A stretch of DNA of 60,333 bases from an uncultured Saprospiraceae bacterium (GTDB lineage Bacteria > Bacteroidota > Bacteroidia > Chitinophagales > Saprospiraceae): NCBI GenBank assembly GCA_938015805.1, contig CALLXF010000090.1, forward strand, positions 1-60,333. The letters are read 5' to 3'. Under the pieces are notes generated by a model. It did no database searches, had not been told where the DNA came from, and saw only the letters and a program-made list of their open reading frames with translations. Positions 1 to 60,333 of the stretch are shown here, piece after piece (positions within the stretch are counted from its first letter, which is position 1; each line of letters starts with the position of its first letter). Position numbers and translations under genes: made by a program.

Positions 1-2224
1 CCTTCTCTGCTTTAGTGGTATTCACTTGATGAGCGGAACTAGGATTAGGATGAAAGACCAGTTGGTTTTGATCTCCAAACGCGATCAAGCCATCCACTTT
101 TCCATCTACCGTTTTAAACCCTTTGAGCTTTACAGTAGAACCTTTATCCACTAATCTTTTGATCTGAACATCACTGATTTTTTTACCCATAAACACAAAT
201 GGAATCCCAAAATCACACCCATTACTATAAGCAGTACACCCATATCTCGTTTTTCCTTTTACGACCGTTCCCTTATTACATTTAGGACATTGCATGGAAA
301 TTTTAGACTTTGGAGCAGAGTTCTGTTTACGTACGGTTTTACTTATGGGTTTACTTCGTAAATCTTTGGGAGACTTTTTCCTCGGACTTGAATTTCTTTT
401 AGATTTAGGAAAGTTACTATTGGCGGAAGCCGAAAACCTCTTTACATTTTTCTCCATCCTTACCTCTGTAACTAGATCCTCTACCATTTTTTTCATATCC
501 GTAATAAATGGCTTAGGACTATAGGCTCCTTGTTCTATTTCCTTAAGTCTCTTTTCCCATTGTCCTGTTAATTCTGCGGAGACTAACAATTGATTCTTTA
601 TAGTACCGATTAACTGTATCCCCGTATCTGTGGGCAAAACTTGTTTTTTACGCCGATACGTATACTTTCTCCTAAACAGCGTTTCTATAATATTTGCACG
701 AGTAGATGGTCTACCTATCCCATTTGCTTTCATCAGTTCGCGGAGCTCATCATCATCTACTTGTTTTCCAGCCGTTTCCATTGCTCTTAGTAAAGAGGCC
801 TCTGTATAGTAAGATGGAGCCTTGGTCATTTTTTCCAGTAATGAAGGTTTATGCGGACCTCGCTCTCCTTCTTTAAAAGAAGGTAGCACTTTATCATCAT
901 CGTTATCTTTTTGGTCAGAGGTTTCACTATTAGACTTATCCTTTTTAGGAAACAGTACTCGCCACCCTTCCTCTACGATTTCTTTTCCCTTAGCAATAAA
1001 TTGTATGGTCTCCACTTTTGCTTTGACAGTAGTCTTAGCGACTTTACAATCTGGAAAAAATACTGCTAAAAATCGCCTAACGATCATATCATACACTTGC
1101 TGCTGCTCTCCACTGAGACGCTGCTGTTCTCCTGTAGGAATGATGGCATGATGATCTGTTACTTTCTTATCATCAAAGACTTTCTTAGATTTTCTTATTT
1201 TACCCTGTAGTAACGGAGTAGTATAATGTTTGTAATCAGAAAGTCTATTTAAGATACCTGTAATCTTAGGATAGACATCTTCCGGGAGATAGGTGGTATC
1301 TACTCTTGGATATGAGACGACTTTCATCTCATATAATTTCTGCACGGTCTTAAGCGTACGATCTGCAGTAAATCCGTACCTATTATTACAGTGAACTTGC
1401 AGACTTGTAAGATCATATAATTTAGGAGCATACTCCTTACCATCCTTTTTTTCAACCTTAGTAACTTCTAGGTCTTGCCCAGTAATCTGCTTAAGTAAGG
1501 CTTGTCCTTTTTCTGGATTATCAAATCTCCCCGTAGTGTTTTTAAATACTACCTCACGGTATAATGTATGCAACTCCCAGTACGCCTGCGGTACAAAATC
1601 TATAATCTCGTGATGCCTTTTTACTAGCATCGCTAAAGTCGGAGTCTGCACTCTACCGATGGATAAAACTTGTTTATACCCTCCATATTTTAGGGTATAT
1701 AAACGAGTAGCATTCATACCTAAAAGCCAGTCCCCTATCGCTCTGGAGCTGGCAGCATAAAATAAGTTATCAAATTTATTTGCTGGTTTTAAATCCTGAA
1801 ATCCTTTTCTAATCGCCTCAGCTGTCAAAGAAGAAATCCATAAACGCTGAACGGCTCCTTTATATCCAGCTTCCTTAATGACCCATCGCTGGATCAGCTC
1901 TCCCTCTGTTCCTGCATCTCCACAATTTATAACCACTGATGCTTTTTTAAAAAGTCCCTTTATGACTTTAAATTGTTTTTTTACACCACCATCACTCATC
2001 AGCTTAGTCTCAAAACGTTCAGGTAACATCGGTAAAGTATCCAAGTCCCATCGCTTCCACTGAGGCTTATAATCCTGTGGCGGCAGCAATGTGCAAAAGT
2101 GCCCAAAAGTCCAAGTCACCTGATAACCATTACCCTCAAAGTAGCCATCCTTTCTAGACTTAGCTCCTATAACAAAGGCAATTTCTTTGGCCACACTTGG
2201 TTTTTCGGCAATACAGACTTTCAC
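1..2224 (-). CDS. topB: DNA topoisomerase III (type IA), 3' end cut by window edge
   Basis: Type IA topoisomerase that cuts and passes single DNA strands, used in decatenation and resolving recombination intermediates. The frame is open to the left edge, so the C-terminus is missing; about 741 codons are visible. The N-terminus reads VKVCIAEKPSVAKEIA, the TOPRIM start of TopB; SIGRVQTPTLAML follows; the catalytic tyrosine lies in VVSYPRVDTTYL (about Tyr305). Near residue 646 a zinc ribbon begins with CPKC, followed by a second Cys pair in a YGC/NGC context. The start is the GTG at 2222-2224, since no in-frame ATG lies upstream and the family starts exactly here. It is the last gene on this strand after the small exported protein at 2524. 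Family assignment is firm; whether a longer C-terminal tail exists cannot be seen. Confidence 0.95.
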   Translation of the reverse strand, partial: MKVCIAEKPSVAKEIAFVIGAKSRKDGYFEGNGYQVTWTFGHFCTLLPPQDYKPQWKRWDLDTLPMLPERFETKLMSDGGVKKQFKVIKGLFKKASVVINCGDAGTEGELIQRWVIKEAGYKGAVQRLWISSLTAEAIRKGFQDLKPANKFDNLFYAASSRAIGDWLLGMNATRLYTLKYGGYKQVLSIGRVQTPTLAMLVKRHHEIIDFVPQAYWELHTLYREVVFKNTTGRFDNPEKGQALLKQITGQDLEVTKVEKKDGKEYAPKLYDLTSLQVHCNNRYGFTADRTLKTVQKLYEMKVVSYPRVDTTYLPEDVYPKITGILNRLSDYKHYTTPLLQGKIRKSKKVFDDKKVTDHHAIIPTGEQQRLSGEQQQVYDMIVRRFLAVFFPDCKVAKTTVKAKVETIQFIAKGKEIVEEGWRVLFPKKDKSNSETSDQKDNDDDKVLPSFKEGERGPHKPSLLEKMTKAPSYYTEASLLRAMETAGKQVDDDELRELMKANGIGRPSTRANIIETLFRRKYTYRRKKQVLPTDTGIQLIGTIKNQLLVSAELTGQWEKRLKEIEQGAYSPKPFITDMKKMVEDLVTEVRMEKNVKRFSASANSNFPKSKRNSSPRKKSPKDLRSKPISKTVRKQNSAPKSKISMQCPKCNKGTVVKGKTRYGCTAYSNGCDFGIPFVFMGKKISDVQIKRLVDKGSTVKLKGFKTVDGKVDGLIAFGDQNQLVFHPNPSSAHQVNTTKAEK

Positions 2225-2523
2225 TTTTATGAGGATAAAGTTATTTGCTGCAAAATAAGGATTTGCTTTTAGAGATATGATTTTGTAAGGGGTTAATAAT
2301 TCGAGACGGATTAGATTCCCTTGACTTGCTATGTCATCTCAATATATAAAGAAACAATAATAGCAGATAATTAGTCTTCGATACAAAAGGCTTTTCATTG
2401 GCGTAAGCCAAAGCCTAATATCAATAACTCAGATATATATTTATAATTTACCCTGAATGCAAAAAGAGCTTATCTCAGTGATGTAAATGTAAAAGTTGTT
2501 ATTCGCCAATGAAATTAAGCTAC
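2225..2523. other. Intergenic region with one palindromic hairpin
   Basis: AT-rich spacer between the small exported protein and topB, both read leftwards. I see no gene. It holds a hairpin at about 2389-2416 in which AGGCTTT and AGCCT flank the palindrome TTGGCGTAAGCCAA; no clear T-run follows on either strand, so a terminator is possible but not convincing. Confidence 0.5.
2398..2411. repeat. Dispersed palindrome TTGGC-GTAA-GCCAA
   Basis: Perfect 5-bp arms around 4 nt, intergenic copy. Same word family as at 3546, 19601, 20741, 31717 and 37306; see findings. Confidence 0.6.
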
Positions 2524-3057
2524 CTACCGCAAGACAAAACTCCGTAAGATCTTTTCTCCAACTTCTTTATGTTCTCCGTAAGACTCTATCTCACAAGTCA
2601 ACGTTAACACATAAGCGGCATTATCCAATATAAAATAATACTGAACCAAGTGTAAATTATAAACCCCTTGTTTACCAGTATACTCTATACGCTGGAATTC
2701 TAAAGGAGTGTCATCACTCTTAGCTATCCGCTCATTTTTAAGAATATTATTATCTGTGATCATGGTTTTTATCTGACCTACAGAGATCTCTACATACTGA
2801 TCTAGATCTATATCCAAACCTGTCAGATCCTGAATCATCAGACTAAAGTTGTCCTTAAAATCATCATCTTGGGCTAGTAGCGGACTAAATAATAACAATT
2901 CTGTACCCATCAACCCACTCTGATCTAAGGTCCAGTTTTCAGGATAAGCTAGAGTGTAGTTTTCTGTTTCTAGATTTTTCCATTCCTCCGACTGAGCAAA
3001 AAATAAAGCTGAGTATAAGAAACAAAAAGTAAAAAAGATTGATTTAAAGAACTTCAT
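2524..3057 (-). CDS. Small exported protein, PsbP/DcrB-like
   Basis: 177-residue protein with an N-terminal signal peptide (hydrophobic core about residues 5-20, cleavage likely after FAQ). The mature part opens with a pattern around YPENWTLDQ that resembles PsbP/DcrB-like lipid- or ligand-binding folds, proteins often found as small envelope accessories; this resemblance is by eye and weak. It follows the TolC gene by 10 bp at the end of the efflux operon, which suggests cotranscription with the pump, but nothing shows a direct role in efflux. No catalytic motif is visible. Confidence 0.7.
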   Translation of the reverse strand: MKFFKSIFFTFCFLYSALFFAQSEEWKNLETENYTLAYPENWTLDQSGLMGTELLLFSPLLAQDDDFKDNFSLMIQDLTGLDIDLDQYVEISVGQIKTMITDNNILKNERIAKSDDTPLEFQRIEYTGKQGVYNLHLVQYYFILDNAAYVLTLTCEIESYGEHKEVGEKILRSFVLR

Positions 3058-3067
3058 GATTAATATT

Positions 3068-4375
3068 CTATTTTCCTAATAAGAAATCTATCTCTAACTC
3101 TTGCAATTTTGCTGCCAGTTGTACATTATAAAATTGTGACTGTGCATTGATCAGATTTAATTGTGCCTGTCGGAACTCTACCGAACTTTGCTGACCGTTC
3201 TCGTAAAGAGATTTTACCAATTCAAAATTTACTTCATTGATACGGATATTCTTTTTTTCTAGTTGGATCGTGAGTAAATTATTTTGATAAGCATTCCATA
3301 ACCGGTTGAGCTGTACGATCAGTGCATTTTCTCTATTTTTTAAATCTATAAAAGCAGATGACTGATCTACTACTGCGAGTTGTTCTTGTACTTTACGTTG
3401 TCCTCCATCTAAAATATTCCAGTTTGCACTGAGTCCTAGATTAAGTCCATTATTACGACTGAGATCGAGCTGTGACTTAGAGTCATTTTTTTGATAATTG
3501 AGTGTATATCCTCCATTTGCTAAAATCTGAGGAGCATTCAAATTATTGGCTATAGCCAAATCATAATTGACCACATCTACATTTTTACGCAAAGCCATGA
3601 GTTCCTTATTGTCCTCTAGCAATCCATTTTGCAACTCGATAATATTAGAGAGCTGATAAGTCAGTGTTATACTTGTATCGATTTCATAATCCGTATCCTC
3701 TCGCAAGGTCAATTGGTTAAGTTGCCACTTTAGATTTATAATATCATTTTCAAATGTCATCAAATTGATACTATCTCTAGAAATATCGACCTCCGCATTT
3801 AGGACATCTACTCGACTACGACTTCCATACTCGTAGTAAGTCGCCGTTCTTTTGTACCTCTCTTTAGAAATCGATAATGACTCTTCTAATAATTCCTTAT
3901 TATACATAGCCTGAGCAATACCGTAGTATATCTGTGAGGCATTAAATTTTAATTGCTGGCGGATATTGTCTACTTGTAAACGAGCAAAATCTAAATTATC
4001 TATGTTTTGATCATTCCGTAAATTACGTTGTCCTCCGTCATAGAGCAAATAATCTGATGAGACTCCGATGTTACCATTAAAGGCTTGAATATTCTGAATA
4101 TTAAGATCTGGAAAGTTAAAATTAAAAGTAGTTTTTACTCCACTCAGACTATAACCGAGACCAGCATTTAATGTTAGAGTTGGTTGATATCCCCTATTAT
4201 ATTTAGACGTGAGTACTTCGGCTGAGAGGATACTCTGACGGGCCGCCTCCAGATCATAATTGTTATTTTCTACCTCTATTAATACCTGGTCTATACTTAA
4301 AACAGACTGACCTGACATCGAAGCAATACCACAAAAAAGTCCTATGACCAATATAATAACTCTAATCATAATCAA
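3068..4375 (-). CDS. TolC-family outer membrane efflux protein
   Basis: 435-residue outer membrane factor forming the exit duct of a tripartite RND pump. A signal peptide (about residues 1-22, ending near MSGQ) is followed by two internally repeated halves rich in long helices with the TolC-type pattern of Asn, Gln and Leu (for example the ILDGGQRK and LYDGGQRN pairs, each before a strand-helix transition). Normal length for the family. Its start overlaps the end of the RND gene by 14 bp, so the two are translationally coupled. Third gene in the order adaptor, pump, channel. An alternative ATG two codons downstream would not change the interpretation. Confidence 0.92.
   Translation of the reverse strand: MIMIRVIILVIGLFCGIASMSGQSVLSIDQVLIEVENNNYDLEAARQSILSAEVLTSKYNRGYQPTLTLNAGLGYSLSGVKTTFNFNFPDLNIQNIQAFNGNIGVSSDYLLYDGGQRNLRNDQNIDNLDFARLQVDNIRQQLKFNASQIYYGIAQAMYNKELLEESLSISKERYKRTATYYEYGSRSRVDVLNAEVDISRDSINLMTFENDIINLKWQLNQLTLREDTDYEIDTSITLTYQLSNIIELQNGLLEDNKELMALRKNVDVVNYDLAIANNLNAPQILANGGYTLNYQKNDSKSQLDLSRNNGLNLGLSANWNILDGGQRKVQEQLAVVDQSSAFIDLKNRENALIVQLNRLWNAYQNNLLTIQLEKKNIRINEVNFELVKSLYENGQQSSVEFRQAQLNLINAQSQFYNVQLAAKLQELEIDFLLGK
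3546..3559. repeat. Dispersed palindrome TTGGC-TATA-GCCAA
   Basis: Copy inside the TolC gene, where on the minus strand it encodes Leu-Ala-Ile-Ala-Asn. See findings for the family. Confidence 0.6.
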
Positions 4376-7300
4376 ATTCTTTTAGGCTTTCTAATTCTTG
4401 GTATGCACCTTCCAGTTCGTGACGTTGCGGTCGTTTTCCATTATAAAACCAATACCATAAATATTTTATATCATTACTGAGATAGAGCATTAGAGGAAGC
4501 ATATATAGCGTTAAAAAAGTAGCAATTCCGATTCCATAAGCAATGGATATCGCCATGGGTATCAGGAACTGAGCTTGGAAACTAGTCTCAAAAATCAATG
4601 GAGCGAGTCCTGCGATCGTAGTAATCGAAGTTAAAAATATAGCTCTGAATCTAGATAAGCCAGCGGTATAAATCGCTTTTCTAAATGAGTATCCATCCTT
4701 TATAAAAGCATTATATTTTACAATGAGCACAAGACCATCATTTACCATAATACCGATCAGTGCGATGATCCCTAAGAAGGACAAAATATTTATAGGAAAA
4801 TTATGAAACTGATGTCCCCACCCTACTCCGATCAAACTAAAAGGTACCATAAGTAAAATCAGTAACGGCTGTATATAAGATCTAAATGTAAATGCAATCA
4901 CTGCATATATCAACATCAAAATAATAGGAGCTACTCTTTTAGCGGATACTTGGAACTTAGCAGCTTCTCTGTTTTGGCCCTCATAAAGAGGAGATACTGT
5001 AGGATACTTAGTCAATAGTTTAGGCATAAAATCCGCCTTTAAATTATCAAGGATGGCTGGTGCCGAATCTTTATTATCTACTAGATCTGCAGACACCTGT
5101 ATTTCCCGACGAGCATTTAAATGATTAATAGCAACCTCACCTCTTTCGATATCATAGGATGCTATTTCCGATAACGGTACTCTTACTCCATTAGGAGCTA
5201 GTACTTCCATATTATCCAGATCGTTTATACTATTACGTCCTTCTGACTCATACCTAACGTATACTCGCACCTCATCTCTACCTCTCTGAAATCGCTGTGC
5301 CTGCCTACCAAAAAATCCAGACCTAACTTGTGCGATTAAACCTTCTAATGTAAAACCGAGCATATATGCATTTGGTTTAAGTTTAAGCTTTACCTCTTTA
5401 ATTCCCAGAGGATCATTATCACTGATGTCTTTTAACTGAGAAAGTGATTTAAGCTTTGCTTTTAATTCTGCTTTTGCTGATTTTAGTTCTTCTATATTAT
5501 TCCCGGTAAGGGAAATAGAAATCGGGCTTCCACCAAAATTTGTATTAGACCCAAAAGTTAGTTGCTCTACTCCTGATACAAAACCGACTCTTTCTCTAAT
5601 ATCGTTAGAAATGGTCTGAGCAGACAGATCTCGTTCCTCTCCAGGTAACAAGTTTATGGTGATAGTAGCATTACTAGACCCTGGACCGATCCTACGCACA
5701 GCATTTTTTATCACATCTACTTCGCCTGTTTGCTCTTTTTTAAGAGCCTCATTAGAATTCCATACCTCTTGTTCGATGGAAGTAATGATATCATTTGTGA
5801 TCTGTTCGTTTGTGCCTTGAGGCATTTTTAGATTTACTTGTATTACATCACTAGCAATAGAAGGAAAAAAAGTAAATCTAATTTTACCTCCTTGGATGGC
5901 GGCTGTTGTAATCATAAATAATGCAATCGGAATTGCAAAGCCAAGGATCCTATTATTCAAAATAAATCTAAAAGACGGAGCATAAATTTTATCTCTAATC
6001 CATTTTAAAAATCGATCTCCGTATTCGTTTATAGCAAAACTACTTCCCCCTTTTTTTAGAGCGTTAGAGTGAGCTAAGTGAGCAGGTAAAATAAGCAAGG
6101 CCTCTATTAAGGAAATCCCTAGTGTCAAAACGACAACGGCTGCTACCTCTCCAAAAAAGTCTCCCACTCTACTATCGAGAAAAAAGAATGTAGAAAAGGC
6201 CAGTACCGTCGTCAATATCGCAGATAGGATCGCGGGAAGCACATCCATAGTACCATCGATCGCTGCTCTTATGGGTGACTTACCCTTTTCGTATTCGTTA
6301 AATATATTTTCTGCTATGACGATTCCATCATCTACTAATATTCCGATCACAATGATCATCGCAAAAAGAGACAATACATTTATCGTAACTCCAAAATAGG
6401 GAGCAAAAATAAACATACCTAAAAATGATATCGGTAATCCAAAAGCGACCCACAATGCCAAAGTGGGTTTAAGAAAAATAGAAAGTAAAAGCAAGACTAA
6501 AAAAATCCCGATAAGTCCATTTTCTTGTAACAGCTCCGTTCTTTGTTTTAAAGTAATAGAAGAATCTCTACTTACATTGAGTTGTGCGTTAGCACTAGAC
6601 TCATTAAATTTTTCCATATACTCATTTACGCTATCCGCGTTAGCGATGAGGTCCTCACTATTAGTCGCAAAGACTTCAAATGAGATGGCAGGATTTCCAT
6701 TAAAATAGAGTCGATTAGGATTTTCTTCCCATTTATTTTTGATAACTGAGACATCTTTTAGGTAAATCATATTCCCAGAGGCATCTGCTCTAAGGACTAT
6801 ATTTTCAAAATTTATCGCATCGTAATATTTGTTATTAGCTCTTATGAGATACTCCTCTTGTGCTGTTTTTATTGATCCACCAGTGGATAAAAGATTAGTC
6901 TGAGACACAGCAGCTGCCACCTCGTTAAAAGAAAGATTGTATGCTTTAAGTTGGTAATCTTTTACAGCTATCTCTATTTCTTCATTAGGAAAACCACTGA
7001 GCTCTAACTGTGATATACCAGAGATCCCTCTGATATCATCTTCTATACCTCTAGCAACTTTTTTAAGCGTACGCAGATCCATATCCTTTCCACTGACTGT
7101 AAAACTGATGGCGAGTTGTATATTTTCTCTTTTAGAAACTACGGGCGGTTCCATCTGGCTAGGAAAATTAGGCACTCTATCGACTGCATTTTTTACATCT
7201 GCGAGGACGGCATCGATATCAAAACCTTTTAAGATTTCTACTGTGATGGTCGCAGCATTTTCTGAAGACACCGAAGTGACCCGATCGATTCCGACTAGAC

Positions 7301-7520
7301 CTTTAAGATTATCCTCTATTTTTAGAACGATCCCCTCTTCTATCTCATTAGGGGCTGCCCCAAAATAAGTAATCTGTATATTAATAATTTCCGAGGGTAC
7401 AAGCGGAAAGAAAGAAGATTTCATGTTTTTAAGTCCTAAAAACCCAAACACAAAAAACCCTAAGATCAGCACATTAGTAGCCACGGGATACTTTATAAAA
7501 AAAGCGATAAAGTTCTTCAT
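4362..7520 (-). CDS. RND-family efflux permease (AcrB/MexB type)
   Basis: 1052-residue inner-membrane proton antiporter that drives substrate out through the adaptor and TolC. It has the RND layout: one N-terminal membrane helix (about residues 10-30), a large periplasmic loop, a helix bundle from about 335 to 480, a second periplasmic loop, and the C-terminal bundle from about 870. TM4 carries the acidic pair in GILVDDGIVIAEN, the proton-relay signature, and TM10 has GIMVNDGLVL. Length is standard. Four bases separate it from the adaptor gene upstream. It looks closer to the multidrug (HAE) group than to heavy-metal pumps, since the metal-pump motifs are not evident; the substrate cannot be told. 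Confidence 0.95.
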   Translation of the reverse strand: MKNFIAFFIKYPVATNVLILGFFVFGFLGLKNMKSSFFPLVPSEIINIQITYFGAAPNEIEEGIVLKIEDNLKGLVGIDRVTSVSSENAATITVEILKGFDIDAVLADVKNAVDRVPNFPSQMEPPVVSKRENIQLAISFTVSGKDMDLRTLKKVARGIEDDIRGISGISQLELSGFPNEEIEIAVKDYQLKAYNLSFNEVAAAVSQTNLLSTGGSIKTAQEEYLIRANNKYYDAINFENIVLRADASGNMIYLKDVSVIKNKWEENPNRLYFNGNPAISFEVFATNSEDLIANADSVNEYMEKFNESSANAQLNVSRDSSITLKQRTELLQENGLIGIFLVLLLLSIFLKPTLALWVAFGLPISFLGMFIFAPYFGVTINVLSLFAMIIVIGILVDDGIVIAENIFNEYEKGKSPIRAAIDGTMDVLPAILSAILTTVLAFSTFFFLDSRVGDFFGEVAAVVVLTLGISLIEALLILPAHLAHSNALKKGGSSFAINEYGDRFLKWIRDKIYAPSFRFILNNRILGFAIPIALFMITTAAIQGGKIRFTFFPSIASDVIQVNLKMPQGTNEQITNDIITSIEQEVWNSNEALKKEQTGEVDVIKNAVRRIGPGSSNATITINLLPGEERDLSAQTISNDIRERVGFVSGVEQLTFGSNTNFGGSPISISLTGNNIEELKSAKAELKAKLKSLSQLKDISDNDPLGIKEVKLKLKPNAYMLGFTLEGLIAQVRSGFFGRQAQRFQRGRDEVRVYVRYESEGRNSINDLDNMEVLAPNGVRVPLSEIASYDIERGEVAINHLNARREIQVSADLVDNKDSAPAILDNLKADFMPKLLTKYPTVSPLYEGQNREAAKFQVSAKRVAPIILMLIYAVIAFTFRSYIQPLLILLMVPFSLIGVGWGHQFHNFPINILSFLGIIALIGIMVNDGLVLIVKYNAFIKDGYSFRKAIYTAGLSRFRAIFLTSITTIAGLAPLIFETSFQAQFLIPMAISIAYGIGIATFLTLYMLPLMLYLSNDIKYLWYWFYNGKRPQRHELEGAYQELESLKEFDYD

Positions 7521-7524
7521 AGAT

Positions 7525-8664
7525 TTACTCGCTTAAGTTTATCGGGTTTACTTTCATACCTTCATAAGCACCGGATACTGTTTTACTTACCATCCATGTT
7601 CCTTCTTCTAATCCAGATACAAAAACTGTTTTATCTGCAACGTGACGCACTTGGACCTCTTGCTTATATAACGTACTATCTTTTACTAGGAAGAGATATT
7701 TTTCATCTATTAGTAACGTCCGAGAGATCTCCGCCACATCTGTTATTTTTTCTGTAGTAATATCGGCTTGCATAAACATTCCTTCTCTCAAGTCCTTACC
7801 TCTTACTTCCACGATCGCGATAGCAGATTGTGACTGTGGATCGATCACTTTATTTATACGAGATATTTTACCAGTGTAGTTTTTAGTTTTCTCAGCATTA
7901 GATAACTGGACTGTCTTACCCACTGAGATAAGACTCAGTTCCGAAGGACTGATTTTTACTTCTAGCTCGTATACTGATGGGTTTATAAATGTTCCTAGTT
8001 TCTGACCAGCATTGATCATGGCTCCTTTGTCTATGGCATTATCGGTTAGGATTCCACTAAAAGGGGCTTTGATTTTGTAGTAACTATTTTGAACTTCTTT
8101 GGCTTTTATATCATAGTACTGAGTGACTATGTTTTTTCCGTTTATAAATGCTTTTTCTCGATCTGATGATGTCGCTGGTAATGCTTTTAATGTACTATTT
8201 ACATCGAAGTCCCTAACATAATTATTCCATTTTGTAAATTCTTTTGGATAGTCAAATTTTAAATCTCCGAGTATCGCTGTGAGACTTTGTAACAACTGTG
8301 CTTTAGTGGCTCTAAGGTTGGCCACATACTCCTCGTTATCGATGGATACCATAACATCACCTTCGTTAAAATAAACCCCAGCTCTAAATGGACGATCACC
8401 TCCTTTAAAAACACCTTGGGTTCGACTGATAATATCTATTTTGTTTTTTGCTGATAAAGTACCGTTAGAAGATACGGCTACAGCCGAATTTTTTAGCGTC
8501 ACCGGCGAATAAATGACATTGGTGATTTTAGTCTTATTCTTTTGCTCCGGTTCTTTTTTACTTCCTTTTAAAATCCCGGAATAGTAAAAAGCTCCGGCTA
8601 CTATCAATATTCCGATAACAGAGGATATGATACGCTGGCGTAATCTAGGGTGGTTGTCAGACAT
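7525..8664 (-). CDS. HlyD/MFP-family periplasmic adaptor of RND pump
   Basis: 379-residue membrane fusion protein that bridges the RND pump and TolC. One membrane anchor near residues 12-30 is followed by a barrel-sandwich hybrid whose two lipoyl halves are visible (SRTQGVF..GDRPFRAGVYFNEGD and YKIKAPFSGILTDNAIDKGA), a helical insertion, then beta-barrel and membrane-proximal domains. First gene of the operon; a candidate -7 box lies 95 bp upstream and an inverted repeat just beyond it (8783-8810), so expression may be controlled by a regulator encoded elsewhere. Confidence 0.93.
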   Translation of the reverse strand: MSDNHPRLRQRIISSVIGILIVAGAFYYSGILKGSKKEPEQKNKTKITNVIYSPVTLKNSAVAVSSNGTLSAKNKIDIISRTQGVFKGGDRPFRAGVYFNEGDVMVSIDNEEYVANLRATKAQLLQSLTAILGDLKFDYPKEFTKWNNYVRDFDVNSTLKALPATSSDREKAFINGKNIVTQYYDIKAKEVQNSYYKIKAPFSGILTDNAIDKGAMINAGQKLGTFINPSVYELEVKISPSELSLISVGKTVQLSNAEKTKNYTGKISRINKVIDPQSQSAIAIVEVRGKDLREGMFMQADITTEKITDVAEISRTLLIDEKYLFLVKDSTLYKQEVQVRHVADKTVFVSGLEEGTWMVSKTVSGAYEGMKVNPINLSE

Positions 8665-8757
8665 GTTGTCTATTTGGTAAAATCGTTAATAAATATGTAA
8701 AAGCCAAAGATAAGAACGCGGCTTACACCACATTGTTCATCTCACTTTCATTACATA

Positions 8758-8765
8758 CAAAAGTA
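8758..8765 (-). promoter_or_regulatory. Candidate Bacteroidota -7 box for the efflux operon
   Basis: Reads TACTTTTG on the minus strand, matching TAnnTTTG, about 95 bp before the adaptor start. The same octamer occurs before the genes starting at 20259 and 43878. No good -33 TTTG is present. Confidence 0.45.
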
Positions 8766-8782
8766 ACAAGTTTAAGATGAAT

Positions 8783-8810
8783 CCTACTTAATGTGGTCAT
8801 GCTAAGTAGG
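8783..8810. promoter_or_regulatory. Inverted repeat, possible operator of the efflux operon
   Basis: CCTACTTA and TAAGTAGG form perfect 8-bp arms around 12 nt, covering the place where the -33 element of the promoter at 8758-8765 should be. That position suggests an operator. No regulator gene is adjacent. Confidence 0.4.
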
Positions 8811-9020
8811 CTCTATTATAATCCGGACCTTCTTCTATCGAATGTATCTATTACGCAATATACACCTCCTCTAAATAAAATTATACATCCCCTTGAAACA
8901 ACAGATTTCCAATCTAGGAATATTCAATGTAATGATCGTGCTAACATGCTTTTTAATGAAATTCAGCAGAAAATACAGAGTATTATATATTATAATTATT
9001 TACAATATGATTAAAGATCA
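8811..9020. other. Intergenic, no convincing gene
   Basis: Spacer between the efflux operon promoter and the end of the transglutaminase-like gene. An open frame across it (8793-9014, plus) has no recognisable domain, no good start context and low complexity at its end; I treat it as chance. No other feature seen. Confidence 0.5.
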
Positions 9021-10145
9021 TTAATTTCTAATTTGCATTTTCAAAGGAGTTAAGCCTTCCATATATTCTCTCTCTTTGTCTACTTTATCTAGATATTTAT
9101 CACAAAAGTCGATTTCTTTATTGACTAATTTTATGAGTTTATCATCTTCTATCTCCATCGCATCGTAAATATTTAAAGCATCATCTAGCTGTGTGTACAT
9201 TTCATCCAACGCTTTACGAGCATTTTTTCTTTTAAATTTTTTGTCTTTAAATTTATTCTTCTTTGCTTTTTTATAGGCCTCAAATTCTTCGGTAATATTA
9301 CTGTAGGTTTCTTTAGTTTCTTCTAGCAATTTTACATTTTGATCATAATCATAAAAGTAGACATCATCTTTGAGCGTTTCTTGAAACGCAGTTACCAGCT
9401 CGTTGCCCGTACCATTTGCTAAGGATCTTTCTAACATTGATTCTAATCTTTGTTTTCCTGTTTGCTTAAAAACCGTGGTTACTTCGGTTGCGGTAGCCGT
9501 TTCTCCTTTATCACTTTTCAACTCTCCTCCTTTATCAAAGTCATCATAACTTACTGGCGTTTTTAACAACTGCCAGATAGGATCATAAGGCATATGACTT
9601 TTGATCATTTTCTGAGGCGAGGCATTATTCCAAGTCGGATCATATTCTTTTACAAATTTTCGATTACTGATCATACCCGCTCCCCTACTTGTATCGTATA
9701 ATTGCCATATTCCATTTGTATAAACTGCATTCCAAGCTTGCTCTTTATCAGAGATTTCTCCTTCTTGATTTTTAGTATATCCGTAAATGATCTGTGTTCT
9801 GTATCCAAGACTAGATACCATAGCATCAAACAAGGTAGCCATCTCTATCGATGATCCTTTCTTACGATTTATAATCCGTTTTAATTTTAAGTCGGCCATC
9901 TGCTGCGGCGTTTTAGGCTTCGATTCTTTTTTACTGGATTTTCCTTTTCTTTTTTTAGGCTTAGCTCCGTCTTTAGATTTCTTTGAACGACTTACGTTCT
10001 GACTGATGTTTTCTGTGATCCAATTATAAACAGAAAGTATAGAATCTTGCTCCCAAACCATTTCCTCCATGACTTCTGTAATAGCAGTAGACTGAGCAAA
10101 TCCAAAATGAGAAACAAAGAGAAGTAAGAAAGTTATTTTTTTCAT
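9021..10145 (-). CDS. Transglutaminase-like exported protein lacking catalytic residues
   Basis: 374 residues with a signal peptide ending at FAQ (about residue 18), a Lys/Ser-rich linker (about 53-80), a transglutaminase-like core and a charged helical C-terminal half. It aligns along its length with the protein at 17763-18860. There the papain-like triad is Cys105, His143, Asp158; here the Cys position is Ser99 (in KKGSSIE), the His position is Gln136 (KEQAWNAV), and only Asp151 remains. So this copy is almost surely not a peptidase or transamidase. Known pseudo-transglutaminases act as binding or scaffold modules; a substrate-binding role here is inference. Monocistronic by spacing. Confidence 0.85.
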   Translation of the reverse strand: MKKITFLLLFVSHFGFAQSTAITEVMEEMVWEQDSILSVYNWITENISQNVSRSKKSKDGAKPKKRKGKSSKKESKPKTPQQMADLKLKRIINRKKGSSIEMATLFDAMVSSLGYRTQIIYGYTKNQEGEISDKEQAWNAVYTNGIWQLYDTSRGAGMISNRKFVKEYDPTWNNASPQKMIKSHMPYDPIWQLLKTPVSYDDFDKGGELKSDKGETATATEVTTVFKQTGKQRLESMLERSLANGTGNELVTAFQETLKDDVYFYDYDQNVKLLEETKETYSNITEEFEAYKKAKKNKFKDKKFKRKNARKALDEMYTQLDDALNIYDAMEIEDDKLIKLVNKEIDFCDKYLDKVDKEREYMEGLTPLKMQIRN

Positions 10146-10324
10146 AAGTTGATTTTCTAATCTATTTATCCATTGTAGAAACGAAATAGAAATACAAATG
10201 ATACGTAAAATATAAAAAAAAGCAATCTTTTACACCAGACCTCTTTGTAGTAGCGGATAAAATACATGTTTAGTCTGTAAAAATAAGAAGATCATATTTG
10301 AGCATAGATAAGGCTTACATAGGT

Positions 10325-11131
10325 TTAGAAACTACCTTTCAAAACTTGTTTTGTTTTTTCTATCAATTTATTGACAAGATCTACATTATAAGCATCAGAA
10401 TATGCTGGCCCAAATTCTCCTTTATCATTATCGAAATATTTACCATCAATTTCAGCATGATTTTTAATAAGTGCTAAGTCATATATGATATCAGCTCCCT
10501 TATCTGCAGATGACCAAAACCTTCCGTAAGCCGCCTTTACCATGTTGGTATTAAGTAACGATCCGGGGTTTAGTGCAACTACAGCCACGACAGATTCTTG
10601 CCTAGATAAATAAAAACTCCACATTAGTATTGCTAACTTGCTTTGAGCGTAGGCCTCTTGATCGGAGACAGTGATATTGCCATCGAGGAGATCTAAAGAG
10701 ATAGTACTCTGAGCGGCCGAACTCAAATTTATTATCCGTGGCTCCAAACTCTTTTTTATAGTATCTAGGATAGCATTTGTGAAAACAAAAGGAGCGTAAT
10801 AGTTAACAACTATGCGGATATCATATCCTTCCTTAGTAATAGGCTGAGAAGATTTAAAGACTCCCGCATTGTTAACTAATACATCAATATGAGAAATCTT
10901 TGTGTTAATTTCTTCAGCCATTTTTTGTACCTGACTTAAGTCGGAAAAATCTGCTACGAATCCATCAATGTTTTCATTGCCAGATTTTTGCTTGAGCTCA
11001 GTAATGACTTTTTGTAATTTATCAGCATTCCTCCCATGCAGATAAATTTCATGCCCTTTTTTGGCCATTTTAAGAGCGGCTAACTTGCCTATGCCATCTG
11101 TACTTCCTGTTATAAGAATTGTCTTTTTCAT
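10325..11131 (-). CDS. Short-chain dehydrogenase/reductase
   Basis: 268-residue cytosolic NAD(P)-dependent oxidoreductase. The Rossmann start TGSTDGIGKLAAL gives the TGxxxGxG cofactor motif, NNAG is at about 86-89 (DVLVNNAGVF), the catalytic Ser lies in NLSSAAQ and the YxxxK pair is YAQSK. The closest general type is the retinol dehydrogenase/WW-oxidoreductase-like SDR group (TSTDGIGK-style opening), but the substrate is unknown. Last gene of a three-gene operon with a flavin monooxygenase (18-bp gap) and a quinone reductase-like MDR, divergent from an HxlR regulator; the context suggests handling of reactive electrophiles or quinones. Confidence 0.9.
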   Translation of the reverse strand: MKKTILITGSTDGIGKLAALKMAKKGHEIYLHGRNADKLQKVITELKQKSGNENIDGFVADFSDLSQVQKMAEEINTKISHIDVLVNNAGVFKSSQPITKEGYDIRIVVNYYAPFVFTNAILDTIKKSLEPRIINLSSAAQSTISLDLLDGNITVSDQEAYAQSKLAILMWSFYLSRQESVVAVVALNPGSLLNTNMVKAAYGRFWSSADKGADIIYDLALIKNHAEIDGKYFDNDKGEFGPAYSDAYNVDLVNKLIEKTKQVLKGSF

Positions 11132-11149
11132 ATTAGTGTTTTTAATGAG

Positions 11150-12082
11150 TTAATGAAACTTTGGTAAGAGTTTCTCTGATAAAGACTCCATTGTTTTTTC
11201 AATGTTATCGCTATTAAATCTTAAATTAATGGCTACGTGGTTTACACCAATGGAATGTAATTCTGAAAGATATTCGACAAGATAATTTACACCTGTCCTG
11301 ATACCTAGATGTATGCCCACTGGCTTAAAATCATCATTTCTTTGCAAGTCCACATATAATGGTTGTAAGAAGGGCTTGCTAGCATCTACCGTCTTGGGTA
11401 TTAATCCTCTCCACTCTTCAATATGGAGTTTCTGCATATGGAGATTTCTAGGATAGTACATCCAACCATCTCCCTTCGCTGCGATCCATTCTATACTTTG
11501 CTGGCTATGCCCAGTAATCAGCATGGGAATTTTAGCACCGAAGGGTTTTGGCAACACATCTATCTTGCCATTAAGCTCTCCGTAGCTATTAGTGTCCATG
11601 TATGGAAAGTCCAATTCTGCCTGTCGGATAAATTCATAAGCCTCTCTAAATTTTTCACCTCGCTTAGAATACTCCATATTCATTGCAGGAAATTCTTCAT
11701 AGCGATCACCAGATGCTACCCCCATGATCAATCTGCCATTACTCAATTGATCTATAGTGGCAGCAGATTTAGCTACATGTAGTGGATGACGTAAAGGAAG
11801 CGCAATACTCGAAACACCTAAGGCTATTTTGCTTGTCCTTCCTGCTAGATAACCAAGATAAGTGAATGGGTCAAAGGTCTGCCCAGCATCTCCAAATGTA
11901 GGGACATGCATAGGTACATCTCTTACCCAAACTGCTTTGAAGCCTAATTTTTCTGCAAGTTCAACTCTCTCCAAGTGATCTTGCAAACTGGGCACAGAAC
12001 TATTGCTATACTCCTCAATAGGTACAACCAGCCCTATGCTCAGTTTGTTAGGTTTAAAAACTTCATTAAACCCTTTGTTGAT
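11150..12082 (-). CDS. LLM-class flavin-dependent monooxygenase, BA3436-like; non-canonical start likely
   Basis: Bacterial luciferase-like TIM-barrel flavoprotein using reduced flavin. The body matches the BA3436-type luciferase-like oxidoreductases (WVRDVPMHVPTFGDAGQ, LPLRHPLHVAKSA, VASGDRYEEFPAM). The first usual start codon is GTG at 11993-11995, but that would delete strand beta-1. Upstream in the same frame lies FKPNKLSIGLVVPIEEY, the expected family N-terminus, with no ATG, GTG or TTG before the stop at about 12122-12124. I place the start at ATC (12080-12082), giving an N-terminus NKGFNEVF typical of the family; ATA at 12107-12109 or CTG at 12101-12103 are alternatives. The open frame reaches the end of the upstream MDR gene, so translational coupling is possible. 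A damaged gene is the other explanation. Confidence 0.85.
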   Translation of the reverse strand: MNKGFNEVFKPNKLSIGLVVPIEEYSNSSVPSLQDHLERVELAEKLGFKAVWVRDVPMHVPTFGDAGQTFDPFTYLGYLAGRTSKIALGVSSIALPLRHPLHVAKSAATIDQLSNGRLIMGVASGDRYEEFPAMNMEYSKRGEKFREAYEFIRQAELDFPYMDTNSYGELNGKIDVLPKPFGAKIPMLITGHSQQSIEWIAAKGDGWMYYPRNLHMQKLHIEEWRGLIPKTVDASKPFLQPLYVDLQRNDDFKPVGIHLGIRTGVNYLVEYLSELHSIGVNHVAINLRFNSDNIEKTMESLSEKLLPKFH

Positions 12083-12113
12083 TTGCTCAAATATTTTTGT
12101 CAGAACTATTGAT

Positions 12114-13100
12114 TTAATTTTCTATGACTACTTTACCCATTCCTTTACCACTAGATAATCTTGCATGAGCTTTAGCCACTTCAGTTAACGTATATCTATT
12201 TTTATCTATATATGGAGTCAGTTTTCCATTTTCAATAATTTTGGTTATCTCAGAAAGTATTCGATGATGGTCAGCCCTTTTATAATTGTGTAACATGGGT
12301 ATCAGCATAAACACCACATGTATAGATAAGCCTTTAAAATGAGCCAATGTCAAATCTAACTCAAGAAGAGATACAGTAGATACGACATGCCCGTTCAGCA
12401 TAGCAGCATTAAATGAGTTAATCATATTAGCTCCACCCACAGAATCGTAAACGATATCAAAACCAGCACCATTTGTATATTGCTGAACATAATCTTCAAC
12501 CTTCTTTGTTTTATAGTTGATCGCTGTAGCTCCTAGTTCTTCGATCAAAGCCATTTGGCGATCACCTCCACCTGTAGAATATACATCTGCTCCAAAATAG
12601 TTTGCAAGCTGCAACACGATATGACCAACACCTCCAGATCCACCGTGGACAAGAACTTTTTGCCCTGCCTTGATCCTCGCTCTCTCTAATCCCTCATAAG
12701 CCGTAATGGCTACCAGAGGTAGAGAGGCAGCCTCTCTCATAGTTAAGTTTTTAGGTTTGTGAGCGATAAGTTTTGTATCGGCAACTATATACTCTGCAAG
12801 TGTACCTGGCAATGCAGCAAGACCCCCTGCACAGCCATAAACTTGATCTCCAATACTAAAGCCTGTGACGCCGTCACCCAATGCTTCAATCGTACCTGCA
12901 AAATCCATCCCCAATATCGCGGGTAATTCTGGAGACAAGGGGAGATCTTTTCCCATATTACGTATCATAGTGTCTACTGTATTTACACTAGATGCTGCTA
13001 TTTTAACAAGGACCTCGCCACGCGTTGGTTCTGGCTTTTCTATTTCTGTTAGTTCAAATACGGAATCACTCCCGTATTGATTAAGTATCATTGCTTTCAT
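12114..13100 (-). CDS. Zeta-crystallin/quinone oxidoreductase-like MDR dehydrogenase
   Basis: 328-residue medium-chain NADPH-dependent reductase. It has the GroES-like N-terminal part (GMDFAGTIEALGDGVTGF) and the Rossmann motif GGSGGVGHIVLQLA. The structural zinc cysteine cluster of alcohol dehydrogenases is absent, as in quinone oxidoreductases. The likely job is reducing quinones or alpha,beta-unsaturated carbonyls. First gene of the operon with the flavin monooxygenase and SDR; 90 bp separate it from the divergent HxlR gene, with a palindrome in between (13114-13130) that would let the regulator control both sides. Confidence 0.92.
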   Translation of the reverse strand: MKAMILNQYGSDSVFELTEIEKPEPTRGEVLVKIAASSVNTVDTMIRNMGKDLPLSPELPAILGMDFAGTIEALGDGVTGFSIGDQVYGCAGGLAALPGTLAEYIVADTKLIAHKPKNLTMREAASLPLVAITAYEGLERARIKAGQKVLVHGGSGGVGHIVLQLANYFGADVYSTGGGDRQMALIEELGATAINYKTKKVEDYVQQYTNGAGFDIVYDSVGGANMINSFNAAMLNGHVVSTVSLLELDLTLAHFKGLSIHVVFMLIPMLHNYKRADHHRILSEITKIIENGKLTPYIDKNRYTLTEVAKAHARLSSGKGMGKVVIEN

Positions 13101-13113
13101 ATGATTTTTTAAT

Positions 13114-13130
13114 ACTATAATTAATATAGT
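13114..13130. promoter_or_regulatory. Palindrome, likely HxlR operator
   Basis: ACTATA and TATAGT form perfect arms around ATTAA, 14 bp before the MDR gene start and overlapping the -33 region of the hxlR-type promoter. Position between a divergent regulator and its probable target operon is typical for the family. Regulator binding is inference. Confidence 0.55.
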
Positions 13131-13160
13131 TGCAATAATAATTAAAGTAGTTTAAATTTG
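13129..13160 (+). promoter_or_regulatory. Promoter of the HxlR gene
   Basis: -7 box TAAATTTG at 13153-13160 fits TAnnTTTG exactly; GTTG at 13129-13132 sits 20 nt upstream as a one-mismatch -33 element. The ATG is 30 bp downstream. Confidence 0.55.
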
Positions 13161-13190
13161 CAATAACGGTCAAAAAGGATAGTACCCAAT

Positions 13191-13535
13191 ATGAGCAAAG
13201 AAACAAAGGTCAAATATCAAGGTAAGACTTATCCATGTTGCACTAGTCTGACTATGGACATCATCGGTGGAAAGTGGAAAACAGTAATTATTTTTCACCT
13301 GGCTCAGGGAAAACTTAGATATAATGAATTACGTAAATCCATGCCTACTGTAACAGAAAGGACACTAAGCTTACAGTTAAAAAAATTAGAAGAGGATAAG
13401 ATAATCAAAAGGGAAGTGATTTATAAAAAACCACCACTTAAGGTGTTTTATTCTCTTACAGAATTAGGTACTTCTTTACGACCTATAGTAAATGCTATTG
13501 CTGACTGGGGCGATTCTGTTGCTGGAGTGAAATAA
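13191..13535 (+). CDS. HxlR-family transcriptional regulator
   Basis: 114-residue winged-helix DNA-binding protein. The family core is clear: CCTSLTMDIIGGKWKTVIIF, then LRYNELRKSMPTVTERTLS (recognition helix area) and the wing VFYSLTELG. Two adjacent cysteines (Cys16, Cys17) sit before the first helix. Family members such as YodB and QorR sense quinones or diamide through an N-terminal Cys, so a thiol-based sensor of electrophiles is plausible here. Divergent from the MDR/flavin monooxygenase/SDR operon, the probable target. Alone in its transcription unit. Confidence 0.93.
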   Translation: MSKETKVKYQGKTYPCCTSLTMDIIGGKWKTVIIFHLAQGKLRYNELRKSMPTVTERTLSLQLKKLEEDKIIKREVIYKKPPLKVFYSLTELGTSLRPIVNAIADWGDSVAGVK

Positions 13536-13690
13536 GTTCTTAGGCCAAGTAGTACCAGCAAATAAGAGTAAAATAATGATACTTTTATAGAATCGACAAA
13601 GACTATTTATTGTCACAACTTGATATTAAAAGGATCATCATATCAAAAAAGAGTATCAAAAATGACGATGACCAAATAGTCGAAAAAAAT

Positions 13691-14413
13691 TTAGCAACCG
13701 ATCATGTTATCGATACTAAACATAAAATCTTGACTTACATTATTACCATCAGCAGATCTAGCAGGAGCCCATTTAGGCATGCTGTTTAGTGCATGCTTTA
13801 TCATTTTGTCTAGTCGCTCATTATTTGAGGATTTAGTTAATGACACATTAGTCGCTGCACCAGTATTATCGATGGTAAATTTTGCTTCGATATTTTTAAT
13901 TAATTCTTGCTCTGCAAAGCTTAGGTCTTTTAAAGTTTTACTAGTTAAGTATCTTTCCATCCCCTCGTACCCTCCATCACATGACGCTGGATATTCTGGA
14001 ATTACGACGTATGCAAAGGAAATAGTTTTTGGCTCCTTTGTCGCACTAGTATTATTAGAATAATAAGTTACCGATACGCTTATCTCATCTCCATAGCTTG
14101 CTTTTCCAAGCATTACTTTTTGATCCGCACTCAGCTCATGAGCCTTGTTCTGTACTGAGAATAATTTTCCATTGGACGTAAGTCGGATTATCACAGACTC
14201 ATAAGACTCAATCCAGGAATCTGGAAAGCCTTCTTTTAGATCTGATAAGGTTTTTACATTCTGAATGCCTAAAGGCGTAATCGATTTAAATGCATGATCA
14301 CCATTCCTAATAATAACACCGAGCTGTGTATCGACACTAAGGCTTAGTCCATTTTGCGAGTAACCAATGGCAGCAATAAAAAGTAAGGCCAGGCAACTAA
14401 ATATATTTTTCAT
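13691..14413 (-). CDS. Exported protein with TonB-C-like domain (copy 1)
   Basis: 240 residues, signal peptide to about residue 19 (IGYSQ). The C-terminal third resembles the TonB C-terminal fold seen in many Bacteroidota proteins: a GAATNVSLTKSS strand, a helix ending NSMPKWAPARSADG, and a final strand. There is no membrane anchor or proline-rich span, so it is not an energy transducer. It is a paralogue of the next gene upstream (14453), sharing order and the phrase K(t/d)LSDLKEGFPDSW versus NTLTDLYERYPTDW. Function unknown; the pair probably works in the periplasm. Confidence 0.75.
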   Translation of the reverse strand: MKNIFSCLALLFIAAIGYSQNGLSLSVDTQLGVIIRNGDHAFKSITPLGIQNVKTLSDLKEGFPDSWIESYESVIIRLTSNGKLFSVQNKAHELSADQKVMLGKASYGDEISVSVTYYSNNTSATKEPKTISFAYVVIPEYPASCDGGYEGMERYLTSKTLKDLSFAEQELIKNIEAKFTIDNTGAATNVSLTKSSNNERLDKMIKHALNSMPKWAPARSADGNNVSQDFMFSIDNMIGC

Positions 14414-14452
14414 AATAAAATTGTAAAATCAATTAATAATGTAACGGTTAAT

Positions 14453-15190
14453 CTATCCGCCGTAAAAAGCACACAGATTTAAATTACCGATATAGAATCT
14501 AAAACTCTGCTCCACAACAACACCGGCAGAATCTTTTGCAGGATTCCAAGGAGGCATATTTTTAATCGCTTGGGTTATAATCTGATCTACTTTAGTGTCT
14601 CCTGAAGAATTTAGCAGTTCGACATTTTTTATCTCTCCTCGGATTCCTATCGTATATTTTACAGTCGTCCATTCTGCCACTTCTGCCTTTGCTTCTAGAA
14701 TTTTATTAGAGGTATTTCTTTCTAAATAATCGAGCATTTTTTCCTCTCCTCCTACATAAGCGGCATATACTTCCGGAGTAATCGTAAATGTATAATCTAC
14801 TTGTTTTTCTTCTTTTATTTTTAGTGTATTATCAGGAATGTACTTTATATCCATTTTTAGCTGAGATCCATTTTCGGCTAACCTAATAATCTCTTTTTGG
14901 TCCTCATTTAAAGTATGACTAGAACCAGTAGCAGTTAATAATTCGCCATCACATGTTACAGATATCTCTACAGATATATATTTTTCTACCCAGTCTGTAG
15001 GATAACGTTCGTACAAGTCAGTTAAGGTATTTGCAGATTTTAAAGTAGCTTCAGAAATTTGTCTTTGCGTATTTCCATCTAACCTCATTTCCATTCTAAA
15101 AGGACTGTCGTTGGTTTCAGATTTGTCTTTAAGACTAAAACCCGAAAACACTAAAAAAGAGATAAGTAATAATCCTATGAATTTATTCAT
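14453..15190 (-). CDS. Exported protein with TonB-C-like domain (copy 2)
   Basis: 245 residues with an N-terminal hydrophobic segment (about 5-19) as signal peptide. Same build as the 13691 protein: an N-terminal domain with NTLTDLYERYPTDWVE, then a TonB-C-like end (GEIKNVELLNSSGDTKVD, then NMPPWNPAKDSAG). Gap to the downstream paralogue is 39 bp, consistent with one transcript from a tandem duplication. Not a true TonB. Role unknown. Confidence 0.75.
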   Translation of the reverse strand: MNKFIGLLLISFLVFSGFSLKDKSETNDSPFRMEMRLDGNTQRQISEATLKSANTLTDLYERYPTDWVEKYISVEISVTCDGELLTATGSSHTLNEDQKEIIRLAENGSQLKMDIKYIPDNTLKIKEEKQVDYTFTITPEVYAAYVGGEEKMLDYLERNTSNKILEAKAEVAEWTTVKYTIGIRGEIKNVELLNSSGDTKVDQIITQAIKNMPPWNPAKDSAGVVVEQSFRFYIGNLNLCAFYGG

Positions 15191-15322
15191 AACTTAAATT
15201 TTTTATAATAAAGAAACCTATCTGCTTTTGGCTAAAGATAAGACAAAATTCCTATTTACAGCTGACTTAAATCAACCTCATTTATCGCTTTAAAATTTCC
15301 TTAACAATAAGTACGTCTAGGA

Positions 15323-15853
15323 TTACACCATTTTAAAATTGTGTATCAGCGTCACCATATCGTCATCTGCAGATGGACCATATGCAGCGGGAACAGGAAT
15401 GTCTAGCATCCTAAGATAGACTCCTAGCTGAGCACGATGATGTACAAGATGGTTCATACAGAAAATTCGAGCGACCTGATATTTTGGAAGTGTAAATAAA
15501 ACTTCATCTCCATAAGACATCGACCATTGCTTTGTAAATTCGTCATCAGAGACATGAAGCAAGGCTTCTTTAGCTTCCGCCAATAGAGAATCAAAGTAAG
15601 TAAGTAGCTCCTTGCTGGTATCCAACGCTATAGGTTTAAAATTTATAAAATCTAATTTTTCATCTCTTACACAAGAAGTCCACCATGCGGTGATCTCGGC
15701 TATATGAATTGCCAATCTTCCCAGAGTTTCGGATTTTTCTGCTGGCTTAAAATGAGCTTTCTCAAATGGGACTACTTCTAAATACCGTCGGGTAACCTCC
15801 GATTCTAAAATCAATTCTTGCAAAAAGGTTTTGCCTATACTTTGATTGTTCAT
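15323..15853 (-). CDS. DinB-family protein
   Basis: 176-residue four-helix-bundle protein of the DinB/YfiT-like superfamily, many of which are metal-dependent thiol transferases. Candidate metal ligands are the His in RLAIHIAEI and the two in CMNHLVHHRAQLG, spaced as in the family, and the C-terminal PAAYGPSADD motif is common to Bacteroidota members. No known substrate. It lies 30 bp downstream of the Lrp-type regulator on the same strand and may share its transcript. Confidence 0.9.
   Translation of the reverse strand: MNNQSIGKTFLQELILESEVTRRYLEVVPFEKAHFKPAEKSETLGRLAIHIAEITAWWTSCVRDEKLDFINFKPIALDTSKELLTYFDSLLAEAKEALLHVSDDEFTKQWSMSYGDEVLFTLPKYQVARIFCMNHLVHHRAQLGVYLRMLDIPVPAAYGPSADDDMVTLIHNFKMV
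15570..15583. repeat. Degenerate copy of the dispersed palindrome
   Basis: TTAGCTTCCGCCAA; one arm mismatch to TTGGCnnnnGCCAA. Inside the DinB gene, in the Leu-Ala-Glu-Ala-Lys codons. Same core (CGGAAG on the reverse strand) as the copies at 420 and 31717. Confidence 0.4.
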
Positions 15854-15883
15854 AAATCTTGGCTATTTCTTTAATGATACTAA

Positions 15884-16345
15884 TTAGTAAATAGGTATTA
15901 CTGTAGATCGTTTAAACTCATCTAAAACAAAGGTGCTTTTTATCTGCGATATATTATTAAGAGCGGCCAGTTTTTCTGATGAGAATTTATGATAATCATT
16001 AAGGTCTTTTACAATTACCTTTAGTAGAAAATCGTTTGCTCCTCCCATGAGATAACATTCTACGACCTCCGGAATTTTCTGAATAGCCTTTTTAAACTCT
16101 TTGATCTCTTTAAGCTTTTGTTTCTCAAGAGAAACACTGCAAAAAACAACCATCAGATTTTCCACTTTTGAGGTATCTAAAACGGCAACATACTTCTTAA
16201 TAAATCCTGATGCCACAAATTTTTTAATCCGATTATAGATCGGTGTTTTGGAAAGATTTAATTTAGAAGATATTGTTTTTATATCTGTAGCTGAGTCCTC
16301 TTGCAGTATCTGCAATAACTGCTTATCTATTTTATCTAAATCCAT
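15884..16345 (-). CDS. Lrp/AsnC-family transcriptional regulator
   Basis: 153 residues: helix-turn-helix (IDKQLLQILQEDSATDIKTIS, then KTPIYNRIKKFVASG) followed by the RAM ligand-binding domain (VVECYLMGGANDFLLKV). Such proteins form octamers that respond to amino acids. It is divergent from a cystathionine gamma-synthase-family gene and 154 bp of AT-rich DNA lie between, with two similar imperfect palindromes. The simple reading is control of sulfur amino acid breakdown or synthesis, plus autoregulation; the effector is not known. Confidence 0.93.
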   Translation of the reverse strand: MDLDKIDKQLLQILQEDSATDIKTISSKLNLSKTPIYNRIKKFVASGFIKKYVAVLDTSKVENLMVVFCSVSLEKQKLKEIKEFKKAIQKIPEVVECYLMGGANDFLLKVIVKDLNDYHKFSSEKLAALNNISQIKSTFVLDEFKRSTVIPIY

Positions 16346-16395
16346 GAGGGAATTTTTCCTTGATTGGTTACTAAAAACAAGCTAAAATACATTAA

Positions 16396-16425
16396 AATCC
16401 TATTATACTTTAAAATACAGGAATT
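16396..16425. promoter_or_regulatory. Imperfect palindrome 1, candidate Lrp site
   Basis: AATCCT and AGGAATT flank an AT-rich core; it shares the AATCCTAT opening with the site at 16457. Long AT-rich palindromes are typical of Lrp/AsnC binding. Confidence 0.35.
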
Positions 16426-16456
16426 AATACTATAATATCTCCATACCATATAACAT

Positions 16457-16486
16457 AATCCTATATATAATACTTTTATAGGTATA
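16457..16486. promoter_or_regulatory. Imperfect palindrome 2, candidate Lrp site
   Basis: AATCCTATA and TATAGGTATA face each other, 14 bp before the PLP enzyme start, about 61 bp after palindrome 1 (start to start), close to six helical turns. Confidence 0.4.
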
Positions 16487-16499
16487 TAAATCTAATGCT

Positions 16500-17741
16500 A
16501 TGGAAAATATGAAGCCAGAAAGTTTAATGATGTCTCACGGTTTTAAGCCAGAATTATCAGAAGGATCAGTAAAGCCTCCGATATTTCTAACTTCTACATT
16601 TGTATTCAAAACTGCAGAAGAAGGCAAGGCATTTTTTGAATTGGCTTATGGTCTCAGAACTAAGGATCAAAACGAAGAATTAGGTTTGATTTATAGCCGT
16701 ATCAATAACCCTAATTTAGAAATACTAGAGGATAGACTATGTCTATGGGACAAAGCTGAAGACTGCGCCGTTTTCCAAAGTGGAATGTCTGCGATCAGTA
16801 CCGTGTTACTCGAATTTTTAAAACCCGGAGACTTATTACTTTATAGCCGTCCTGTATATGGAGGAACGGATCATTTTATATCTCATGTACTCAAAGAGTT
16901 ACATATCGATTCTATAGGATTTAGTCCAGAGCAGACTAAGGAAGAAATTATCGCATTAATTAAGCAATCCGGAAAGGAACAAAAATTATCCATGATCTAC
17001 ATGGAGACTCCTTCTAATCCTACTGGAGAACTCATAGACATAGAAATGTGCAGAGAAATTGCTGACACCTTCTCGAACCCTGATAAAAAAGTATATGTAG
17101 CTACGGATAACACTTACATGGGACCGTTATGGTCTAGTCCTTTATCTTTTGGGGCTGATATTGTTATCTATTCTGCTACTAAATATATCGGTGGGCATAG
17201 TGATTTAATTGCGGGTGCTGTACTCGGAAATGCAGAGGTCATGCATCGGATAAAAGTGCTCAGAACTTTCCTTGGTAACATGCCCAGTCCTCATACTTGC
17301 TGGTTATTACTCAGAAGTTTAGAAACTCTAAAAGTAAGAATGGAACAACAGGCAAAAAATGCCCAAGAAGTTGCCTCGTTTCTAGAAAGCCATGATAAAA
17401 TATCTAGAGTCTACTATTTAGACTCAATACCTGAGACGTCTCGCAGCTATGCTATTTATAAAAAACAGTACACCTCTCCTGGGGCCATGATTTCTTTTGA
17501 AATAAAAGGAACCGAAAAAGATGCTTTTGTATTTTTGAATAAACTCAAGCTTATAAAGCTGGCCGTAAGTTTAGGAAGTACAGAAAGCCTTATACAACAC
17601 CCCGCAAGTATGACTCACATCGGTATCGATCCAGAAGAAAGAAAGAAAATAGGCATTACAGAAGGTTTAATCCGACTCTCTATAGGAATCGAAAATTACG
17701 AAGATGTGATAATGGATATAAAAAATGCATTAGAAGGTTAA
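16500..17741 (+). CDS. PLP-dependent cystathionine gamma-synthase / methionine gamma-lyase family enzyme
   Basis: 413-residue fold-type I PLP enzyme of trans-sulfuration. The PLP lysine is Lys228 in YSATKYIGGHSD, the pyridine-binding Asp is Asp203 in ATDNTYMGP, and the phosphate loop is QSGMSAIS near 93-100. The Tyr of RPVYGGTDH is the usual active-site tyrosine. Family and cofactor are certain; whether it makes cystathionine or degrades methionine or cysteine cannot be decided from sequence alone. Divergent Lrp-type control suits an amino acid catabolic lyase. Confidence 0.93.
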   Translation: MENMKPESLMMSHGFKPELSEGSVKPPIFLTSTFVFKTAEEGKAFFELAYGLRTKDQNEELGLIYSRINNPNLEILEDRLCLWDKAEDCAVFQSGMSAISTVLLEFLKPGDLLLYSRPVYGGTDHFISHVLKELHIDSIGFSPEQTKEEIIALIKQSGKEQKLSMIYMETPSNPTGELIDIEMCREIADTFSNPDKKVYVATDNTYMGPLWSSPLSFGADIVIYSATKYIGGHSDLIAGAVLGNAEVMHRIKVLRTFLGNMPSPHTCWLLLRSLETLKVRMEQQAKNAQEVASFLESHDKISRVYYLDSIPETSRSYAIYKKQYTSPGAMISFEIKGTEKDAFVFLNKLKLIKLAVSLGSTESLIQHPASMTHIGIDPEERKKIGITEGLIRLSIGIENYEDVIMDIKNALEG

Positions 17742-17762
17742 GTATAAGCTAAGGTGATAACC

Positions 17763-18860
17763 CTATTTTGCCTTCTCCAAAAATATCAGTTCCTTTTTTA
17801 CCTGACGAAGCATCTTTTTGCAGTCTCGTTTTGCCGTGCTTAAAGTTTTCTTTGACTTTCTGTCTTTAAGCTCAGCATTATTATACACTTTTAATGATGT
17901 TTCTAGGCGATCTTTTATTTCTGTCAGAGCTCCTTTAGAATAATCTACAGTCCATTTTTTGCCTGTAAATCTTTTATTCTTTGCTTTAAAATATTCACTA
18001 AATTTTTTGGAAGCTTCTTGGTTTAGTTGGGCTACTTTATTTAGTCCATCTAGATCATTAGAGTACTCATCAAACGTAAGTTGCTTTTTTAAAACAGCCT
18101 TCCATTTACGGACTAGATTGTTTCCTTCTCCGAGCTCCTCTGATCTTTCTAGCTGTGCTTTTAATTTTTGCTTATCATCCTGTTTTAGAAACAAGGTAAT
18201 GACCGTATCATAATCCATTGCTGAATTCCGAGCAATTTTTTCAGTTGGGAATTTAAAATCATTATAGGTGTAGACATCAGATTTTAATTGCCAAATCGGA
18301 TCATAAGGCATATGTGTCTTAATCATAAAGTCTGGATCTCCATTATACCATTGCTTACTATATTTTTTCTTAAACTTCTTATTTTCTATATATCCAGCTG
18401 CCCATGTAGGATCGTACAATCGCCACTCCCCTCGTACTCTAACGGCATTCCATGCATGACCAAGACTACTGTTTATTTTACCTTTTGAATCCTTAGTGTA
18501 ACCTGTAACAATATGCGTTTCATAACCCAGCTCTTGTAATAAACCATCAAATAACAATGCATAATGCTCACATACTCCTTTATGCTTTTTTAAAACGTGA
18601 TTTAGTTTTACTCGATTTCGATCTTCTTGGTTTTGGCCTTTACCTTTGTTTTTAGATTTTCCTTTAGATCTGGAGGTATTAGATTTTTTAACATCTTCCA
18701 CCATGGAATAGTCGTAAGCGATATTATCAGTGACCCAGTTAAAAACAGTCAGAACGGTATCTTCCTTAAAATCTAAATCATCTAGAATAGATTGCAATTG
18801 ATCAGATTGCCCAAAACTGAACTGCCCAATAAATAAGAATAGAAAAGTGATTTTTCTCAT
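17763..18860 (-). CDS. Transglutaminase-like exported protein, intact triad
   Basis: Papain-fold exported enzyme. Counting from an upstream ATG at 18884, the triad is Cys105 (KGVCEHYA), His143 (LGHAWNAV) and Asp158 (LYDPTWA). I start at the second Met (18858-18860) because MRKITFLFLF then aligns with the first residues of the paralogue at 9021-10145. The signal peptide ends near FGQS; a Lys-rich linker and a charged helical C-terminus follow. Such bacterial proteins are mostly peptidases or amidases of the envelope. The nearby paralogue has lost Cys and His. Two copies of a 15-bp repeat lie just upstream. Confidence 0.88.
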   Translation of the reverse strand: MRKITFLFLFIGQFSFGQSDQLQSILDDLDFKEDTVLTVFNWVTDNIAYDYSMVEDVKKSNTSRSKGKSKNKGKGQNQEDRNRVKLNHVLKKHKGVCEHYALLFDGLLQELGYETHIVTGYTKDSKGKINSSLGHAWNAVRVRGEWRLYDPTWAAGYIENKKFKKKYSKQWYNGDPDFMIKTHMPYDPIWQLKSDVYTYNDFKFPTEKIARNSAMDYDTVITLFLKQDDKQKLKAQLERSEELGEGNNLVRKWKAVLKKQLTFDEYSNDLDGLNKVAQLNQEASKKFSEYFKAKNKRFTGKKWTVDYSKGALTEIKDRLETSLKVYNNAELKDRKSKKTLSTAKRDCKKMLRQVKKELIFLEKAK

Positions 18861-18889
18861 GAGTAGTGATGTGGTATACTTCAAAAATT

Positions 18890-18947
18890 ACATTGACGTA
18901 AGTCCTAGTATTCTATTACTAAATTAGAAGAACATTGACGTAAGTCT
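18890..18947. repeat. Direct repeat ACATTGACGTAAGTC, two copies
   Basis: The 15-mer occurs at 18890-18904 and 18932-18946, 42 bp apart (four helical turns), just upstream of the transglutaminase start. It resembles the TTGGCGTAAGCCAA palindrome with G to A and C to T changes in the arms. Could be a regulator site pair or degenerate repeat copies. Confidence 0.5.
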
Positions 18948-18975
18948 AAACTCTAAAATGCCTAGATAAATAAAT

Positions 18976-20259
18976 CTAAGTTTTACGCTTCTTTTTCTTA
19001 GCAGCAGGAAATAAAACATTATTTAAAATCAGTCTATATCCTGGTGACGTAGGATGTAAACTAAGATCTGTTTCTGGATCACCCACAAAATGTCTGTAAT
19101 CTTCTGGATCATGTCCACCAAAAAAAGTCCACTGCCCAAATCCAAATTCGCCATGGATATATCTCGTCTCATCTATCGCTTTATTTTGTCCGAGGATAAG
19201 TACCTCTGGCTTTACGTGCGATTTATGATAAGCTGTGGTCTGTCCCATAAAGCCTTTTACAGTACGGGTGTGGTTCTGGGTAAGCATGGTCGGTATAGGA
19301 TCCCATTTTGCAGAAAAATCAAACAAGGTAAAATAGTCTTGCTCAGGATTTACTTTTCTCTTACGATTATCTATTGATGAAAACTCGTATTCCATGGGAT
19401 TTTTTACTAGATCAAATTCTTTAAACGCAAATGTCTTAGAAAAATCAAGTTTACCATCTAGATTCTTATCCATACCATCATGATCAAAAACTTCGTGGCA
19501 GATATCGTGACCCTCGGCTGCTAACGCTATATCATAAGTGTCTGTTGCAGAACACATGGCAAACATAAAACCACCTCCAGATACATACTCTTTTATTTTT
19601 TTGGCTACGGCCAATTTTAACATCGATACTTTTTCAAAACCTAGTCCTTTTGCTAGCTCTTCCATCTTCTGCTGATTAATCTTGTACCACTTACTTGCAT
19701 TATGACCTCCATAAAATTTACCATACTGACCCGTAAAATCTTCGTGATGTAAATGCAACCAATCATAAAGTGCCAGTTTATCTTCCAGTACCTCTCGGTC
19801 ATAAACAACATCGTAAGGAATCTCGGCGTAAGTCAATACCAAGGTAACGGCATCATCCCAAGGTTGCAATTTTTTTCCCTTCGAATTAAAGTCAGGAGTG
19901 TACACTGCGATTTTAGGAGCTTTTTCTAGTTTGACTACTTCCTTATTTACCTCAGGATTAGAAATTTCTTCTCGGATCTTCAAAAATTGAGCATCAGCTA
20001 TAACCTGATATTTTACTCCTCTAATTTTACACTCATCTTCGATAGGTTCTGCATACTTCATTGCAAAGCTACCTCCCATATAATTGAGGAGCCAGTAAGT
20101 CTCTACCTCATTTTCCAAAACCCAATATGCTATACCATATGCCTTTAAGTGATCGGTCTGGTTTTCTGCATCCATAGGAATCAGTATGTAGCTGGCCTGA
20201 GCTGAGAAGCTAAAACATAAAACCAAAATCAGAGAGGTAAGTAATTTTTGCATTTTCAT
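18976..20259 (-). CDS. Conserved Bacteroidota exported protein, often mislabelled asparagine synthetase B
   Basis: 427 residues with signal peptide ending near QASYILIPMDA. Close relatives occur across Bacteroidota and carry the name asparagine synthetase B in databases, but no glutaminase Cys2 nor asparagine synthase ATP-pyrophosphatase domain is present. What can be seen is a Rossmann-like segment with VVYDREVLEDKLALYDWLHLHHEDF and the nucleophile-elbow-like GGGFMFAMCSATDTYD, which suggests a class I glutamine amidotransferase-like fold with Cys in the elbow. The basic C-terminus KKKKRK is unusual for an exported protein but common to the family. Function unknown. A -7 box lies 58 bp upstream. 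Confidence 0.85.
   Translation of the reverse strand: MKMQKLLTSLILVLCFSFSAQASYILIPMDAENQTDHLKAYGIAYWVLENEVETYWLLNYMGGSFAMKYAEPIEDECKIRGVKYQVIADAQFLKIREEISNPEVNKEVVKLEKAPKIAVYTPDFNSKGKKLQPWDDAVTLVLTYAEIPYDVVYDREVLEDKLALYDWLHLHHEDFTGQYGKFYGGHNASKWYKINQQKMEELAKGLGFEKVSMLKLAVAKKIKEYVSGGGFMFAMCSATDTYDIALAAEGHDICHEVFDHDGMDKNLDGKLDFSKTFAFKEFDLVKNPMEYEFSSIDNRKRKVNPEQDYFTLFDFSAKWDPIPTMLTQNHTRTVKGFMGQTTAYHKSHVKPEVLILGQNKAIDETRYIHGEFGFGQWTFFGGHDPEDYRHFVGDPETDLSLHPTSPGYRLILNNVLFPAAKKKKRKT
19601..19614. repeat. Dispersed palindrome TTGGC-TACG-GCCAA
   Basis: Perfect arms, inside the 18976-20259 gene, encoding Leu-Ala-Val-Ala-Lys on the minus strand. Confidence 0.6.
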
Positions 20260-20316
20260 ATATTAAATCTATATCCAAAACGTATATAATGATTACTAAG
20301 TTGCACGTTTATAGTC

Positions 20317-20324
20317 CAAAAGTA
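20317..20324 (-). promoter_or_regulatory. Candidate -7 box for the 20259 gene
   Basis: TACTTTTG on the minus strand (TAnnTTTG), 58 bp before the start. No clear -33. Confidence 0.45.
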
Positions 20325-20363
20325 GTATACATATTAATAATCATATATTGTTTGCGGTAATTA

Positions 20364-20371
20364 TATCTTTG
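20364..20371 (+). promoter_or_regulatory. Candidate -7 box for the VWA gene
   Basis: TATCTTTG fits TAnnTTTG. It leaves a leader of about 40 nt to the TTG at 20419, supporting that start over the TTG at 20383. Confidence 0.4.
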
Positions 20372-20418
20372 GAATAGAATATTTGCATCTTTGCAACGCT
20401 GTAAAAGAACTTCGTGTA

Positions 20419-22518
20419 TTGGAAAATATAGTAATAAATTATCCTAGTTGGTACCTGATATTATGTCTGCTTTTAGGAGTAGTCTATGCTCTAATGATGT
20501 ATTTCAGGGATGGTCGGTTTGAAGATAAGCCTGGATTTTTTAAATGGATACTCGGTATATTAAGAGGAGCTGCGGTAAGTATACTGGCTTTTTTACTCCT
20601 GACTCCACTCATAAAATCAGTTATAGAAAATCAGAAAAATCCGATTATCATTGTTGCTGAAGATGCCTCAGAATCTATAGAACAGTCCATGACGGCTGAC
20701 CAACTAATTACTTATAAACAGTCGATAGATGATCTGACCATTGGCTTAAGCCAAAAATACGAAGTCAAAAGATTGCATTATGGTGATGAGGTAAAAACGG
20801 GTAAAGCTGATAGTTTTGCGTACAAAGTAACTAACCTATCTAACGCTATAAAATATATCTCAGATAATTACGGCGATCAAAACGTAGGTGCTGTGATCAT
20901 GACCGGTGATGGTATTTTTAATGAAGGTTCTAATCCGATTTATCAAAACTCAGACCTAGTATCCCCTCTCTACGCAGTTGCTCTAGGTGATACTACGCAG
21001 AAAAAAGACCTCGTCTTAAAGGATGTATTCTTTAACAAAATCGTTTATCTCGGTGATCAATTTAATTTACAGATCGATATCGCTGCTCAGAATTGTTCTA
21101 ACCAGCAGACTAGTTTACAAATTTTTGAAGTGAGCGAAAATGGGCAGAAAAAATTAAAAGAAGAAAAGATAAATATTAAGGGCAGTGATTTTTTTACAAC
21201 TCGTGAATTAACGCTTGACGCGAATAAGGCAGGTATTAGAAAATTTAGAGTGGTGACTACAGGAATCAAAGGAGAGGCTCTATCCTCTAATAATTCCAAA
21301 GACATCTATGTAGAAGTTCTAGATGCGAGACAAAAAATATTGCTTTTTGCGGACTCTCCTCATCCAGATATAGCAGCATTAAAGTCTGGAATATTAAATA
21401 ATAAGAACTATACGTTTGAGGTAAAATATGCAGTACGAGATAATCCGGTGATGACTGATTATGATTTAGTGATTTTCCACAACCTTCCTTCTGCTGAGAC
21501 AAATCTATCTACTCAACTGGAGATCCTGAATAGAAGAAAAACACCCAGACTTTTTATAGTCGGTCGTCAAACGCATCTACCTACATTTAATAAGGTACAG
21601 GAGATCGTGACATTAGGTGGTAATAATACGCAGACAGACGAAGTGCAAGCTATTTTTAAATCTGGTTTTAGTTCGTTTACTATCGATGAAGAATTAAAAA
21701 AGAATGTAAGTCGGTTTCCACCACTGATCGCTCCTTTTGGGAAGTATGCAGCAGGACCAAAAGCTAATGTGTTATTATATCAACGGATCGGAAAAGTGGA
21801 TACGGACTATCCATTAATGAGTTTTGGGGAAGAACAGCGGACTAAAACTGCAGTGATAACAGCAGAGGGATTATGGAAGTGGAAGCTATTTAACTATCTA
21901 GAAAAACAAAATCACGATGACTATAATACTCTGATCGGAAAGATCATCCAGTTTACTGCAGTAAAAGATGACAAGAGAAAATTCCGGACAGATGTAGGTA
22001 AAAACGTGTATAAAGAAAACGAAGCCGTCCGCTTCGAAGCACAACTTTTTAATGATAGCTACGAATCTATAAACGAGCCAGATGTATTTATCAGCATCTA
22101 CGATGCTAATAAAAAAGAATATAAATACACCTTCTCTAAAAAAGACAATTATTACTTGCTAGAACCTGGATTATTTAAAGAAGGTAGATACTCCTACCAA
22201 GCCAAAACAACTTATAACGGTAAAGAATTAACCGATAAAGGTAACTTCTCTGTAAAGTCCATCCAGCTTGAACAGTATGACCTCACCGCGAGACATGATG
22301 TACTCGTAAATTTAGCCGATAAATACGGAGGTAAAGTATTTTACCCTAACCAGATCGATGAGCTCAGTAGTGCGATCTTATCTAACGAAAAGATCAAACC
22401 GATCTTATATGCTAGTAACAAAACACAATCAATCCTGAATATCAGGTGGATTTTAGGAGCTCTGATATTATTGCTCATACTAGAGTGGTTTCTTAGAAGG
22501 TATCATGGTAGTTATTGA
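20419..22518 (+). CDS. BatA/VWA-type membrane protein with GATase1-like region
   Basis: About 699 residues. Two membrane helices near the N-terminus (WYLILCLLLGVVYALMMY and a second around LRGAAVSILAFLLL), a large periplasmic part and one C-terminal helix (IRWILGALILLLILEWFL). The periplasmic part begins with a von Willebrand A-like domain holding a possible MIDAS: DASES (DxSxS) and the later MTGDG. A Rossmann-like segment (KILLFADSPHPD, DYDLVIFHNLP) follows, then Ig-like strands. Homologues are conserved in Bacteroidota without assigned function. I choose the TTG at 20419 because the frame upstream of it overlaps the promoter; an earlier TTG exists at 20383. Confidence 0.82.
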   Translation: MENIVINYPSWYLILCLLLGVVYALMMYFRDGRFEDKPGFFKWILGILRGAAVSILAFLLLTPLIKSVIENQKNPIIIVAEDASESIEQSMTADQLITYKQSIDDLTIGLSQKYEVKRLHYGDEVKTGKADSFAYKVTNLSNAIKYISDNYGDQNVGAVIMTGDGIFNEGSNPIYQNSDLVSPLYAVALGDTTQKKDLVLKDVFFNKIVYLGDQFNLQIDIAAQNCSNQQTSLQIFEVSENGQKKLKEEKINIKGSDFFTTRELTLDANKAGIRKFRVVTTGIKGEALSSNNSKDIYVEVLDARQKILLFADSPHPDIAALKSGILNNKNYTFEVKYAVRDNPVMTDYDLVIFHNLPSAETNLSTQLEILNRRKTPRLFIVGRQTHLPTFNKVQEIVTLGGNNTQTDEVQAIFKSGFSSFTIDEELKKNVSRFPPLIAPFGKYAAGPKANVLLYQRIGKVDTDYPLMSFGEEQRTKTAVITAEGLWKWKLFNYLEKQNHDDYNTLIGKIIQFTAVKDDKRKFRTDVGKNVYKENEAVRFEAQLFNDSYESINEPDVFISIYDANKKEYKYTFSKKDNYYLLEPGLFKEGRYSYQAKTTYNGKELTDKGNFSVKSIQLEQYDLTARHDVLVNLADKYGGKVFYPNQIDELSSAILSNEKIKPILYASNKTQSILNIRWILGALILLLILEWFLRRYHGSY
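20741..20754. repeat. Dispersed palindrome TTGGC-TTAA-GCCAA
   Basis: Fully self-complementary copy inside the VWA gene, read there in a different frame (Ile-Gly-Leu-Ser-Gln) from the other coding copies. Confidence 0.6.
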
Positions 22519-22535
22519 TGTAGATATTAGATATC

Positions 22536-22574
22536 TAGACTTTAGATTATTACCTATTAGACTTAAGATTATTA
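22536..22574. repeat. Short tandem repeat, 22-bp period
   Basis: TAGACTTTAGATTATTA (22536-22552) and TAGACTTAAGATTATTA (22558-22574) differ at one base and are 22 bp apart, in the spacer after the VWA gene. Confidence 0.6.
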
Positions 22575-22678
22575 AATATTTACTTTGTCGGTAATCCATC
22601 GAGACAATTTGCTGCTTTAAATAAAAATGGATAAGTCTTATCCTATAGATTCTTACTATTTTAGGAAAAAGCACATAT

Positions 22679-23116
22679 ATGAAAAACCACATCATACTTC
22701 TCATTTGCTGTTTTCTGATTTCCTGTAATGATCAAAGCGAGGCAGATTCTCATGTCGGAACATGGACAGTGGATCATGTCATTTATACTTGTATGGACAA
22801 TAATGTACAGCAAGAAGATATCGAGTATATCGCTAATGATTTTGGATGTGTAGTGATAAATGGTCAAAGCAATCACTGCATTACCCTAATACTGAATAGT
22901 GATAATACGGGCCAGCTTACAACTGGAAAATCAGCGACTGCGATAACAGATAATATCACTTATCAATTTAATAACAATAGTGACTTACTCAGAATCTGTA
23001 AATCGGAAAACGATTGTATTGACTATACATTTCTAGATGACGAAATTAGAATTAGAGAAATAGAAAATCTTGGTGGAACGAGTTCGTGTATTATTTCCAT
23101 AAGGTTAAGGAAGTAG
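22679..23116 (+). CDS. Small lipoprotein, lipocalin-like
   Basis: 145-residue lipoprotein: MKNHIILLICCFLISC with a lipobox ending at Cys16, then a mature part starting GTWTVDHVIYTC. The layout (GTW opening, alternating strands, six or more Cys in the mature part) resembles small lipocalin-like lipoproteins of Bacteroidota, but I cannot name a family. Stands alone, 160 bp after the VWA gene. Confidence 0.7.
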   Translation: MKNHIILLICCFLISCNDQSEADSHVGTWTVDHVIYTCMDNNVQQEDIEYIANDFGCVVINGQSNHCITLILNSDNTGQLTTGKSATAITDNITYQFNNNSDLLRICKSENDCIDYTFLDDEIRIREIENLGGTSSCIISIRLRK

Positions 23117-23263
23117 TTTTCTCTTTTGCATTTAGCCGTCTTACGTCCACATATCGTAACTAGCAATTTTAATTTTATAAAAACCTTTTAGAAAAAATTC
23201 CTTATCTTACAAGAGCTACCTAACCAGTCAGCATATATTGTTTTATTAGAATCACTATAACTT

Positions 23264-25360
23264 ATGTATTTCTTTCCGAGAGAAATACCGGCTGTTAGGT
23301 TAGGACTATGGTTTCTTTTAGGAATTATATGCTCTTCTTTTTTTCCGAGTATCTCTTACTCCTTATCCATTATAGGTAGTCTCGTTATTTTATTTATTGG
23401 ACTTGCCATCGATGGTTTTAAATATCGTTTTACCAAAGGTATATTTATAACACTTCTAGTTTTTTCTCTGGGGTTTACCAGGAATAGTATCGAGGAAACT
23501 TATTTACCTGATCATCATTTTGAATCACTATCCTTTACCTCAGGTGATATTATAGGAGTTATCCATGAAGATCCAATATCTAAAAACAGTTATCGCTCTA
23601 CCTTAGCTGTAGAATACATTTCCGGAGACAAAGAAAACACATTATCCGCAACTGATAAATTTAATTCCGCTAAAGGAAACCTCTTAGTCTATATAGAAAA
23701 AGAAGATCGCAGTAAAGCCCTAAAAGCTGGAGACCGTATACTCTTGCATACCACGATACGGCCAATCCGTCCTAATGGAAATCCATACTCTTTTGATTTT
23801 AAAAACTATCTACACCACCGCAGTATCAATCATCAGTGTTTTATAAAATCTCATGACTGGGAATATTTAAGTGCAGGACATTTACATCCTGTTCTAAATT
23901 TAACTCGGGATATCCGCCAGTCATTCCTGGAAATATTACAAAAGCATATCAGTAGTGATGCAGAGGAAGCGATCGCTGCAGCTCTAGTTCTGGGATATAG
24001 AAACCTCCTGACGGAAGATGTATACGACGCATATACAGATACTGGTTCGGTCCACGTTCTGGCTGTAAGTGGTTTACACCTGGGCATACTTACAGGAATG
24101 TTGCTTTGGCTTTTTGGACTAATAAAGACTGAGTCGAGAGTAGTAGAAATTATAAAAATGAGTCTGGTGATTATTGCGATTTGGATGTTTGCATTGATAA
24201 CTGGTTCGGCTCCAGCTGTACTGCGAGCCGCCACTATGTTCACCTTATTTATTATAGGCAAAAAGTTATTTAAGGATATCAATACGTATAACATTCTGGC
24301 AGCCTCAGCTATACTTTTACTTCTAGTAGATCCTTTTCTATTATTCCAGGCTAGCTTCCAGTTTTCCTATCTAGCTCTAACGAGTATATTATACTTTCAG
24401 CCTAAATTATCGATATGGTGGATACCCGATAATAGGATCATCCGGTTTTTTTGGAATCTGGCGATTCTGGCTCTAGCTGCACAGATTCTCGTCTTCCCGA
24501 TTACAATTTACTACTTCCATAAATTCCCACTGTACTTTGCACTAAGTGGAATCATCGCGGTTCCTTTTGCTGGAATTATACTATGGATAAGTGTTATGCT
24601 ATTTATAATGGAATTTATTTTTCCCTTGGCAAATGTGGTCGTCGGCTATCTTCTCAATCTATCACTTAGCTGGTTCCTAAAGATGATACTGAGTATACAG
24701 CAATTACCATTTTGCAGTCTCGACGGAATACTGATTAATTACCAGCAAATGATTTTAATTTATGTCGGACTGATTCTCATGATGGCCTGGTTTAGTCTGC
24801 AATTAAAAAGAATTATATTTCCCATCTTAAGCATAGCCATTGTATTTATGGTTAGCAGTTCCTTTACGCTGATCAAAAACATAAACCAAAAAGAGATCAT
24901 CGTATATGACGTAAATGGAGGTATCGCCACGGATATTTTTTATGGACGTAACTGTTACACCTATGCGGAGAAAAGTATAAAACCATCATCTTTAGAATTT
25001 GCAGCCTCTAACTATCGGTTATACCATCAGATAAAAAACACCATCTCTCTAACTGATGAAATTTATAATGATGCTACCCTATCAAATCACTATGGATACT
25101 TATCCACTAAGTATAAAAATATTTTGATTCTAAACCAGAACACACCGATCCCTCATGCGGATAGCTTACGCGTAGATCTACTTATCATCGGAGATATAAA
25201 AGAGGACAAGCTTACTAAGGCGATGGAATGGATTAAAGCAGATCAGATCGTATTAGGAAGATCCGTTCCATTCTGGAAAAAAGAGGCATATCTGGATATT
25301 TTAAACAACGATAAAATTCATGACATTTATTTAAAAGGAGCATATATAGAAAAACTATGA
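23264..25360 (+). CDS. comEC: ComEC/Rec2-family DNA uptake channel
   Basis: 698-residue polytopic inner-membrane protein that moves single-stranded DNA into the cytoplasm during transformation. N-terminal membrane helices and the DUF4131 domain come first, then the competence domain with the signature VLAVSGLHLGILTG and about eight helices up to near residue 520. The last 150 residues are a short soluble tail with poor likeness to the metallo-beta-lactamase domain found in longer ComEC forms. It overlaps the next gene, a helix-hairpin-helix protein, by 4 bp (ATGA), indicating coupling and a joint DNA-uptake role. Confidence 0.92.
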   Translation: MYFFPREIPAVRLGLWFLLGIICSSFFPSISYSLSIIGSLVILFIGLAIDGFKYRFTKGIFITLLVFSLGFTRNSIEETYLPDHHFESLSFTSGDIIGVIHEDPISKNSYRSTLAVEYISGDKENTLSATDKFNSAKGNLLVYIEKEDRSKALKAGDRILLHTTIRPIRPNGNPYSFDFKNYLHHRSINHQCFIKSHDWEYLSAGHLHPVLNLTRDIRQSFLEILQKHISSDAEEAIAAALVLGYRNLLTEDVYDAYTDTGSVHVLAVSGLHLGILTGMLLWLFGLIKTESRVVEIIKMSLVIIAIWMFALITGSAPAVLRAATMFTLFIIGKKLFKDINTYNILAASAILLLLVDPFLLFQASFQFSYLALTSILYFQPKLSIWWIPDNRIIRFFWNLAILALAAQILVFPITIYYFHKFPLYFALSGIIAVPFAGIILWISVMLFIMEFIFPLANVVVGYLLNLSLSWFLKMILSIQQLPFCSLDGILINYQQMILIYVGLILMMAWFSLQLKRIIFPILSIAIVFMVSSSFTLIKNINQKEIIVYDVNGGIATDIFYGRNCYTYAEKSIKPSSLEFAASNYRLYHQIKNTISLTDEIYNDATLSNHYGYLSTKYKNILILNQNTPIPHADSLRVDLLIIGDIKEDKLTKAMEWIKADQIVLGRSVPFWKKEAYLDILNNDKIHDIYLKGAYIEKL

Positions 25361-26436
25361 ATACATCACTAAACGATTACCTCAATTATACCAAGGCAGA
25401 AAGAAAGGGGATTTATCTGCTGACATTCTTATTTTTTACTGGAATCGCTATTTACTTTAGTCTTCCTTCTCTTATTATGGATCGGACCGCTGCGGATCTG
25501 AAAATAGATCAAGTTTCGCACACTTTTAAACCGCATGATAATAAATCACGATCAGAAGAAAAAGGGAAACTTATACCTGATACTTTATCCGATAATAAAA
25601 ATGGAAAGGAGAAAAGATATTATAACTCTAATGACCACAAGTCGGGTTTCAGAGATCATAAAAAATTGGCTGTAGCCGAAAGAAAAAAAAGTAATGTCAA
25701 AAATTATTCTTACAAAAATAAGTCGTATCAAAACAAGTCATTCCAAGGCAATACTTATCCTAAAAAATCCTATAAAAAATGGTCACCCGAATTAAAACCA
25801 TTTGATTTTAACCCTAACACGATATCTAAAGATGAATTACTAAAAATGAATGTGTCTTATGCCATAATCAATACGCTGGACAAGTATCGCAATAAAGGAG
25901 GTCAATTTAAAACTAAGAAAGATCTTAAGAAAATATACACCATGACAGATTCTATTTACCAGATACTACAACCATTTATCCAGCTTCCAGAATCCGTCGC
26001 TAAATCCACATTCACCAAACCAAAATCAATATCGACTATTTCTTTTTATGATATAAATACGGCCACCGCTGAAGAGCTACAAGGGCTAAAAGGCATCGGC
26101 CCTGTTTTGTCCAAAAGAATCATAAAATTTAGAGATAAGCTCGGAGGATTCCACTCCATCGATCAGATAAAAAGTACCTATGGTTTAGAGGATTCTGTTT
26201 ATCAAAACATACTTCCCTTCTTGCAATTAAGCAAAACTATAACTGAGATAAATATTAATAAAGCGGATTTTAATGAACTAAATAGTCACCCATATATCAG
26301 TTTCCAATTAGCAAAAGTGATTATCAATTACAGAGATCAACATGGCCAATTTACAGATGTAAACGAATTGCAAAATATCAAAATACTCTCAGCAGAAAAA
26401 TTTAAAGAAATAGAACCATACCTAAGCGTTAATTAA
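25357..26436 (+). CDS. Membrane-anchored helix-hairpin-helix protein (ComEA-like)
   Basis: 359 residues: one membrane helix near 18-36 (GIYLLTFLFFTGIAIYFSL), a long basic, Lys/Asn/Tyr-rich linker (about 50-140), then three helix-hairpin-helix modules. The clearest is DINTATAEELQGLKGIGPVL, followed by INKADFNELNSHPYIS; the first, FNPNTISKDELLKMNVS, is degenerate. HhH modules bind the DNA backbone without sequence preference. Fusion of anchor and HhH fits a DNA receptor handing DNA to ComEC, with which it is translationally coupled. Confidence 0.9.
   Translation: MNTSLNDYLNYTKAERKGIYLLTFLFFTGIAIYFSLPSLIMDRTAADLKIDQVSHTFKPHDNKSRSEEKGKLIPDTLSDNKNGKEKRYYNSNDHKSGFRDHKKLAVAERKKSNVKNYSYKNKSYQNKSFQGNTYPKKSYKKWSPELKPFDFNPNTISKDELLKMNVSYAIINTLDKYRNKGGQFKTKKDLKKIYTMTDSIYQILQPFIQLPESVAKSTFTKPKSISTISFYDINTATAEELQGLKGIGPVLSKRIIKFRDKLGGFHSIDQIKSTYGLEDSVYQNILPFLQLSKTITEININKADFNELNSHPYISFQLAKVIINYRDQHGQFTDVNELQNIKILSAEKFKEIEPYLSVN
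25676..25689. repeat. Near copy of the dispersed palindrome
   Basis: TTGGCTGTAGCCGA, one arm mismatch, encoding Leu-Ala-Val-Ala-Glu in the HhH gene. Confidence 0.45.
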
Positions 26437-26870
26437 GCCTAACATTACAATCATTCCTATTTAATAATATGACGTATTGATTTTGGCTTTCGCCGAATGT
26501 AAGATGACTAATAAAATAACATTTAGGAGAGCAGATACTATAATTTAGTCGTCACGATAGAATTACTGAATGATCACCATAAATCCATATTATATTTAAA
26601 ATATATTATAAATAATTATATATGTTTTAAATATGAAAGCCCTAGAACAGTCACTTTTTAGTAGCACCATATGAGCAAAAAATCATTATTATCCTTAGAA
26701 ATAGCACCCTTAGCTATCATCATTCTTGCGTATTATTAAACTATACAAGTTGTTAGACTGTTTTACACTTTTAGTATAAGTGATCTTTAGAAAAAACTCT
26801 AATAGGTTATGCATTATGAAATGATAACACATTATCCGGTTTATTATATAGTTTTGCTCTCTTGTAATTT
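26437..26870. other. Long AT-rich spacer before the ABC exporter
   Basis: 434 bases with no clear gene. It holds a near copy of the dispersed palindrome (TTGGCTTTCGCCGA, 26483-26496), a very AT-rich tract at about 26585-26635, and a 22-codon frame at 26671-26739 (MSKKSLLSLE then a hydrophobic run APLAIIILAYY) that could be a small membrane peptide but is unsupported. The promoter of the ABC gene is at its right end. Confidence 0.45.
26849..26856 (+). promoter_or_regulatory. Candidate -7 box of the ABC exporter gene
   Basis: TAGTTTTG fits TAnnTTTG, 15 bp before the ATG. No good -33 element. Confidence 0.4.
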
Positions 26871-28625
26871 ATGAAGCAGCTTTTTACACTCAATAAATAT
26901 CTAATACGCTATAAATGGCACTTTATCCTAGGGATATTGTTTGTAACCGGATCTAATTATTTTAAGGTAAAAATACCTCAGACGATAAGAAAAGCACTGG
27001 ACTACGTAATCGGCTTATTGAAAGATACAGCTGATGTTGACCAAGAGATCTTAAGTAAATCGTTGATAGAGTTTTCCTTGATTATACTTGGATTTGCTGC
27101 TCTGATGGGTGTTTTTATGTATTTTATGAGGCAGACTATTATCGTCATGTCCAGACTGATAGAGTACGATCTGAGGAAAGATGTTTACGATCACTACCAA
27201 AAGTTAGATGTATCATTTTATAAGACTCATAAAACTGGAGATATCATGTCTAGGATCTCCGAAGATGTATCTAAAGTGAGAATGTATCTGGGACCAGCAA
27301 TACTTTATGGTATCAATTTAACGTCTCTATCAGCTCTCGTCATTTACTCTATGTTTAATGTAAGTGTAAAACTGACTCTTTATACCTTATTACCTCTTCC
27401 ATTTTTATCTATATCTATATATTTTGTCAGTAGGATTATACATCGTAAATCTGGAATTATTCAAAAGCAGTTATCTAAGATCACCAGTGTAGCTCAGGAG
27501 GTTTACTCCGGAATAGCTGTCGTTAAATCATATGTACAAGAAGATTCTTTTCTTAAACATTTTGATCAGCAAAGTGAAGATTATAAGGATCGGGCATTAG
27601 ACCTAGCAAGGGTAAATGCTTTCTTTTTTCCGCTGATGATTTTACTAGTAAGTAGCAGCACGCTGCTTACTGTATACATAGGATCTATAGAAGTGGCTAA
27701 TGGTAATATATCTCAAGGAACCATTGCCGAATTTATTATTTATGTAAATTTCCTGACCTGGCCTTTTACCGCAGTGGGATGGGTTGCATCCATTATCCAG
27801 CAGGCAGAAGCTTCTCAAGAAAGAATAAATGCCTTTTTAGATCGAGAACCTCTGATCAGAAATTATAATAATGATCCTTTTGAGATCCTAGGAGAAATCG
27901 AATTTAGAAATGTCAGTTTTACCTATCCAGAGACAGGTGTAAAGGCAATTAATAATTTAAGCTTTAAACTAAAGCGTGGAGAAAAACTAGCCCTAATTGG
28001 AAAGACAGCTGCTGGTAAGTCTACGATTGTGGATTTAATTTTGAGAACCTATGATATCGATCAAGGACAAATTTTACTCGATGGTACAGACTTAAAAGAT
28101 ATAAATCTAGAAGACCTAAGAAGACAAATAGGATATGTCCCTCAGGATGTATTTCTATTTTCTACTACTATCGCAGATAATATTAGATTTGGTAATCCGG
28201 AAGCCACAGACGAAATGATCAAAAAATATAGTGCTCATGCTGCGGTAAAAGAAGACATAGAAAAACTACCTCAGCAATACGAGACTATGGTAGGAGAAAG
28301 GGGCGTTACTCTATCCGGTGGGCAGAAACAACGGATCTCATTAGCTAGAGCCTTTATTAAAGGACCTAAGATGGTAATACTAGATGACAGTCTTTCTGCC
28401 GTAGACACTAAAACCGAACGAAAAATATTAGATTATATTAAACACGCTATAGAAAATAAAACAGCGATTATTATTACACATCGCATCTTTTCTTTGCTCG
28501 ATTTTGATCAAATAATATTCCTAGAAGATGGAAAAATTCTGGAACAAGGAAGTCATGAAGAGCTCCTGAATCTGAAAGGAAATTACTACGAACTGTACGA
28601 AAAACAACAATTAGAAACAGTTTAG
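26871..28625 (+). CDS. ABC exporter half-transporter (MdlB/MsbA-like)
   Basis: 584 residues, an exporter-type ABC half transporter working as a homo- or heterodimer in the inner membrane. Six helices span about 15-300, and the nucleotide-binding domain follows with Walker A GKTAAGKST, signature LSGGQKQRIS, Walker B ending VILDDSLSAVD and H-loop ITHR. The residue after the Walker B Asp is Asp rather than the usual catalytic Glu, as in one half of several MdlA/B-type heterodimers, so a partner may exist elsewhere. Substrate unknown (lipid, peptide or drug). No neighbour gives a hint. Confidence 0.92.
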   Translation: MKQLFTLNKYLIRYKWHFILGILFVTGSNYFKVKIPQTIRKALDYVIGLLKDTADVDQEILSKSLIEFSLIILGFAALMGVFMYFMRQTIIVMSRLIEYDLRKDVYDHYQKLDVSFYKTHKTGDIMSRISEDVSKVRMYLGPAILYGINLTSLSALVIYSMFNVSVKLTLYTLLPLPFLSISIYFVSRIIHRKSGIIQKQLSKITSVAQEVYSGIAVVKSYVQEDSFLKHFDQQSEDYKDRALDLARVNAFFFPLMILLVSSSTLLTVYIGSIEVANGNISQGTIAEFIIYVNFLTWPFTAVGWVASIIQQAEASQERINAFLDREPLIRNYNNDPFEILGEIEFRNVSFTYPETGVKAINNLSFKLKRGEKLALIGKTAAGKSTIVDLILRTYDIDQGQILLDGTDLKDINLEDLRRQIGYVPQDVFLFSTTIADNIRFGNPEATDEMIKKYSAHAAVKEDIEKLPQQYETMVGERGVTLSGGQKQRISLARAFIKGPKMVILDDSLSAVDTKTERKILDYIKHAIENKTAIIITHRIFSLLDFDQIIFLEDGKILEQGSHEELLNLKGNYYELYEKQQLETV

Positions 28626-28712
28626 CATTTTCTTTAATATGTTATTTTGTGGCAAAAGATTTCTTTTCTTTAAATGTAAGTCCTATTTTGTTCTAAAGAA
28701 AAAACTGTTGTT

Positions 28713-29171
28713 GTGGAAAAAGGAGACAAAAAATTTGAAAGCGTCTACTCTACTAAAGTGAGAGCCGGAAAAAGAAGAACCTACTTCTTTGATGTAAGAA
28801 AGACAAAAGGTGAGGATTTTTATATAACCCTCACGGAAAGTACCAGGAAATTTGATGGTAATGGTTACGAAAGGCATAAGCTCTTCTTGTATAAAGAAGA
28901 TTTTAATCGCTTTATGAAAGCCATGGAAGAAACTGTAAATCATGTCAAAACGGAATTAATGCCGGACTATGATTATGAAGAGTTCGAAAAAAGACAAGCA
29001 GAATGGGAAGCCAAGCGAGCTGAGGAAGAAGCTGCTGGTATAACTTATAACCCTACTGCCGCATCTTCAAAAGAGTCCACTCCTGCTGTGGAAAAGCCTA
29101 AGGCCGAAAGTTCTGAAAGTACTGAGTCTACAGAAAGCACGGAGGCCTCTGAGGACGACATGAGCTGGTAG
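28713..29171 (+). CDS. PUR-family DNA/RNA-binding protein (DUF3276)
   Basis: 152 residues. The PUR/Whirly-like core is clear: FESVYSTKVRAGKRRTYFFD, then DFYITLTESTRKFDG and HKLFLYKEDFNRF. The tail after about residue 95 is acidic and Ser/Thr/Glu-rich. Members are widespread in Bacteroidota and the Borrelia homologue binds nucleic acids; the target here is unknown. Start is GTG at 28713, as the conserved region begins five residues later. A strong intrinsic terminator follows 46 bp after the stop. Confidence 0.9.
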   Translation: MEKGDKKFESVYSTKVRAGKRRTYFFDVRKTKGEDFYITLTESTRKFDGNGYERHKLFLYKEDFNRFMKAMEETVNHVKTELMPDYDYEEFEKRQAEWEAKRAEEEAAGITYNPTAASSKESTPAVEKPKAESSESTESTESTEASEDDMSW

Positions 29172-29216
29172 AAAAGAAAAAAAGCTGTTTTTAAGAAAAC
29201 CAATTTGACGATGCGT

Positions 29217-29249
29217 AGCACTTACGTATCGTCTTTTTTATTTATACTA
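29217..29249 (+). terminator. Intrinsic terminator after the PUR gene
   Basis: 11-bp stem (GACGATGCGTA with TACGTATCGTC, one G-T pair), 5-nt loop, followed by six T. Confidence 0.85.
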
Positions 29250-29392
29250 GTATTATGTTATTGATAAAATAGATATCTCCATCTACTCCAAGATGAAGTA
29301 GTTTTATGACAATCTGATACAATCGATCACAAATACTTAATTTAGGTAAAAACAAAAAAAATCAATACTTTAGGTCACATAAGATCCCAATA

Positions 29393-29983
29393 ATGCAACT
29401 TTCTAAAAACACTGCAGAAGTATTAAATAAAATACGATCTGGAAAAGTAGGTAGAGATGAAGTAATCACCTCTCTTTATAATGACCAAAATCTAAAATCT
29501 AAAGTATATAATCAGGTTCTAAAAAGAGGGGGTAATATTAATGATGCTCAAAGTGTTTTTAATTTATGCTTAGTTCAGTTTTTTAAAACTGTTACAAAAA
29601 ACAGGTCCCTTACTATCGATATCAATTTAGAGGCGTATATAATAGCTATTGCAAAAAATGTATGGTTCCAAGAATTAAGAAAAAACGCAAAAACAATGAC
29701 TACTGAGATAAATGATAATCTCGATGTATCAGAAGAAAACAACTCAGAATCTCTATTGTTAAATATTGAGAAAATGGATTTATTAAGCGATTTATTATCG
29801 AAATTAAAAAGAAGATGCAAAGATGTACTTATGTACTGGGCAAACGGTTATAGTATGGAAGAAATAGCACAAATGTGTGATTACAAAAGTGCAATGATGG
29901 CCCGAAAAAAGAAATATCAATGCATGAAAGAATTAATAGAATACGTGTCTAAAAACCCTCATATTAGATCAGCCATATCATGA
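29393..29983 (+). CDS. ECF-like RNA polymerase sigma factor
   Basis: 196 residues. A region 2 helix set (NLCLVQFFKTVTKNRSLTID, then LEAYIIAIAKNVWFQELRK) and a region 4 (LSKLKRRCKDVLMYWANGYS then MEEIAQMCDYKSAMMARKKK) are both visible. The spacing is that of ECF sigma factors, though divergent from classic groups. The downstream gene overlaps by 4 bp and encodes a single-span membrane protein with TPR-like helices, which takes the place of an anti-sigma factor. Similar sigma/TPR pairs recur in Saprospiria genomes. Target promoters unknown. Confidence 0.85.
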   Translation: MQLSKNTAEVLNKIRSGKVGRDEVITSLYNDQNLKSKVYNQVLKRGGNINDAQSVFNLCLVQFFKTVTKNRSLTIDINLEAYIIAIAKNVWFQELRKNAKTMTTEINDNLDVSEENNSESLLLNIEKMDLLSDLLSKLKRRCKDVLMYWANGYSMEEIAQMCDYKSAMMARKKKYQCMKELIEYVSKNPHIRSAIS

Positions 29984-30645
29984 TAGATTTTTACGAACAT
30001 ATAGATGATTATGTCGAGGGTAAATTAGATCAAAGCACTTTAGATTTAATGAATCATGCCATTGCTAAAGATCATAATCTAAAAGAGGCCATTACGAACT
30101 ACCCTACGGCGAAGAAAATATCCGAGGCGTTATTAGAAATAGATATTCTAGAAAAAATAAAATCTCTAGAGGATACAAATCTCAATGAGACAGGCACTGG
30201 ATCAGCTCAAATCAATTATAAAAAAGGAATCGCATTTCTTATTGTTTTTATAGCAATACTATCCTTACTTCTAGGGTATAATTACTTATCTAATCAAAAA
30301 ACGGCTAATCAAAACGAACTCTTTGCCAGTCTCTATACACCACCGATAGATAGCCAAGCCGTAAGGTCTATTATGATAGAAGATAAAGACGCCTTTAGTA
30401 AAGGCAAACATTATTTTAGTCTAAATGATTATTCTAAAGCATTAGTGCACTTTAATGAAGCGGAAAAGGAATTATCCAATGCTAATACTACTGTGGATTA
30501 TACCAAAAGTGAATTATTTTACTGGATCGGACATGTCTATATAAACAATAAAGAATGGGCTTTAGCCAAGAAATATTTTGAAAAAAGTCAAGAAAAAGGA
30601 AGCCAGGAAAACATAGCTCTTATAGAACGCATCCAAGAATTTTAA
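29980..30645 (+). CDS. Membrane TPR protein coupled to sigma factor (putative anti-sigma)
   Basis: 221 residues: cytoplasmic N-terminal helices (DFYEHIDDYVEGKLDQSTL, similar in style to zinc-less anti-sigma N-termini), one membrane helix at about 83-102 (FLIVFIAILSLLLGYNYL), then an outward C-terminal region with TPR-like helices (DAFSKGKHYFSLNDYSKALV and WALAKKYFEKSQEKGSQENI). It overlaps the sigma gene by 4 bp. This layout suits a membrane sensor holding the sigma factor; direct binding is inference. Confidence 0.75.
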   Translation: MIDFYEHIDDYVEGKLDQSTLDLMNHAIAKDHNLKEAITNYPTAKKISEALLEIDILEKIKSLEDTNLNETGTGSAQINYKKGIAFLIVFIAILSLLLGYNYLSNQKTANQNELFASLYTPPIDSQAVRSIMIEDKDAFSKGKHYFSLNDYSKALVHFNEAEKELSNANTTVDYTKSELFYWIGHVYINNKEWALAKKYFEKSQEKGSQENIALIERIQEF

Positions 30646-30721
30646 TCTTACTTCTTAGCTTACCTCCGTTTACAAAAAATGAAAAATAAGTTAGATTAAG
30701 GGGTCACGTTTTCTATAATCG

Positions 30722-31123
30722 ATGCATCTTTTAAATATTATGTACGAACTTATAGAAAACATCAAAACTGTGGATCCAGAAATCACTAAACTCTGTCTTC
30801 CTACTAATAGTGGTTTTATATTCCTCTTTCCTAAGGAGATAATATATATCCAATCTTTTAATGCTTACGCATATCTATACGCGGTAAGTGGAGAGAAAAT
30901 TTTTATTAATAAATCTCTAAAAGAGATGGAATCCTTATTAAATGAGGATGCCTTTTTTAGGGTCCATAAATCTTTTATAGTCAACTTGCAAAAAATAAAA
31001 CGTTATGTCCGGAATGGAGCCGACCATCTAATCATGGAGAATGGAGAAAAACTTCCGATTAGTAGAAAAAAGAAAAAAGACTTACTCGACTTATTGCTCT
31101 CTAATAAAAACAAGAATATATAA
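30722..31123 (+). CDS. LytTR-domain DNA-binding protein
   Basis: 133 residues made almost only of a LytTR DNA-binding domain (FLFPKEIIYIQSFNAYAYLY, then FFRVHKSFIVNLQKIKRYV), the type found at the end of AgrA/AlgR-like response regulators. No receiver domain is attached, so it acts alone or with a partner. Two ATG codons exist near the start; the second (MYEL, residue 7) is also acceptable. It follows the sigma/TPR pair by 76 bp on the same strand and could share its regulation. Two terminators follow. Confidence 0.88.
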   Translation: MHLLNIMYELIENIKTVDPEITKLCLPTNSGFIFLFPKEIIYIQSFNAYAYLYAVSGEKIFINKSLKEMESLLNEDAFFRVHKSFIVNLQKIKRYVRNGADHLIMENGEKLPISRKKKKDLLDLLLSNKNKNI

Positions 31124-31194
31124 ATGAATTCCATCTATTGCTAATTTTAAAAAATAGGTAAATATTTTCAAAAAGAAATTTAAACCCATTGATC

Positions 31195-31231
31195 ATACCT
31201 GAGATTTTTTTTGTCTCGGGTATTTTTTTTT
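31195..31231 (+). terminator. Intrinsic terminator after the LytTR gene
   Basis: ATACCTGAGA and TCTCGGGTAT form a 10-bp stem (one G-T pair) followed by a T-run of at least eight. Confidence 0.85.
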
Positions 31232-31349
31232 GAAAATATTCGGGAAATCAGGTAACGAATTTAGAATAAAGGGCATCTAATAATAAAATAGGATTTTATC
31301 CATCGCTAAGAATTCTTTTTTGATTAAGTTTTAAGTAGGTTTTTTAATA

Positions 31350-31381
31350 CCCTAGGCTTCTTTCTGGAGCTTGGGGTTTTT
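31350..31381 (+). terminator. Second plus-strand intrinsic terminator
   Basis: CCCTAGGCT pairs with AGCTTGGGG through nine pairs (two wobble), 9-nt loop, then five T. Not needed for the LytTR gene, which already has one. Confidence 0.6.
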
Positions 31382-31473
31382 AAATAATAATACATCGTGA
31401 TCATGCATAACTTTAAGCCATAAATGGAGGGATAATACTGATTAGCATAAAACCCGGAAATACGACCAAAATT

Positions 31474-31511
31474 AAAAAAGGGTAATCGTTAAAGAAACGA
31501 CTACCCTTTTA
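31474..31511 (-). terminator. Terminator of the T9SS cargo gene
   Basis: Stem AAAAGGGTAATCGTT against AACGACTACCCTTTT (one mismatch), 19 bp after the stop codon, with a T-run on the minus strand. Confidence 0.8.
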
Positions 31512-31529
31512 TCAATTAAGATAAATTTT

Positions 31530-33659
31530 CTATTTACTAATGATTAGCTTTTTGGTAACTACATCATTGTTTGACTTAAGGTTTAGAAAATAAACTCCAG
31601 AAGGTATTTCTTCTATATTAATATTCATAGAAAGTCCAGAATTATCTGCATTCCATTTTAACTGATGTAATACTTTTCCTGACATATCTACTATGTATAA
31701 TTCCATATTATCATCATTGGCGGAAGCCAATGAAATGGTTACTACATCTTGTGCAGGATTAGGTACCACAGATGATATAGCAAGTGTAGTTAAATCTTTA
31801 TCACGTTGTAAAACTACTGGATCAAAAATCTCAACATATCCATCATAATCAATAGTCATTAATCGATAAAATGTAATCAAAGAAGGAGTATAATCTCGAA
31901 CAGTATAACTATTCTTATCAGATCCCCCTTGTGATCTAATCTGATCTAATTTATCCCAGCTGATCCCGTCATTAGAAAATTCTACTATTTGATACTGATT
32001 ATTTATCTCACTAGCAGTAACCCATGAAATCAAATTGTAATCTTTTAAAGCAGTCGCATTAAACGCAACTAAGTTTACAGGAACAGATGATGTCGCCGCC
32101 TCAAAGTCTACACAATCGGTATCCTCAGCCATCGGTATTTGATGAAAATCAAAACAAAATCCTGACTCTTCTATACTTCCGTTAGATGCAAATTTTATAG
32201 TTATACATCCTCCATTTTGATTAGCAAAATAACAGTTACCATCTGCTAAACCGTTTCCAAAATCCGCATCTCCCTGAGACTCTCCACATAAAGAAATAGT
32301 ATAACCTTCTCCATTTACTTCCAGTTTATCAGTAGTACATGCAGCATCACTTTCTATATCTACGTAATCAAAGGTCACGGCTGGACTCATCCCTTCTTCT
32401 GTACATAAAGTCCAAGTTATTTCCTCATTAGATGCATAAGAGGTAACTCCATCATGACAAGGTGGATAGCATACTTTTTGTCCTACATTAGGATCTAAAT
32501 CCACAGTATGTTCTTCTGTAGCAATAGCAAGTGGACCAGTAGTTACGACCTCATTATTAGTACAAGTCTGTTCTAAATAAATATCATAATCCGTACATGC
32601 ATTTAAATCATTAAAAGTCATCGGACTAGTAGCATTTAAATATTCTGTACAAGAAGAAGATCCTACAGAAATTCCTTGAGGACAGATCCATACTTTTTCT
32701 TGTGATAGCTCACTTGTCATGCTTGTCCAGCTTACCTGAGCTCGTTTAGTTCCGACATATTCCTCATTAAGAGTAACTCCGTTATCACATCCTAAGCATT
32801 CTGTAGATAGATTATATTCGCTATTAGGTGTAAGATTTTTAGAACCAATGTTTATATAATAAGTAGCTCCAGCATCAGAGTCCCACCAAGCCGTTTTTGT
32901 ATTTACAGCCTCTTTTACAAAACTTGTCAATGAATTACATACCATAGAACCATCACAGCCACCATCAAAAGATACCAAAACAGTAATTTGCATATTAGTA
33001 GTATCCGCTAATCCTTTGACTGTAACTTTCATGGTATTTCCTGTACCTATCATCGTATACCATAAATCTTCTACACCATATCCTTTACATGCATTTACAC
33101 CACTATCAGTAGCTCCTTCTGTGGTACCGTAAATACCGCTTACTCCACAGTCGAGCGTAATAGCTCCGCAGGCCTCATCATTTACAGGTGATGTATAAAT
33201 ACAGGTAGAAAATGAGCACGTAGCATTTGCATTATAATTTTCTGCACTAGAATCTGTACAACCTATAAAGCCACAATCAGCATTATCTCCTATCGGTAAG
33301 AGATAAACATTATCTACATTTTGGCCGGAAGAGAGCAATGCGTTATCTGATTTACGCACAAGTTCCCAAGAAATCTCGTGAACAAATTTTCCTGCAGTAG
33401 TTCTTATACTATAACAACCATCTGGCAAACATAAATCTTCTGTACCATAGGTACCTGAAGAAAGTTCAAAAGGTCCTGCAGCGACTACTTTACCGCAATC
33501 ACTATTGAGACTGTAAATCGTAAGTTGGTTATTTGTCCATCCATCTCCATATGTATCATACATTTTAAGCAAGAGATCGTTAGAATCGCACTGGGCCGCA
33601 CTGCCGACTATAAAAGTCATACTGAGAGCCACAATCATTAAGGGTACTAATTTTTTCAT
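31530..33659 (-). CDS. T9SS type A cargo protein with CUB-like domain
   Basis: 709-residue secreted protein. Signal peptide ends near GSAAQ. The first 150 residues hold strands such as LLKMYDTYGDGWTNNQLTIY, a motif common in Bacteroidota surface proteins; a Cys-rich middle includes a CUB-like stretch (GGCITIKFASNGSIEESGFC); the end is the type A sorting domain with VVPNPAQDVVTISLA and the final IPSGVYFLNLKSNN...KKLIISK. Translocated across the outer membrane by the type IX system and anchored or released there. Substrate unknown; no catalytic motif seen. Confidence 0.88.
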   Translation of the reverse strand: MKKLVPLMIVALSMTFIVGSAAQCDSNDLLLKMYDTYGDGWTNNQLTIYSLNSDCGKVVAAGPFELSSGTYGTEDLCLPDGCYSIRTTAGKFVHEISWELVRKSDNALLSSGQNVDNVYLLPIGDNADCGFIGCTDSSAENYNANATCSFSTCIYTSPVNDEACGAITLDCGVSGIYGTTEGATDSGVNACKGYGVEDLWYTMIGTGNTMKVTVKGLADTTNMQITVLVSFDGGCDGSMVCNSLTSFVKEAVNTKTAWWDSDAGATYYINIGSKNLTPNSEYNLSTECLGCDNGVTLNEEYVGTKRAQVSWTSMTSELSQEKVWICPQGISVGSSSCTEYLNATSPMTFNDLNACTDYDIYLEQTCTNNEVVTTGPLAIATEEHTVDLDPNVGQKVCYPPCHDGVTSYASNEEITWTLCTEEGMSPAVTFDYVDIESDAACTTDKLEVNGEGYTISLCGESQGDADFGNGLADGNCYFANQNGGCITIKFASNGSIEESGFCFDFHQIPMAEDTDCVDFEAATSSVPVNLVAFNATALKDYNLISWVTASEINNQYQIVEFSNDGISWDKLDQIRSQGGSDKNSYTVRDYTPSLITFYRLMTIDYDGYVEIFDPVVLQRDKDLTTLAISSVVPNPAQDVVTISLASANDDNMELYIVDMSGKVLHQLKWNADNSGLSMNINIEEIPSGVYFLNLKSNNDVVTKKLIISK
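31717..31730. repeat. Dispersed palindrome TTGGC-GGAA-GCCAA
   Basis: Perfect arms, inside the T9SS cargo gene (Leu-Ala-Ser-Ala-Asn on the minus strand). Confidence 0.6.
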
Positions 33660-33863
33660 AACTGGTTTATCAATTAATAAATAAATTGTCTAATTCGCTA
33701 ATAGCCAATAGACAAAACCTAAAAACTTATCTCGACAACTTATAAAGTCATTGAGACAAAAAATACCAGTAAAAGTGAGGAAACGATTAAGGGTGTTCCA
33801 AGAATTACTGATTAGAAATTATTCTAATATGATATCTACCCAATTTGCATAAAGTGTACCAAA

Positions 33864-33878
33864 GTGGTCAGTAACCAC
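33864..33878. repeat. Short inverted repeat GTGGT-n5-ACCAC
   Basis: Same arm sequence (GTGGT/ACCAC) as the stem of the hairpin at 33935-33960, 71 bp away. Confidence 0.5.
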
Positions 33879-33934
33879 AAATATATTACAATTTTAACAC
33901 ATGTGTTAATTTCTTAATATGTTAAAGCAAAAAA

Positions 33935-33960
33935 AAGTGGTTACTTTTTAGTAACCACTT
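33935..33960 (-). terminator. Perfect 10-bp hairpin, intrinsic terminator on the minus strand
   Basis: AAGTGGTTAC and GTAACCACTT with a 6-nt loop; on the minus strand a run of eight T directly follows the stem. It comes after the 20-bp repeat copy 33966-33985 on that strand. Confidence 0.75.
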
Positions 33961-33965
33961 GCAAA

Positions 33966-33985
33966 TTATAATCCCATGAACATAT
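33966..33985 (-). repeat. 20-bp repeat, copy 1
   Basis: TTATAATCCCATGAACATAT, identical to 34137-34156, directly adjoining a hairpin as there. Confidence 0.85.
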
Positions 33986-34092
33986 CGTGAATAAAAATTG
34001 TGCCTTTCGCGAAAAGGCAACCAAACTCAATATTTTAACCAAAAAATATATTTAAACTCAATCTTATTTTTTTTTGATGAGATTTAAAAGTA

Positions 34093-34135
34093 GTCAGAGG
34101 AGAAAAAGCGTTCCTAATGAATTCACTCCTCTGAC
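34093..34135. other. Perfect 10-bp stem with 23-nt loop
   Basis: GTCAGAGGAG and CTCCTCTGAC. One base separates it from repeat copy 2. On the minus strand a weak T-rich stretch follows. Confidence 0.65.
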
Positions 34136-34136
34136 G

Positions 34137-34156
34137 TTATAATCCCATGAACATAT
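34137..34156 (-). repeat. 20-bp repeat, copy 2
   Basis: TTATAATCCCATGAACATAT, identical to 33966-33985. Confidence 0.85.
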
Positions 34157-34362
34157 TTGAATTTTAAAGAGTAAGTTCTTTTACCGACCCTCATGAATAA
34201 AATTCATATTACAAATATGCATCTGAATGAAGGATGTAACAAGTACAAAAATGAATAATTGTTACAATTTTAAGTGCAACTAAATAACATTTTTAGATTT
34301 TAAATAACTGATATACAGATATTTACAAAATATAAATGTTCTAAAAACTGTGGTAAATTTTG

Positions 34363-35478
34363 CTAAAAAGGGTTCGAAAAATCTGGATTTTCAAGAAATT
34401 TTTGATCACTAAGCGTTAAAAGAAAGGCTTTCAGTGCTTGTTTTTGAGTATTATCTAAGTTTATGGAGTCTAAAAACGCTGATTTAGTAGGAGAATAAAA
34501 GCCACCTGACACGTAATGATCTATCACTTCATCCAATGTCTCAAAACGACCATCATGCATGTATGGAGCCGTAAATTCGATGTTCCTTAATGTAGGTACT
34601 CTAAATCTTCCTTTATCTCCCTGTATCCCAGTAATGCCACCTAGTCCTTGGTCGATAAAGTCATCTACTGATATAATAAAATCTAGACCATTATTTTCAT
34701 AGTCATTATTAGTAAATAGAGGTTGATCATGACAATGGAAGCATTGAGCATCAGGAATATCTGGATTATTACCTTGGTAAAAGTCCGTAAACATCTCAAA
34801 CCCCAATCTTTCTTCATCAGAAAAAACATCTAAACCCATCAAAATGCGATCAAACCGCGATTCCTTGCTGCTTATTAATGATCTCTCAAACTGAGCAATC
34901 GCCTTAGCTGCGAGTTCCTTAGTGATCTCTGATTTATTAGTAATTCCAAAAGCCTTTCTAAATTTCTCTGGATACTGCTCGTGATTAATCAGATCTTCTA
35001 TAACATCAGGCCATTGATGCTGTAATTCCAGTGGATCTTCTATAGGTAATAAGGCTTGTTCCTCTAAGGTCATCACTCTCCCATCCCAAAATAATCCTCG
35101 ATTATTAAATCCTACATTTAATAAGGACATCGAACTACGTTTACCTTCAATTCCCCCTACACCATTACTAAATGCTTTATTATCTGTAAAGCTTCCCTGT
35201 TGTAAATGACATGAAGCACAAGAGGTCGTACTGTCAATGGATAATATAGGATCAAAAAACAAATGCCTTCCTAGATCAATACCTTCGACCGTCAGTGGAT
35301 TATCATCAGGTATTTCTAAAATAGGAAATAGCGGATTTCCTATATCCAGTATTACAGCTTGCGGATCATAAGCTATATCTTCTAATGAATCATCAGCAGG
35401 AGGTGTTACTATAGGCTCATCATCACACGACCATAAGAGTAACAAAGAAACTAAATATATCCAGCTATTTATTCTCAT
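34363..35478 (-). CDS. Di-heme cytochrome c peroxidase family lipoprotein (MauG/MbnH-like)
   Basis: 371 residues. Lipobox LLLLWSC puts Cys18 at the membrane. Two c-type heme sites are at Cys87-Cys90-His91 (CASCH) and Cys246-Cys249-His250 (CFHCH), with WDGR at 131-134 between them, as in the bacterial di-heme peroxidase/MauG superfamily. The gene after the MbnP-like gene on the same strand, 118 bp apart. In methanotrophs MbnH, of this superfamily, oxidises a tryptophan of MbnP to kynurenine to make a copper site. A matching job here is inference from the pairing; a plain peroxidase is the alternative. Confidence 0.92.
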   Translation of the reverse strand: MRINSWIYLVSLLLLWSCDDEPIVTPPADDSLEDIAYDPQAVILDIGNPLFPILEIPDDNPLTVEGIDLGRHLFFDPILSIDSTTSCASCHLQQGSFTDNKAFSNGVGGIEGKRSSMSLLNVGFNNRGLFWDGRVMTLEEQALLPIEDPLELQHQWPDVIEDLINHEQYPEKFRKAFGITNKSEITKELAAKAIAQFERSLISSKESRFDRILMGLDVFSDEERLGFEMFTDFYQGNNPDIPDAQCFHCHDQPLFTNNDYENNGLDFIISVDDFIDQGLGGITGIQGDKGRFRVPTLRNIEFTAPYMHDGRFETLDEVIDHYVSGGFYSPTKSAFLDSINLDNTQKQALKAFLLTLSDQKFLENPDFSNPF

Positions 35479-35596
35479 TAGTAGCTACTTTATTAATGTA
35501 ATACACAATAATCACAACGCAAATTAATAATGTTTTGTTTTCTTAAAATATGTTCTAATTTAAGTCTAAAACTAGCATTAAAACCAACCCCTCTTT

Positions 35597-36388
35597 TTAA
35601 TTAAACGTTTTGCTAAAATTATTCTTTATTAGTGTTATGATCTCTGCATCAGTAGAAGTACTGACATCTATTCCTTCTAGTAATTTTCTATACTCTATTA
35701 AAATGGGAATTCTTATATCAGCTCCTACGACATTATTTAGCTCCTTACTGATATCGATGGCGTACACATCATTAATCTCTGCATTTATCTGAGTCACTAT
35801 TCCTGAGGTTGTATCTCTTTCCATTTGATATCTCCATGGAACAAACTGACCATTCATAAAAAGTGTATCCACAAAAGGAAGAAGTACAAACTCACTATCG
35901 ACAGTAGATAAATCTAAATTTGACAAACCGATTCCTATTTTAAAACTCACTTTATTTAGTGGTTCTTTAATTTTCACCTTTCCGATTTCGTAGCTCGATT
36001 GTTCAGTAGTAATCAGCCTAAAATCATTTTTAAAATAAGAGTCTATCCCGTCTACATTAAGTAATATGGAGTCCTCTACGTAATGTTCTTGGCCAGCAGT
36101 ATCTGTCAGCACGATATCTGAAATAAAAAAAGCAAATTGTCGGAAGACAAATGGATTATCAAAATCATCTATGAGCGTATCCGCCACGTTGAACATGGTG
36201 CTATCATATCTATGAGAAAACTGCATGATCAAATCAGGGAATTCACAACAATCTAAACAACTTTCGTCCGCACTAAGATCATAATTAGTAGCAAAGAAAT
36301 CAAGGCAGGCCTCATTGCGTTCATAGCAACCGATCAAGACAAAGCTGAAAATAAAAAAAGTAATATAGTTAAGAACGCTCTTTCTCAT
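35597..36388 (-). CDS. MbnP-like periplasmic lipoprotein
   Basis: 263 residues. Lipobox FVLIGC (Cys21), a Cys-rich N-terminal insertion (Cys28, 44, 47, 48) of the type seen in secreted Bacteroidota proteins, then an MbnP-like body: LIMQFSHRYD opening, FRQFAFFISDIVLTD, and KVSFKIGIGLSNLDLS. MbnP proteins bind copper after Trp oxidation by a di-heme partner; this protein has exactly one Trp (Trp185 in FVPWRYQ), which would be the natural target. The di-heme gene follows. The start overlaps the exonuclease end by 20 bp, so all may be in one transcript. Confidence 0.82.
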   Translation of the reverse strand: MRKSVLNYITFFIFSFVLIGCYERNEACLDFFATNYDLSADESCLDCCEFPDLIMQFSHRYDSTMFNVADTLIDDFDNPFVFRQFAFFISDIVLTDTAGQEHYVEDSILLNVDGIDSYFKNDFRLITTEQSSYEIGKVKIKEPLNKVSFKIGIGLSNLDLSTVDSEFVLLPFVDTLFMNGQFVPWRYQMERDTTSGIVTQINAEINDVYAIDISKELNNVVGADIRIPILIEYRKLLEGIDVSTSTDAEIITLIKNNFSKTFN

Positions 36389-37187
36389 AATCCATCAATA
36401 TTTTTTTGACGGTTTCTTTAACTTGAATTGAAAAATCTTTTTCCTGTATCCAGTTAAAGTATTGTTTATCTCTAGATAGAACGGCTCCGACAGGTTGACC
36501 GATATACTTTCCAAAATTAAAAACGATCTCACCGTTAGGATCATACTTTAATCGATTAGTAACATCTACTGTCCGCTTATCATTTGTAAATTCATACAAT
36601 GCAGCCATATCATTTCGGATAGGTTTCTCTAGGATCTGCCCATCTCTCGTCTCGTAGTCTTCATCTTTATATCTTTCTAGCTGACCTTTAAGAACCGCTG
36701 CTGTTGCTCTTACATCCTCTAAAGCATCATGGGCTCCTACAAGTTTTTGTCCAGTATAAAATTTATAAGCTGCAACTAGTGTACGAGGTTCCATTTTATA
36801 AAATATGGTTTGTACATCTATAATCCTACGGATATTTACATCAAAGGAAATATTTGCTCGATAAAATTCCTCCATAAGTATCGGAACATCAAAACGATTT
36901 AAATTATATCCTGATAAATCAGAATCTCCTATAAATTCAAAAATTTCCTGAGCCACATGCGGAAAAAGAGGCTTATTAGCCACATCACTCGCAGAGATCC
37001 CATGTACAGCAAATGACTCTTCCGAGATAGGGATACCCGGATTTATGAGCATTTCTAGCTCTATCGGTTCTCCACCTTCTTTTTTATATTTTATCAGACC
37101 GATCTGAATAATCCGATCCTTTATGACATTAAGACCGGTTGCCTCAACATCAAAAAACACTAAATCTTTATCTAAATTAAAATCCAT
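36369..37187 (-). CDS. DnaQ-like 3'-5' exonuclease
   Basis: 272 residues of the DEDDh exonuclease fold. Motif I is VFFDVEATGLN (Asp and Glu ligands), motif II lies around LSGYNLNRFDVPIL, and motif III is GAHDALEDVRAT (His and Asp). A C-terminal module of about 50 residues (FGKYIGQPVGAVL, QYFNWI) is common to Bacteroidota relatives and resembles DUF3820. Not the polymerase III subunit by context. Three bases downstream of the ApbE gene and overlapping the MbnP-like gene. Confidence 0.9.
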   Translation of the reverse strand: MDFNLDKDLVFFDVEATGLNVIKDRIIQIGLIKYKKEGGEPIELEMLINPGIPISEESFAVHGISASDVANKPLFPHVAQEIFEFIGDSDLSGYNLNRFDVPILMEEFYRANISFDVNIRRIIDVQTIFYKMEPRTLVAAYKFYTGQKLVGAHDALEDVRATAAVLKGQLERYKDEDYETRDGQILEKPIRNDMAALYEFTNDKRTVDVTNRLKYDPNGEIVFNFGKYIGQPVGAVLSRDKQYFNWIQEKDFSIQVKETVKKILMDYEKERS

Positions 37188-37190
37188 AGT

Positions 37191-38246
37191 TTAGTTTATT
37201 AATGTAAGGTACTGAGAAAATCCAGACGAGTAGGCTGTCATAAGACTATCATTTTGATTATAAATAAAACATGCTTCTGCATCTGGTATTTGTTCTATAA
37301 ATGTTTTGGCTTTCGCCAATCCTTTTACCATACATGAAGTGGACAGTGCGTCTGCTGTCATGCAATCCTTTGTAATTACAGAAACACCTAGCAGATTAGA
37401 TCTTTCTGGATAACCAGTCTTAGGATTAATAGTGTGACTGTATTTTTTACCATCTACCTCATAAAAATTACGGTAGTTTCCTGAACTCGCCATAGCCACA
37501 TGATCTAACTGTACGAAAATATCCGCCTGATTTACAGCCACATTTTCTACAGGTCTATTTATTCCGACGGTCCAAAATTTGTTCTTTTTATTTTTACCGT
37601 GAGCTACTAACTCACCACCGATATCGACTAGGAAATTAGTAATTCCCATATCTAATAATTTTTTCGCTATAATATCTACTGCATACCCTTTGGCTATAGC
37701 CGAAAAATCCAGTTCGGTTGCATTACGTTTTTTAGAAATTACGATACGATCATTCATTTCAAATTCGTCCACCAGGGTCATAGAGACTATCGCTCTGATA
37801 CTATCAATATTTTTATTTAGACTCGCAGCGGATCTATCTTTTTTCTCATATCCAAATCCCCAATGATTTACTAACGGCATGACCGTAGGATCAAAATCCC
37901 CATCAGACAAGTCGTACATTTTCTTAGCCGCTTTATAAACTCTGTAAAAATGCAGTTGAGCTACATCATTAGTATCTAAAGTGATATCCCCATACTCATT
38001 AAACATAGAAATTACGGCATCCTCCTGATAGGTACTGAGTCCATCATTTAGAATTTTCAACTCTAAATTTAAAATTCGTTTTAGACTATACGGAGTGTAG
38101 TCTGATGACTCATAGGTAACATTATAGGTGGTACCCATCGTGCTACCAGTAAAAAAGTGATGATCGGTTTTTACAGTTGTATCACTCTTACAACTTATGA
38201 CCAGAAGTAATAAAGTGGCGATAAAAAAATAATGGTTTCTACTCAT
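37191..38246 (-). CDS. apbE: FAD:protein FMN transferase (ApbE)
   Basis: 351-residue periplasmic lipoprotein that links FMN covalently to Ser/Thr of target flavoproteins using FAD. Lipobox LVISC; conserved STYQEDAVISMFN region, LDFSAIAKGYAVD, FLVDIGGELVAHG, and the metal/flavin region HTINPKTGYP. Length is normal. It shares one base with the TerC gene end and is 3 bp from the exonuclease gene, so TerC-ApbE-exonuclease-MbnP may be a single transcript. Targets in Bacteroidota are typically NQR or RNF subunits or other periplasmic flavoproteins; none is in the window. Confidence 0.94.
   Translation of the reverse strand: MSRNHYFFIATLLLLVISCKSDTTVKTDHHFFTGSTMGTTYNVTYESSDYTPYSLKRILNLELKILNDGLSTYQEDAVISMFNEYGDITLDTNDVAQLHFYRVYKAAKKMYDLSDGDFDPTVMPLVNHWGFGYEKKDRSAASLNKNIDSIRAIVSMTLVDEFEMNDRIVISKKRNATELDFSAIAKGYAVDIIAKKLLDMGITNFLVDIGGELVAHGKNKKNKFWTVGINRPVENVAVNQADIFVQLDHVAMASSGNYRNFYEVDGKKYSHTINPKTGYPERSNLLGVSVITKDCMTADALSTSCMVKGLAKAKTFIEQIPDAEACFIYNQNDSLMTAYSSGFSQYLTLIN
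37306..37319. repeat. Dispersed palindrome TTGGC-TTTC-GCCAA
   Basis: Perfect arms, inside apbE, encoding Leu-Ala-Lys-Ala-Lys. A near copy (TTGGCTATAGCCGA, 37690-37703) lies in the same gene. Confidence 0.6.
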
Positions 38247-39103
38247 TAAATTACACCTTCATTTTCCGCTTCGTTTGCGTACGAATTTAATTTAACCGGG
38301 TCTTTTTTTGTCCGCAATTTCATATTCAAGAACTCCACGACTAGAGAAAAAGCAATTGCAAAATATAGATATCCTTTAGGCACTACTCCTATATGAGATC
38401 CAAAAATAGAGAGGTTTGCAAGATGGCCTCCTTCTAAAATCAACATAAATCCGATCAAAATAAGGAACGATAATCCGAGCATTTGGATAGTCGGATGACG
38501 ATTTACAAAACGGCCAACTGGTACCGCAAATAACATCATAATAAGAACAGAAAAAACTACTGCGATAATCATTATAACTAATGCTCCCTCTACACCGTTC
38601 GTCATTCCCACTGCTGTCAAAATAGAATCAAAAGAAAAAACAATGTTGATTAAAGTAATCTGTACTATAGCTGATGATAATGTCGATGTCTTTTTTTGAG
38701 CACCATTTTCATGAGCATGATCCCCTTCTAGTTTTTCGTGGATTTCTGAAACAGACTTATATAGCAGAAAAACACCTCCAACAATAAGTATAAGACTCTG
38801 ACCAGAAAATCCAGCTTGAAACCATGAGAGGTCTATACTTATCCACGGATCTTTCATAGCGATTAGCCAAGTAATCCCAAACAATAAAGCAATACGCATT
38901 CCCATCGCTAATACTAATCCTATGTTAGTAGCCTTAGCTTGTTGCTCCTTAGGTAATTTACTAGCTGCGATACTGATAAAAATAATATTATCGACACCGA
39001 GTACAATCTCCAGAAAAGTCAAAGTCAATAAACTCAACCATACAGCCCCTGAAGCAAAGTCGGGCATCGTCATCAGATAGAAAGATAAATCTACATGCAT
39101 CAT
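38246..39103 (-). CDS. TerC-family membrane protein
   Basis: 285-residue polytopic membrane protein with at least seven hydrophobic helices. The N-terminal LTFLEIVLGVDNIIFISI and the mirrored NIVFSFDSILTAVGMT are the two conserved acidic membrane motifs of TerC/Alx proteins, which export manganese and help metallate exported enzymes. Metal choice is inference. First gene of the run that continues with apbE; a terminator of the upstream gene lies between 39222 and 39257. Confidence 0.94.
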   Translation of the reverse strand: MMHVDLSFYLMTMPDFASGAVWLSLLTLTFLEIVLGVDNIIFISIAASKLPKEQQAKATNIGLVLAMGMRIALLFGITWLIAMKDPWISIDLSWFQAGFSGQSLILIVGGVFLLYKSVSEIHEKLEGDHAHENGAQKKTSTLSSAIVQITLINIVFSFDSILTAVGMTNGVEGALVIMIIAVVFSVLIMMLFAVPVGRFVNRHPTIQMLGLSFLILIGFMLILEGGHLANLSIFGSHIGVVPKGYLYFAIAFSLVVEFLNMKLRTKKDPVKLNSYANEAENEGVI

Positions 39104-39221
39104 AAATAAAACTTTTGTAGGATCTAATAAGCTGTAAAATTATAATATATAATGATTTTTAATATGAATTCCCATTAAAACTGCATATTATCTCATGTTA
39201 ATGTAAAACCGTAATAAAATT

Positions 39222-39257
39222 AAAAAGGCCAGTGATAAATTTTATCCTGACCTTTTT
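39222..39257 (-). terminator. Terminator after the Cys-rich secreted protein gene
   Basis: AAAAAGG and CCTTTTT close an imperfect stem (CCAGTGATAAA with TTTATCCTG) on both strands; placed downstream of the gene ending at 39324 on the minus strand. Confidence 0.7.
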
Positions 39258-39323
39258 AATTTTAGATATCCTTGCATTGGGTTTAACCCCAATCCTCTAT
39301 AAGATTTATACAAAATAAATATC

Positions 39324-39755
39324 CTATCTTTTTTTACATTTAATCCTCTTTCCCATAATTCCACAAAGTTTACGAGTTTTTTGACAGACACATCTGAGTT
39401 CGCTTTTAGGATTTACATTGCCATCTTTATTACGGTCGCTCCATAATAAAGTACAAGAATCACAATCTTCTTGAGAACAAGATATTTTTACGCAAACGCC
39501 TTTCTTTTTGACTATAATAGGACCGTCAAATTTTTTGGCACTTTTTGCAATCTTAAGTTTTGTTCTTAATCCCTTATCTACAGAACTTGCCCGTTTAATA
39601 TCGGCTTTAGATAGAACATAGTTTTCATCCATATCAGCATCTCCGGATTGAGATTTTTCTGATTCTATATCAAAAATAGATTGAGCAGATACCTGTTGTG
39701 ATAAGCCTAATGTAACAAGTAAAGTAACGATAGTAATAATTCTAAAAAATTTCAT
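39324..39755 (-). CDS. Small Cys-rich secreted protein
   Basis: 143 residues with signal peptide to about residue 24 (QQVSAQ). The second half has eight Cys in the order CVKISC, EDCDSC, CVC, LC, KC and a strongly basic end (GKRIKCKKR). That Cys pattern fits disulfide or metal binding in the periplasm. No known family recognised. Stands alone with its own terminator. Confidence 0.7.
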   Translation of the reverse strand: MKFFRIITIVTLLVTLGLSQQVSAQSIFDIESEKSQSGDADMDENYVLSKADIKRASSVDKGLRTKLKIAKSAKKFDGPIIVKKKGVCVKISCSQEDCDSCTLLWSDRNKDGNVNPKSELRCVCQKTRKLCGIMGKRIKCKKR

Positions 39756-39875
39756 TTGGATAAAATTAAGTTGTTAAATAATGATATCGCAAATATCACA
39801 TTGGGCGACAGCCTCATAGTCACCCGTAAGAGTGATTCTTAATTTATCTTGAAATCTACGGCTGTAATTTTACGT

Positions 39876-40856
39876 CTATAAGTAGCGATTAGATTTTTTA
39901 ACATGGTTATCTATCGCTTTGGAAAATTCTTTTTTGAGATGATCGACTAACGTGGCTATAGATACAGAATCATTTATGGAAGCCACGCCTTGTCCAGCAG
40001 ACCAGATCGTTTTCCAGGCCTGAGCTTCTGCTTTTGCGGCATCTAGCTCTTCCCCAAAATCTACCTTCTTCTCCCTATTCCACAATTCCTCTGTGATCCC
40101 CATCGCCTCTAAACTAGGTCGTAAAAAGTTTGCATTTACACCAGAGACAGCGGCAGTGTAGACGATCTCATTTGTCCCAGATTTTATAATCATTTGTTTA
40201 TAATCCTCAGACGCGTTACTCTCATCGACATTTATAAAACGGGTGCCCATATAAGCAATGTCTGCCCCCATCTGTAAAGCTCCCGCAACATCCTGCCCTG
40301 TACTTAAACATCCCGATAGTAAAATAATTCCATCATAAAAAGATCGCACCTCTTTTATAAATGGCATAGGATGTAAAGTTCCTGCATGTCCTCCTGCTCC
40401 AGCACATACGAGTATAAGACCATCTACCCCAGCCTCTTGAGCCTTTTCTGCATGGCGTCTTTTTATTACATCATGGAACACTAGTCCCCCATAACTATGC
40501 ACTGCGTTTACCACATCAGAGACTGCTCCCAGAGAGGTAATAATAATCGGCACTTTATGTTTTACACAGATCTCTAAATCTGCTTGTACCCGAGGATTAG
40601 TCATATGCACGATGAGGTTTACACCGAATGGAGCTGCCTTTTTACCAGTTTCTTTTTCAAAATTTGCAAGTTCTGTTTTTATCTCTATGATCCATTCTTC
40701 AAATCCCTCTGTAGTCCTGTTATTTAAGGCAGGGATCGTTCCTATAATTCCATTTTTACAACACTCTATTACATGACGAGGTGTAGAAATTAAAAACATA
40801 GGGGCCGCAATAATCGGCAAAGTGAGATCTAGATTTAAAAATTCTGATTTATTCAA
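39876..40856 (-). CDS. NAD(P)H-dependent flavin oxidoreductase / nitronate monooxygenase-like
   Basis: 326-residue FMN TIM-barrel protein of the nitronate monooxygenase/2-nitropropane dioxygenase superfamily. Start PIIAAPMFLISTP, the phosphate-binding CAGAGGHAGTLHPMPF, LSGCLSTGQDV, and ALQMGADIAYMGTRFI are typical. The His in AGGHAG is the usual catalytic base. True substrate in Bacteroidota is not established; many family members are generic quinone or enone reductases. Single gene with a -7 box just upstream. Confidence 0.92.
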   Translation of the reverse strand: MNKSEFLNLDLTLPIIAAPMFLISTPRHVIECCKNGIIGTIPALNNRTTEGFEEWIIEIKTELANFEKETGKKAAPFGVNLIVHMTNPRVQADLEICVKHKVPIIITSLGAVSDVVNAVHSYGGLVFHDVIKRRHAEKAQEAGVDGLILVCAGAGGHAGTLHPMPFIKEVRSFYDGIILLSGCLSTGQDVAGALQMGADIAYMGTRFINVDESNASEDYKQMIIKSGTNEIVYTAAVSGVNANFLRPSLEAMGITEELWNREKKVDFGEELDAAKAEAQAWKTIWSAGQGVASINDSVSIATLVDHLKKEFSKAIDNHVKKSNRYL

Positions 40857-40870
40857 AGTATAATTATTTA

Positions 40871-40878
40871 CAAAATTA
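40871..40878 (-). promoter_or_regulatory. Candidate -7 box for the nitronate monooxygenase-like gene
   Basis: TAATTTTG on the minus strand fits TAnnTTTG, 15 bp before the start, so the transcript would have a very short leader. Confidence 0.35.
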
Positions 40879-41142
40879 TAATTGCAGTATTGCTAAAGCC
40901 ATGAGGTCCTTTTATCAAGCTGCATAAAGACGGCCTCATACGCAAGGTAAAAAATTAAACTAATAATATTACATCTATTCTTACAGCTGAAGTCTAATTT
41001 GTATCTAAATTTTTAATCATCAATAATTCTAGATGCTGTAAATACAGACATACATAAAATACGGAGTAGTTTATACCTGTGCAAAATAAAATCTCTTTAC
41101 ACAAGACAGCCGCTAATCGGCTTGTAAATCATTATTAATAAT

Positions 41143-42306
41143 GTGTTAATGAGAGAGAAACTCAATGCTTATAAGCTAAAAATTCTCTTTTTTTATATTA
41201 TTATGAAAGCAGGTATCTCCAGATCACTGAGTATTATAGGGACTATTTTAACTGTTATCAGTTTAGGATATGCTTATAATAATTCGTTATCATGGAAGGA
41301 ATATCAAGAAGCTAGTATTGCGGTAGGGACTAGTTTTGGGTATGGGATCGGTGTTGCCGGAATTATCTTACTTGCTTCCTATTTTACTAAGATTTCTAAG
41401 AAGTGGAATTATATCACTGTTATATCAGTGAGTTATTTCTTAGCATTTTTTATGATCAGTATCGCTTTAAATTTATACAAGGGACTTACCTATCCGTTCC
41501 AATTAGCAAATTTAGAAAAGATCGTAGGCGAACTGAGTCCTGATGAATTATTTAGTATTACACTCAGTCATTCTACTGTGTATAAAAAGGTAATGGCCTG
41601 GGCTATGATTATTGCTAGCGGTCTAATATGTTTTAGGAATACTAGAAATATAGGGGCATTACTAAGCACATTTGTTCTTACTAATATCGTAGCTATTGCG
41701 TGGAACTATGAGTATCAAACCACATCCTATGCAATCTTTCTTCTAGGTTGTAGCAGTTTTATTTTACTTAATAATTATAACTTTATATTTTCCGAACTAT
41801 ACAACCATAAACGAAAGGTTAGAAAATATTCTTTGTTTAAATCGAGTAAACTATATAATTCTCTGGCCATTTTAAAAGTCCTTTGTTTTGTAGGCGTCGT
41901 CGTCTACTTTCATTTTAGAAAAGAGGAAAGTTGGATCCGAAAAACTACATTGGATGACAATCCCATCGTAGGTGTCTGGAAAATAGACCAGATAGAAAGT
42001 GCAAATATAGACACCTCACAAACCAAAGAGTTTTTAGAAGCAGAGGCAATATATTTTGAAAAAGGTGTAAGTGGATACATAAAATATCAAGACTCACTTT
42101 CCATGTTTAAATATCATTTAAATCAAAGTGATCGGCAATTTGATCTCTATGATTTTCATCAGTTTAGAGAAATAGATATGAAAGGAAAGTATGAGATGAT
42201 ACATCAAGACACCATGGTCTTTGAAGGAAAAAATAATAAGGAATCTCTTAAGATAAGACTAATCAGAGATCCCAAATTTAAGCGATTTCTAGAGGATAAG
42301 AAATAA
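41143..42306 (+). CDS. Polytopic membrane protein with C-terminal soluble domain
   Basis: 387 residues. About seven hydrophobic segments (for example SLSIIGTILTVISLGYAY, YGIGVAGIILLASYF, VMAWAMIIASGLICF, ILKVLCFVGVVVYFH) occupy residues 20-260; the last 120 residues are soluble, begin DDNPIVGVWKID, and resemble small lipocalin-like domains. No family recognised. The ATG at 41203 (MKAGISRS) is a likely alternative start, because the first 20 residues look unlike a signal. The 286 bases before it hold no other gene. Confidence 0.65.
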   Translation: MLMREKLNAYKLKILFFYIIMKAGISRSLSIIGTILTVISLGYAYNNSLSWKEYQEASIAVGTSFGYGIGVAGIILLASYFTKISKKWNYITVISVSYFLAFFMISIALNLYKGLTYPFQLANLEKIVGELSPDELFSITLSHSTVYKKVMAWAMIIASGLICFRNTRNIGALLSTFVLTNIVAIAWNYEYQTTSYAIFLLGCSSFILLNNYNFIFSELYNHKRKVRKYSLFKSSKLYNSLAILKVLCFVGVVVYFHFRKEESWIRKTTLDDNPIVGVWKIDQIESANIDTSQTKEFLEAEAIYFEKGVSGYIKYQDSLSMFKYHLNQSDRQFDLYDFHQFREIDMKGKYEMIHQDTMVFEGKNNKESLKIRLIRDPKFKRFLEDKK

Positions 42307-42313
42307 CTAAATC

Positions 42314-42616
42314 TTAGGAGGACTTACGTCCAAAGATTCTACGGAAAAACTTCTTCTCGTACTCCCAAAAAAAATCGAACTGACCCAATAAAAAGCCATA
42401 GATTAGTAAAAACAAGTTATAGACTGGCAGGATAAAAATCAAATATAAGACGGTAAATAGAATTGATTTTTGGCCATCACCTACAAAGAAGGTTACGACT
42501 GGCTTCTTAAGAAAAAGTATAGTGGTACCTGTCAGTGCAAACACTAATAATATAATTAGCATTTGCTTATAACTAACTCCCCACTTTTGCTGTAATTTAT
42601 CTGACCAATTTGCGAT
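42314..42616 (-). CDS. DUF6787-family small membrane protein; non-canonical start likely
   Basis: Two-helix inner membrane protein of a family I recognise from Bacteroidota: the LIILLVFALTGTT block and the end FLLGQFDFFWEYEKKFFRRIFG are typical. The first ATG is at 42560-42562, giving 82 residues, but members normally begin about 15 residues earlier with a KLxxKWxV block. That block is present upstream in frame (DKLQQKWGVSYKQ), and no ATG, GTG or TTG exists before it; ATC at 42614-42616 or ATA at 42620-42622 are candidate starts. I use ATC. The gene follows the His-rich lipoprotein gene with a short gap. Confidence 0.75.
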   Translation of the reverse strand: MANWSDKLQQKWGVSYKQMLIILLVFALTGTTILFLKKPVVTFFVGDGQKSILFTVLYLIFILPVYNLFLLIYGFLLGQFDFFWEYEKKFFRRIFGRKSS

Positions 42617-42642
42617 GACTATTGTTTTTAAGTATTTAAATT

Positions 42643-43878
42643 TTATTCCACCCAGTCTGCTACAAACATATTTGTAGATCGACCACCTCCGTTATTTCTA
42701 TTAGAAGAGAAGGCTAGTTTTTTTCCATCGAAAGAAAACATAGGGAAAGAATCAAAAGCATCATCAAAAGTTATTTGCTCTAATCCGCTTCCATCCTCAT
42801 TAATCATATAAAGATTAAAAGGAAATCCTCTTTCAGAGGTATGATTTGAAGAAAATATAATTTTATTTCCAGAAGGATGATAAAATGGGGCCCAGTTTGC
42901 CTTTCCTAATTTTGTTACTTGCTTAAGGTCAGAGCCATCCACATTACAGACATACAACTCCATATTAGTAGGTTGCACCAGACCCTGAGCTAATAGATCT
43001 TTATACTCCTTTATCTCTGCGTCTGTCTTAGGTCTACTGGATCTAAAAACGAGTTTAGAGCCATCTGGAGAAAAGAAAGCTCCTCCGTCATAACCTAGTC
43101 CATTAGTCACTTGCTTTTTATTAGAACCATCGATATCCATAGTCCACAACTCTAGGTCTCCTGAGGAAGTCGAGGTATAAACTATTTTATCTCCATTAGG
43201 GGAAACCGTTGCTTCTGCATCATATCCCGGACTATCTGTGAGTTGCTCAGTAATATTACCTTCTAGATCAGCCACGAAAATATCAAAGCTCTCATATATC
43301 GGCCAGACGTATTTATCTCCTCTCGGTGGCTCTGGTGGACATTTATCATCCCATAAATGAGTAGATGCATAAAGGACATGTTTATTTCCTGGCATAAAAT
43401 AAGAACAAGTGGTCCTGCCTTTTCCAGTGCTTAACAATGGAGGCATATCTTCTCGGTCTCTTTTAAAATCCTCTAAGTATATCTGATCACAAGGTGCATT
43501 CCACTTTTCATTTTTTGCCTGGAATACTAATTTTTTATCATCAAAACTCCAGTAAGCCTCTGCATTATCTCCTCCAAAAGTCAACTGACGTAAATTCTTA
43601 ATATGCACTTCCTGAGGATAGGTAAGATCCGCTTTTAAGGCCGAACCAGCTTTACTATCGCCATGATCGTGACCTGAGTGATCATGTCCAGAATGATCAT
43701 GACCTGAGTGATCATGTCCTGAGTGATCATGTCCAGCATGATCATGACCTGCGTGATCGTATCCCGCATGATCTTGACCTGAGTGATCGTGTCCTCCAGG
43801 TCCATGCTTATGGTCATGTTTACAAGCCATTACTACCATTAAAAAAACAACGATTATATAAGCTATGCGTATTTTCAC
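42643..43878 (-). CDS. His-rich lipoprotein with TolB-like beta-propeller
   Basis: 411 residues. Lipobox VVMAC (Cys19) is followed by a His/Asp-rich tract (residues 21-73) with 19 His, built from repeats of the five residues HDHSG or HDHAG. The rest is a TolB/PD40-type beta-propeller (GYDAEATVSPNGDKIVYTS, GAFFSPDGSKLVF, APFYHPSGNKIIFSS, FPMFSFDGKKLAFSS). His tracts like this bind Zn, Ni or Cu and are seen in metal chaperones; coupling to a propeller is less common. Metal storage or delivery at the outer membrane is inference. A -7 box lies 79 bp upstream. Confidence 0.88.
   Translation of the reverse strand: MKIRIAYIIVVFLMVVMACKHDHKHGPGGHDHSGQDHAGYDHAGHDHAGHDHSGHDHSGHDHSGHDHSGHDHGDSKAGSALKADLTYPQEVHIKNLRQLTFGGDNAEAYWSFDDKKLVFQAKNEKWNAPCDQIYLEDFKRDREDMPPLLSTGKGRTTCSYFMPGNKHVLYASTHLWDDKCPPEPPRGDKYVWPIYESFDIFVADLEGNITEQLTDSPGYDAEATVSPNGDKIVYTSTSSGDLELWTMDIDGSNKKQVTNGLGYDGGAFFSPDGSKLVFRSSRPKTDAEIKEYKDLLAQGLVQPTNMELYVCNVDGSDLKQVTKLGKANWAPFYHPSGNKIIFSSNHTSERGFPFNLYMINEDGSGLEQITFDDAFDSFPMFSFDGKKLAFSSNRNNGGGRSTNMFVADWVE
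43660..43791 (-). repeat. 15-bp tandem repeat encoding HDHxG
   Basis: About nine copies of a 15-nt unit (codons for His-Asp-His-Ser/Ala-Gly) in the lipoprotein gene. The middle copies are nearly identical, so copy number may vary between strains. Confidence 0.85.
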
Positions 43879-43956
43879 TTTATCAGAATTTTATATTCAA
43901 TAGAAGTAAGATTAACTTAGTTCATCAGTTCATTGTAAAAAAATGTACTGAGCACA

Positions 43957-43964
43957 CAAAAGTA
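43957..43964 (-). promoter_or_regulatory. Candidate -7 box for the His-rich lipoprotein gene
   Basis: TACTTTTG on the minus strand, same octamer as at 8758 and 20317, 79 bp before the start. Confidence 0.45.
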
Positions 43965-44006
43965 ATTCTATAAGGATTATTATTGCATTTTCTAAAACCT
44001 TTTGAG

Positions 44007-45248
44007 ATGAGATCATTAATAATCATGGCAGTTATGACACTGTTTTTACAAGCGTGTCATCAATCTAAACTTTTAGTTGCTATAAAACCCCTAATTACGA
44101 GTAGTGAGCAAATAATGCAAGATATTAGTTTTATGGCTCAGGACAAATTAGAAGGAAGGTTAGTCGGAACGGAGGGAGAAAAAATGGCCGCGGAATACAT
44201 TGCCTCAAGATTTTTATCTCTAGGTCTATCAACATTCCCATCCTACCAAAATTACCAGCAGGATTATGTCGTACATAAAAAACCAAATCCTCATTCTCTT
44301 ACACCCACTGGAGATGTTTCTTCTCAGAATGTAATCGGATACATAGATAATAAATCCGATCAATATGTGATTATCGGAGCTCATTATGATCATCTTGGTT
44401 ATGGACATTTTGGAACATTGTGGGATGGTGATCCTGCTATACATAATGGTGCAGATGATAATGCAAGTGGCGTAGCAGTGATGTTAGAAATTGCTAAGCA
44501 ATTAATCAATGGACCAAACAACAACAACTATGTTTTTATGGCATTCTCTGGAGAAGAACTTGGTTTATGGGGTTCTAATTATTGGGTCAAAAATCCGAGT
44601 ATAGATCTTGGAAAGATAAATTATATGATTAACCTGGATATGGTTGGTCGGCTCAATGCCGAAAGATCAGTTGCCATAAATGGAACAGGAACTTCCCCCG
44701 TGTGGGATAAAAAACTGGATCAGCTTAATAGATATAATTTTAATATCGTCAAGTCTGCATCGGGAGTAGGTCCCTCTGATCACACATCTTTTTACAATAA
44801 CAATATTCCTGTACTGCACTTTTTTACGGGCCAACATAAAGACTATCACAAGCCCAGTGATGATGTCGAATTTATAAATGCTGAGGGCACTACAGAAATA
44901 GGAAGCTATATTTTAGATATAATTTACAATCTGGATAGTGAAAAAAAATTAACATTTTCTAAGACTAAGGATGAATCAACAGAGGTTCCTGACTTTAAAG
45001 TAACGCTAGGCGTTATGCCTGATTATCTATTTAATGGAAAAGGCATGCGTATCGATGGTCTAAAAGAAGGTAGACCCGCTTTTAAAGCTGATATGAAGAA
45101 AGGAGATATCGTAGTCAAAATAGATACCCTTGATATCGATGACATGATGTCTTACATGAAAGCTTTAGGACAATTTGAACCTGGAGATACAGTACCTATT
45201 ATGATTATGAGAGAAGGTAAAACCATGAAAAAGTTGGTTACATTCTAA
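44007..45248 (+). CDS. M28-family zinc aminopeptidase-like lipoprotein with PDZ domain
   Basis: Lipobox LFLQAC then an M28 core. The zinc set is visible: His in IGAHYDH, bridging Asp in HNGADDNASG, Glu pair in SGEELG, Asp in NLDMVG and His in FFTGQHKDYH. The protein ends with a PDZ-like domain (MRIDGLKEGRPAFKADMKKG, then DIVVKIDTLDI) that would bind C-termini of proteins. Such enzymes trim peptides in the periplasm or at the surface. I start at ATG 44007 (MRSLIIMAV) since the upstream TTG leads to a non-signal start. Divergent from the His-rich lipoprotein gene. Confidence 0.92.
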   Translation: MRSLIIMAVMTLFLQACHQSKLLVAIKPLITSSEQIMQDISFMAQDKLEGRLVGTEGEKMAAEYIASRFLSLGLSTFPSYQNYQQDYVVHKKPNPHSLTPTGDVSSQNVIGYIDNKSDQYVIIGAHYDHLGYGHFGTLWDGDPAIHNGADDNASGVAVMLEIAKQLINGPNNNNYVFMAFSGEELGLWGSNYWVKNPSIDLGKINYMINLDMVGRLNAERSVAINGTGTSPVWDKKLDQLNRYNFNIVKSASGVGPSDHTSFYNNNIPVLHFFTGQHKDYHKPSDDVEFINAEGTTEIGSYILDIIYNLDSEKKLTFSKTKDESTEVPDFKVTLGVMPDYLFNGKGMRIDGLKEGRPAFKADMKKGDIVVKIDTLDIDDMMSYMKALGQFEPGDTVPIMIMREGKTMKKLVTF

Positions 45249-45272
45249 CCCTAGTAGCTTTAGTAAAAATGT

Positions 45273-48200
45273 TTATCTGCTGGTAAAAAACTTAAGTTTA
45301 CTATTATTACTGGCGATTACATATCCCGGCATATTGTTCTGAGTTAATGATATTCTTTTAATATCTCTGGCATCTTCTGGCACAAAAAATCCAGTATCCT
45401 CTACTTGCAATTTAGCGATAAAACTACCATCACCTTTCCCTACTAGAAATAGTCCTTTTCCAGCATCGTACTGCGGTGTCTCAGGCTCGGTATAATAATT
45501 ATTGCCTACTACTAGTAAGTCTAGATGTCCGTCTTTATTAATGTCATCTATGACCGTACTATTTATAGGAGAAAACTGAGCCTCGATAGGTAATGGTAAC
45601 ATCGAAAAGCTATTGCCTTGGTTTTTAAATACTACACTTTGAGAATTAAAGCAACTGTATTGGGTAGACTCTTTTATTTTATCAGCTCCATAAATATCTT
45701 CTATACTAGAAGTGGAAAACTGCAAGTAGGTTGGGAATTTTTCCGCTATAAAAGGCATTTGTTCAGAAGAACATTCTTTACCTCTTACAGGGACATCCAT
45801 CTCCTTATATTTTTTACTCAAGACTATATCTAAGGTGCCGTTATCATCAAAATCATTAGCGTAAACATGGAGCGGTTTAGAGGTATTAAAATGAAACTTA
45901 TTATTCAAGCCGATATTACCAGCGATGAGATCCATATCACCGTCTTTATCTATATCTGCTTTTGCTAAACTACACCACCACCCTTCTGTTTTAGCAGGAA
46001 CGGACTTCTCTGACCATTTAAATTTTCCGTTTGTATTTTTTAGTATTGTAAGAGGCATCCATTCTCCGACCATAGCTATATCTAAATCATTATCCTTATC
46101 TACATCGATCCATTCCATACCTGTAACCATTCCTATATCTTGAAGCTTATTTGCTATGGATTCTGTCACATTTACAAACTTACCTCCATCATTACGGAGT
46201 ATAAAAGATGACGCAGGTAAAGGATAACTTCCAGGATTAGTACGACCTCCTACGAACAAGTCTAAGTCTCCATCTTTATCATAGTCAGCCGCTTTGACAA
46301 CGCTAGTACTTTCCTTAATATCTGGAACAGATTCTCTACTATAAGTAAATACACCTGCACCATTATTTAAATAGAGACGATCTTGGAATAGTTTAGAAGA
46401 AGATATTTCTCCACCACCACCACTGGTTACATAAAGATCTAAGTCATTATCATTATCTACATCTAAGAATACACTACCCATATCCTCAAAGGCAGAATGC
46501 TTTGTAAAATCAGGCATTATCGCTCTTGCGTATTTTCCATTAGATTGCTGGAAATATATACTTCCCTCCTGATCTAAAGCACCTCCTACATAAAAGTCTA
46601 CAAGTCCATCAGCGTTTACATCACCTATACTAATAAACGGTCCTAAAGTAGATTGCCTATGTGGAAGTAATACTTCTTTTGCAAAATCATCATATTTATT
46701 TTCTTGATGGACGTATGTTACTCCTGATTGGAAATTTGTAATATCTATAAATTTAGGATTTACTGCTGTTTTAGTTTTTGTAGCTTTAGGTGCAGAATTA
46801 TACTCTACATTAAGCACACTGTTAGCCTTAACATTTTTAAATATGGATACATTCCCGTCTAACCATTCCACTTCTACTTCATCTATCTGACTAATTTCTC
46901 CTAAGCCAAAATGCAAATACGGTTCTACAGATGACTGATATCCATGGGACAGGTAATACTCTGCAAATTGTAGCTGATCATCGTAAGTGATTTTTACCTT
47001 GGCATTTATATGTTTGCCTTTATGACTCGTATCTTTTAATGCTACACGTAAATAGTTATTACTCTTATTTACATTCTCATATAAAAAAGCTTTTTTATCG
47101 ATATTATTCATAACTAGATCTAGATCGCCATCGTTATCTAGGTCCGCATATACAGCACCGTTAGTAAATGATGGTTCAGAAAAACCCCAGTCTTTTGCTA
47201 CATTACTAAAAGTATAATTCCCATTGTTTTTGTACATATAATTTAAAACAGGATTAGACTCAGCGGTCAATAAAAAATCATATAACTGTTGCTTAGATAA
47301 TTTACCTCCGTTAGCAGCTATAGCTTTTTTTCTTTTATTACGCCAGTCATTATTCTTAGTATCTCTTTTAAACCCATTAGTTACGAGATAATCTTTCCAC
47401 CCATCATTATCAAAATCCGCAAACAGATTAGACCAGCTCCAGTCGGTCTGAGATATATTAGACAAGGCTCCGATCTCGCTAAATATGCCTCTTCCATTAT
47501 TGACTTGCAAGCTGTTAAACATATACTGAGGTACATACTTAAGATTACCTGTGAGGTATCTAAATGCATCTACATCCATAGAGGCCATCAGCGTCTTATT
47601 TCTAACATGATCAGAAGGTGTCATATCCACCACACCGATATCTAGGATTCCATCATTATTAAAGTCTGCAGCATCTGCTCCCATGGAAAAGTAAGAGGTA
47701 TGTCCCATTCGAGTATTGATCTTATCATCGAATGAATTTCCTGCATTATTTATAAACATAAAATCAGGTACAAAAAAATCATTGGCTACATAGACATCAG
47801 TATAACCATCCTCATTAAGATCTGCTGTAATTAAACCCAGACCAAAACCGGGTTTTAAAATTCCTGCGGCTTCTGATATATTTGAAAAACTTCCATTCCC
47901 ATTATTCCGATATAAGGCACTGCACTGTAGATCGTATTCCTTTTTGGATAACGATTGCATTTTTTCCAGCCACTTATTTGCAAGATCATAACCCAGATGC
48001 CAGGTATGATTCATCACAAATAAATCTAGATCTCCGTCTTTATCATAATCAAAAAACGAAGCCTGCGTTGATTTAGATTGGTTATCGATTCCATATTGGG
48101 CGGCAGCCTCTGAAAACGTATTATTCTTATTATTTATAAAGAGTTGATTCGTTTGTTTAGTAAGATTTACGGATGGGTCCGAATTACAAACATATAAATC

Positions 48201-48656
48201 CAAAAACCCATCATTATTTATATCTACAACTGTAACACCTGTAGACCATCGGTCAGATCTGAGACCAGCCTTTTGCGTAATATTTTCAAATTTTAAATCT
48301 CCTTTATTGAGGTATAATTGATTAGAAACATCGTTGCCAGTAAAAAAGACATCTTGTAGTCCATCGTTATTTATATCGATGATTGCCACTCCAGAACCGT
48401 TATAATGGTAGTCATTTACATTTGCAGATCGCTCAGGAGTCTCGGTGATATCATTACTAAAAGTAATTCCAGAAACATCACTCGCTACTCTTCTAAAAAC
48501 AGTAGATTCTGATCCGGCAGTAGAACTTTGATTATTTTCAATTTGAGTCGATGGTTCATTATCTATTATAGGTGTTTGCTCCTTATCAGCACACCCACAG
48601 AAATATAAAAGAAAAAGTATCCATAAGGGTGGGAGTAGTAGTTTCCTGAAAGACAT
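45273..48656 (-). CDS. CRTAC1-like FG-GAP/VCBS repeat lipoprotein with ASPIC/UnbV domain
   Basis: About 1127 residues. Lipobox YFCGC after MSFRKLLLPPLW. At least ten FG-GAP/VCBS beta-propeller repeats, each with a calcium-binding loop such as DINNDGLQDVFF, DYDKDGDLDLFV, DFNNDGILDIG, DADLDNDGDLDLV, and an ASPIC/UnbV-type module in the middle (GQSSVEPYLHFGLGEI, VEWLDG). Bacteroidota carry many such proteins beside SusC/SusD-like pairs, but none is near here. Start at the ATG 48654-48656; a TTG further upstream would give a non-signal N-terminus. Role unknown, probably carbohydrate or surface binding. Confidence 0.9.
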   Translation of the reverse strand: MSFRKLLLPPLWILFLLYFCGCADKEQTPIIDNEPSTQIENNQSSTAGSESTVFRRVASDVSGITFSNDITETPERSANVNDYHYNGSGVAIIDINNDGLQDVFFTGNDVSNQLYLNKGDLKFENITQKAGLRSDRWSTGVTVVDINNDGFLDLYVCNSDPSVNLTKQTNQLFINNKNNTFSEAAAQYGIDNQSKSTQASFFDYDKDGDLDLFVMNHTWHLGYDLANKWLEKMQSLSKKEYDLQCSALYRNNGNGSFSNISEAAGILKPGFGLGLITADLNEDGYTDVYVANDFFVPDFMFINNAGNSFDDKINTRMGHTSYFSMGADAADFNNDGILDIGVVDMTPSDHVRNKTLMASMDVDAFRYLTGNLKYVPQYMFNSLQVNNGRGIFSEIGALSNISQTDWSWSNLFADFDNDGWKDYLVTNGFKRDTKNNDWRNKRKKAIAANGGKLSKQQLYDFLLTAESNPVLNYMYKNNGNYTFSNVAKDWGFSEPSFTNGAVYADLDNDGDLDLVMNNIDKKAFLYENVNKSNNYLRVALKDTSHKGKHINAKVKITYDDQLQFAEYYLSHGYQSSVEPYLHFGLGEISQIDEVEVEWLDGNVSIFKNVKANSVLNVEYNSAPKATKTKTAVNPKFIDITNFQSGVTYVHQENKYDDFAKEVLLPHRQSTLGPFISIGDVNADGLVDFYVGGALDQEGSIYFQQSNGKYARAIMPDFTKHSAFEDMGSVFLDVDNDNDLDLYVTSGGGGEISSSKLFQDRLYLNNGAGVFTYSRESVPDIKESTSVVKAADYDKDGDLDLFVGGRTNPGSYPLPASSFILRNDGGKFVNVTESIANKLQDIGMVTGMEWIDVDKDNDLDIAMVGEWMPLTILKNTNGKFKWSEKSVPAKTEGWWCSLAKADIDKDGDMDLIAGNIGLNNKFHFNTSKPLHVYANDFDDNGTLDIVLSKKYKEMDVPVRGKECSSEQMPFIAEKFPTYLQFSTSSIEDIYGADKIKESTQYSCFNSQSVVFKNQGNSFSMLPLPIEAQFSPINSTVIDDINKDGHLDLLVVGNNYYTEPETPQYDAGKGLFLVGKGDGSFIAKLQVEDTGFFVPEDARDIKRISLTQNNMPGYVIASNNSKLKFFTSR

Positions 48657-48907
48657 TCCGTTTGGTTTTACATGATCACTAGGACCTTTACGAAAATACA
48701 AAATACTGTAAATATTACTACATAGCCTTACATAAGATTATGAGATACCATCATAAAGCAAAAAACTCATTTAGATAAATATCCATATACTCATTGTATG
48801 ATAGTTTTAAATAGTCTTCTTTTAAGATGATAAAGTTGATTTCTTCCTAAAATCTATTACTCATCCAGATTCTAATAATCATAACCCATAATTAATTTAT
48901 GATCTAT

Positions 48908-51361
48908 TTAGTAGGGATCCACGTCTAAGTTTATTCTAACAGATTTAAATCCGGGCGAATTTAAAGTATGTAAACGAGCATGCATTAAAAAGCGTTTTAA
49001 ACCATTCATAACTTTAGGATCTTTTTCCATTTTTATCGTAATGTTCTGTAGGTACTGTCCTCTAAGTCTAGCAACTCCAGGCTGTGTTGGACCTAGTATA
49101 CGATTCCCAAATTTTGCAGATAATTGCTTAGCCAGAAAATGAGCTGCCTCTAATACAGTTTTGGGCTGTTTATGCTTAAGTGTTATTTGTATAAATCTAT
49201 AAAACGGAGGGTAAACAAATTTTTGTCTTTCGGCCATCTCTCGAGCAAAAAATCTATCATAATTATTATCTATCGTTTCTAAAATAACTGGATGTGTAGG
49301 CTGAAAAGATTGTATGATTACTTTTCCTTGCTTACGTTTTCTACCTGCACGACCGGCCACCTGAGTAAATAACTGATAAGCCCTTTCTCCTGCTCTAAAG
49401 TCAGGAAATTGTAAGGATAAATCTGCATTTAAAATTCCGACTATTCCGATGTCTTCAAAATCTAGTCCTTTGGTGATCATCTGGGTACCAACTAGGATAT
49501 CTATTTTTTTTGCAGTAAAATCAGCAATTATATTTTGGTAGGCATTTTTAGTTTTAGTAGTATCGTAATCCATTCGTGCCACTTTGGCATCTGGAAAAAG
49601 TTCTCTGATCTGAGCCTCTATTTTCTCTGTTCCATAGCCTTTTTGGTTTAACGTATGAGATCCACAGGCAGGACAGGTTTCTATCATTTTACGTCTCGAA
49701 CCACAGTAATGACATCTTAGTTCGTTAAAAAATTTATGCACCGTAAGACTGACATCGCAATTATTACATTCGGCGTGCCAGCCGCATTGATCACATTGGA
49801 TCGTAGGAGCATAACCTCTCCTATTTTGGAAAATCATCGCTTGCTCATCATTAGCTAATGCCTTTTCTATACCCTCTCTTAAAGCTAAACTAAAACCATT
49901 TTTTATCCTCTTCGTCTTGTACTCATATCGTAAATCGACCACTTCTATTTCTGGTAAAGCCACAGAACCGATTCTATTTTTCAGTTGGACTAATCCATAT
50001 TTACCTTGATTTACATTATGGAAGCTCTCTAAAGATGGAGTTGCAGATCCTAGGATCACCTTAGCATCATGGAGCTGTGCCATAACGACTGCCGTGTCTC
50101 TACCGTTATACCGAGGGGCAGGATCCTGCTGCTTATAAGAGCTGTCATGTTCTTCATCTACGATGATCAATCCTAGATTTTTATAAGGTAAAAACATACT
50201 AGATCGAGCTCCTAAAACGATCGGCTTCTCATCATTTACGGCTTTCCATATTTCTACTCTTTCGGCATTACCCATTCTGGAATGATAGGTACCTACATCA
50301 TCTCCAAAGACAGCTCTCAGTCTACTCACAATCTGTGTCGTAAGTGCAATCTCCGGAAGTAAATATAGGACTTGTTTTCCCAGAGCTAGCTGCTCTCTTA
50401 TGAGTTCGATATAAATCCTAGTCTTACCACTTCCAGTAACACCGTGTAATAAGATTTGGGACTTTTCTTTATAGATAGCACTTATAGATTTTAAAGCCGT
50501 GGACTGATCATCTGTCAGTAGCGGTAGTTCCTTCTGCTGATAATTACCATGGACTAGTCTCGATACTTCCATCTCCGATAGCTCGATGATCCCTTTTTTT
50601 TCTAAGGCCCTCAGAACTGAGTTATCCACTTTACTGATTTCGTAAATATCTGATTTTGGAATAAATTCTTGTGATTTAGAAAACTGATATATCGCTAAGA
50701 TAGCTCTAGTTTGCTTTTCAGATTTTTTTACCGCGTCTAATACTTCGGATAATTTATTAGGTTCTTTTTTGTAGGCTTCCGCCAATTGAACAACACCTAT
50801 ATTTTTAGGTTTATATTTTTCTATAAGTTCCTCTCGGACATACACGACCTCTTTATCTAGTAAGCTACGGATAACGGGGTATACTGTTTTTTTATCTAGG
50901 ATACTCCGTATTTCTCCAATGGTTAGTTCATTTTGGATTGTTATGGCTTCTGCTATCATGTACTCTTCATCACTAAGCGTGGTCATATCTTCCTGGTAAT
51001 TAGGATTGATATACACTTTAGTTTCAGAAGTGAGTTTTAACCCAGAAGGGAGAGCGACATTCATCACCTCCCCGATAGTACAAGAATAATAGTTAGAAAT
51101 CCAATTCCAAAGCTTAAACTGTTGATCACCGATAATAGGCTCTTTATCTATGATCGAGACGATCGTTCTGGGTTTATAATCCATCTGCATCTCTTTTTGC
51201 AAATCGATCACAAGAGCAGAGTATAGTTTGTTTTTTAATGGAACCTCTACCCTTACCCCAAACTGAATATCACTGATCAACTCCTCGGGCACTACATAAG
51301 TATACTGCTTAGGTAAGGCTAAAGGAAGAACAACTGTCGCATATAAATTTTGCTTATCCAG
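48908..51361 (-). CDS. priA: Primosomal helicase PriA; non-canonical start likely
   Basis: Replication restart helicase. All parts are there: Walker A GVTGSGKT, Walker B VDEEHDSSYK, helicase motifs to LVGTQMITKGLDF, and the two zinc sites in CDQCGWHAECNNCD and CHYCG/CPACGS. The first usual start is GTG at 51290-51292, which cuts off the conserved 3'-end binding start. The expected opening YATVVLPLALPKQYTYVV is encoded upstream in the same frame, but between the in-frame stop at 51374-51376 and that block no ATG, GTG or TTG exists. CTG (51359-51361) and ATA (51368-51370) are the best candidates. PriA is essential or near essential, so gene decay is unlikely. Confidence 0.93.
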   Translation of the reverse strand: MDKQNLYATVVLPLALPKQYTYVVPEELISDIQFGVRVEVPLKNKLYSALVIDLQKEMQMDYKPRTIVSIIDKEPIIGDQQFKLWNWISNYYSCTIGEVMNVALPSGLKLTSETKVYINPNYQEDMTTLSDEEYMIAEAITIQNELTIGEIRSILDKKTVYPVIRSLLDKEVVYVREELIEKYKPKNIGVVQLAEAYKKEPNKLSEVLDAVKKSEKQTRAILAIYQFSKSQEFIPKSDIYEISKVDNSVLRALEKKGIIELSEMEVSRLVHGNYQQKELPLLTDDQSTALKSISAIYKEKSQILLHGVTGSGKTRIYIELIREQLALGKQVLYLLPEIALTTQIVSRLRAVFGDDVGTYHSRMGNAERVEIWKAVNDEKPIVLGARSSMFLPYKNLGLIIVDEEHDSSYKQQDPAPRYNGRDTAVVMAQLHDAKVILGSATPSLESFHNVNQGKYGLVQLKNRIGSVALPEIEVVDLRYEYKTKRIKNGFSLALREGIEKALANDEQAMIFQNRRGYAPTIQCDQCGWHAECNNCDVSLTVHKFFNELRCHYCGSRRKMIETCPACGSHTLNQKGYGTEKIEAQIRELFPDAKVARMDYDTTKTKNAYQNIIADFTAKKIDILVGTQMITKGLDFEDIGIVGILNADLSLQFPDFRAGERAYQLFTQVAGRAGRKRKQGKVIIQSFQPTHPVILETIDNNYDRFFAREMAERQKFVYPPFYRFIQITLKHKQPKTVLEAAHFLAKQLSAKFGNRILGPTQPGVARLRGQYLQNITIKMEKDPKVMNGLKRFLMHARLHTLNSPGFKSVRINLDVDPY

Positions 51362-51407
51362 ACTCTTTATAGTTTAAATTGACACAAAGTAACAGATCGT
51401 AATCCGA

Positions 51408-52310
51408 CTAAAAAAATATCTCTTGTGCCATTCTAAAAGTATTAGCATGAGCATCTATTATAAAGCGGATTTCTTCAGAGTATCCTCCGCCCATACTGAC
51501 CGCTACTGGGATATTATTTTTATGACATTGCTCAAGTACAAAACGATCTCTTTCTTTACACCCATTTAAGGTCATAGATAATCTACCAAGTTTATCTGTT
51601 TCCAGTACATCTACCCCTGCAAGATAAAAAATCATATCTGGCTGTTGCTCATCGATCAGTTTAGGTAAAGTCTCTTTAAGCATTTTTAAAAAATATGCGT
51701 CCTCCGTTTTATCAGGGACACCGATATCTAGATCAGATTGTTCTTTACGGGTAGGATAATTTTTAGCTCCATGCATAGAAAAAGTAAAAACTCTTTGCTC
51801 ATCTTTAAAAATACGAGCAGTTCCATTTCCCTGATGTACATCCAGATCTACGATTAAAATCTTACTACATATCTTACGATCTAACAATAAATGACTAGCG
51901 ATTGCAAAATCATTATAAACACAAAAGCCCTCTCCATGATCCGCAAAAGCATGATGGGTACCTCCTGCTATATTCATTGCGACACCATTAGTCATGGCAT
52001 ATAAAGCACAATCATAGGTTCCTTTAGAAATATATTTCCCTCTTTCCACTAGAGCAGTAGTCATCGGGAATCCGATATTACGTATTTCTTTTTTTGATAG
52101 TAGCTGATGGTCTAGTTTATGGAGGTATTCTGCAGTATGAGTAAATAGCATTTCTTCATTAACCAGTTGTTCAGGATGAAAAAAGTGATCTTCCGTAATG
52201 GTTCCCTCGTAAAGAAGTTGTTCTGGAAGCAACTCATATTTTAGCATCGGAAAACGATGGCCCTCTGGCAACGCATATTTATAAACTGGAGAAAAAGCAA
52301 TTTTTAACAT
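51408..52310 (-). CDS. Histone deacetylase-family (AcuC-like) amidohydrolase
   Basis: 300-residue zinc-dependent deacetylase fold. The catalytic His pair lies in GGTHHAFADHGEGFC, zinc ligands are in VDLDVHQGNGT and later YLAGVDVLETD, and the final GGGYSEE motif is present. Class I/II bacterial homologues deacetylate acetyl-lysine, polyamines or acetoin-linked targets; the substrate here is unknown. It precedes priA by 46 bp on the same strand; the best promoter of the pair is at 52327-52356. Confidence 0.92.
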   Translation of the reverse strand: MLKIAFSPVYKYALPEGHRFPMLKYELLPEQLLYEGTITEDHFFHPEQLVNEEMLFTHTAEYLHKLDHQLLSKKEIRNIGFPMTTALVERGKYISKGTYDCALYAMTNGVAMNIAGGTHHAFADHGEGFCVYNDFAIASHLLLDRKICSKILIVDLDVHQGNGTARIFKDEQRVFTFSMHGAKNYPTRKEQSDLDIGVPDKTEDAYFLKMLKETLPKLIDEQQPDMIFYLAGVDVLETDKLGRLSMTLNGCKERDRFVLEQCHKNNIPVAVSMGGGYSEEIRFIIDAHANTFRMAQEIFF

Positions 52311-52326
52311 CTACTCAATAACAACA

Positions 52327-52356
52327 CAAATCTAAAATAGTTAGCTCTTTTCCAAA
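52327..52356 (-). promoter_or_regulatory. Bacteroidota-type promoter of the deacetylase-priA pair
   Basis: -7 box TAGATTTG (52327-52334) and -33 TTTG (52353-52356) on the minus strand with 18 nt between, close to the TTTG-N19-TAnnTTTG consensus. ATG follows 17 bp downstream. Confidence 0.65.
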
Positions 52357-52434
52357 ATATATAGCTCCTTGAAAAATCCTGCCTTTTTATCTTACTGTCT
52401 GATAATACTCTCGTAGTTCCTACACTTATCCACC

Positions 52435-55400
52435 CTAAAAAATAACCGTAACATTTCCTTTTAGATTATAGGTTTTACCAGCTACATCTGTGAGATTAAT
52501 CATGTACACATATACACCCGACACCACTTCTTCTCCCTTAAAGGTGCCGTCCCATCCAAACTCCTCATTATTAATAGGAATTCCATCTGGAAATGATTTA
52601 GATTCCATTGAGAATACCTGCTCACCCCACCTGTCAAAAACAAAAAACTCTTCTATACTCGCCACGTTTTCTATTCCTTGTACAAAGAAGGTTTCGTTTA
52701 CACCATCACCATTAGGTGTAAAAATATTAGGTACATAAAACTCTAAAACAGTAGCTGACTGCACAGGTATAGTAAGCGTAAACTCACAAGAAGATCCGTA
52801 TCCTATTGTAACCGTGTACTCTAAATCAAATAATGAATTTACTGTAGGGTTTAAACAATCAGTACAACTTAAGAAATCTACCGGGCTCCATAGAATAGAT
52901 GTCGGAGTGATGTCTAAGGTTATATTTATTTGCTGCGTCTCATCATCCTCTAAAGTGGTAATAGAATACTCGGCATTAGGTTCTTCAAAACTTGCAGTTA
53001 TGATAACAGTACTATCACATCCATTGGCGGCAGCCCCATCAAATACAAACTCACCCATGGGATTATCAATATCATAAGTAACTCCTTGATATATAAATAC
53101 ATCATCTGCACATAAAAGTGTATCTAAAAATGACATTGCATCTTCTAAAATTTCCACATTTATGATTACTGTACTATCACATCCAAATGCCGAACCGTTA
53201 GTAAATGTAAATTCGCCGGAAGGCATATCTACATCGAATGTCAGTCCTTGATATAAAAATTCCTCATCCGCACAAATCATAGTATCTAGCATCGAAGTTA
53301 CCGCATCGACAACCGTAAGTTCTATAGTAACTAAACTATCACAACCTATAGATGACACTAGTGTTTCCATTCCACTTAAATTATTTTCGTCGTATACATT
53401 ATCATTTATAATAATCTGCTGTCCTGGACAAATCTCATCATCTACAAGAAACTCGGTTCCGTTTATAATGACGATTGATAATAGTTCCTCATCAAAACAT
53501 TCTCCATCGTTATGATACATATATATATCCGTTGCTGTAAAGAATGTATCTCCTACACTATAGGTCTGTCCCATACCATCCATCTCAGAAAAGTAACCCG
53601 GTGTCGTCGTAAAAAACTCACCTGTAATTTCTGGTAGGATATAAAAATCACACCCTACGACAGTTCCAGGATTATCTATAGCCGGCTTTTCTATATTTAT
53701 AAAGTGAGTCGCTGTACCTATACAATCACTTTGGGAATCGAAAGAAAATAATGGAACGGTCTCAAATATGGTATCCCCTTCATTATACTGAATTCCATTA
53801 CCAAAAGGCTGTGTATAATAAGCTTCGTTTCCAGAAAGATTTATTCCTGTCAACTCTGGTAAGACTACAAACGTACAGTCAGAAATTTGGAATTCGAGAA
53901 TTTCTACACTTCCTAAAATCTCTACTTGCATGGAAACTGATTCCTCACATGCTGTATTCTGAGCTACTGTATAAGTTACAGTATAAACAGCGGGAGGAAG
54001 ATTAAGAGACATCATCGATCCGTTTATTCCAGTAACATCTATACTCCAGACTCCTCCGGAATCATGACCCGTCAAAAGCTCAAACAAATCAAATTCTCCA
54101 GTTAATCCACAAAATAACGTATCCATCCCAGAACCCGCCGTAGGAGCAGTTGTACAATCTTGAGAACAATTTCCAGGATCTGTGATTACAAGCGGAATAC
54201 TACAACTATTATCATCTCCATCTGTAATGGTAAAGAATACATCCCCTGATCCTGCTGATCCTAATGGTAAGGTAAAAAAGGTTTCCTGTCCATACGCAGC
54301 AGTAGTAGGTAAAATAGTATTAGGTGTAATGCTGTAAGTAGTTCCTAAACCTACACCTATCGGGTTTAAAGTAAATGAAATAAAATCATCTGTTTCATCA
54401 TTAGGCGTATCAAAGTCATTACACATCAGATTATCTAATTGTAGATCTATCAGATCGCAAGGCACATCATCTGAGCAAGGAAGCGGAATCTCTATAAGTA
54501 AATCAAAATCACAAGTGGGATCGGCATCATCAAAAATGTTCAAGACAAAATCAGAGGCACCCGCTATCGGGAATGGCCCAAACGAAACGGTTTCATCTAG
54601 ATTTCCATCTTGGAAAGAATCAGAGTTCCATCCCCCTCCAGTAGTATTTGTCCCGTTTACAGTAATATCATAAAAATATAAATCGTCAGATGGGTCCGTA
54701 GGCGTTCCGTTATCATTACAGTCATATGTTATACTTGCCTCTATAGAACAAGGCACCACAACGCAACCTGATGGATCGATTTGCAAATCAACAGTACAAT
54801 TAGGATCTGCCTGATCAGCAATCGTAACGTCTATAATACTTCCATCTCCGACTGGATATGGACCTGCGATTATATTTGCATCAAATGGACCTGATAACGT
54901 CAGCCCAGAAATAAATTCCCACCCGTTGCTTGTATTAGTTCCTTCTACTGTTATAAAAAAGGTAAACGTATCATCACTAGGATCATCAGGAGTACCTCCA
55001 TCATCACATATAGGATTTCCAACTACTGGAGTAATAGTACAATTAAATGAACAAGTTAGTGGTGGTTCTATTAATAAAGCGTCTCCACAACTGGCATCGC
55101 CATTATCCGTAAAATTAATCTCAAAAGATCCATCGGCAATATTAAATGGTCCTAAAACAGTAACTACATCATAATCTCCTAAAACTATACCACCAATATC
55201 AGAACTCCATGTCGTCCCACCCTCCGAGGTACTAACTATTATATCCACAAAAAATATGTCATCGAGAGGGTCATCAGGTGTCCCATTATCATTACAGTTA
55301 ATGTCTACCTCATTTGCGGATAAAATATTTGAGGAACATGATATAGCAGGTAACATTATAGTTTCTATACAAGTCGGATCTTCATCATCTGTTATCGTTA

Positions 55401-58400
55401 TGGTCACATCTCCTCCACTAAAAGGAAATGGCCCAAATTCTACAGCCTCCCCCGTATAATTTCCTGTGGTACTATTTGCATCATTTGCTACCCAGCTACA
55501 ACCTACATTTATACCACTGATCTCTATAGGATAAGTAAATAAATCATCTGAGGAATCACAGGAGCTATTATTATTATCACAAATTACATTGCCTAACACG
55601 TAAGAAATATCACATGCTTCTGAGCAGGTCATCGGCTCGATTACTATTTCCGTAAAACAAGATGGTTCATCTTGATCGGCAATGGTTATCGTAATAGTCG
55701 ACTCTGAGGCAGAACCCGTATTCATTTGAAAACTTGTAAGTACACCATACATTCCAGAGGTCGGAGTAACGTTACCCGAACTAACACTTACAGTATAACT
55801 TGTCCCAATACCATCACCCATCGGATTAAGATCGAAGCTCATAAAATCATCTGTACTTATATCATCCGTTCCATTATCATTACATAATAGATTTAAACCA
55901 TTAGATCCATCACAGATTTGTATCGAACCACAATCCGTATATATAGGAAGAGGGTTCTGAGAAGAATCTCCAATCTCCACATCAGAAAATTCAATATCCG
56001 CAATAGTACCTTCCGATCCTATTGCATCAAAACATAATTCAAATAAAATTTTACCACAATCGAGATCGACAGGATTAGACCCGGTTAAATCAAACCAAAC
56101 AATAGTCAACTGCCCAGAGCCAGCATTAGTGATACCGACTGAGTTAGCATCAAAACCTGTTAAGTCAGGACAGAAATTTTGGGCCGAATTATAACTTAGC
56201 AAAGTTGGATCAAAATCTATATCCATTCCAATACTCTGCACATCTAAGAAATTATTAGTAGTAACGGATATACATACTTGTCCTCCCATATTTACTTGTT
56301 CGTCAGAACCAATAATATTAACACCAGTAGGATCTCCAGAAACACAAGCAGGATTTCCTGGATTAGGTAAACAGAAATTATTGAAAATTTCGCAACTGGA
56401 TGAACAAGGAGCTGGATTATTTATATCTAAGGTGATACTACAGTTAACGTCGGAATCATCCGTAATTGTAATACTAATCATCGGTGCAGTAGTACCTGTT
56501 ATTTCATACATACTTATCGTTCCATATAATCCGGATGATGGAAACACAATACCATCTGAAACACTCACTGTAAAACTTCCACCTGCAGTTCCTCCTTGAG
56601 GATCTAGAGTAAAGCTGACTATATCATCATCGGCATCTGGTGTTCCCGCATCATTACAAGTAACAGTACCTAGACCAGCAGTAAGATCACTAACAAATAC
56701 CTCCATTACAAATTCCTCATCACAAGAATTATCAGAAGTAAAAGTGTAAAAATTTAGTCCAGTATTAATATCACTAGGAGTTATGTTTTCGTCAGGAGAC
56801 CATGAACCAGTGACTCCATTATTATCTGTCATTGATAATGTGTAGGTCGAATTATCAGAAGAACAAAATGGTCCAATCTGATCAAATTCGGGAGTAACAG
56901 AATTAATGACCTCCACATTCATTATAAATTCCGTAGCACATCCATCTGGTGTAAAGGTATAATCTGTAAAACCTGGACTAGATGTATCTATAGGTCCATC
57001 CCAGCTACCTGTAACACCATTATTAGAAGTGGTATTTAATCCATCCGGAGCTTCGTTTAAGCAATACGGTCCTAACTGTTCAAAATCTGGTACTAAAGGA
57101 TCGATTACTTCTATATCCATCTCAGCAGTAGTAGCACATGCAACTGTAGGGGTAAAAGTATAAGTGGTAACTCCAGATGCAGATGTAGAAATAGGTCCAT
57201 CCCAATTTCCATTTACATCATTTGTAGATATAAGTGGCAAAACATCAGGAACCTCATCTATACAATAGGGCCCTAACTGATCAAAATCTGGGTTAATCTC
57301 ATTTATAAAATTGATCGTAATTAAATTTGATGATACCGTTCCCTGGCATCCACCCTCCGTAACAGATAATAACTCTAATGCTAAATCTAGTCCGATAAAT
57401 AAATCTGGAATAAATAAAGTATTGGTTGCAAAATCATATGAAGGTAAAAAGCTGGTCGTTGAACAGACTGTAAACATACCCGAAGTAGTACTCAGAGGAA
57501 TAGTAAAAGGAAAGTTAAGTCCTGCTGCAGATATTTCAAACTCTAAATCATAAGGTCCTCCATTTCCACCGCTTACCGCGAATGTTACATCTAGACATTC
57601 ACCAGGACATAAATTAGTATCAGTAGATGTAAATTCGGCCTCAGCCGTCGAACTACTTTCCACGGTTACATCTATAGTCGTTCCTACTGCACATGCTTCC
57701 ATCGTAGTGAATGTATAAGTAGTAGTTCCAGGAACACTCGTATCTATAGGTCCATCCCAGTTACCATCAAATCCGTTATTAGAAGTAGTAGGAAGCACGT
57801 CAGGAGTCTCTCCAACGCAGTATGGACCAAAACTATCAAAACTAGACATCACTTCTGTATCCACCTCAATATCCATGGTGGTTCCTTCAGCACACATATC
57901 AGTAGCCGTAAAAGTATACGTACTGGTTCCGGGAGTACTGGTATCTATAGGACCATCCCAAGTTCCTTCTACTCCATTCTGGGCAGTGTCAGGTAAAACA
58001 TCAGGAACCGCATCCACACAATATGGTCCTAGCTGCATAAAAACGGCTACTAATAATTCTGTTACACTTACGCTCATAGTTATCTGGTTTGCACACTCAT
58101 CATCTGGTGTAAAAGTATAAATCGAAACACCTAAATCATTTGTATTAATCGGACTATCCCAGCTTCCCGAAATTCCATTTAATGAAATTTGTGGTAAGTC
58201 GTCTGGAGTATCGCCCTGGCAATATGGTCCCAATTGATCAAAACTAGGATCTATCGAATTTGTTATCTCTACATCCATAGTAGCTCCTAAAGCACACTCT
58301 TCTGTAGTAGAAAATGTATATGTTTTAATACCAGGAGTACTGGTATCTATAGGCCCATCCCAGGTACCCGAAAATCCGTTATTAGATGTAGTCGGTAATA

Positions 58401-60333
58401 AATCTGGTACGGCATCCACGCAGTATGGTCCTAGCTGATCAAAAACAGAAATCACCTCTGTATCTATCTCTACTTCCATTGTTGCTATTTGGGCACATGC
58501 GTCACTTGGCGTGAATGTATAAGTAGTAGTTCCAGGTGTGCTTGTATCTATGGGTCCATCCCAAACACCATCTACCCCATTATTAGAAATTAATGGTAAT
58601 CCATCCGGAACTTCATCCACACAATATGGCCCTAGCTGGTTAAATGTAGGTAGTAGTTGATCTATCACTTCTACATCCATTATCGCAGAAGTAGTACAAT
58701 CTTCCATCGATGTAAAAAAGTATGTTGTATTTCCAGCAGTAGTAGTTGTAATCGGAGCATTCCATGATCCTAAGACTCCGTTTGTAGAACTTGTCGGCAA
58801 GACATCTGGGGTATCTCCTATGCAATATGGTCCTAACTGATCAAATAAAGGAATCGTTTCTATTTCAACTTCTATATTCATAGTAGTATTAGTAGCACAA
58901 TCACTATCTGGAGTAAAATTATAAATAGTCGTACCAGGAGTACTTGTATCTATGGGCCCGTCCCAGGTTCCTTCTACCCCATTTGTAGAAATAGTAGGTA
59001 AATCGTCAGGGGCTTCATTTTGACAATAAGGACCGAGTTGGTCAAAAACAGGATTTTGCTCTTCTACTACCATGACCATCATCGTTTGCTCTATCGCACA
59101 ATCATCATCTGGAGAGAAAGTATAAGTTGTAGTTCCAGCCATAGTTGTACTAATCGGACCATCCCATGTTCCTGATAAGCCATTATCCGAAACAGTAGGT
59201 AAAACATCTGGAGTTTCATCCACACAGTAAGGCCCTAAAGCAGTGAAAGTAGGCGACACTTCTGTGTCGATTACGATAGTCATCATTGTGCTGGCTGCAC
59301 AATCGTCAGAAGGTGTAAATGTATAATCCGTAGTCCCTGGCGAACTGGTTTCTATAGGTCCATTCCATGTTCCGTTTACTCCGTTTACTGATTGTGTAGG
59401 TAAAATGTCTGGAACAGCATCTACGCAATAAGGTCCTAACTGTACAAAATCAGGATTTACCTCTGCTTCTACAAGTACATCCATCTCTTGGATAGTAGCA
59501 CAATCATCAGAAGGTATAAAAGAGTAAGTTGTGGATCCAGGTAACGAAGTATCTATCGTCCCATTCCAAGATCCGTTAACTCCATTAGTAGAAATAGTCG
59601 GTAATACATCAGGTACATCTCCGACACAGTATGGTCCTAACGGATCGAAAGAAGGAATAATTTCTGATTCTACTACAACCTCCATAGTCGTCCCAGTAGC
59701 ACACTCTTGCGATGTCGTAAAAATATATATCGTACTGTTAGGTATGGACGTATCCACAACTCCTGGGTCCCAAGTTCCCGAAATACCATTGAGAGAAGTT
59801 GTCAATAAATTATCTGGATTATCTCCCTGACAATAGGGGCCTAACTGCATAAAATTAGCCACTGTAGAAGGAGTCTCCGATACTTCGACCTCAGCTGTTG
59901 CATCTGAACAAGGAGCCATCCCCGTAACTGTGTAAGTATGTGTATTTCCTACATTAGACCATACTCCTCCTACATCCGGAGTGCCGCCTAGCTCTGCGAA
60001 TAATTCCGCATCGGTCGGAAATGTGCCTTCACAAACTGTGAGGGTGCCATCTAGTCCCGCATCTGGTGCTGGGTTTTCTGTCACTTCTACTTCTGCTGTT
60101 GCATCTACACATGGTGTCAAGCCTGTAATCGTGTACGTATATGTCGTTCCTACATTTGTCCATACTCCTCCCGCATCTGGCGTGCCTCCTAGCTCCGCAA
60201 ATAATTCTGCATCGGTTGGAGTTGTGCCTTCACAAACTGTGAGGGTGCCATCTAGTCCTGCATCTGGTGCTGGGTTTTCTGTCAATTCTATCTCCGCTGT
60301 TGCATCTACACAGGGCGTTAAGCCTGTAACAGT
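52435..60333 (-). CDS. Giant repeat-rich T9SS type B (gliding C-terminal domain) surface protein, 5' part outside window
   Basis: At least 2633 residues; the frame is open at the right edge, so the N-terminus is missing and the apparent start near 60285 is an artefact. The end has the gliding-motility C-terminal sorting domain (VPNIFTPNGDGVNETFFV, FDRWGEQVF, GVYVYMINL). Upstream, in order from the edge: 66-residue repeats (PAPDAGLDGTLTVCEG), then 14 repeats of about 67 residues with LGPYC and a later CA, a cohesin-like domain (about 55900-56320), about seven Asp-rich repeats (CNDNGTPDDPSDD type), and GCDSxVxI modules. Secreted by T9SS and attached at the surface; adhesion, matrix building or prey/particle binding is inference. 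Confidence 0.92.
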   Translation of the reverse strand, partial: TVTGLTPCVDATAEIELTENPAPDAGLDGTLTVCEGTTPTDAELFAELGGTPDAGGVWTNVGTTYTYTITGLTPCVDATAEVEVTENPAPDAGLDGTLTVCEGTFPTDAELFAELGGTPDVGGVWSNVGNTHTYTVTGMAPCSDATAEVEVSETPSTVANFMQLGPYCQGDNPDNLLTTSLNGISGTWDPGVVDTSIPNSTIYIFTTSQECATGTTMEVVVESEIIPSFDPLGPYCVGDVPDVLPTISTNGVNGSWNGTIDTSLPGSTTYSFIPSDDCATIQEMDVLVEAEVNPDFVQLGPYCVDAVPDILPTQSVNGVNGTWNGPIETSSPGTTDYTFTPSDDCAASTMMTIVIDTEVSPTFTALGPYCVDETPDVLPTVSDNGLSGTWDGPISTTMAGTTTYTFSPDDDCAIEQTMMVMVVEEQNPVFDQLGPYCQNEAPDDLPTISTNGVEGTWDGPIDTSTPGTTIYNFTPDSDCATNTTMNIEVEIETIPLFDQLGPYCIGDTPDVLPTSSTNGVLGSWNAPITTTTAGNTTYFFTSMEDCTTSAIMDVEVIDQLLPTFNQLGPYCVDEVPDGLPLISNNGVDGVWDGPIDTSTPGTTTYTFTPSDACAQIATMEVEIDTEVISVFDQLGPYCVDAVPDLLPTTSNNGFSGTWDGPIDTSTPGIKTYTFSTTEECALGATMDVEITNSIDPSFDQLGPYCQGDTPDDLPQISLNGISGSWDSPINTNDLGVSIYTFTPDDECANQITMSVSVTELLVAVFMQLGPYCVDAVPDVLPDTAQNGVEGTWDGPIDTSTPGTSTYTFTATDMCAEGTTMDIEVDTEVMSSFDSFGPYCVGETPDVLPTTSNNGFDGNWDGPIDTSVPGTTTYTFTTMEACAVGTTIDVTVESSSTAEAEFTSTDTNLCPGECLDVTFAVSGGNGGPYDLEFEISAAGLNFPFTIPLSTTSGMFTVCSTTSFLPSYDFATNTLFIPDLFIGLDLALELLSVTEGGCQGTVSSNLITINFINEINPDFDQLGPYCIDEVPDVLPLISTNDVNGNWDGPISTSASGVTTYTFTPTVACATTAEMDIEVIDPLVPDFEQLGPYCLNEAPDGLNTTSNNGVTGSWDGPIDTSSPGFTDYTFTPDGCATEFIMNVEVINSVTPEFDQIGPFCSSDNSTYTLSMTDNNGVTGSWSPDENITPSDINTGLNFYTFTSDNSCDEEFVMEVFVSDLTAGLGTVTCNDAGTPDADDDIVSFTLDPQGGTAGGSFTVSVSDGIVFPSSGLYGTISMYEITGTTAPMISITITDDSDVNCSITLDINNPAPCSSSCEIFNNFCLPNPGNPACVSGDPTGVNIIGSDEQVNMGGQVCISVTTNNFLDVQSIGMDIDFDPTLLSYNSAQNFCPDLTGFDANSVGITNAGSGQLTIVWFDLTGSNPVDLDCGKILFELCFDAIGSEGTIADIEFSDVEIGDSSQNPLPIYTDCGSIQICDGSNGLNLLCNDNGTDDISTDDFMSFDLNPMGDGIGTSYTVSVSSGNVTPTSGMYGVLTSFQMNTGSASESTITITIADQDEPSCFTEIVIEPMTCSEACDISYVLGNVICDNNNSSCDSSDDLFTYPIEISGINVGCSWVANDANSTTGNYTGEAVEFGPFPFSGGDVTITITDDEDPTCIETIMLPAISCSSNILSANEVDINCNDNGTPDDPLDDIFFVDIIVSTSEGGTTWSSDIGGIVLGDYDVVTVLGPFNIADGSFEINFTDNGDASCGDALLIEPPLTCSFNCTITPVVGNPICDDGGTPDDPSDDTFTFFITVEGTNTSNGWEFISGLTLSGPFDANIIAGPYPVGDGSIIDVTIADQADPNCTVDLQIDPSGCVVVPCSIEASITYDCNDNGTPTDPSDDLYFYDITVNGTNTTGGGWNSDSFQDGNLDETVSFGPFPIAGASDFVLNIFDDADPTCDFDLLIEIPLPCSDDVPCDLIDLQLDNLMCNDFDTPNDETDDFISFTLNPIGVGLGTTYSITPNTILPTTAAYGQETFFTLPLGSAGSGDVFFTITDGDDNSCSIPLVITDPGNCSQDCTTAPTAGSGMDTLFCGLTGEFDLFELLTGHDSGGVWSIDVTGINGSMMSLNLPPAVYTVTYTVAQNTACEESVSMQVEILGSVEILEFQISDCTFVVLPELTGINLSGNEAYYTQPFGNGIQYNEGDTIFETVPLFSFDSQSDCIGTATHFINIEKPAIDNPGTVVGCDFYILPEITGEFFTTTPGYFSEMDGMGQTYSVGDTFFTATDIYMYHNDGECFDEELLSIVIINGTEFLVDDEICPGQQIIINDNVYDENNLSGMETLVSSIGCDSLVTIELTVVDAVTSMLDTMICADEEFLYQGLTFDVDMPSGEFTFTNGSAFGCDSTVIINVEILEDAMSFLDTLLCADDVFIYQGVTYDIDNPMGEFVFDGAAANGCDSTVIITASFEEPNAEYSITTLEDDETQQINITLDITPTSILWSPVDFLSCTDCLNPTVNSLFDLEYTVTIGYGSSCEFTLTIPVQSATVLEFYVPNIFTPNGDGVNETFFVQGIENVASIEEFFVFDRWGEQVFSMESKSFPDGIPINNEEFGWDGTFKGEEVVSGVYVYMINLTDVAGKTYNLKGNVTVIF
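55900..56320 (-). other. Cohesin-like domain in the giant protein
   Basis: VCISVTTNNFLDVQSIGMDI, then DFDPTLLSYNSAQ and GKILFELCFDAIG fit the jelly-roll pattern of type I cohesins. The domain sits among Asp-rich repeats. Dockerin partners cannot be seen here. Confidence 0.65.
56690..59880 (-). repeat. 14 tandem repeats of about 67 residues in the giant protein
   Basis: Each unit reads roughly FDQLGPYC-VDxxPDxLPxxSxNG-VxGTWDGPIDTSTPGTTTYTF-TPxxxCA and has exactly two conserved Cys, so one disulfide per repeat is likely. Copies 11 and 12 are split by a unique segment (about 57300-57660). Units have diverged at DNA level, unlike those at 59887-60333. Confidence 0.85.
59887..60333 (-). repeat. 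Near-identical 198-bp repeats at the window edge
   Basis: Two full 66-residue units and the start of a third (PAPDAGLDGTLTVCEG, then AELGGTPDAGGVW), almost the same at DNA level. They continue past the window. Confidence 0.85.

Follow-up and report, generated by a model that had tools for sequence, protein, structure and literature searches.

The window, by which we mean the whole 60,333-nucleotide stretch of DNA that was analyzed, corresponds to contig C90 in a draft genome of 3.59 Mb (G000), which we place in the family Saprospiraceae: priA identified ten named relatives, and the nearest four are Saprospiraceae assemblies. The window carries three minus-strand genes, priA, a luciferase-like oxidoreductase of the LLM class (hereafter, the LLM gene) and a gene of the DUF6787 family (Table 1), and for all three, comparison with relatives supports a putative start outside the usual set of ATG, GTG, and TTG. 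We use the term near-cognate here for CTG, ATC, ATT, and ATA. The genomes compared are drafts, and one of them, G002, belongs to the same genus as G000. In each case a co-directional gene ends shortly upstream, its end lying 46, 10, and 26 nt before the proposed priA, LLM, and DUF6787 starts, respectively; the gene next to priA we take, judging by eye, to be histone deacetylase-like. A preliminary description of this DNA had reported that the three genes lack a usual start, and this was borne out both by direct reading and by the aligned relatives.

Table 1. Coordinates of the genes and codons discussed, numbered along the window
Feature	Position	Strand	Basis
priA coding sequence from CTG, 817 aa	48908..51361	-	Direct reading; domains and TIGR00595
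CTG, inferred priA start codon	51359..51361	-	Aligned CTG in G002, CTG in G018
In-frame TAA upstream of priA	51374..51376	-	Direct reading
GTG, first usual start in the priA frame, within the conserved block	51290..51292	-	Direct reading
Gene just upstream of priA	51408..52310	-	Reading-frame list
Luciferase-like LLM-class oxidoreductase, TIGR03571 (BA3436 type), from CTG	11150..12103	-	TIGR03571
CTG, inferred LLM gene start codon	12101..12103	-	Aligned codons of relatives
Gene upstream of the LLM gene	12114..13100	-	Reading-frame list
DUF6787 gene, 100 aa, from ATC	42314..42616	-	PF20584
ATC, inferred DUF6787 start codon	42614..42616	-	Aligned family loci
Gene upstream of the DUF6787 gene	42643..43878	-	Reading-frame list

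The priA Gene Appears to Begin at CTG

The priA product contains the full set of PriA domains, namely PF17764 (3'-DNA-binding), DEAD, Zn_ribbon_PriA, and PriA_C, and its score against TIGR00595 (613.3 bits, cut-off 230.35) identifies it as PriA, in support of the earlier view that the gene is not decayed. On the minus strand, the frame reads TAA ACT ATA AAG AGT CTG GAT AAG CAA AAT TTA TAT GCG ACA GTT GTT CTT CCT and, as the preliminary description had stated, holds no ATG, GTG, or TTG between the TAA and the conserved PriA N-terminus. That description had left the start as either CTG or ATA. We prefer the CTG because the priA of G002, 66% identical, has CTG at exactly the aligned codon; the ATA is not shared with relatives and thus less well supported. 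Readthrough of the TAA from a mini-frame upstream of priA, GTG TCA ATT TAA, was also considered and rejected, as the arrangement is not kept in G002.

We compared priA N-termini in 81 loci, a duplicate (L035) having been dropped beforehand, and could find the N-terminal anchor in 76 of them but not in the remaining 5. A usual start was present within 26 codons upstream of the anchor in 73 of the 76. The three loci without ATG, GTG, or TTG were those of G000, of G002, and of G018, a member of another genus, which amounts to 3 of 60 Saprospiraceae and none of the 16 other loci. Their CTG codons stand 12, 12, and 15 codons, respectively, before the anchor proline, and in G018 the CTG, found where the relative L011 has ATG CAC CCC, is the sole option.

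TTG is a frequent priA start in Saprospiraceae (L005-L031 and L222-L246), and one group of loci shares a TTG ... SFHP leader. A weak start is thus common for priA in this family, and CTG is one base away from TTG.

Candidate Starts of the LLM and DUF6787 Genes

The LLM protein matches TIGR03571 over the full profile (1-304 of 304; 388.8 bits against a cut-off of 303.9), which places it in that family. The preliminary description had assigned starts of the ATA or ATC type to both this gene and the DUF6787 gene; for DUF6787 the ATC stands, but for the LLM gene the CTG is a better candidate than the ATA and ATC codons near 12082, since CTG is found at the aligned codon in G035 (L051) and ATG at or near it in L045-L050, exactly aligned in L050 and one codon to either side in L045-L049. 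The G035 copy has the upstream gene in the same place and no usual start between its in-frame stop and a GTG 94 codons on. This copy (L134:979-1794) may be broken, as the match ends early and covers residues 1-244 of 323 only, within an open frame of 272.

The DUF6787 protein belongs to PF20584 (profile 1-77 of 79; 97.4 bits against a cut-off of 27.5). The match begins at residue 21 and the first ATG of the frame is residue 19, so that the case for the ATC comes from the alignment of relatives and the differences between G000 and G002, not from Pfam. No usual start precedes the conserved block in 6 of the 28 family loci, which represent two genera: ATC is found in G000, G002, and G003 and, in the second genus, in G020 and G222, and ATA in G269, also of the second genus. 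In all six, an in-frame stop lies 2-25 codons upstream of the ATC or ATA, and in two of them a TTG occurs inside the conserved block. The other 22 family loci have ATG (20 loci) or TTG (2 loci), and none of the six loci outside Saprospiraceae lacks a usual start. Comparing G000 with G002 along the 18 codons from the ATC to the first ATG, we counted, by eye, five silent and three amino-acid changes; this predominance of silent change upstream of the ATG is, on the alignment, a coding pattern.

The true starts might instead be the usual codons further in, such as the GTG at 51290-51292 in priA, with the codons upstream left untranslated. Those codons are the earliest usual starts of their frames, and the DUF6787 Pfam profile lies wholly after the ATG. 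Against this, PF17764 spans residues 10-105 of the CTG-started PriA (profile 2-96 of 96) and the GTG is residue 24, so that starting there would cut 14 residues of the domain. The motif of this stretch could be located in 76 of the 81 loci; as the domain begins 14 residues before the GTG, no usual start serves PriA. A usual-codon start would likewise remove 36 residues from the LLM protein, 26 of them within TIGR03571, and 18 residues from the DUF6787 protein, which align in relatives starting at ATG and have changed mostly silently between G000 and G002. We consider inner starts very improbable. Use of another near-cognate codon close by, ATA at 51368-51370 in priA or at 42620-42622 in DUF6787, is somewhat easier to imagine and still unlikely: these codons are in frame but are not common to relatives, whereas the CTG and the ATC are.

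Survey of Three Saprospiraceae Genomes

For each open frame of a sample of sequence, we asked whether homology reaches upstream of the first usual start, and sorted the candidates by eye. The sample consisted of 440 kb of G000 including the window, 1.03 Mb of G001, 0.35 Mb of G028, and smaller pieces of four other genomes. From 25 candidates listed, we kept 8 as putative near-cognate starts: 3 of 6 in G000, 2 of 10 in G001, and 3 of 9 in G028. Relative to the N-termini that could be tested, these make 3 of 87, 2 of 124, and 3 of 69, respectively, or, pooled over the three genomes and with the sorting by eye, 8 of 280 genes. The G000 cases are the three window genes. G001 yielded a GHMP kinase with an ATC and, probably with CTG, an ECF sigma factor (L148:10343-10849), although the codon of the latter is a guess as this CTG lies ahead of the aligned part. 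G028 contributed a LolC/E-type permease, apparently with CTG where G001 has TTG (L176:15371-16702), the GHMP kinase once more, again with ATC, and a LuxE-like gene (ATC). We are least sure of the G028 LuxE-like gene and of the exact codon of the G001 sigma factor.

Among the candidates dropped, two of the three from G000 (L104 and L105) could plausibly begin at a usual start, and the third, an open frame without one (L121:4329-4661, minus strand), aligns solely with the C-terminal portion of a longer protein from G001 and is probably a gene fragment. Eight were dropped from G001: six, IF3 among them, in which a usual start sits where expected and the alignment extends past it by chance, one fragment, and a LuxE-like gene with TTG four codons on. 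The six dropped from G028 were four genes that have a usual start where one would expect it, plus two fragments. Codon-usage scoring of start-free stretches was too weak to detect such genes without homology.

Within G000, the cases are unevenly spread, with 3 of the 14 testable genes in the window and 0 of the 73 outside it (Fisher P = 0.003). The density in the window is thus a local excess that came to notice because this DNA was read, and it should not be taken to represent the genome.

An ATC Codon in GHMP Kinases of Several Genera

The GHMP kinase found in the survey, of the GYDIA type and encoded outside the window, is the strongest candidate for a near-cognate start that we found. We searched for it in 60 relatives, found it in 45 genomes, and compared the DNA of the best 30 of the 45 (L267-L296), of which 29 could be anchored, 23 from Saprospiraceae and 6 from elsewhere. 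NF040656 identifies the G001 copy as a member of its family (369.3 vs. 225 bits), the assignment applying to that copy only. No usual start was present between the in-frame stop and the conserved GK block in 10 of the 23 Saprospiraceae loci (e.g., L276) and in none of the 6 others. Nine of the ten have ATC and one has ATT, 7-8 codons before the GK block; in G020, the ATC follows the stop with just one codon, GTT, in between. In the locus of G002, the eleventh, the ATC is accompanied by a GTG that lies 12 codons upstream of it, and the remaining loci have ATG or TTG, the G000 copy TTG. L293, from outside Saprospiraceae, is a doubtful case, its sole usual start being a TTG 26 codons before the GK block. 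The codon upstream of the ATC varies and the ATC itself is constant, as would be expected of a start codon. The base before the ATC is mostly C or T (GTC ATC, ACC ATC) in both the DUF6787 and the GHMP kinase starts.

In the protein tree, we labelled twelve rows as near-cognate: the ten loci, G002, and L293. Nine of the ten fell together with G002 in a clade of 13 rows (support 99/96) that also holds three rows with TTG or ATG, and G023 and L293 lay outside it. The tree needs six label changes, four of them forced by well-supported branches, so that the near-cognate state has been gained or lost repeatedly.

Because other genomes, too, lack a usual start at the aligned positions, its absence is more than a chance feature of one sequence. 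The same recurrence bears on the idea that sequencing or assembly errors hide an ATG, a natural concern with draft assemblies: identical codons at aligned positions, in four genes, in separately assembled genomes and in proteins that are 41-81% identical, leave that idea with next to no credibility.

Initiation Factor 3 and Initiator tRNA

According to the preliminary description, start selection is relaxed in this organism, and a change in IF3 or in the initiator tRNA was offered as a testable cause. The G000 IF3 is intact (PF00707, 111.6 bits, over the cut-off), and its gene, infC, starts with TTG (TTG GCA; L086:1186-1776), as it does in several relatives. We aligned 27 of 30 fetched IF3 loci, 14 of the 30 being from other families. 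The E. coli residues R99 and R129 are replaced (by G/T and H/Q/F, respectively) in all 27, G000 included, and at the 12 E. coli positions compared we found no residue unique to G000. Such a shared loss cannot explain a peculiarity of one organism, but it may be relevant to the wider group.

The G000 initiator tRNA likewise looks ordinary, with a CAT anticodon and the three G-C pairs (GGG/CCC) of the anticodon stem. A pattern scan revealed no second initiator-like tRNA and none with another anticodon among the 30 tRNA matches listed (150 of 226 candidates scored; no Ile-GAT among them), a list that may have gaps. An alteration present here and absent from relatives was thus found neither in IF3, at the 12 positions, nor in the initiator tRNA, for which the G000 copy was inspected. 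The 16S rRNA gene was found in 3 of 40 genomes and in none of 25 Saprospiraceae; two order-level 16S genes read GGAAT at what we take to be position 1338. In E. coli, the 16S mutation G1338A raises CUG initiation (PMC11497404).

The concentration of three cases in one 60-kb window could still be read in favor of a G000-specific relaxation. The same habit in other genera and its absence from the rest of the G000 sample, together with IF3 differences common to all aligned loci and an ordinary initiator tRNA, make such a relaxation very unlikely, and neither of the proposed causes was supported.

Discussion

Judging from the aligned sequences, priA and other ordinary genes of Saprospiraceae appear to begin at codons of the CTG and ATC type that gene finders ignore, and the conservation of these odd starts across several genera makes them look real. 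Very probably, the three window genes are translated from near-cognate starts by the ordinary initiator tRNA, as part of a habit of the whole family. With such a tRNA, the codon would have to be read with a mismatch, at the first position for CTG (priA and the LLM gene) and at the third for ATC, ATT, and ATA (ATC in DUF6787). The leaders of the three genes are rich in A/T and their folding is weak (-5.0, -2.8, and 0 kcal/mol over 61 nt for the three window starts), and we would expect initiation at CTG or ATC to give weak translation of the genes behind them. The product obtained from CUG in E. coli is about 0.86% of that from AUG (PMC11497404, citing Hecht 2017), which suggests low expression here as well. 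Each of the three genes follows immediately on another of the same orientation, whose terminating ribosomes may aid initiation at the start behind it. An A at position -3 is a positive determinant in Flavobacterium johnsoniae (PMC6847099); it is present in priA and absent from the LLM and DUF6787 genes, and 32 of the 65 ATG-started genes of the sample have it.

The ATC of the GHMP kinases and the ATC or ATA of DUF6787 are kept over several genera, as if weak starts were tolerated or favored for low expression or for control by IF3. As to a regulatory use, there is an even chance that near-cognate starts are instead tolerated drift from TTG or ATG, without regulatory function. The frequent TTG starts of priA, one base from CTG, and the three TTG or ATG rows within the GHMP kinase clade speak for drift, whereas the presence of ATC in the GHMP kinases of seven genera of that clade, over long branches, speaks against it; the shares of ATC among isoleucine codons, multiplied over the ten rows, give about 1e-5, although the rows are related. 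A stronger proposal, that Saprospiraceae use an extended start set of ATG, GTG, TTG, CTG, ATC, ATT, and ATA, with conserved genes held at AUC or CUG by selection and co-varying with IF3 level or initiation stringency, we put forward only tentatively and think rather doubtful.

Near-cognate starts are usually viewed as curiosities confined to a gene or two in each genome; in Saprospiraceae they seem to recur in unrelated genes, in a phylum that initiates without Shine-Dalgarno pairing. If this is true, standard gene finders mis-mark these proteins throughout the family, PriA included, and the family would offer natural material for studying start-codon stringency without Shine-Dalgarno pairing. 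CUG is given as 0.024% of bacterial initiation codons (PMC11497404, citing Hecht 2017), and a comparison of related genomes in 36 triplets found a change to CUG at 2 of 61,358 AUG starts (PMC5622118). These published baselines depend on annotation that seldom allows such codons. Among the open-licence papers listed in literature searches, we saw no report of such starts in Saprospiraceae.

The known systems differ from the present one in gene, codon, or leader. The infC gene starts with ATT in E. coli and with ATC in Streptomyces (PMC5472188) and is similar in being a bacterial housekeeping gene with a near-cognate AUN start. Here, infC starts with TTG, and the near-cognate starts are found in priA, the LLM oxidoreductase, DUF6787, and the GHMP kinase of relatives; autoregulation belongs to the known infC system with ATT or ATC. 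The Streptomyces sigR gene, with a GTC start repressed by IF3, is likewise a lineage-conserved start missed by annotation (PMC5472188), but the codons here are others, and sigR has a strong ribosome-binding site where the present genes have A/T-rich leaders. Initiation independent of Shine-Dalgarno pairing in F. johnsoniae shares with our cases the phylum and the A/T-rich leaders; the study describing it (PMC6847099) treats AUG context, and the terms "CUG", "GUG", and "non-AUG" are absent from its main text. As in infC and sigR, no ATG, GTG, or TTG lies between the in-frame stop and the conserved N-terminus of the genes described here, and the same near-cognate codon is kept in relatives for priA, the LLM gene, DUF6787, and the GHMP kinase. 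Near-cognate starts as a kind are thus known from infC and sigR, and what is new is that they apparently recur in several unrelated genes within a single family and that a putative ATC start is conserved in two of these genes.
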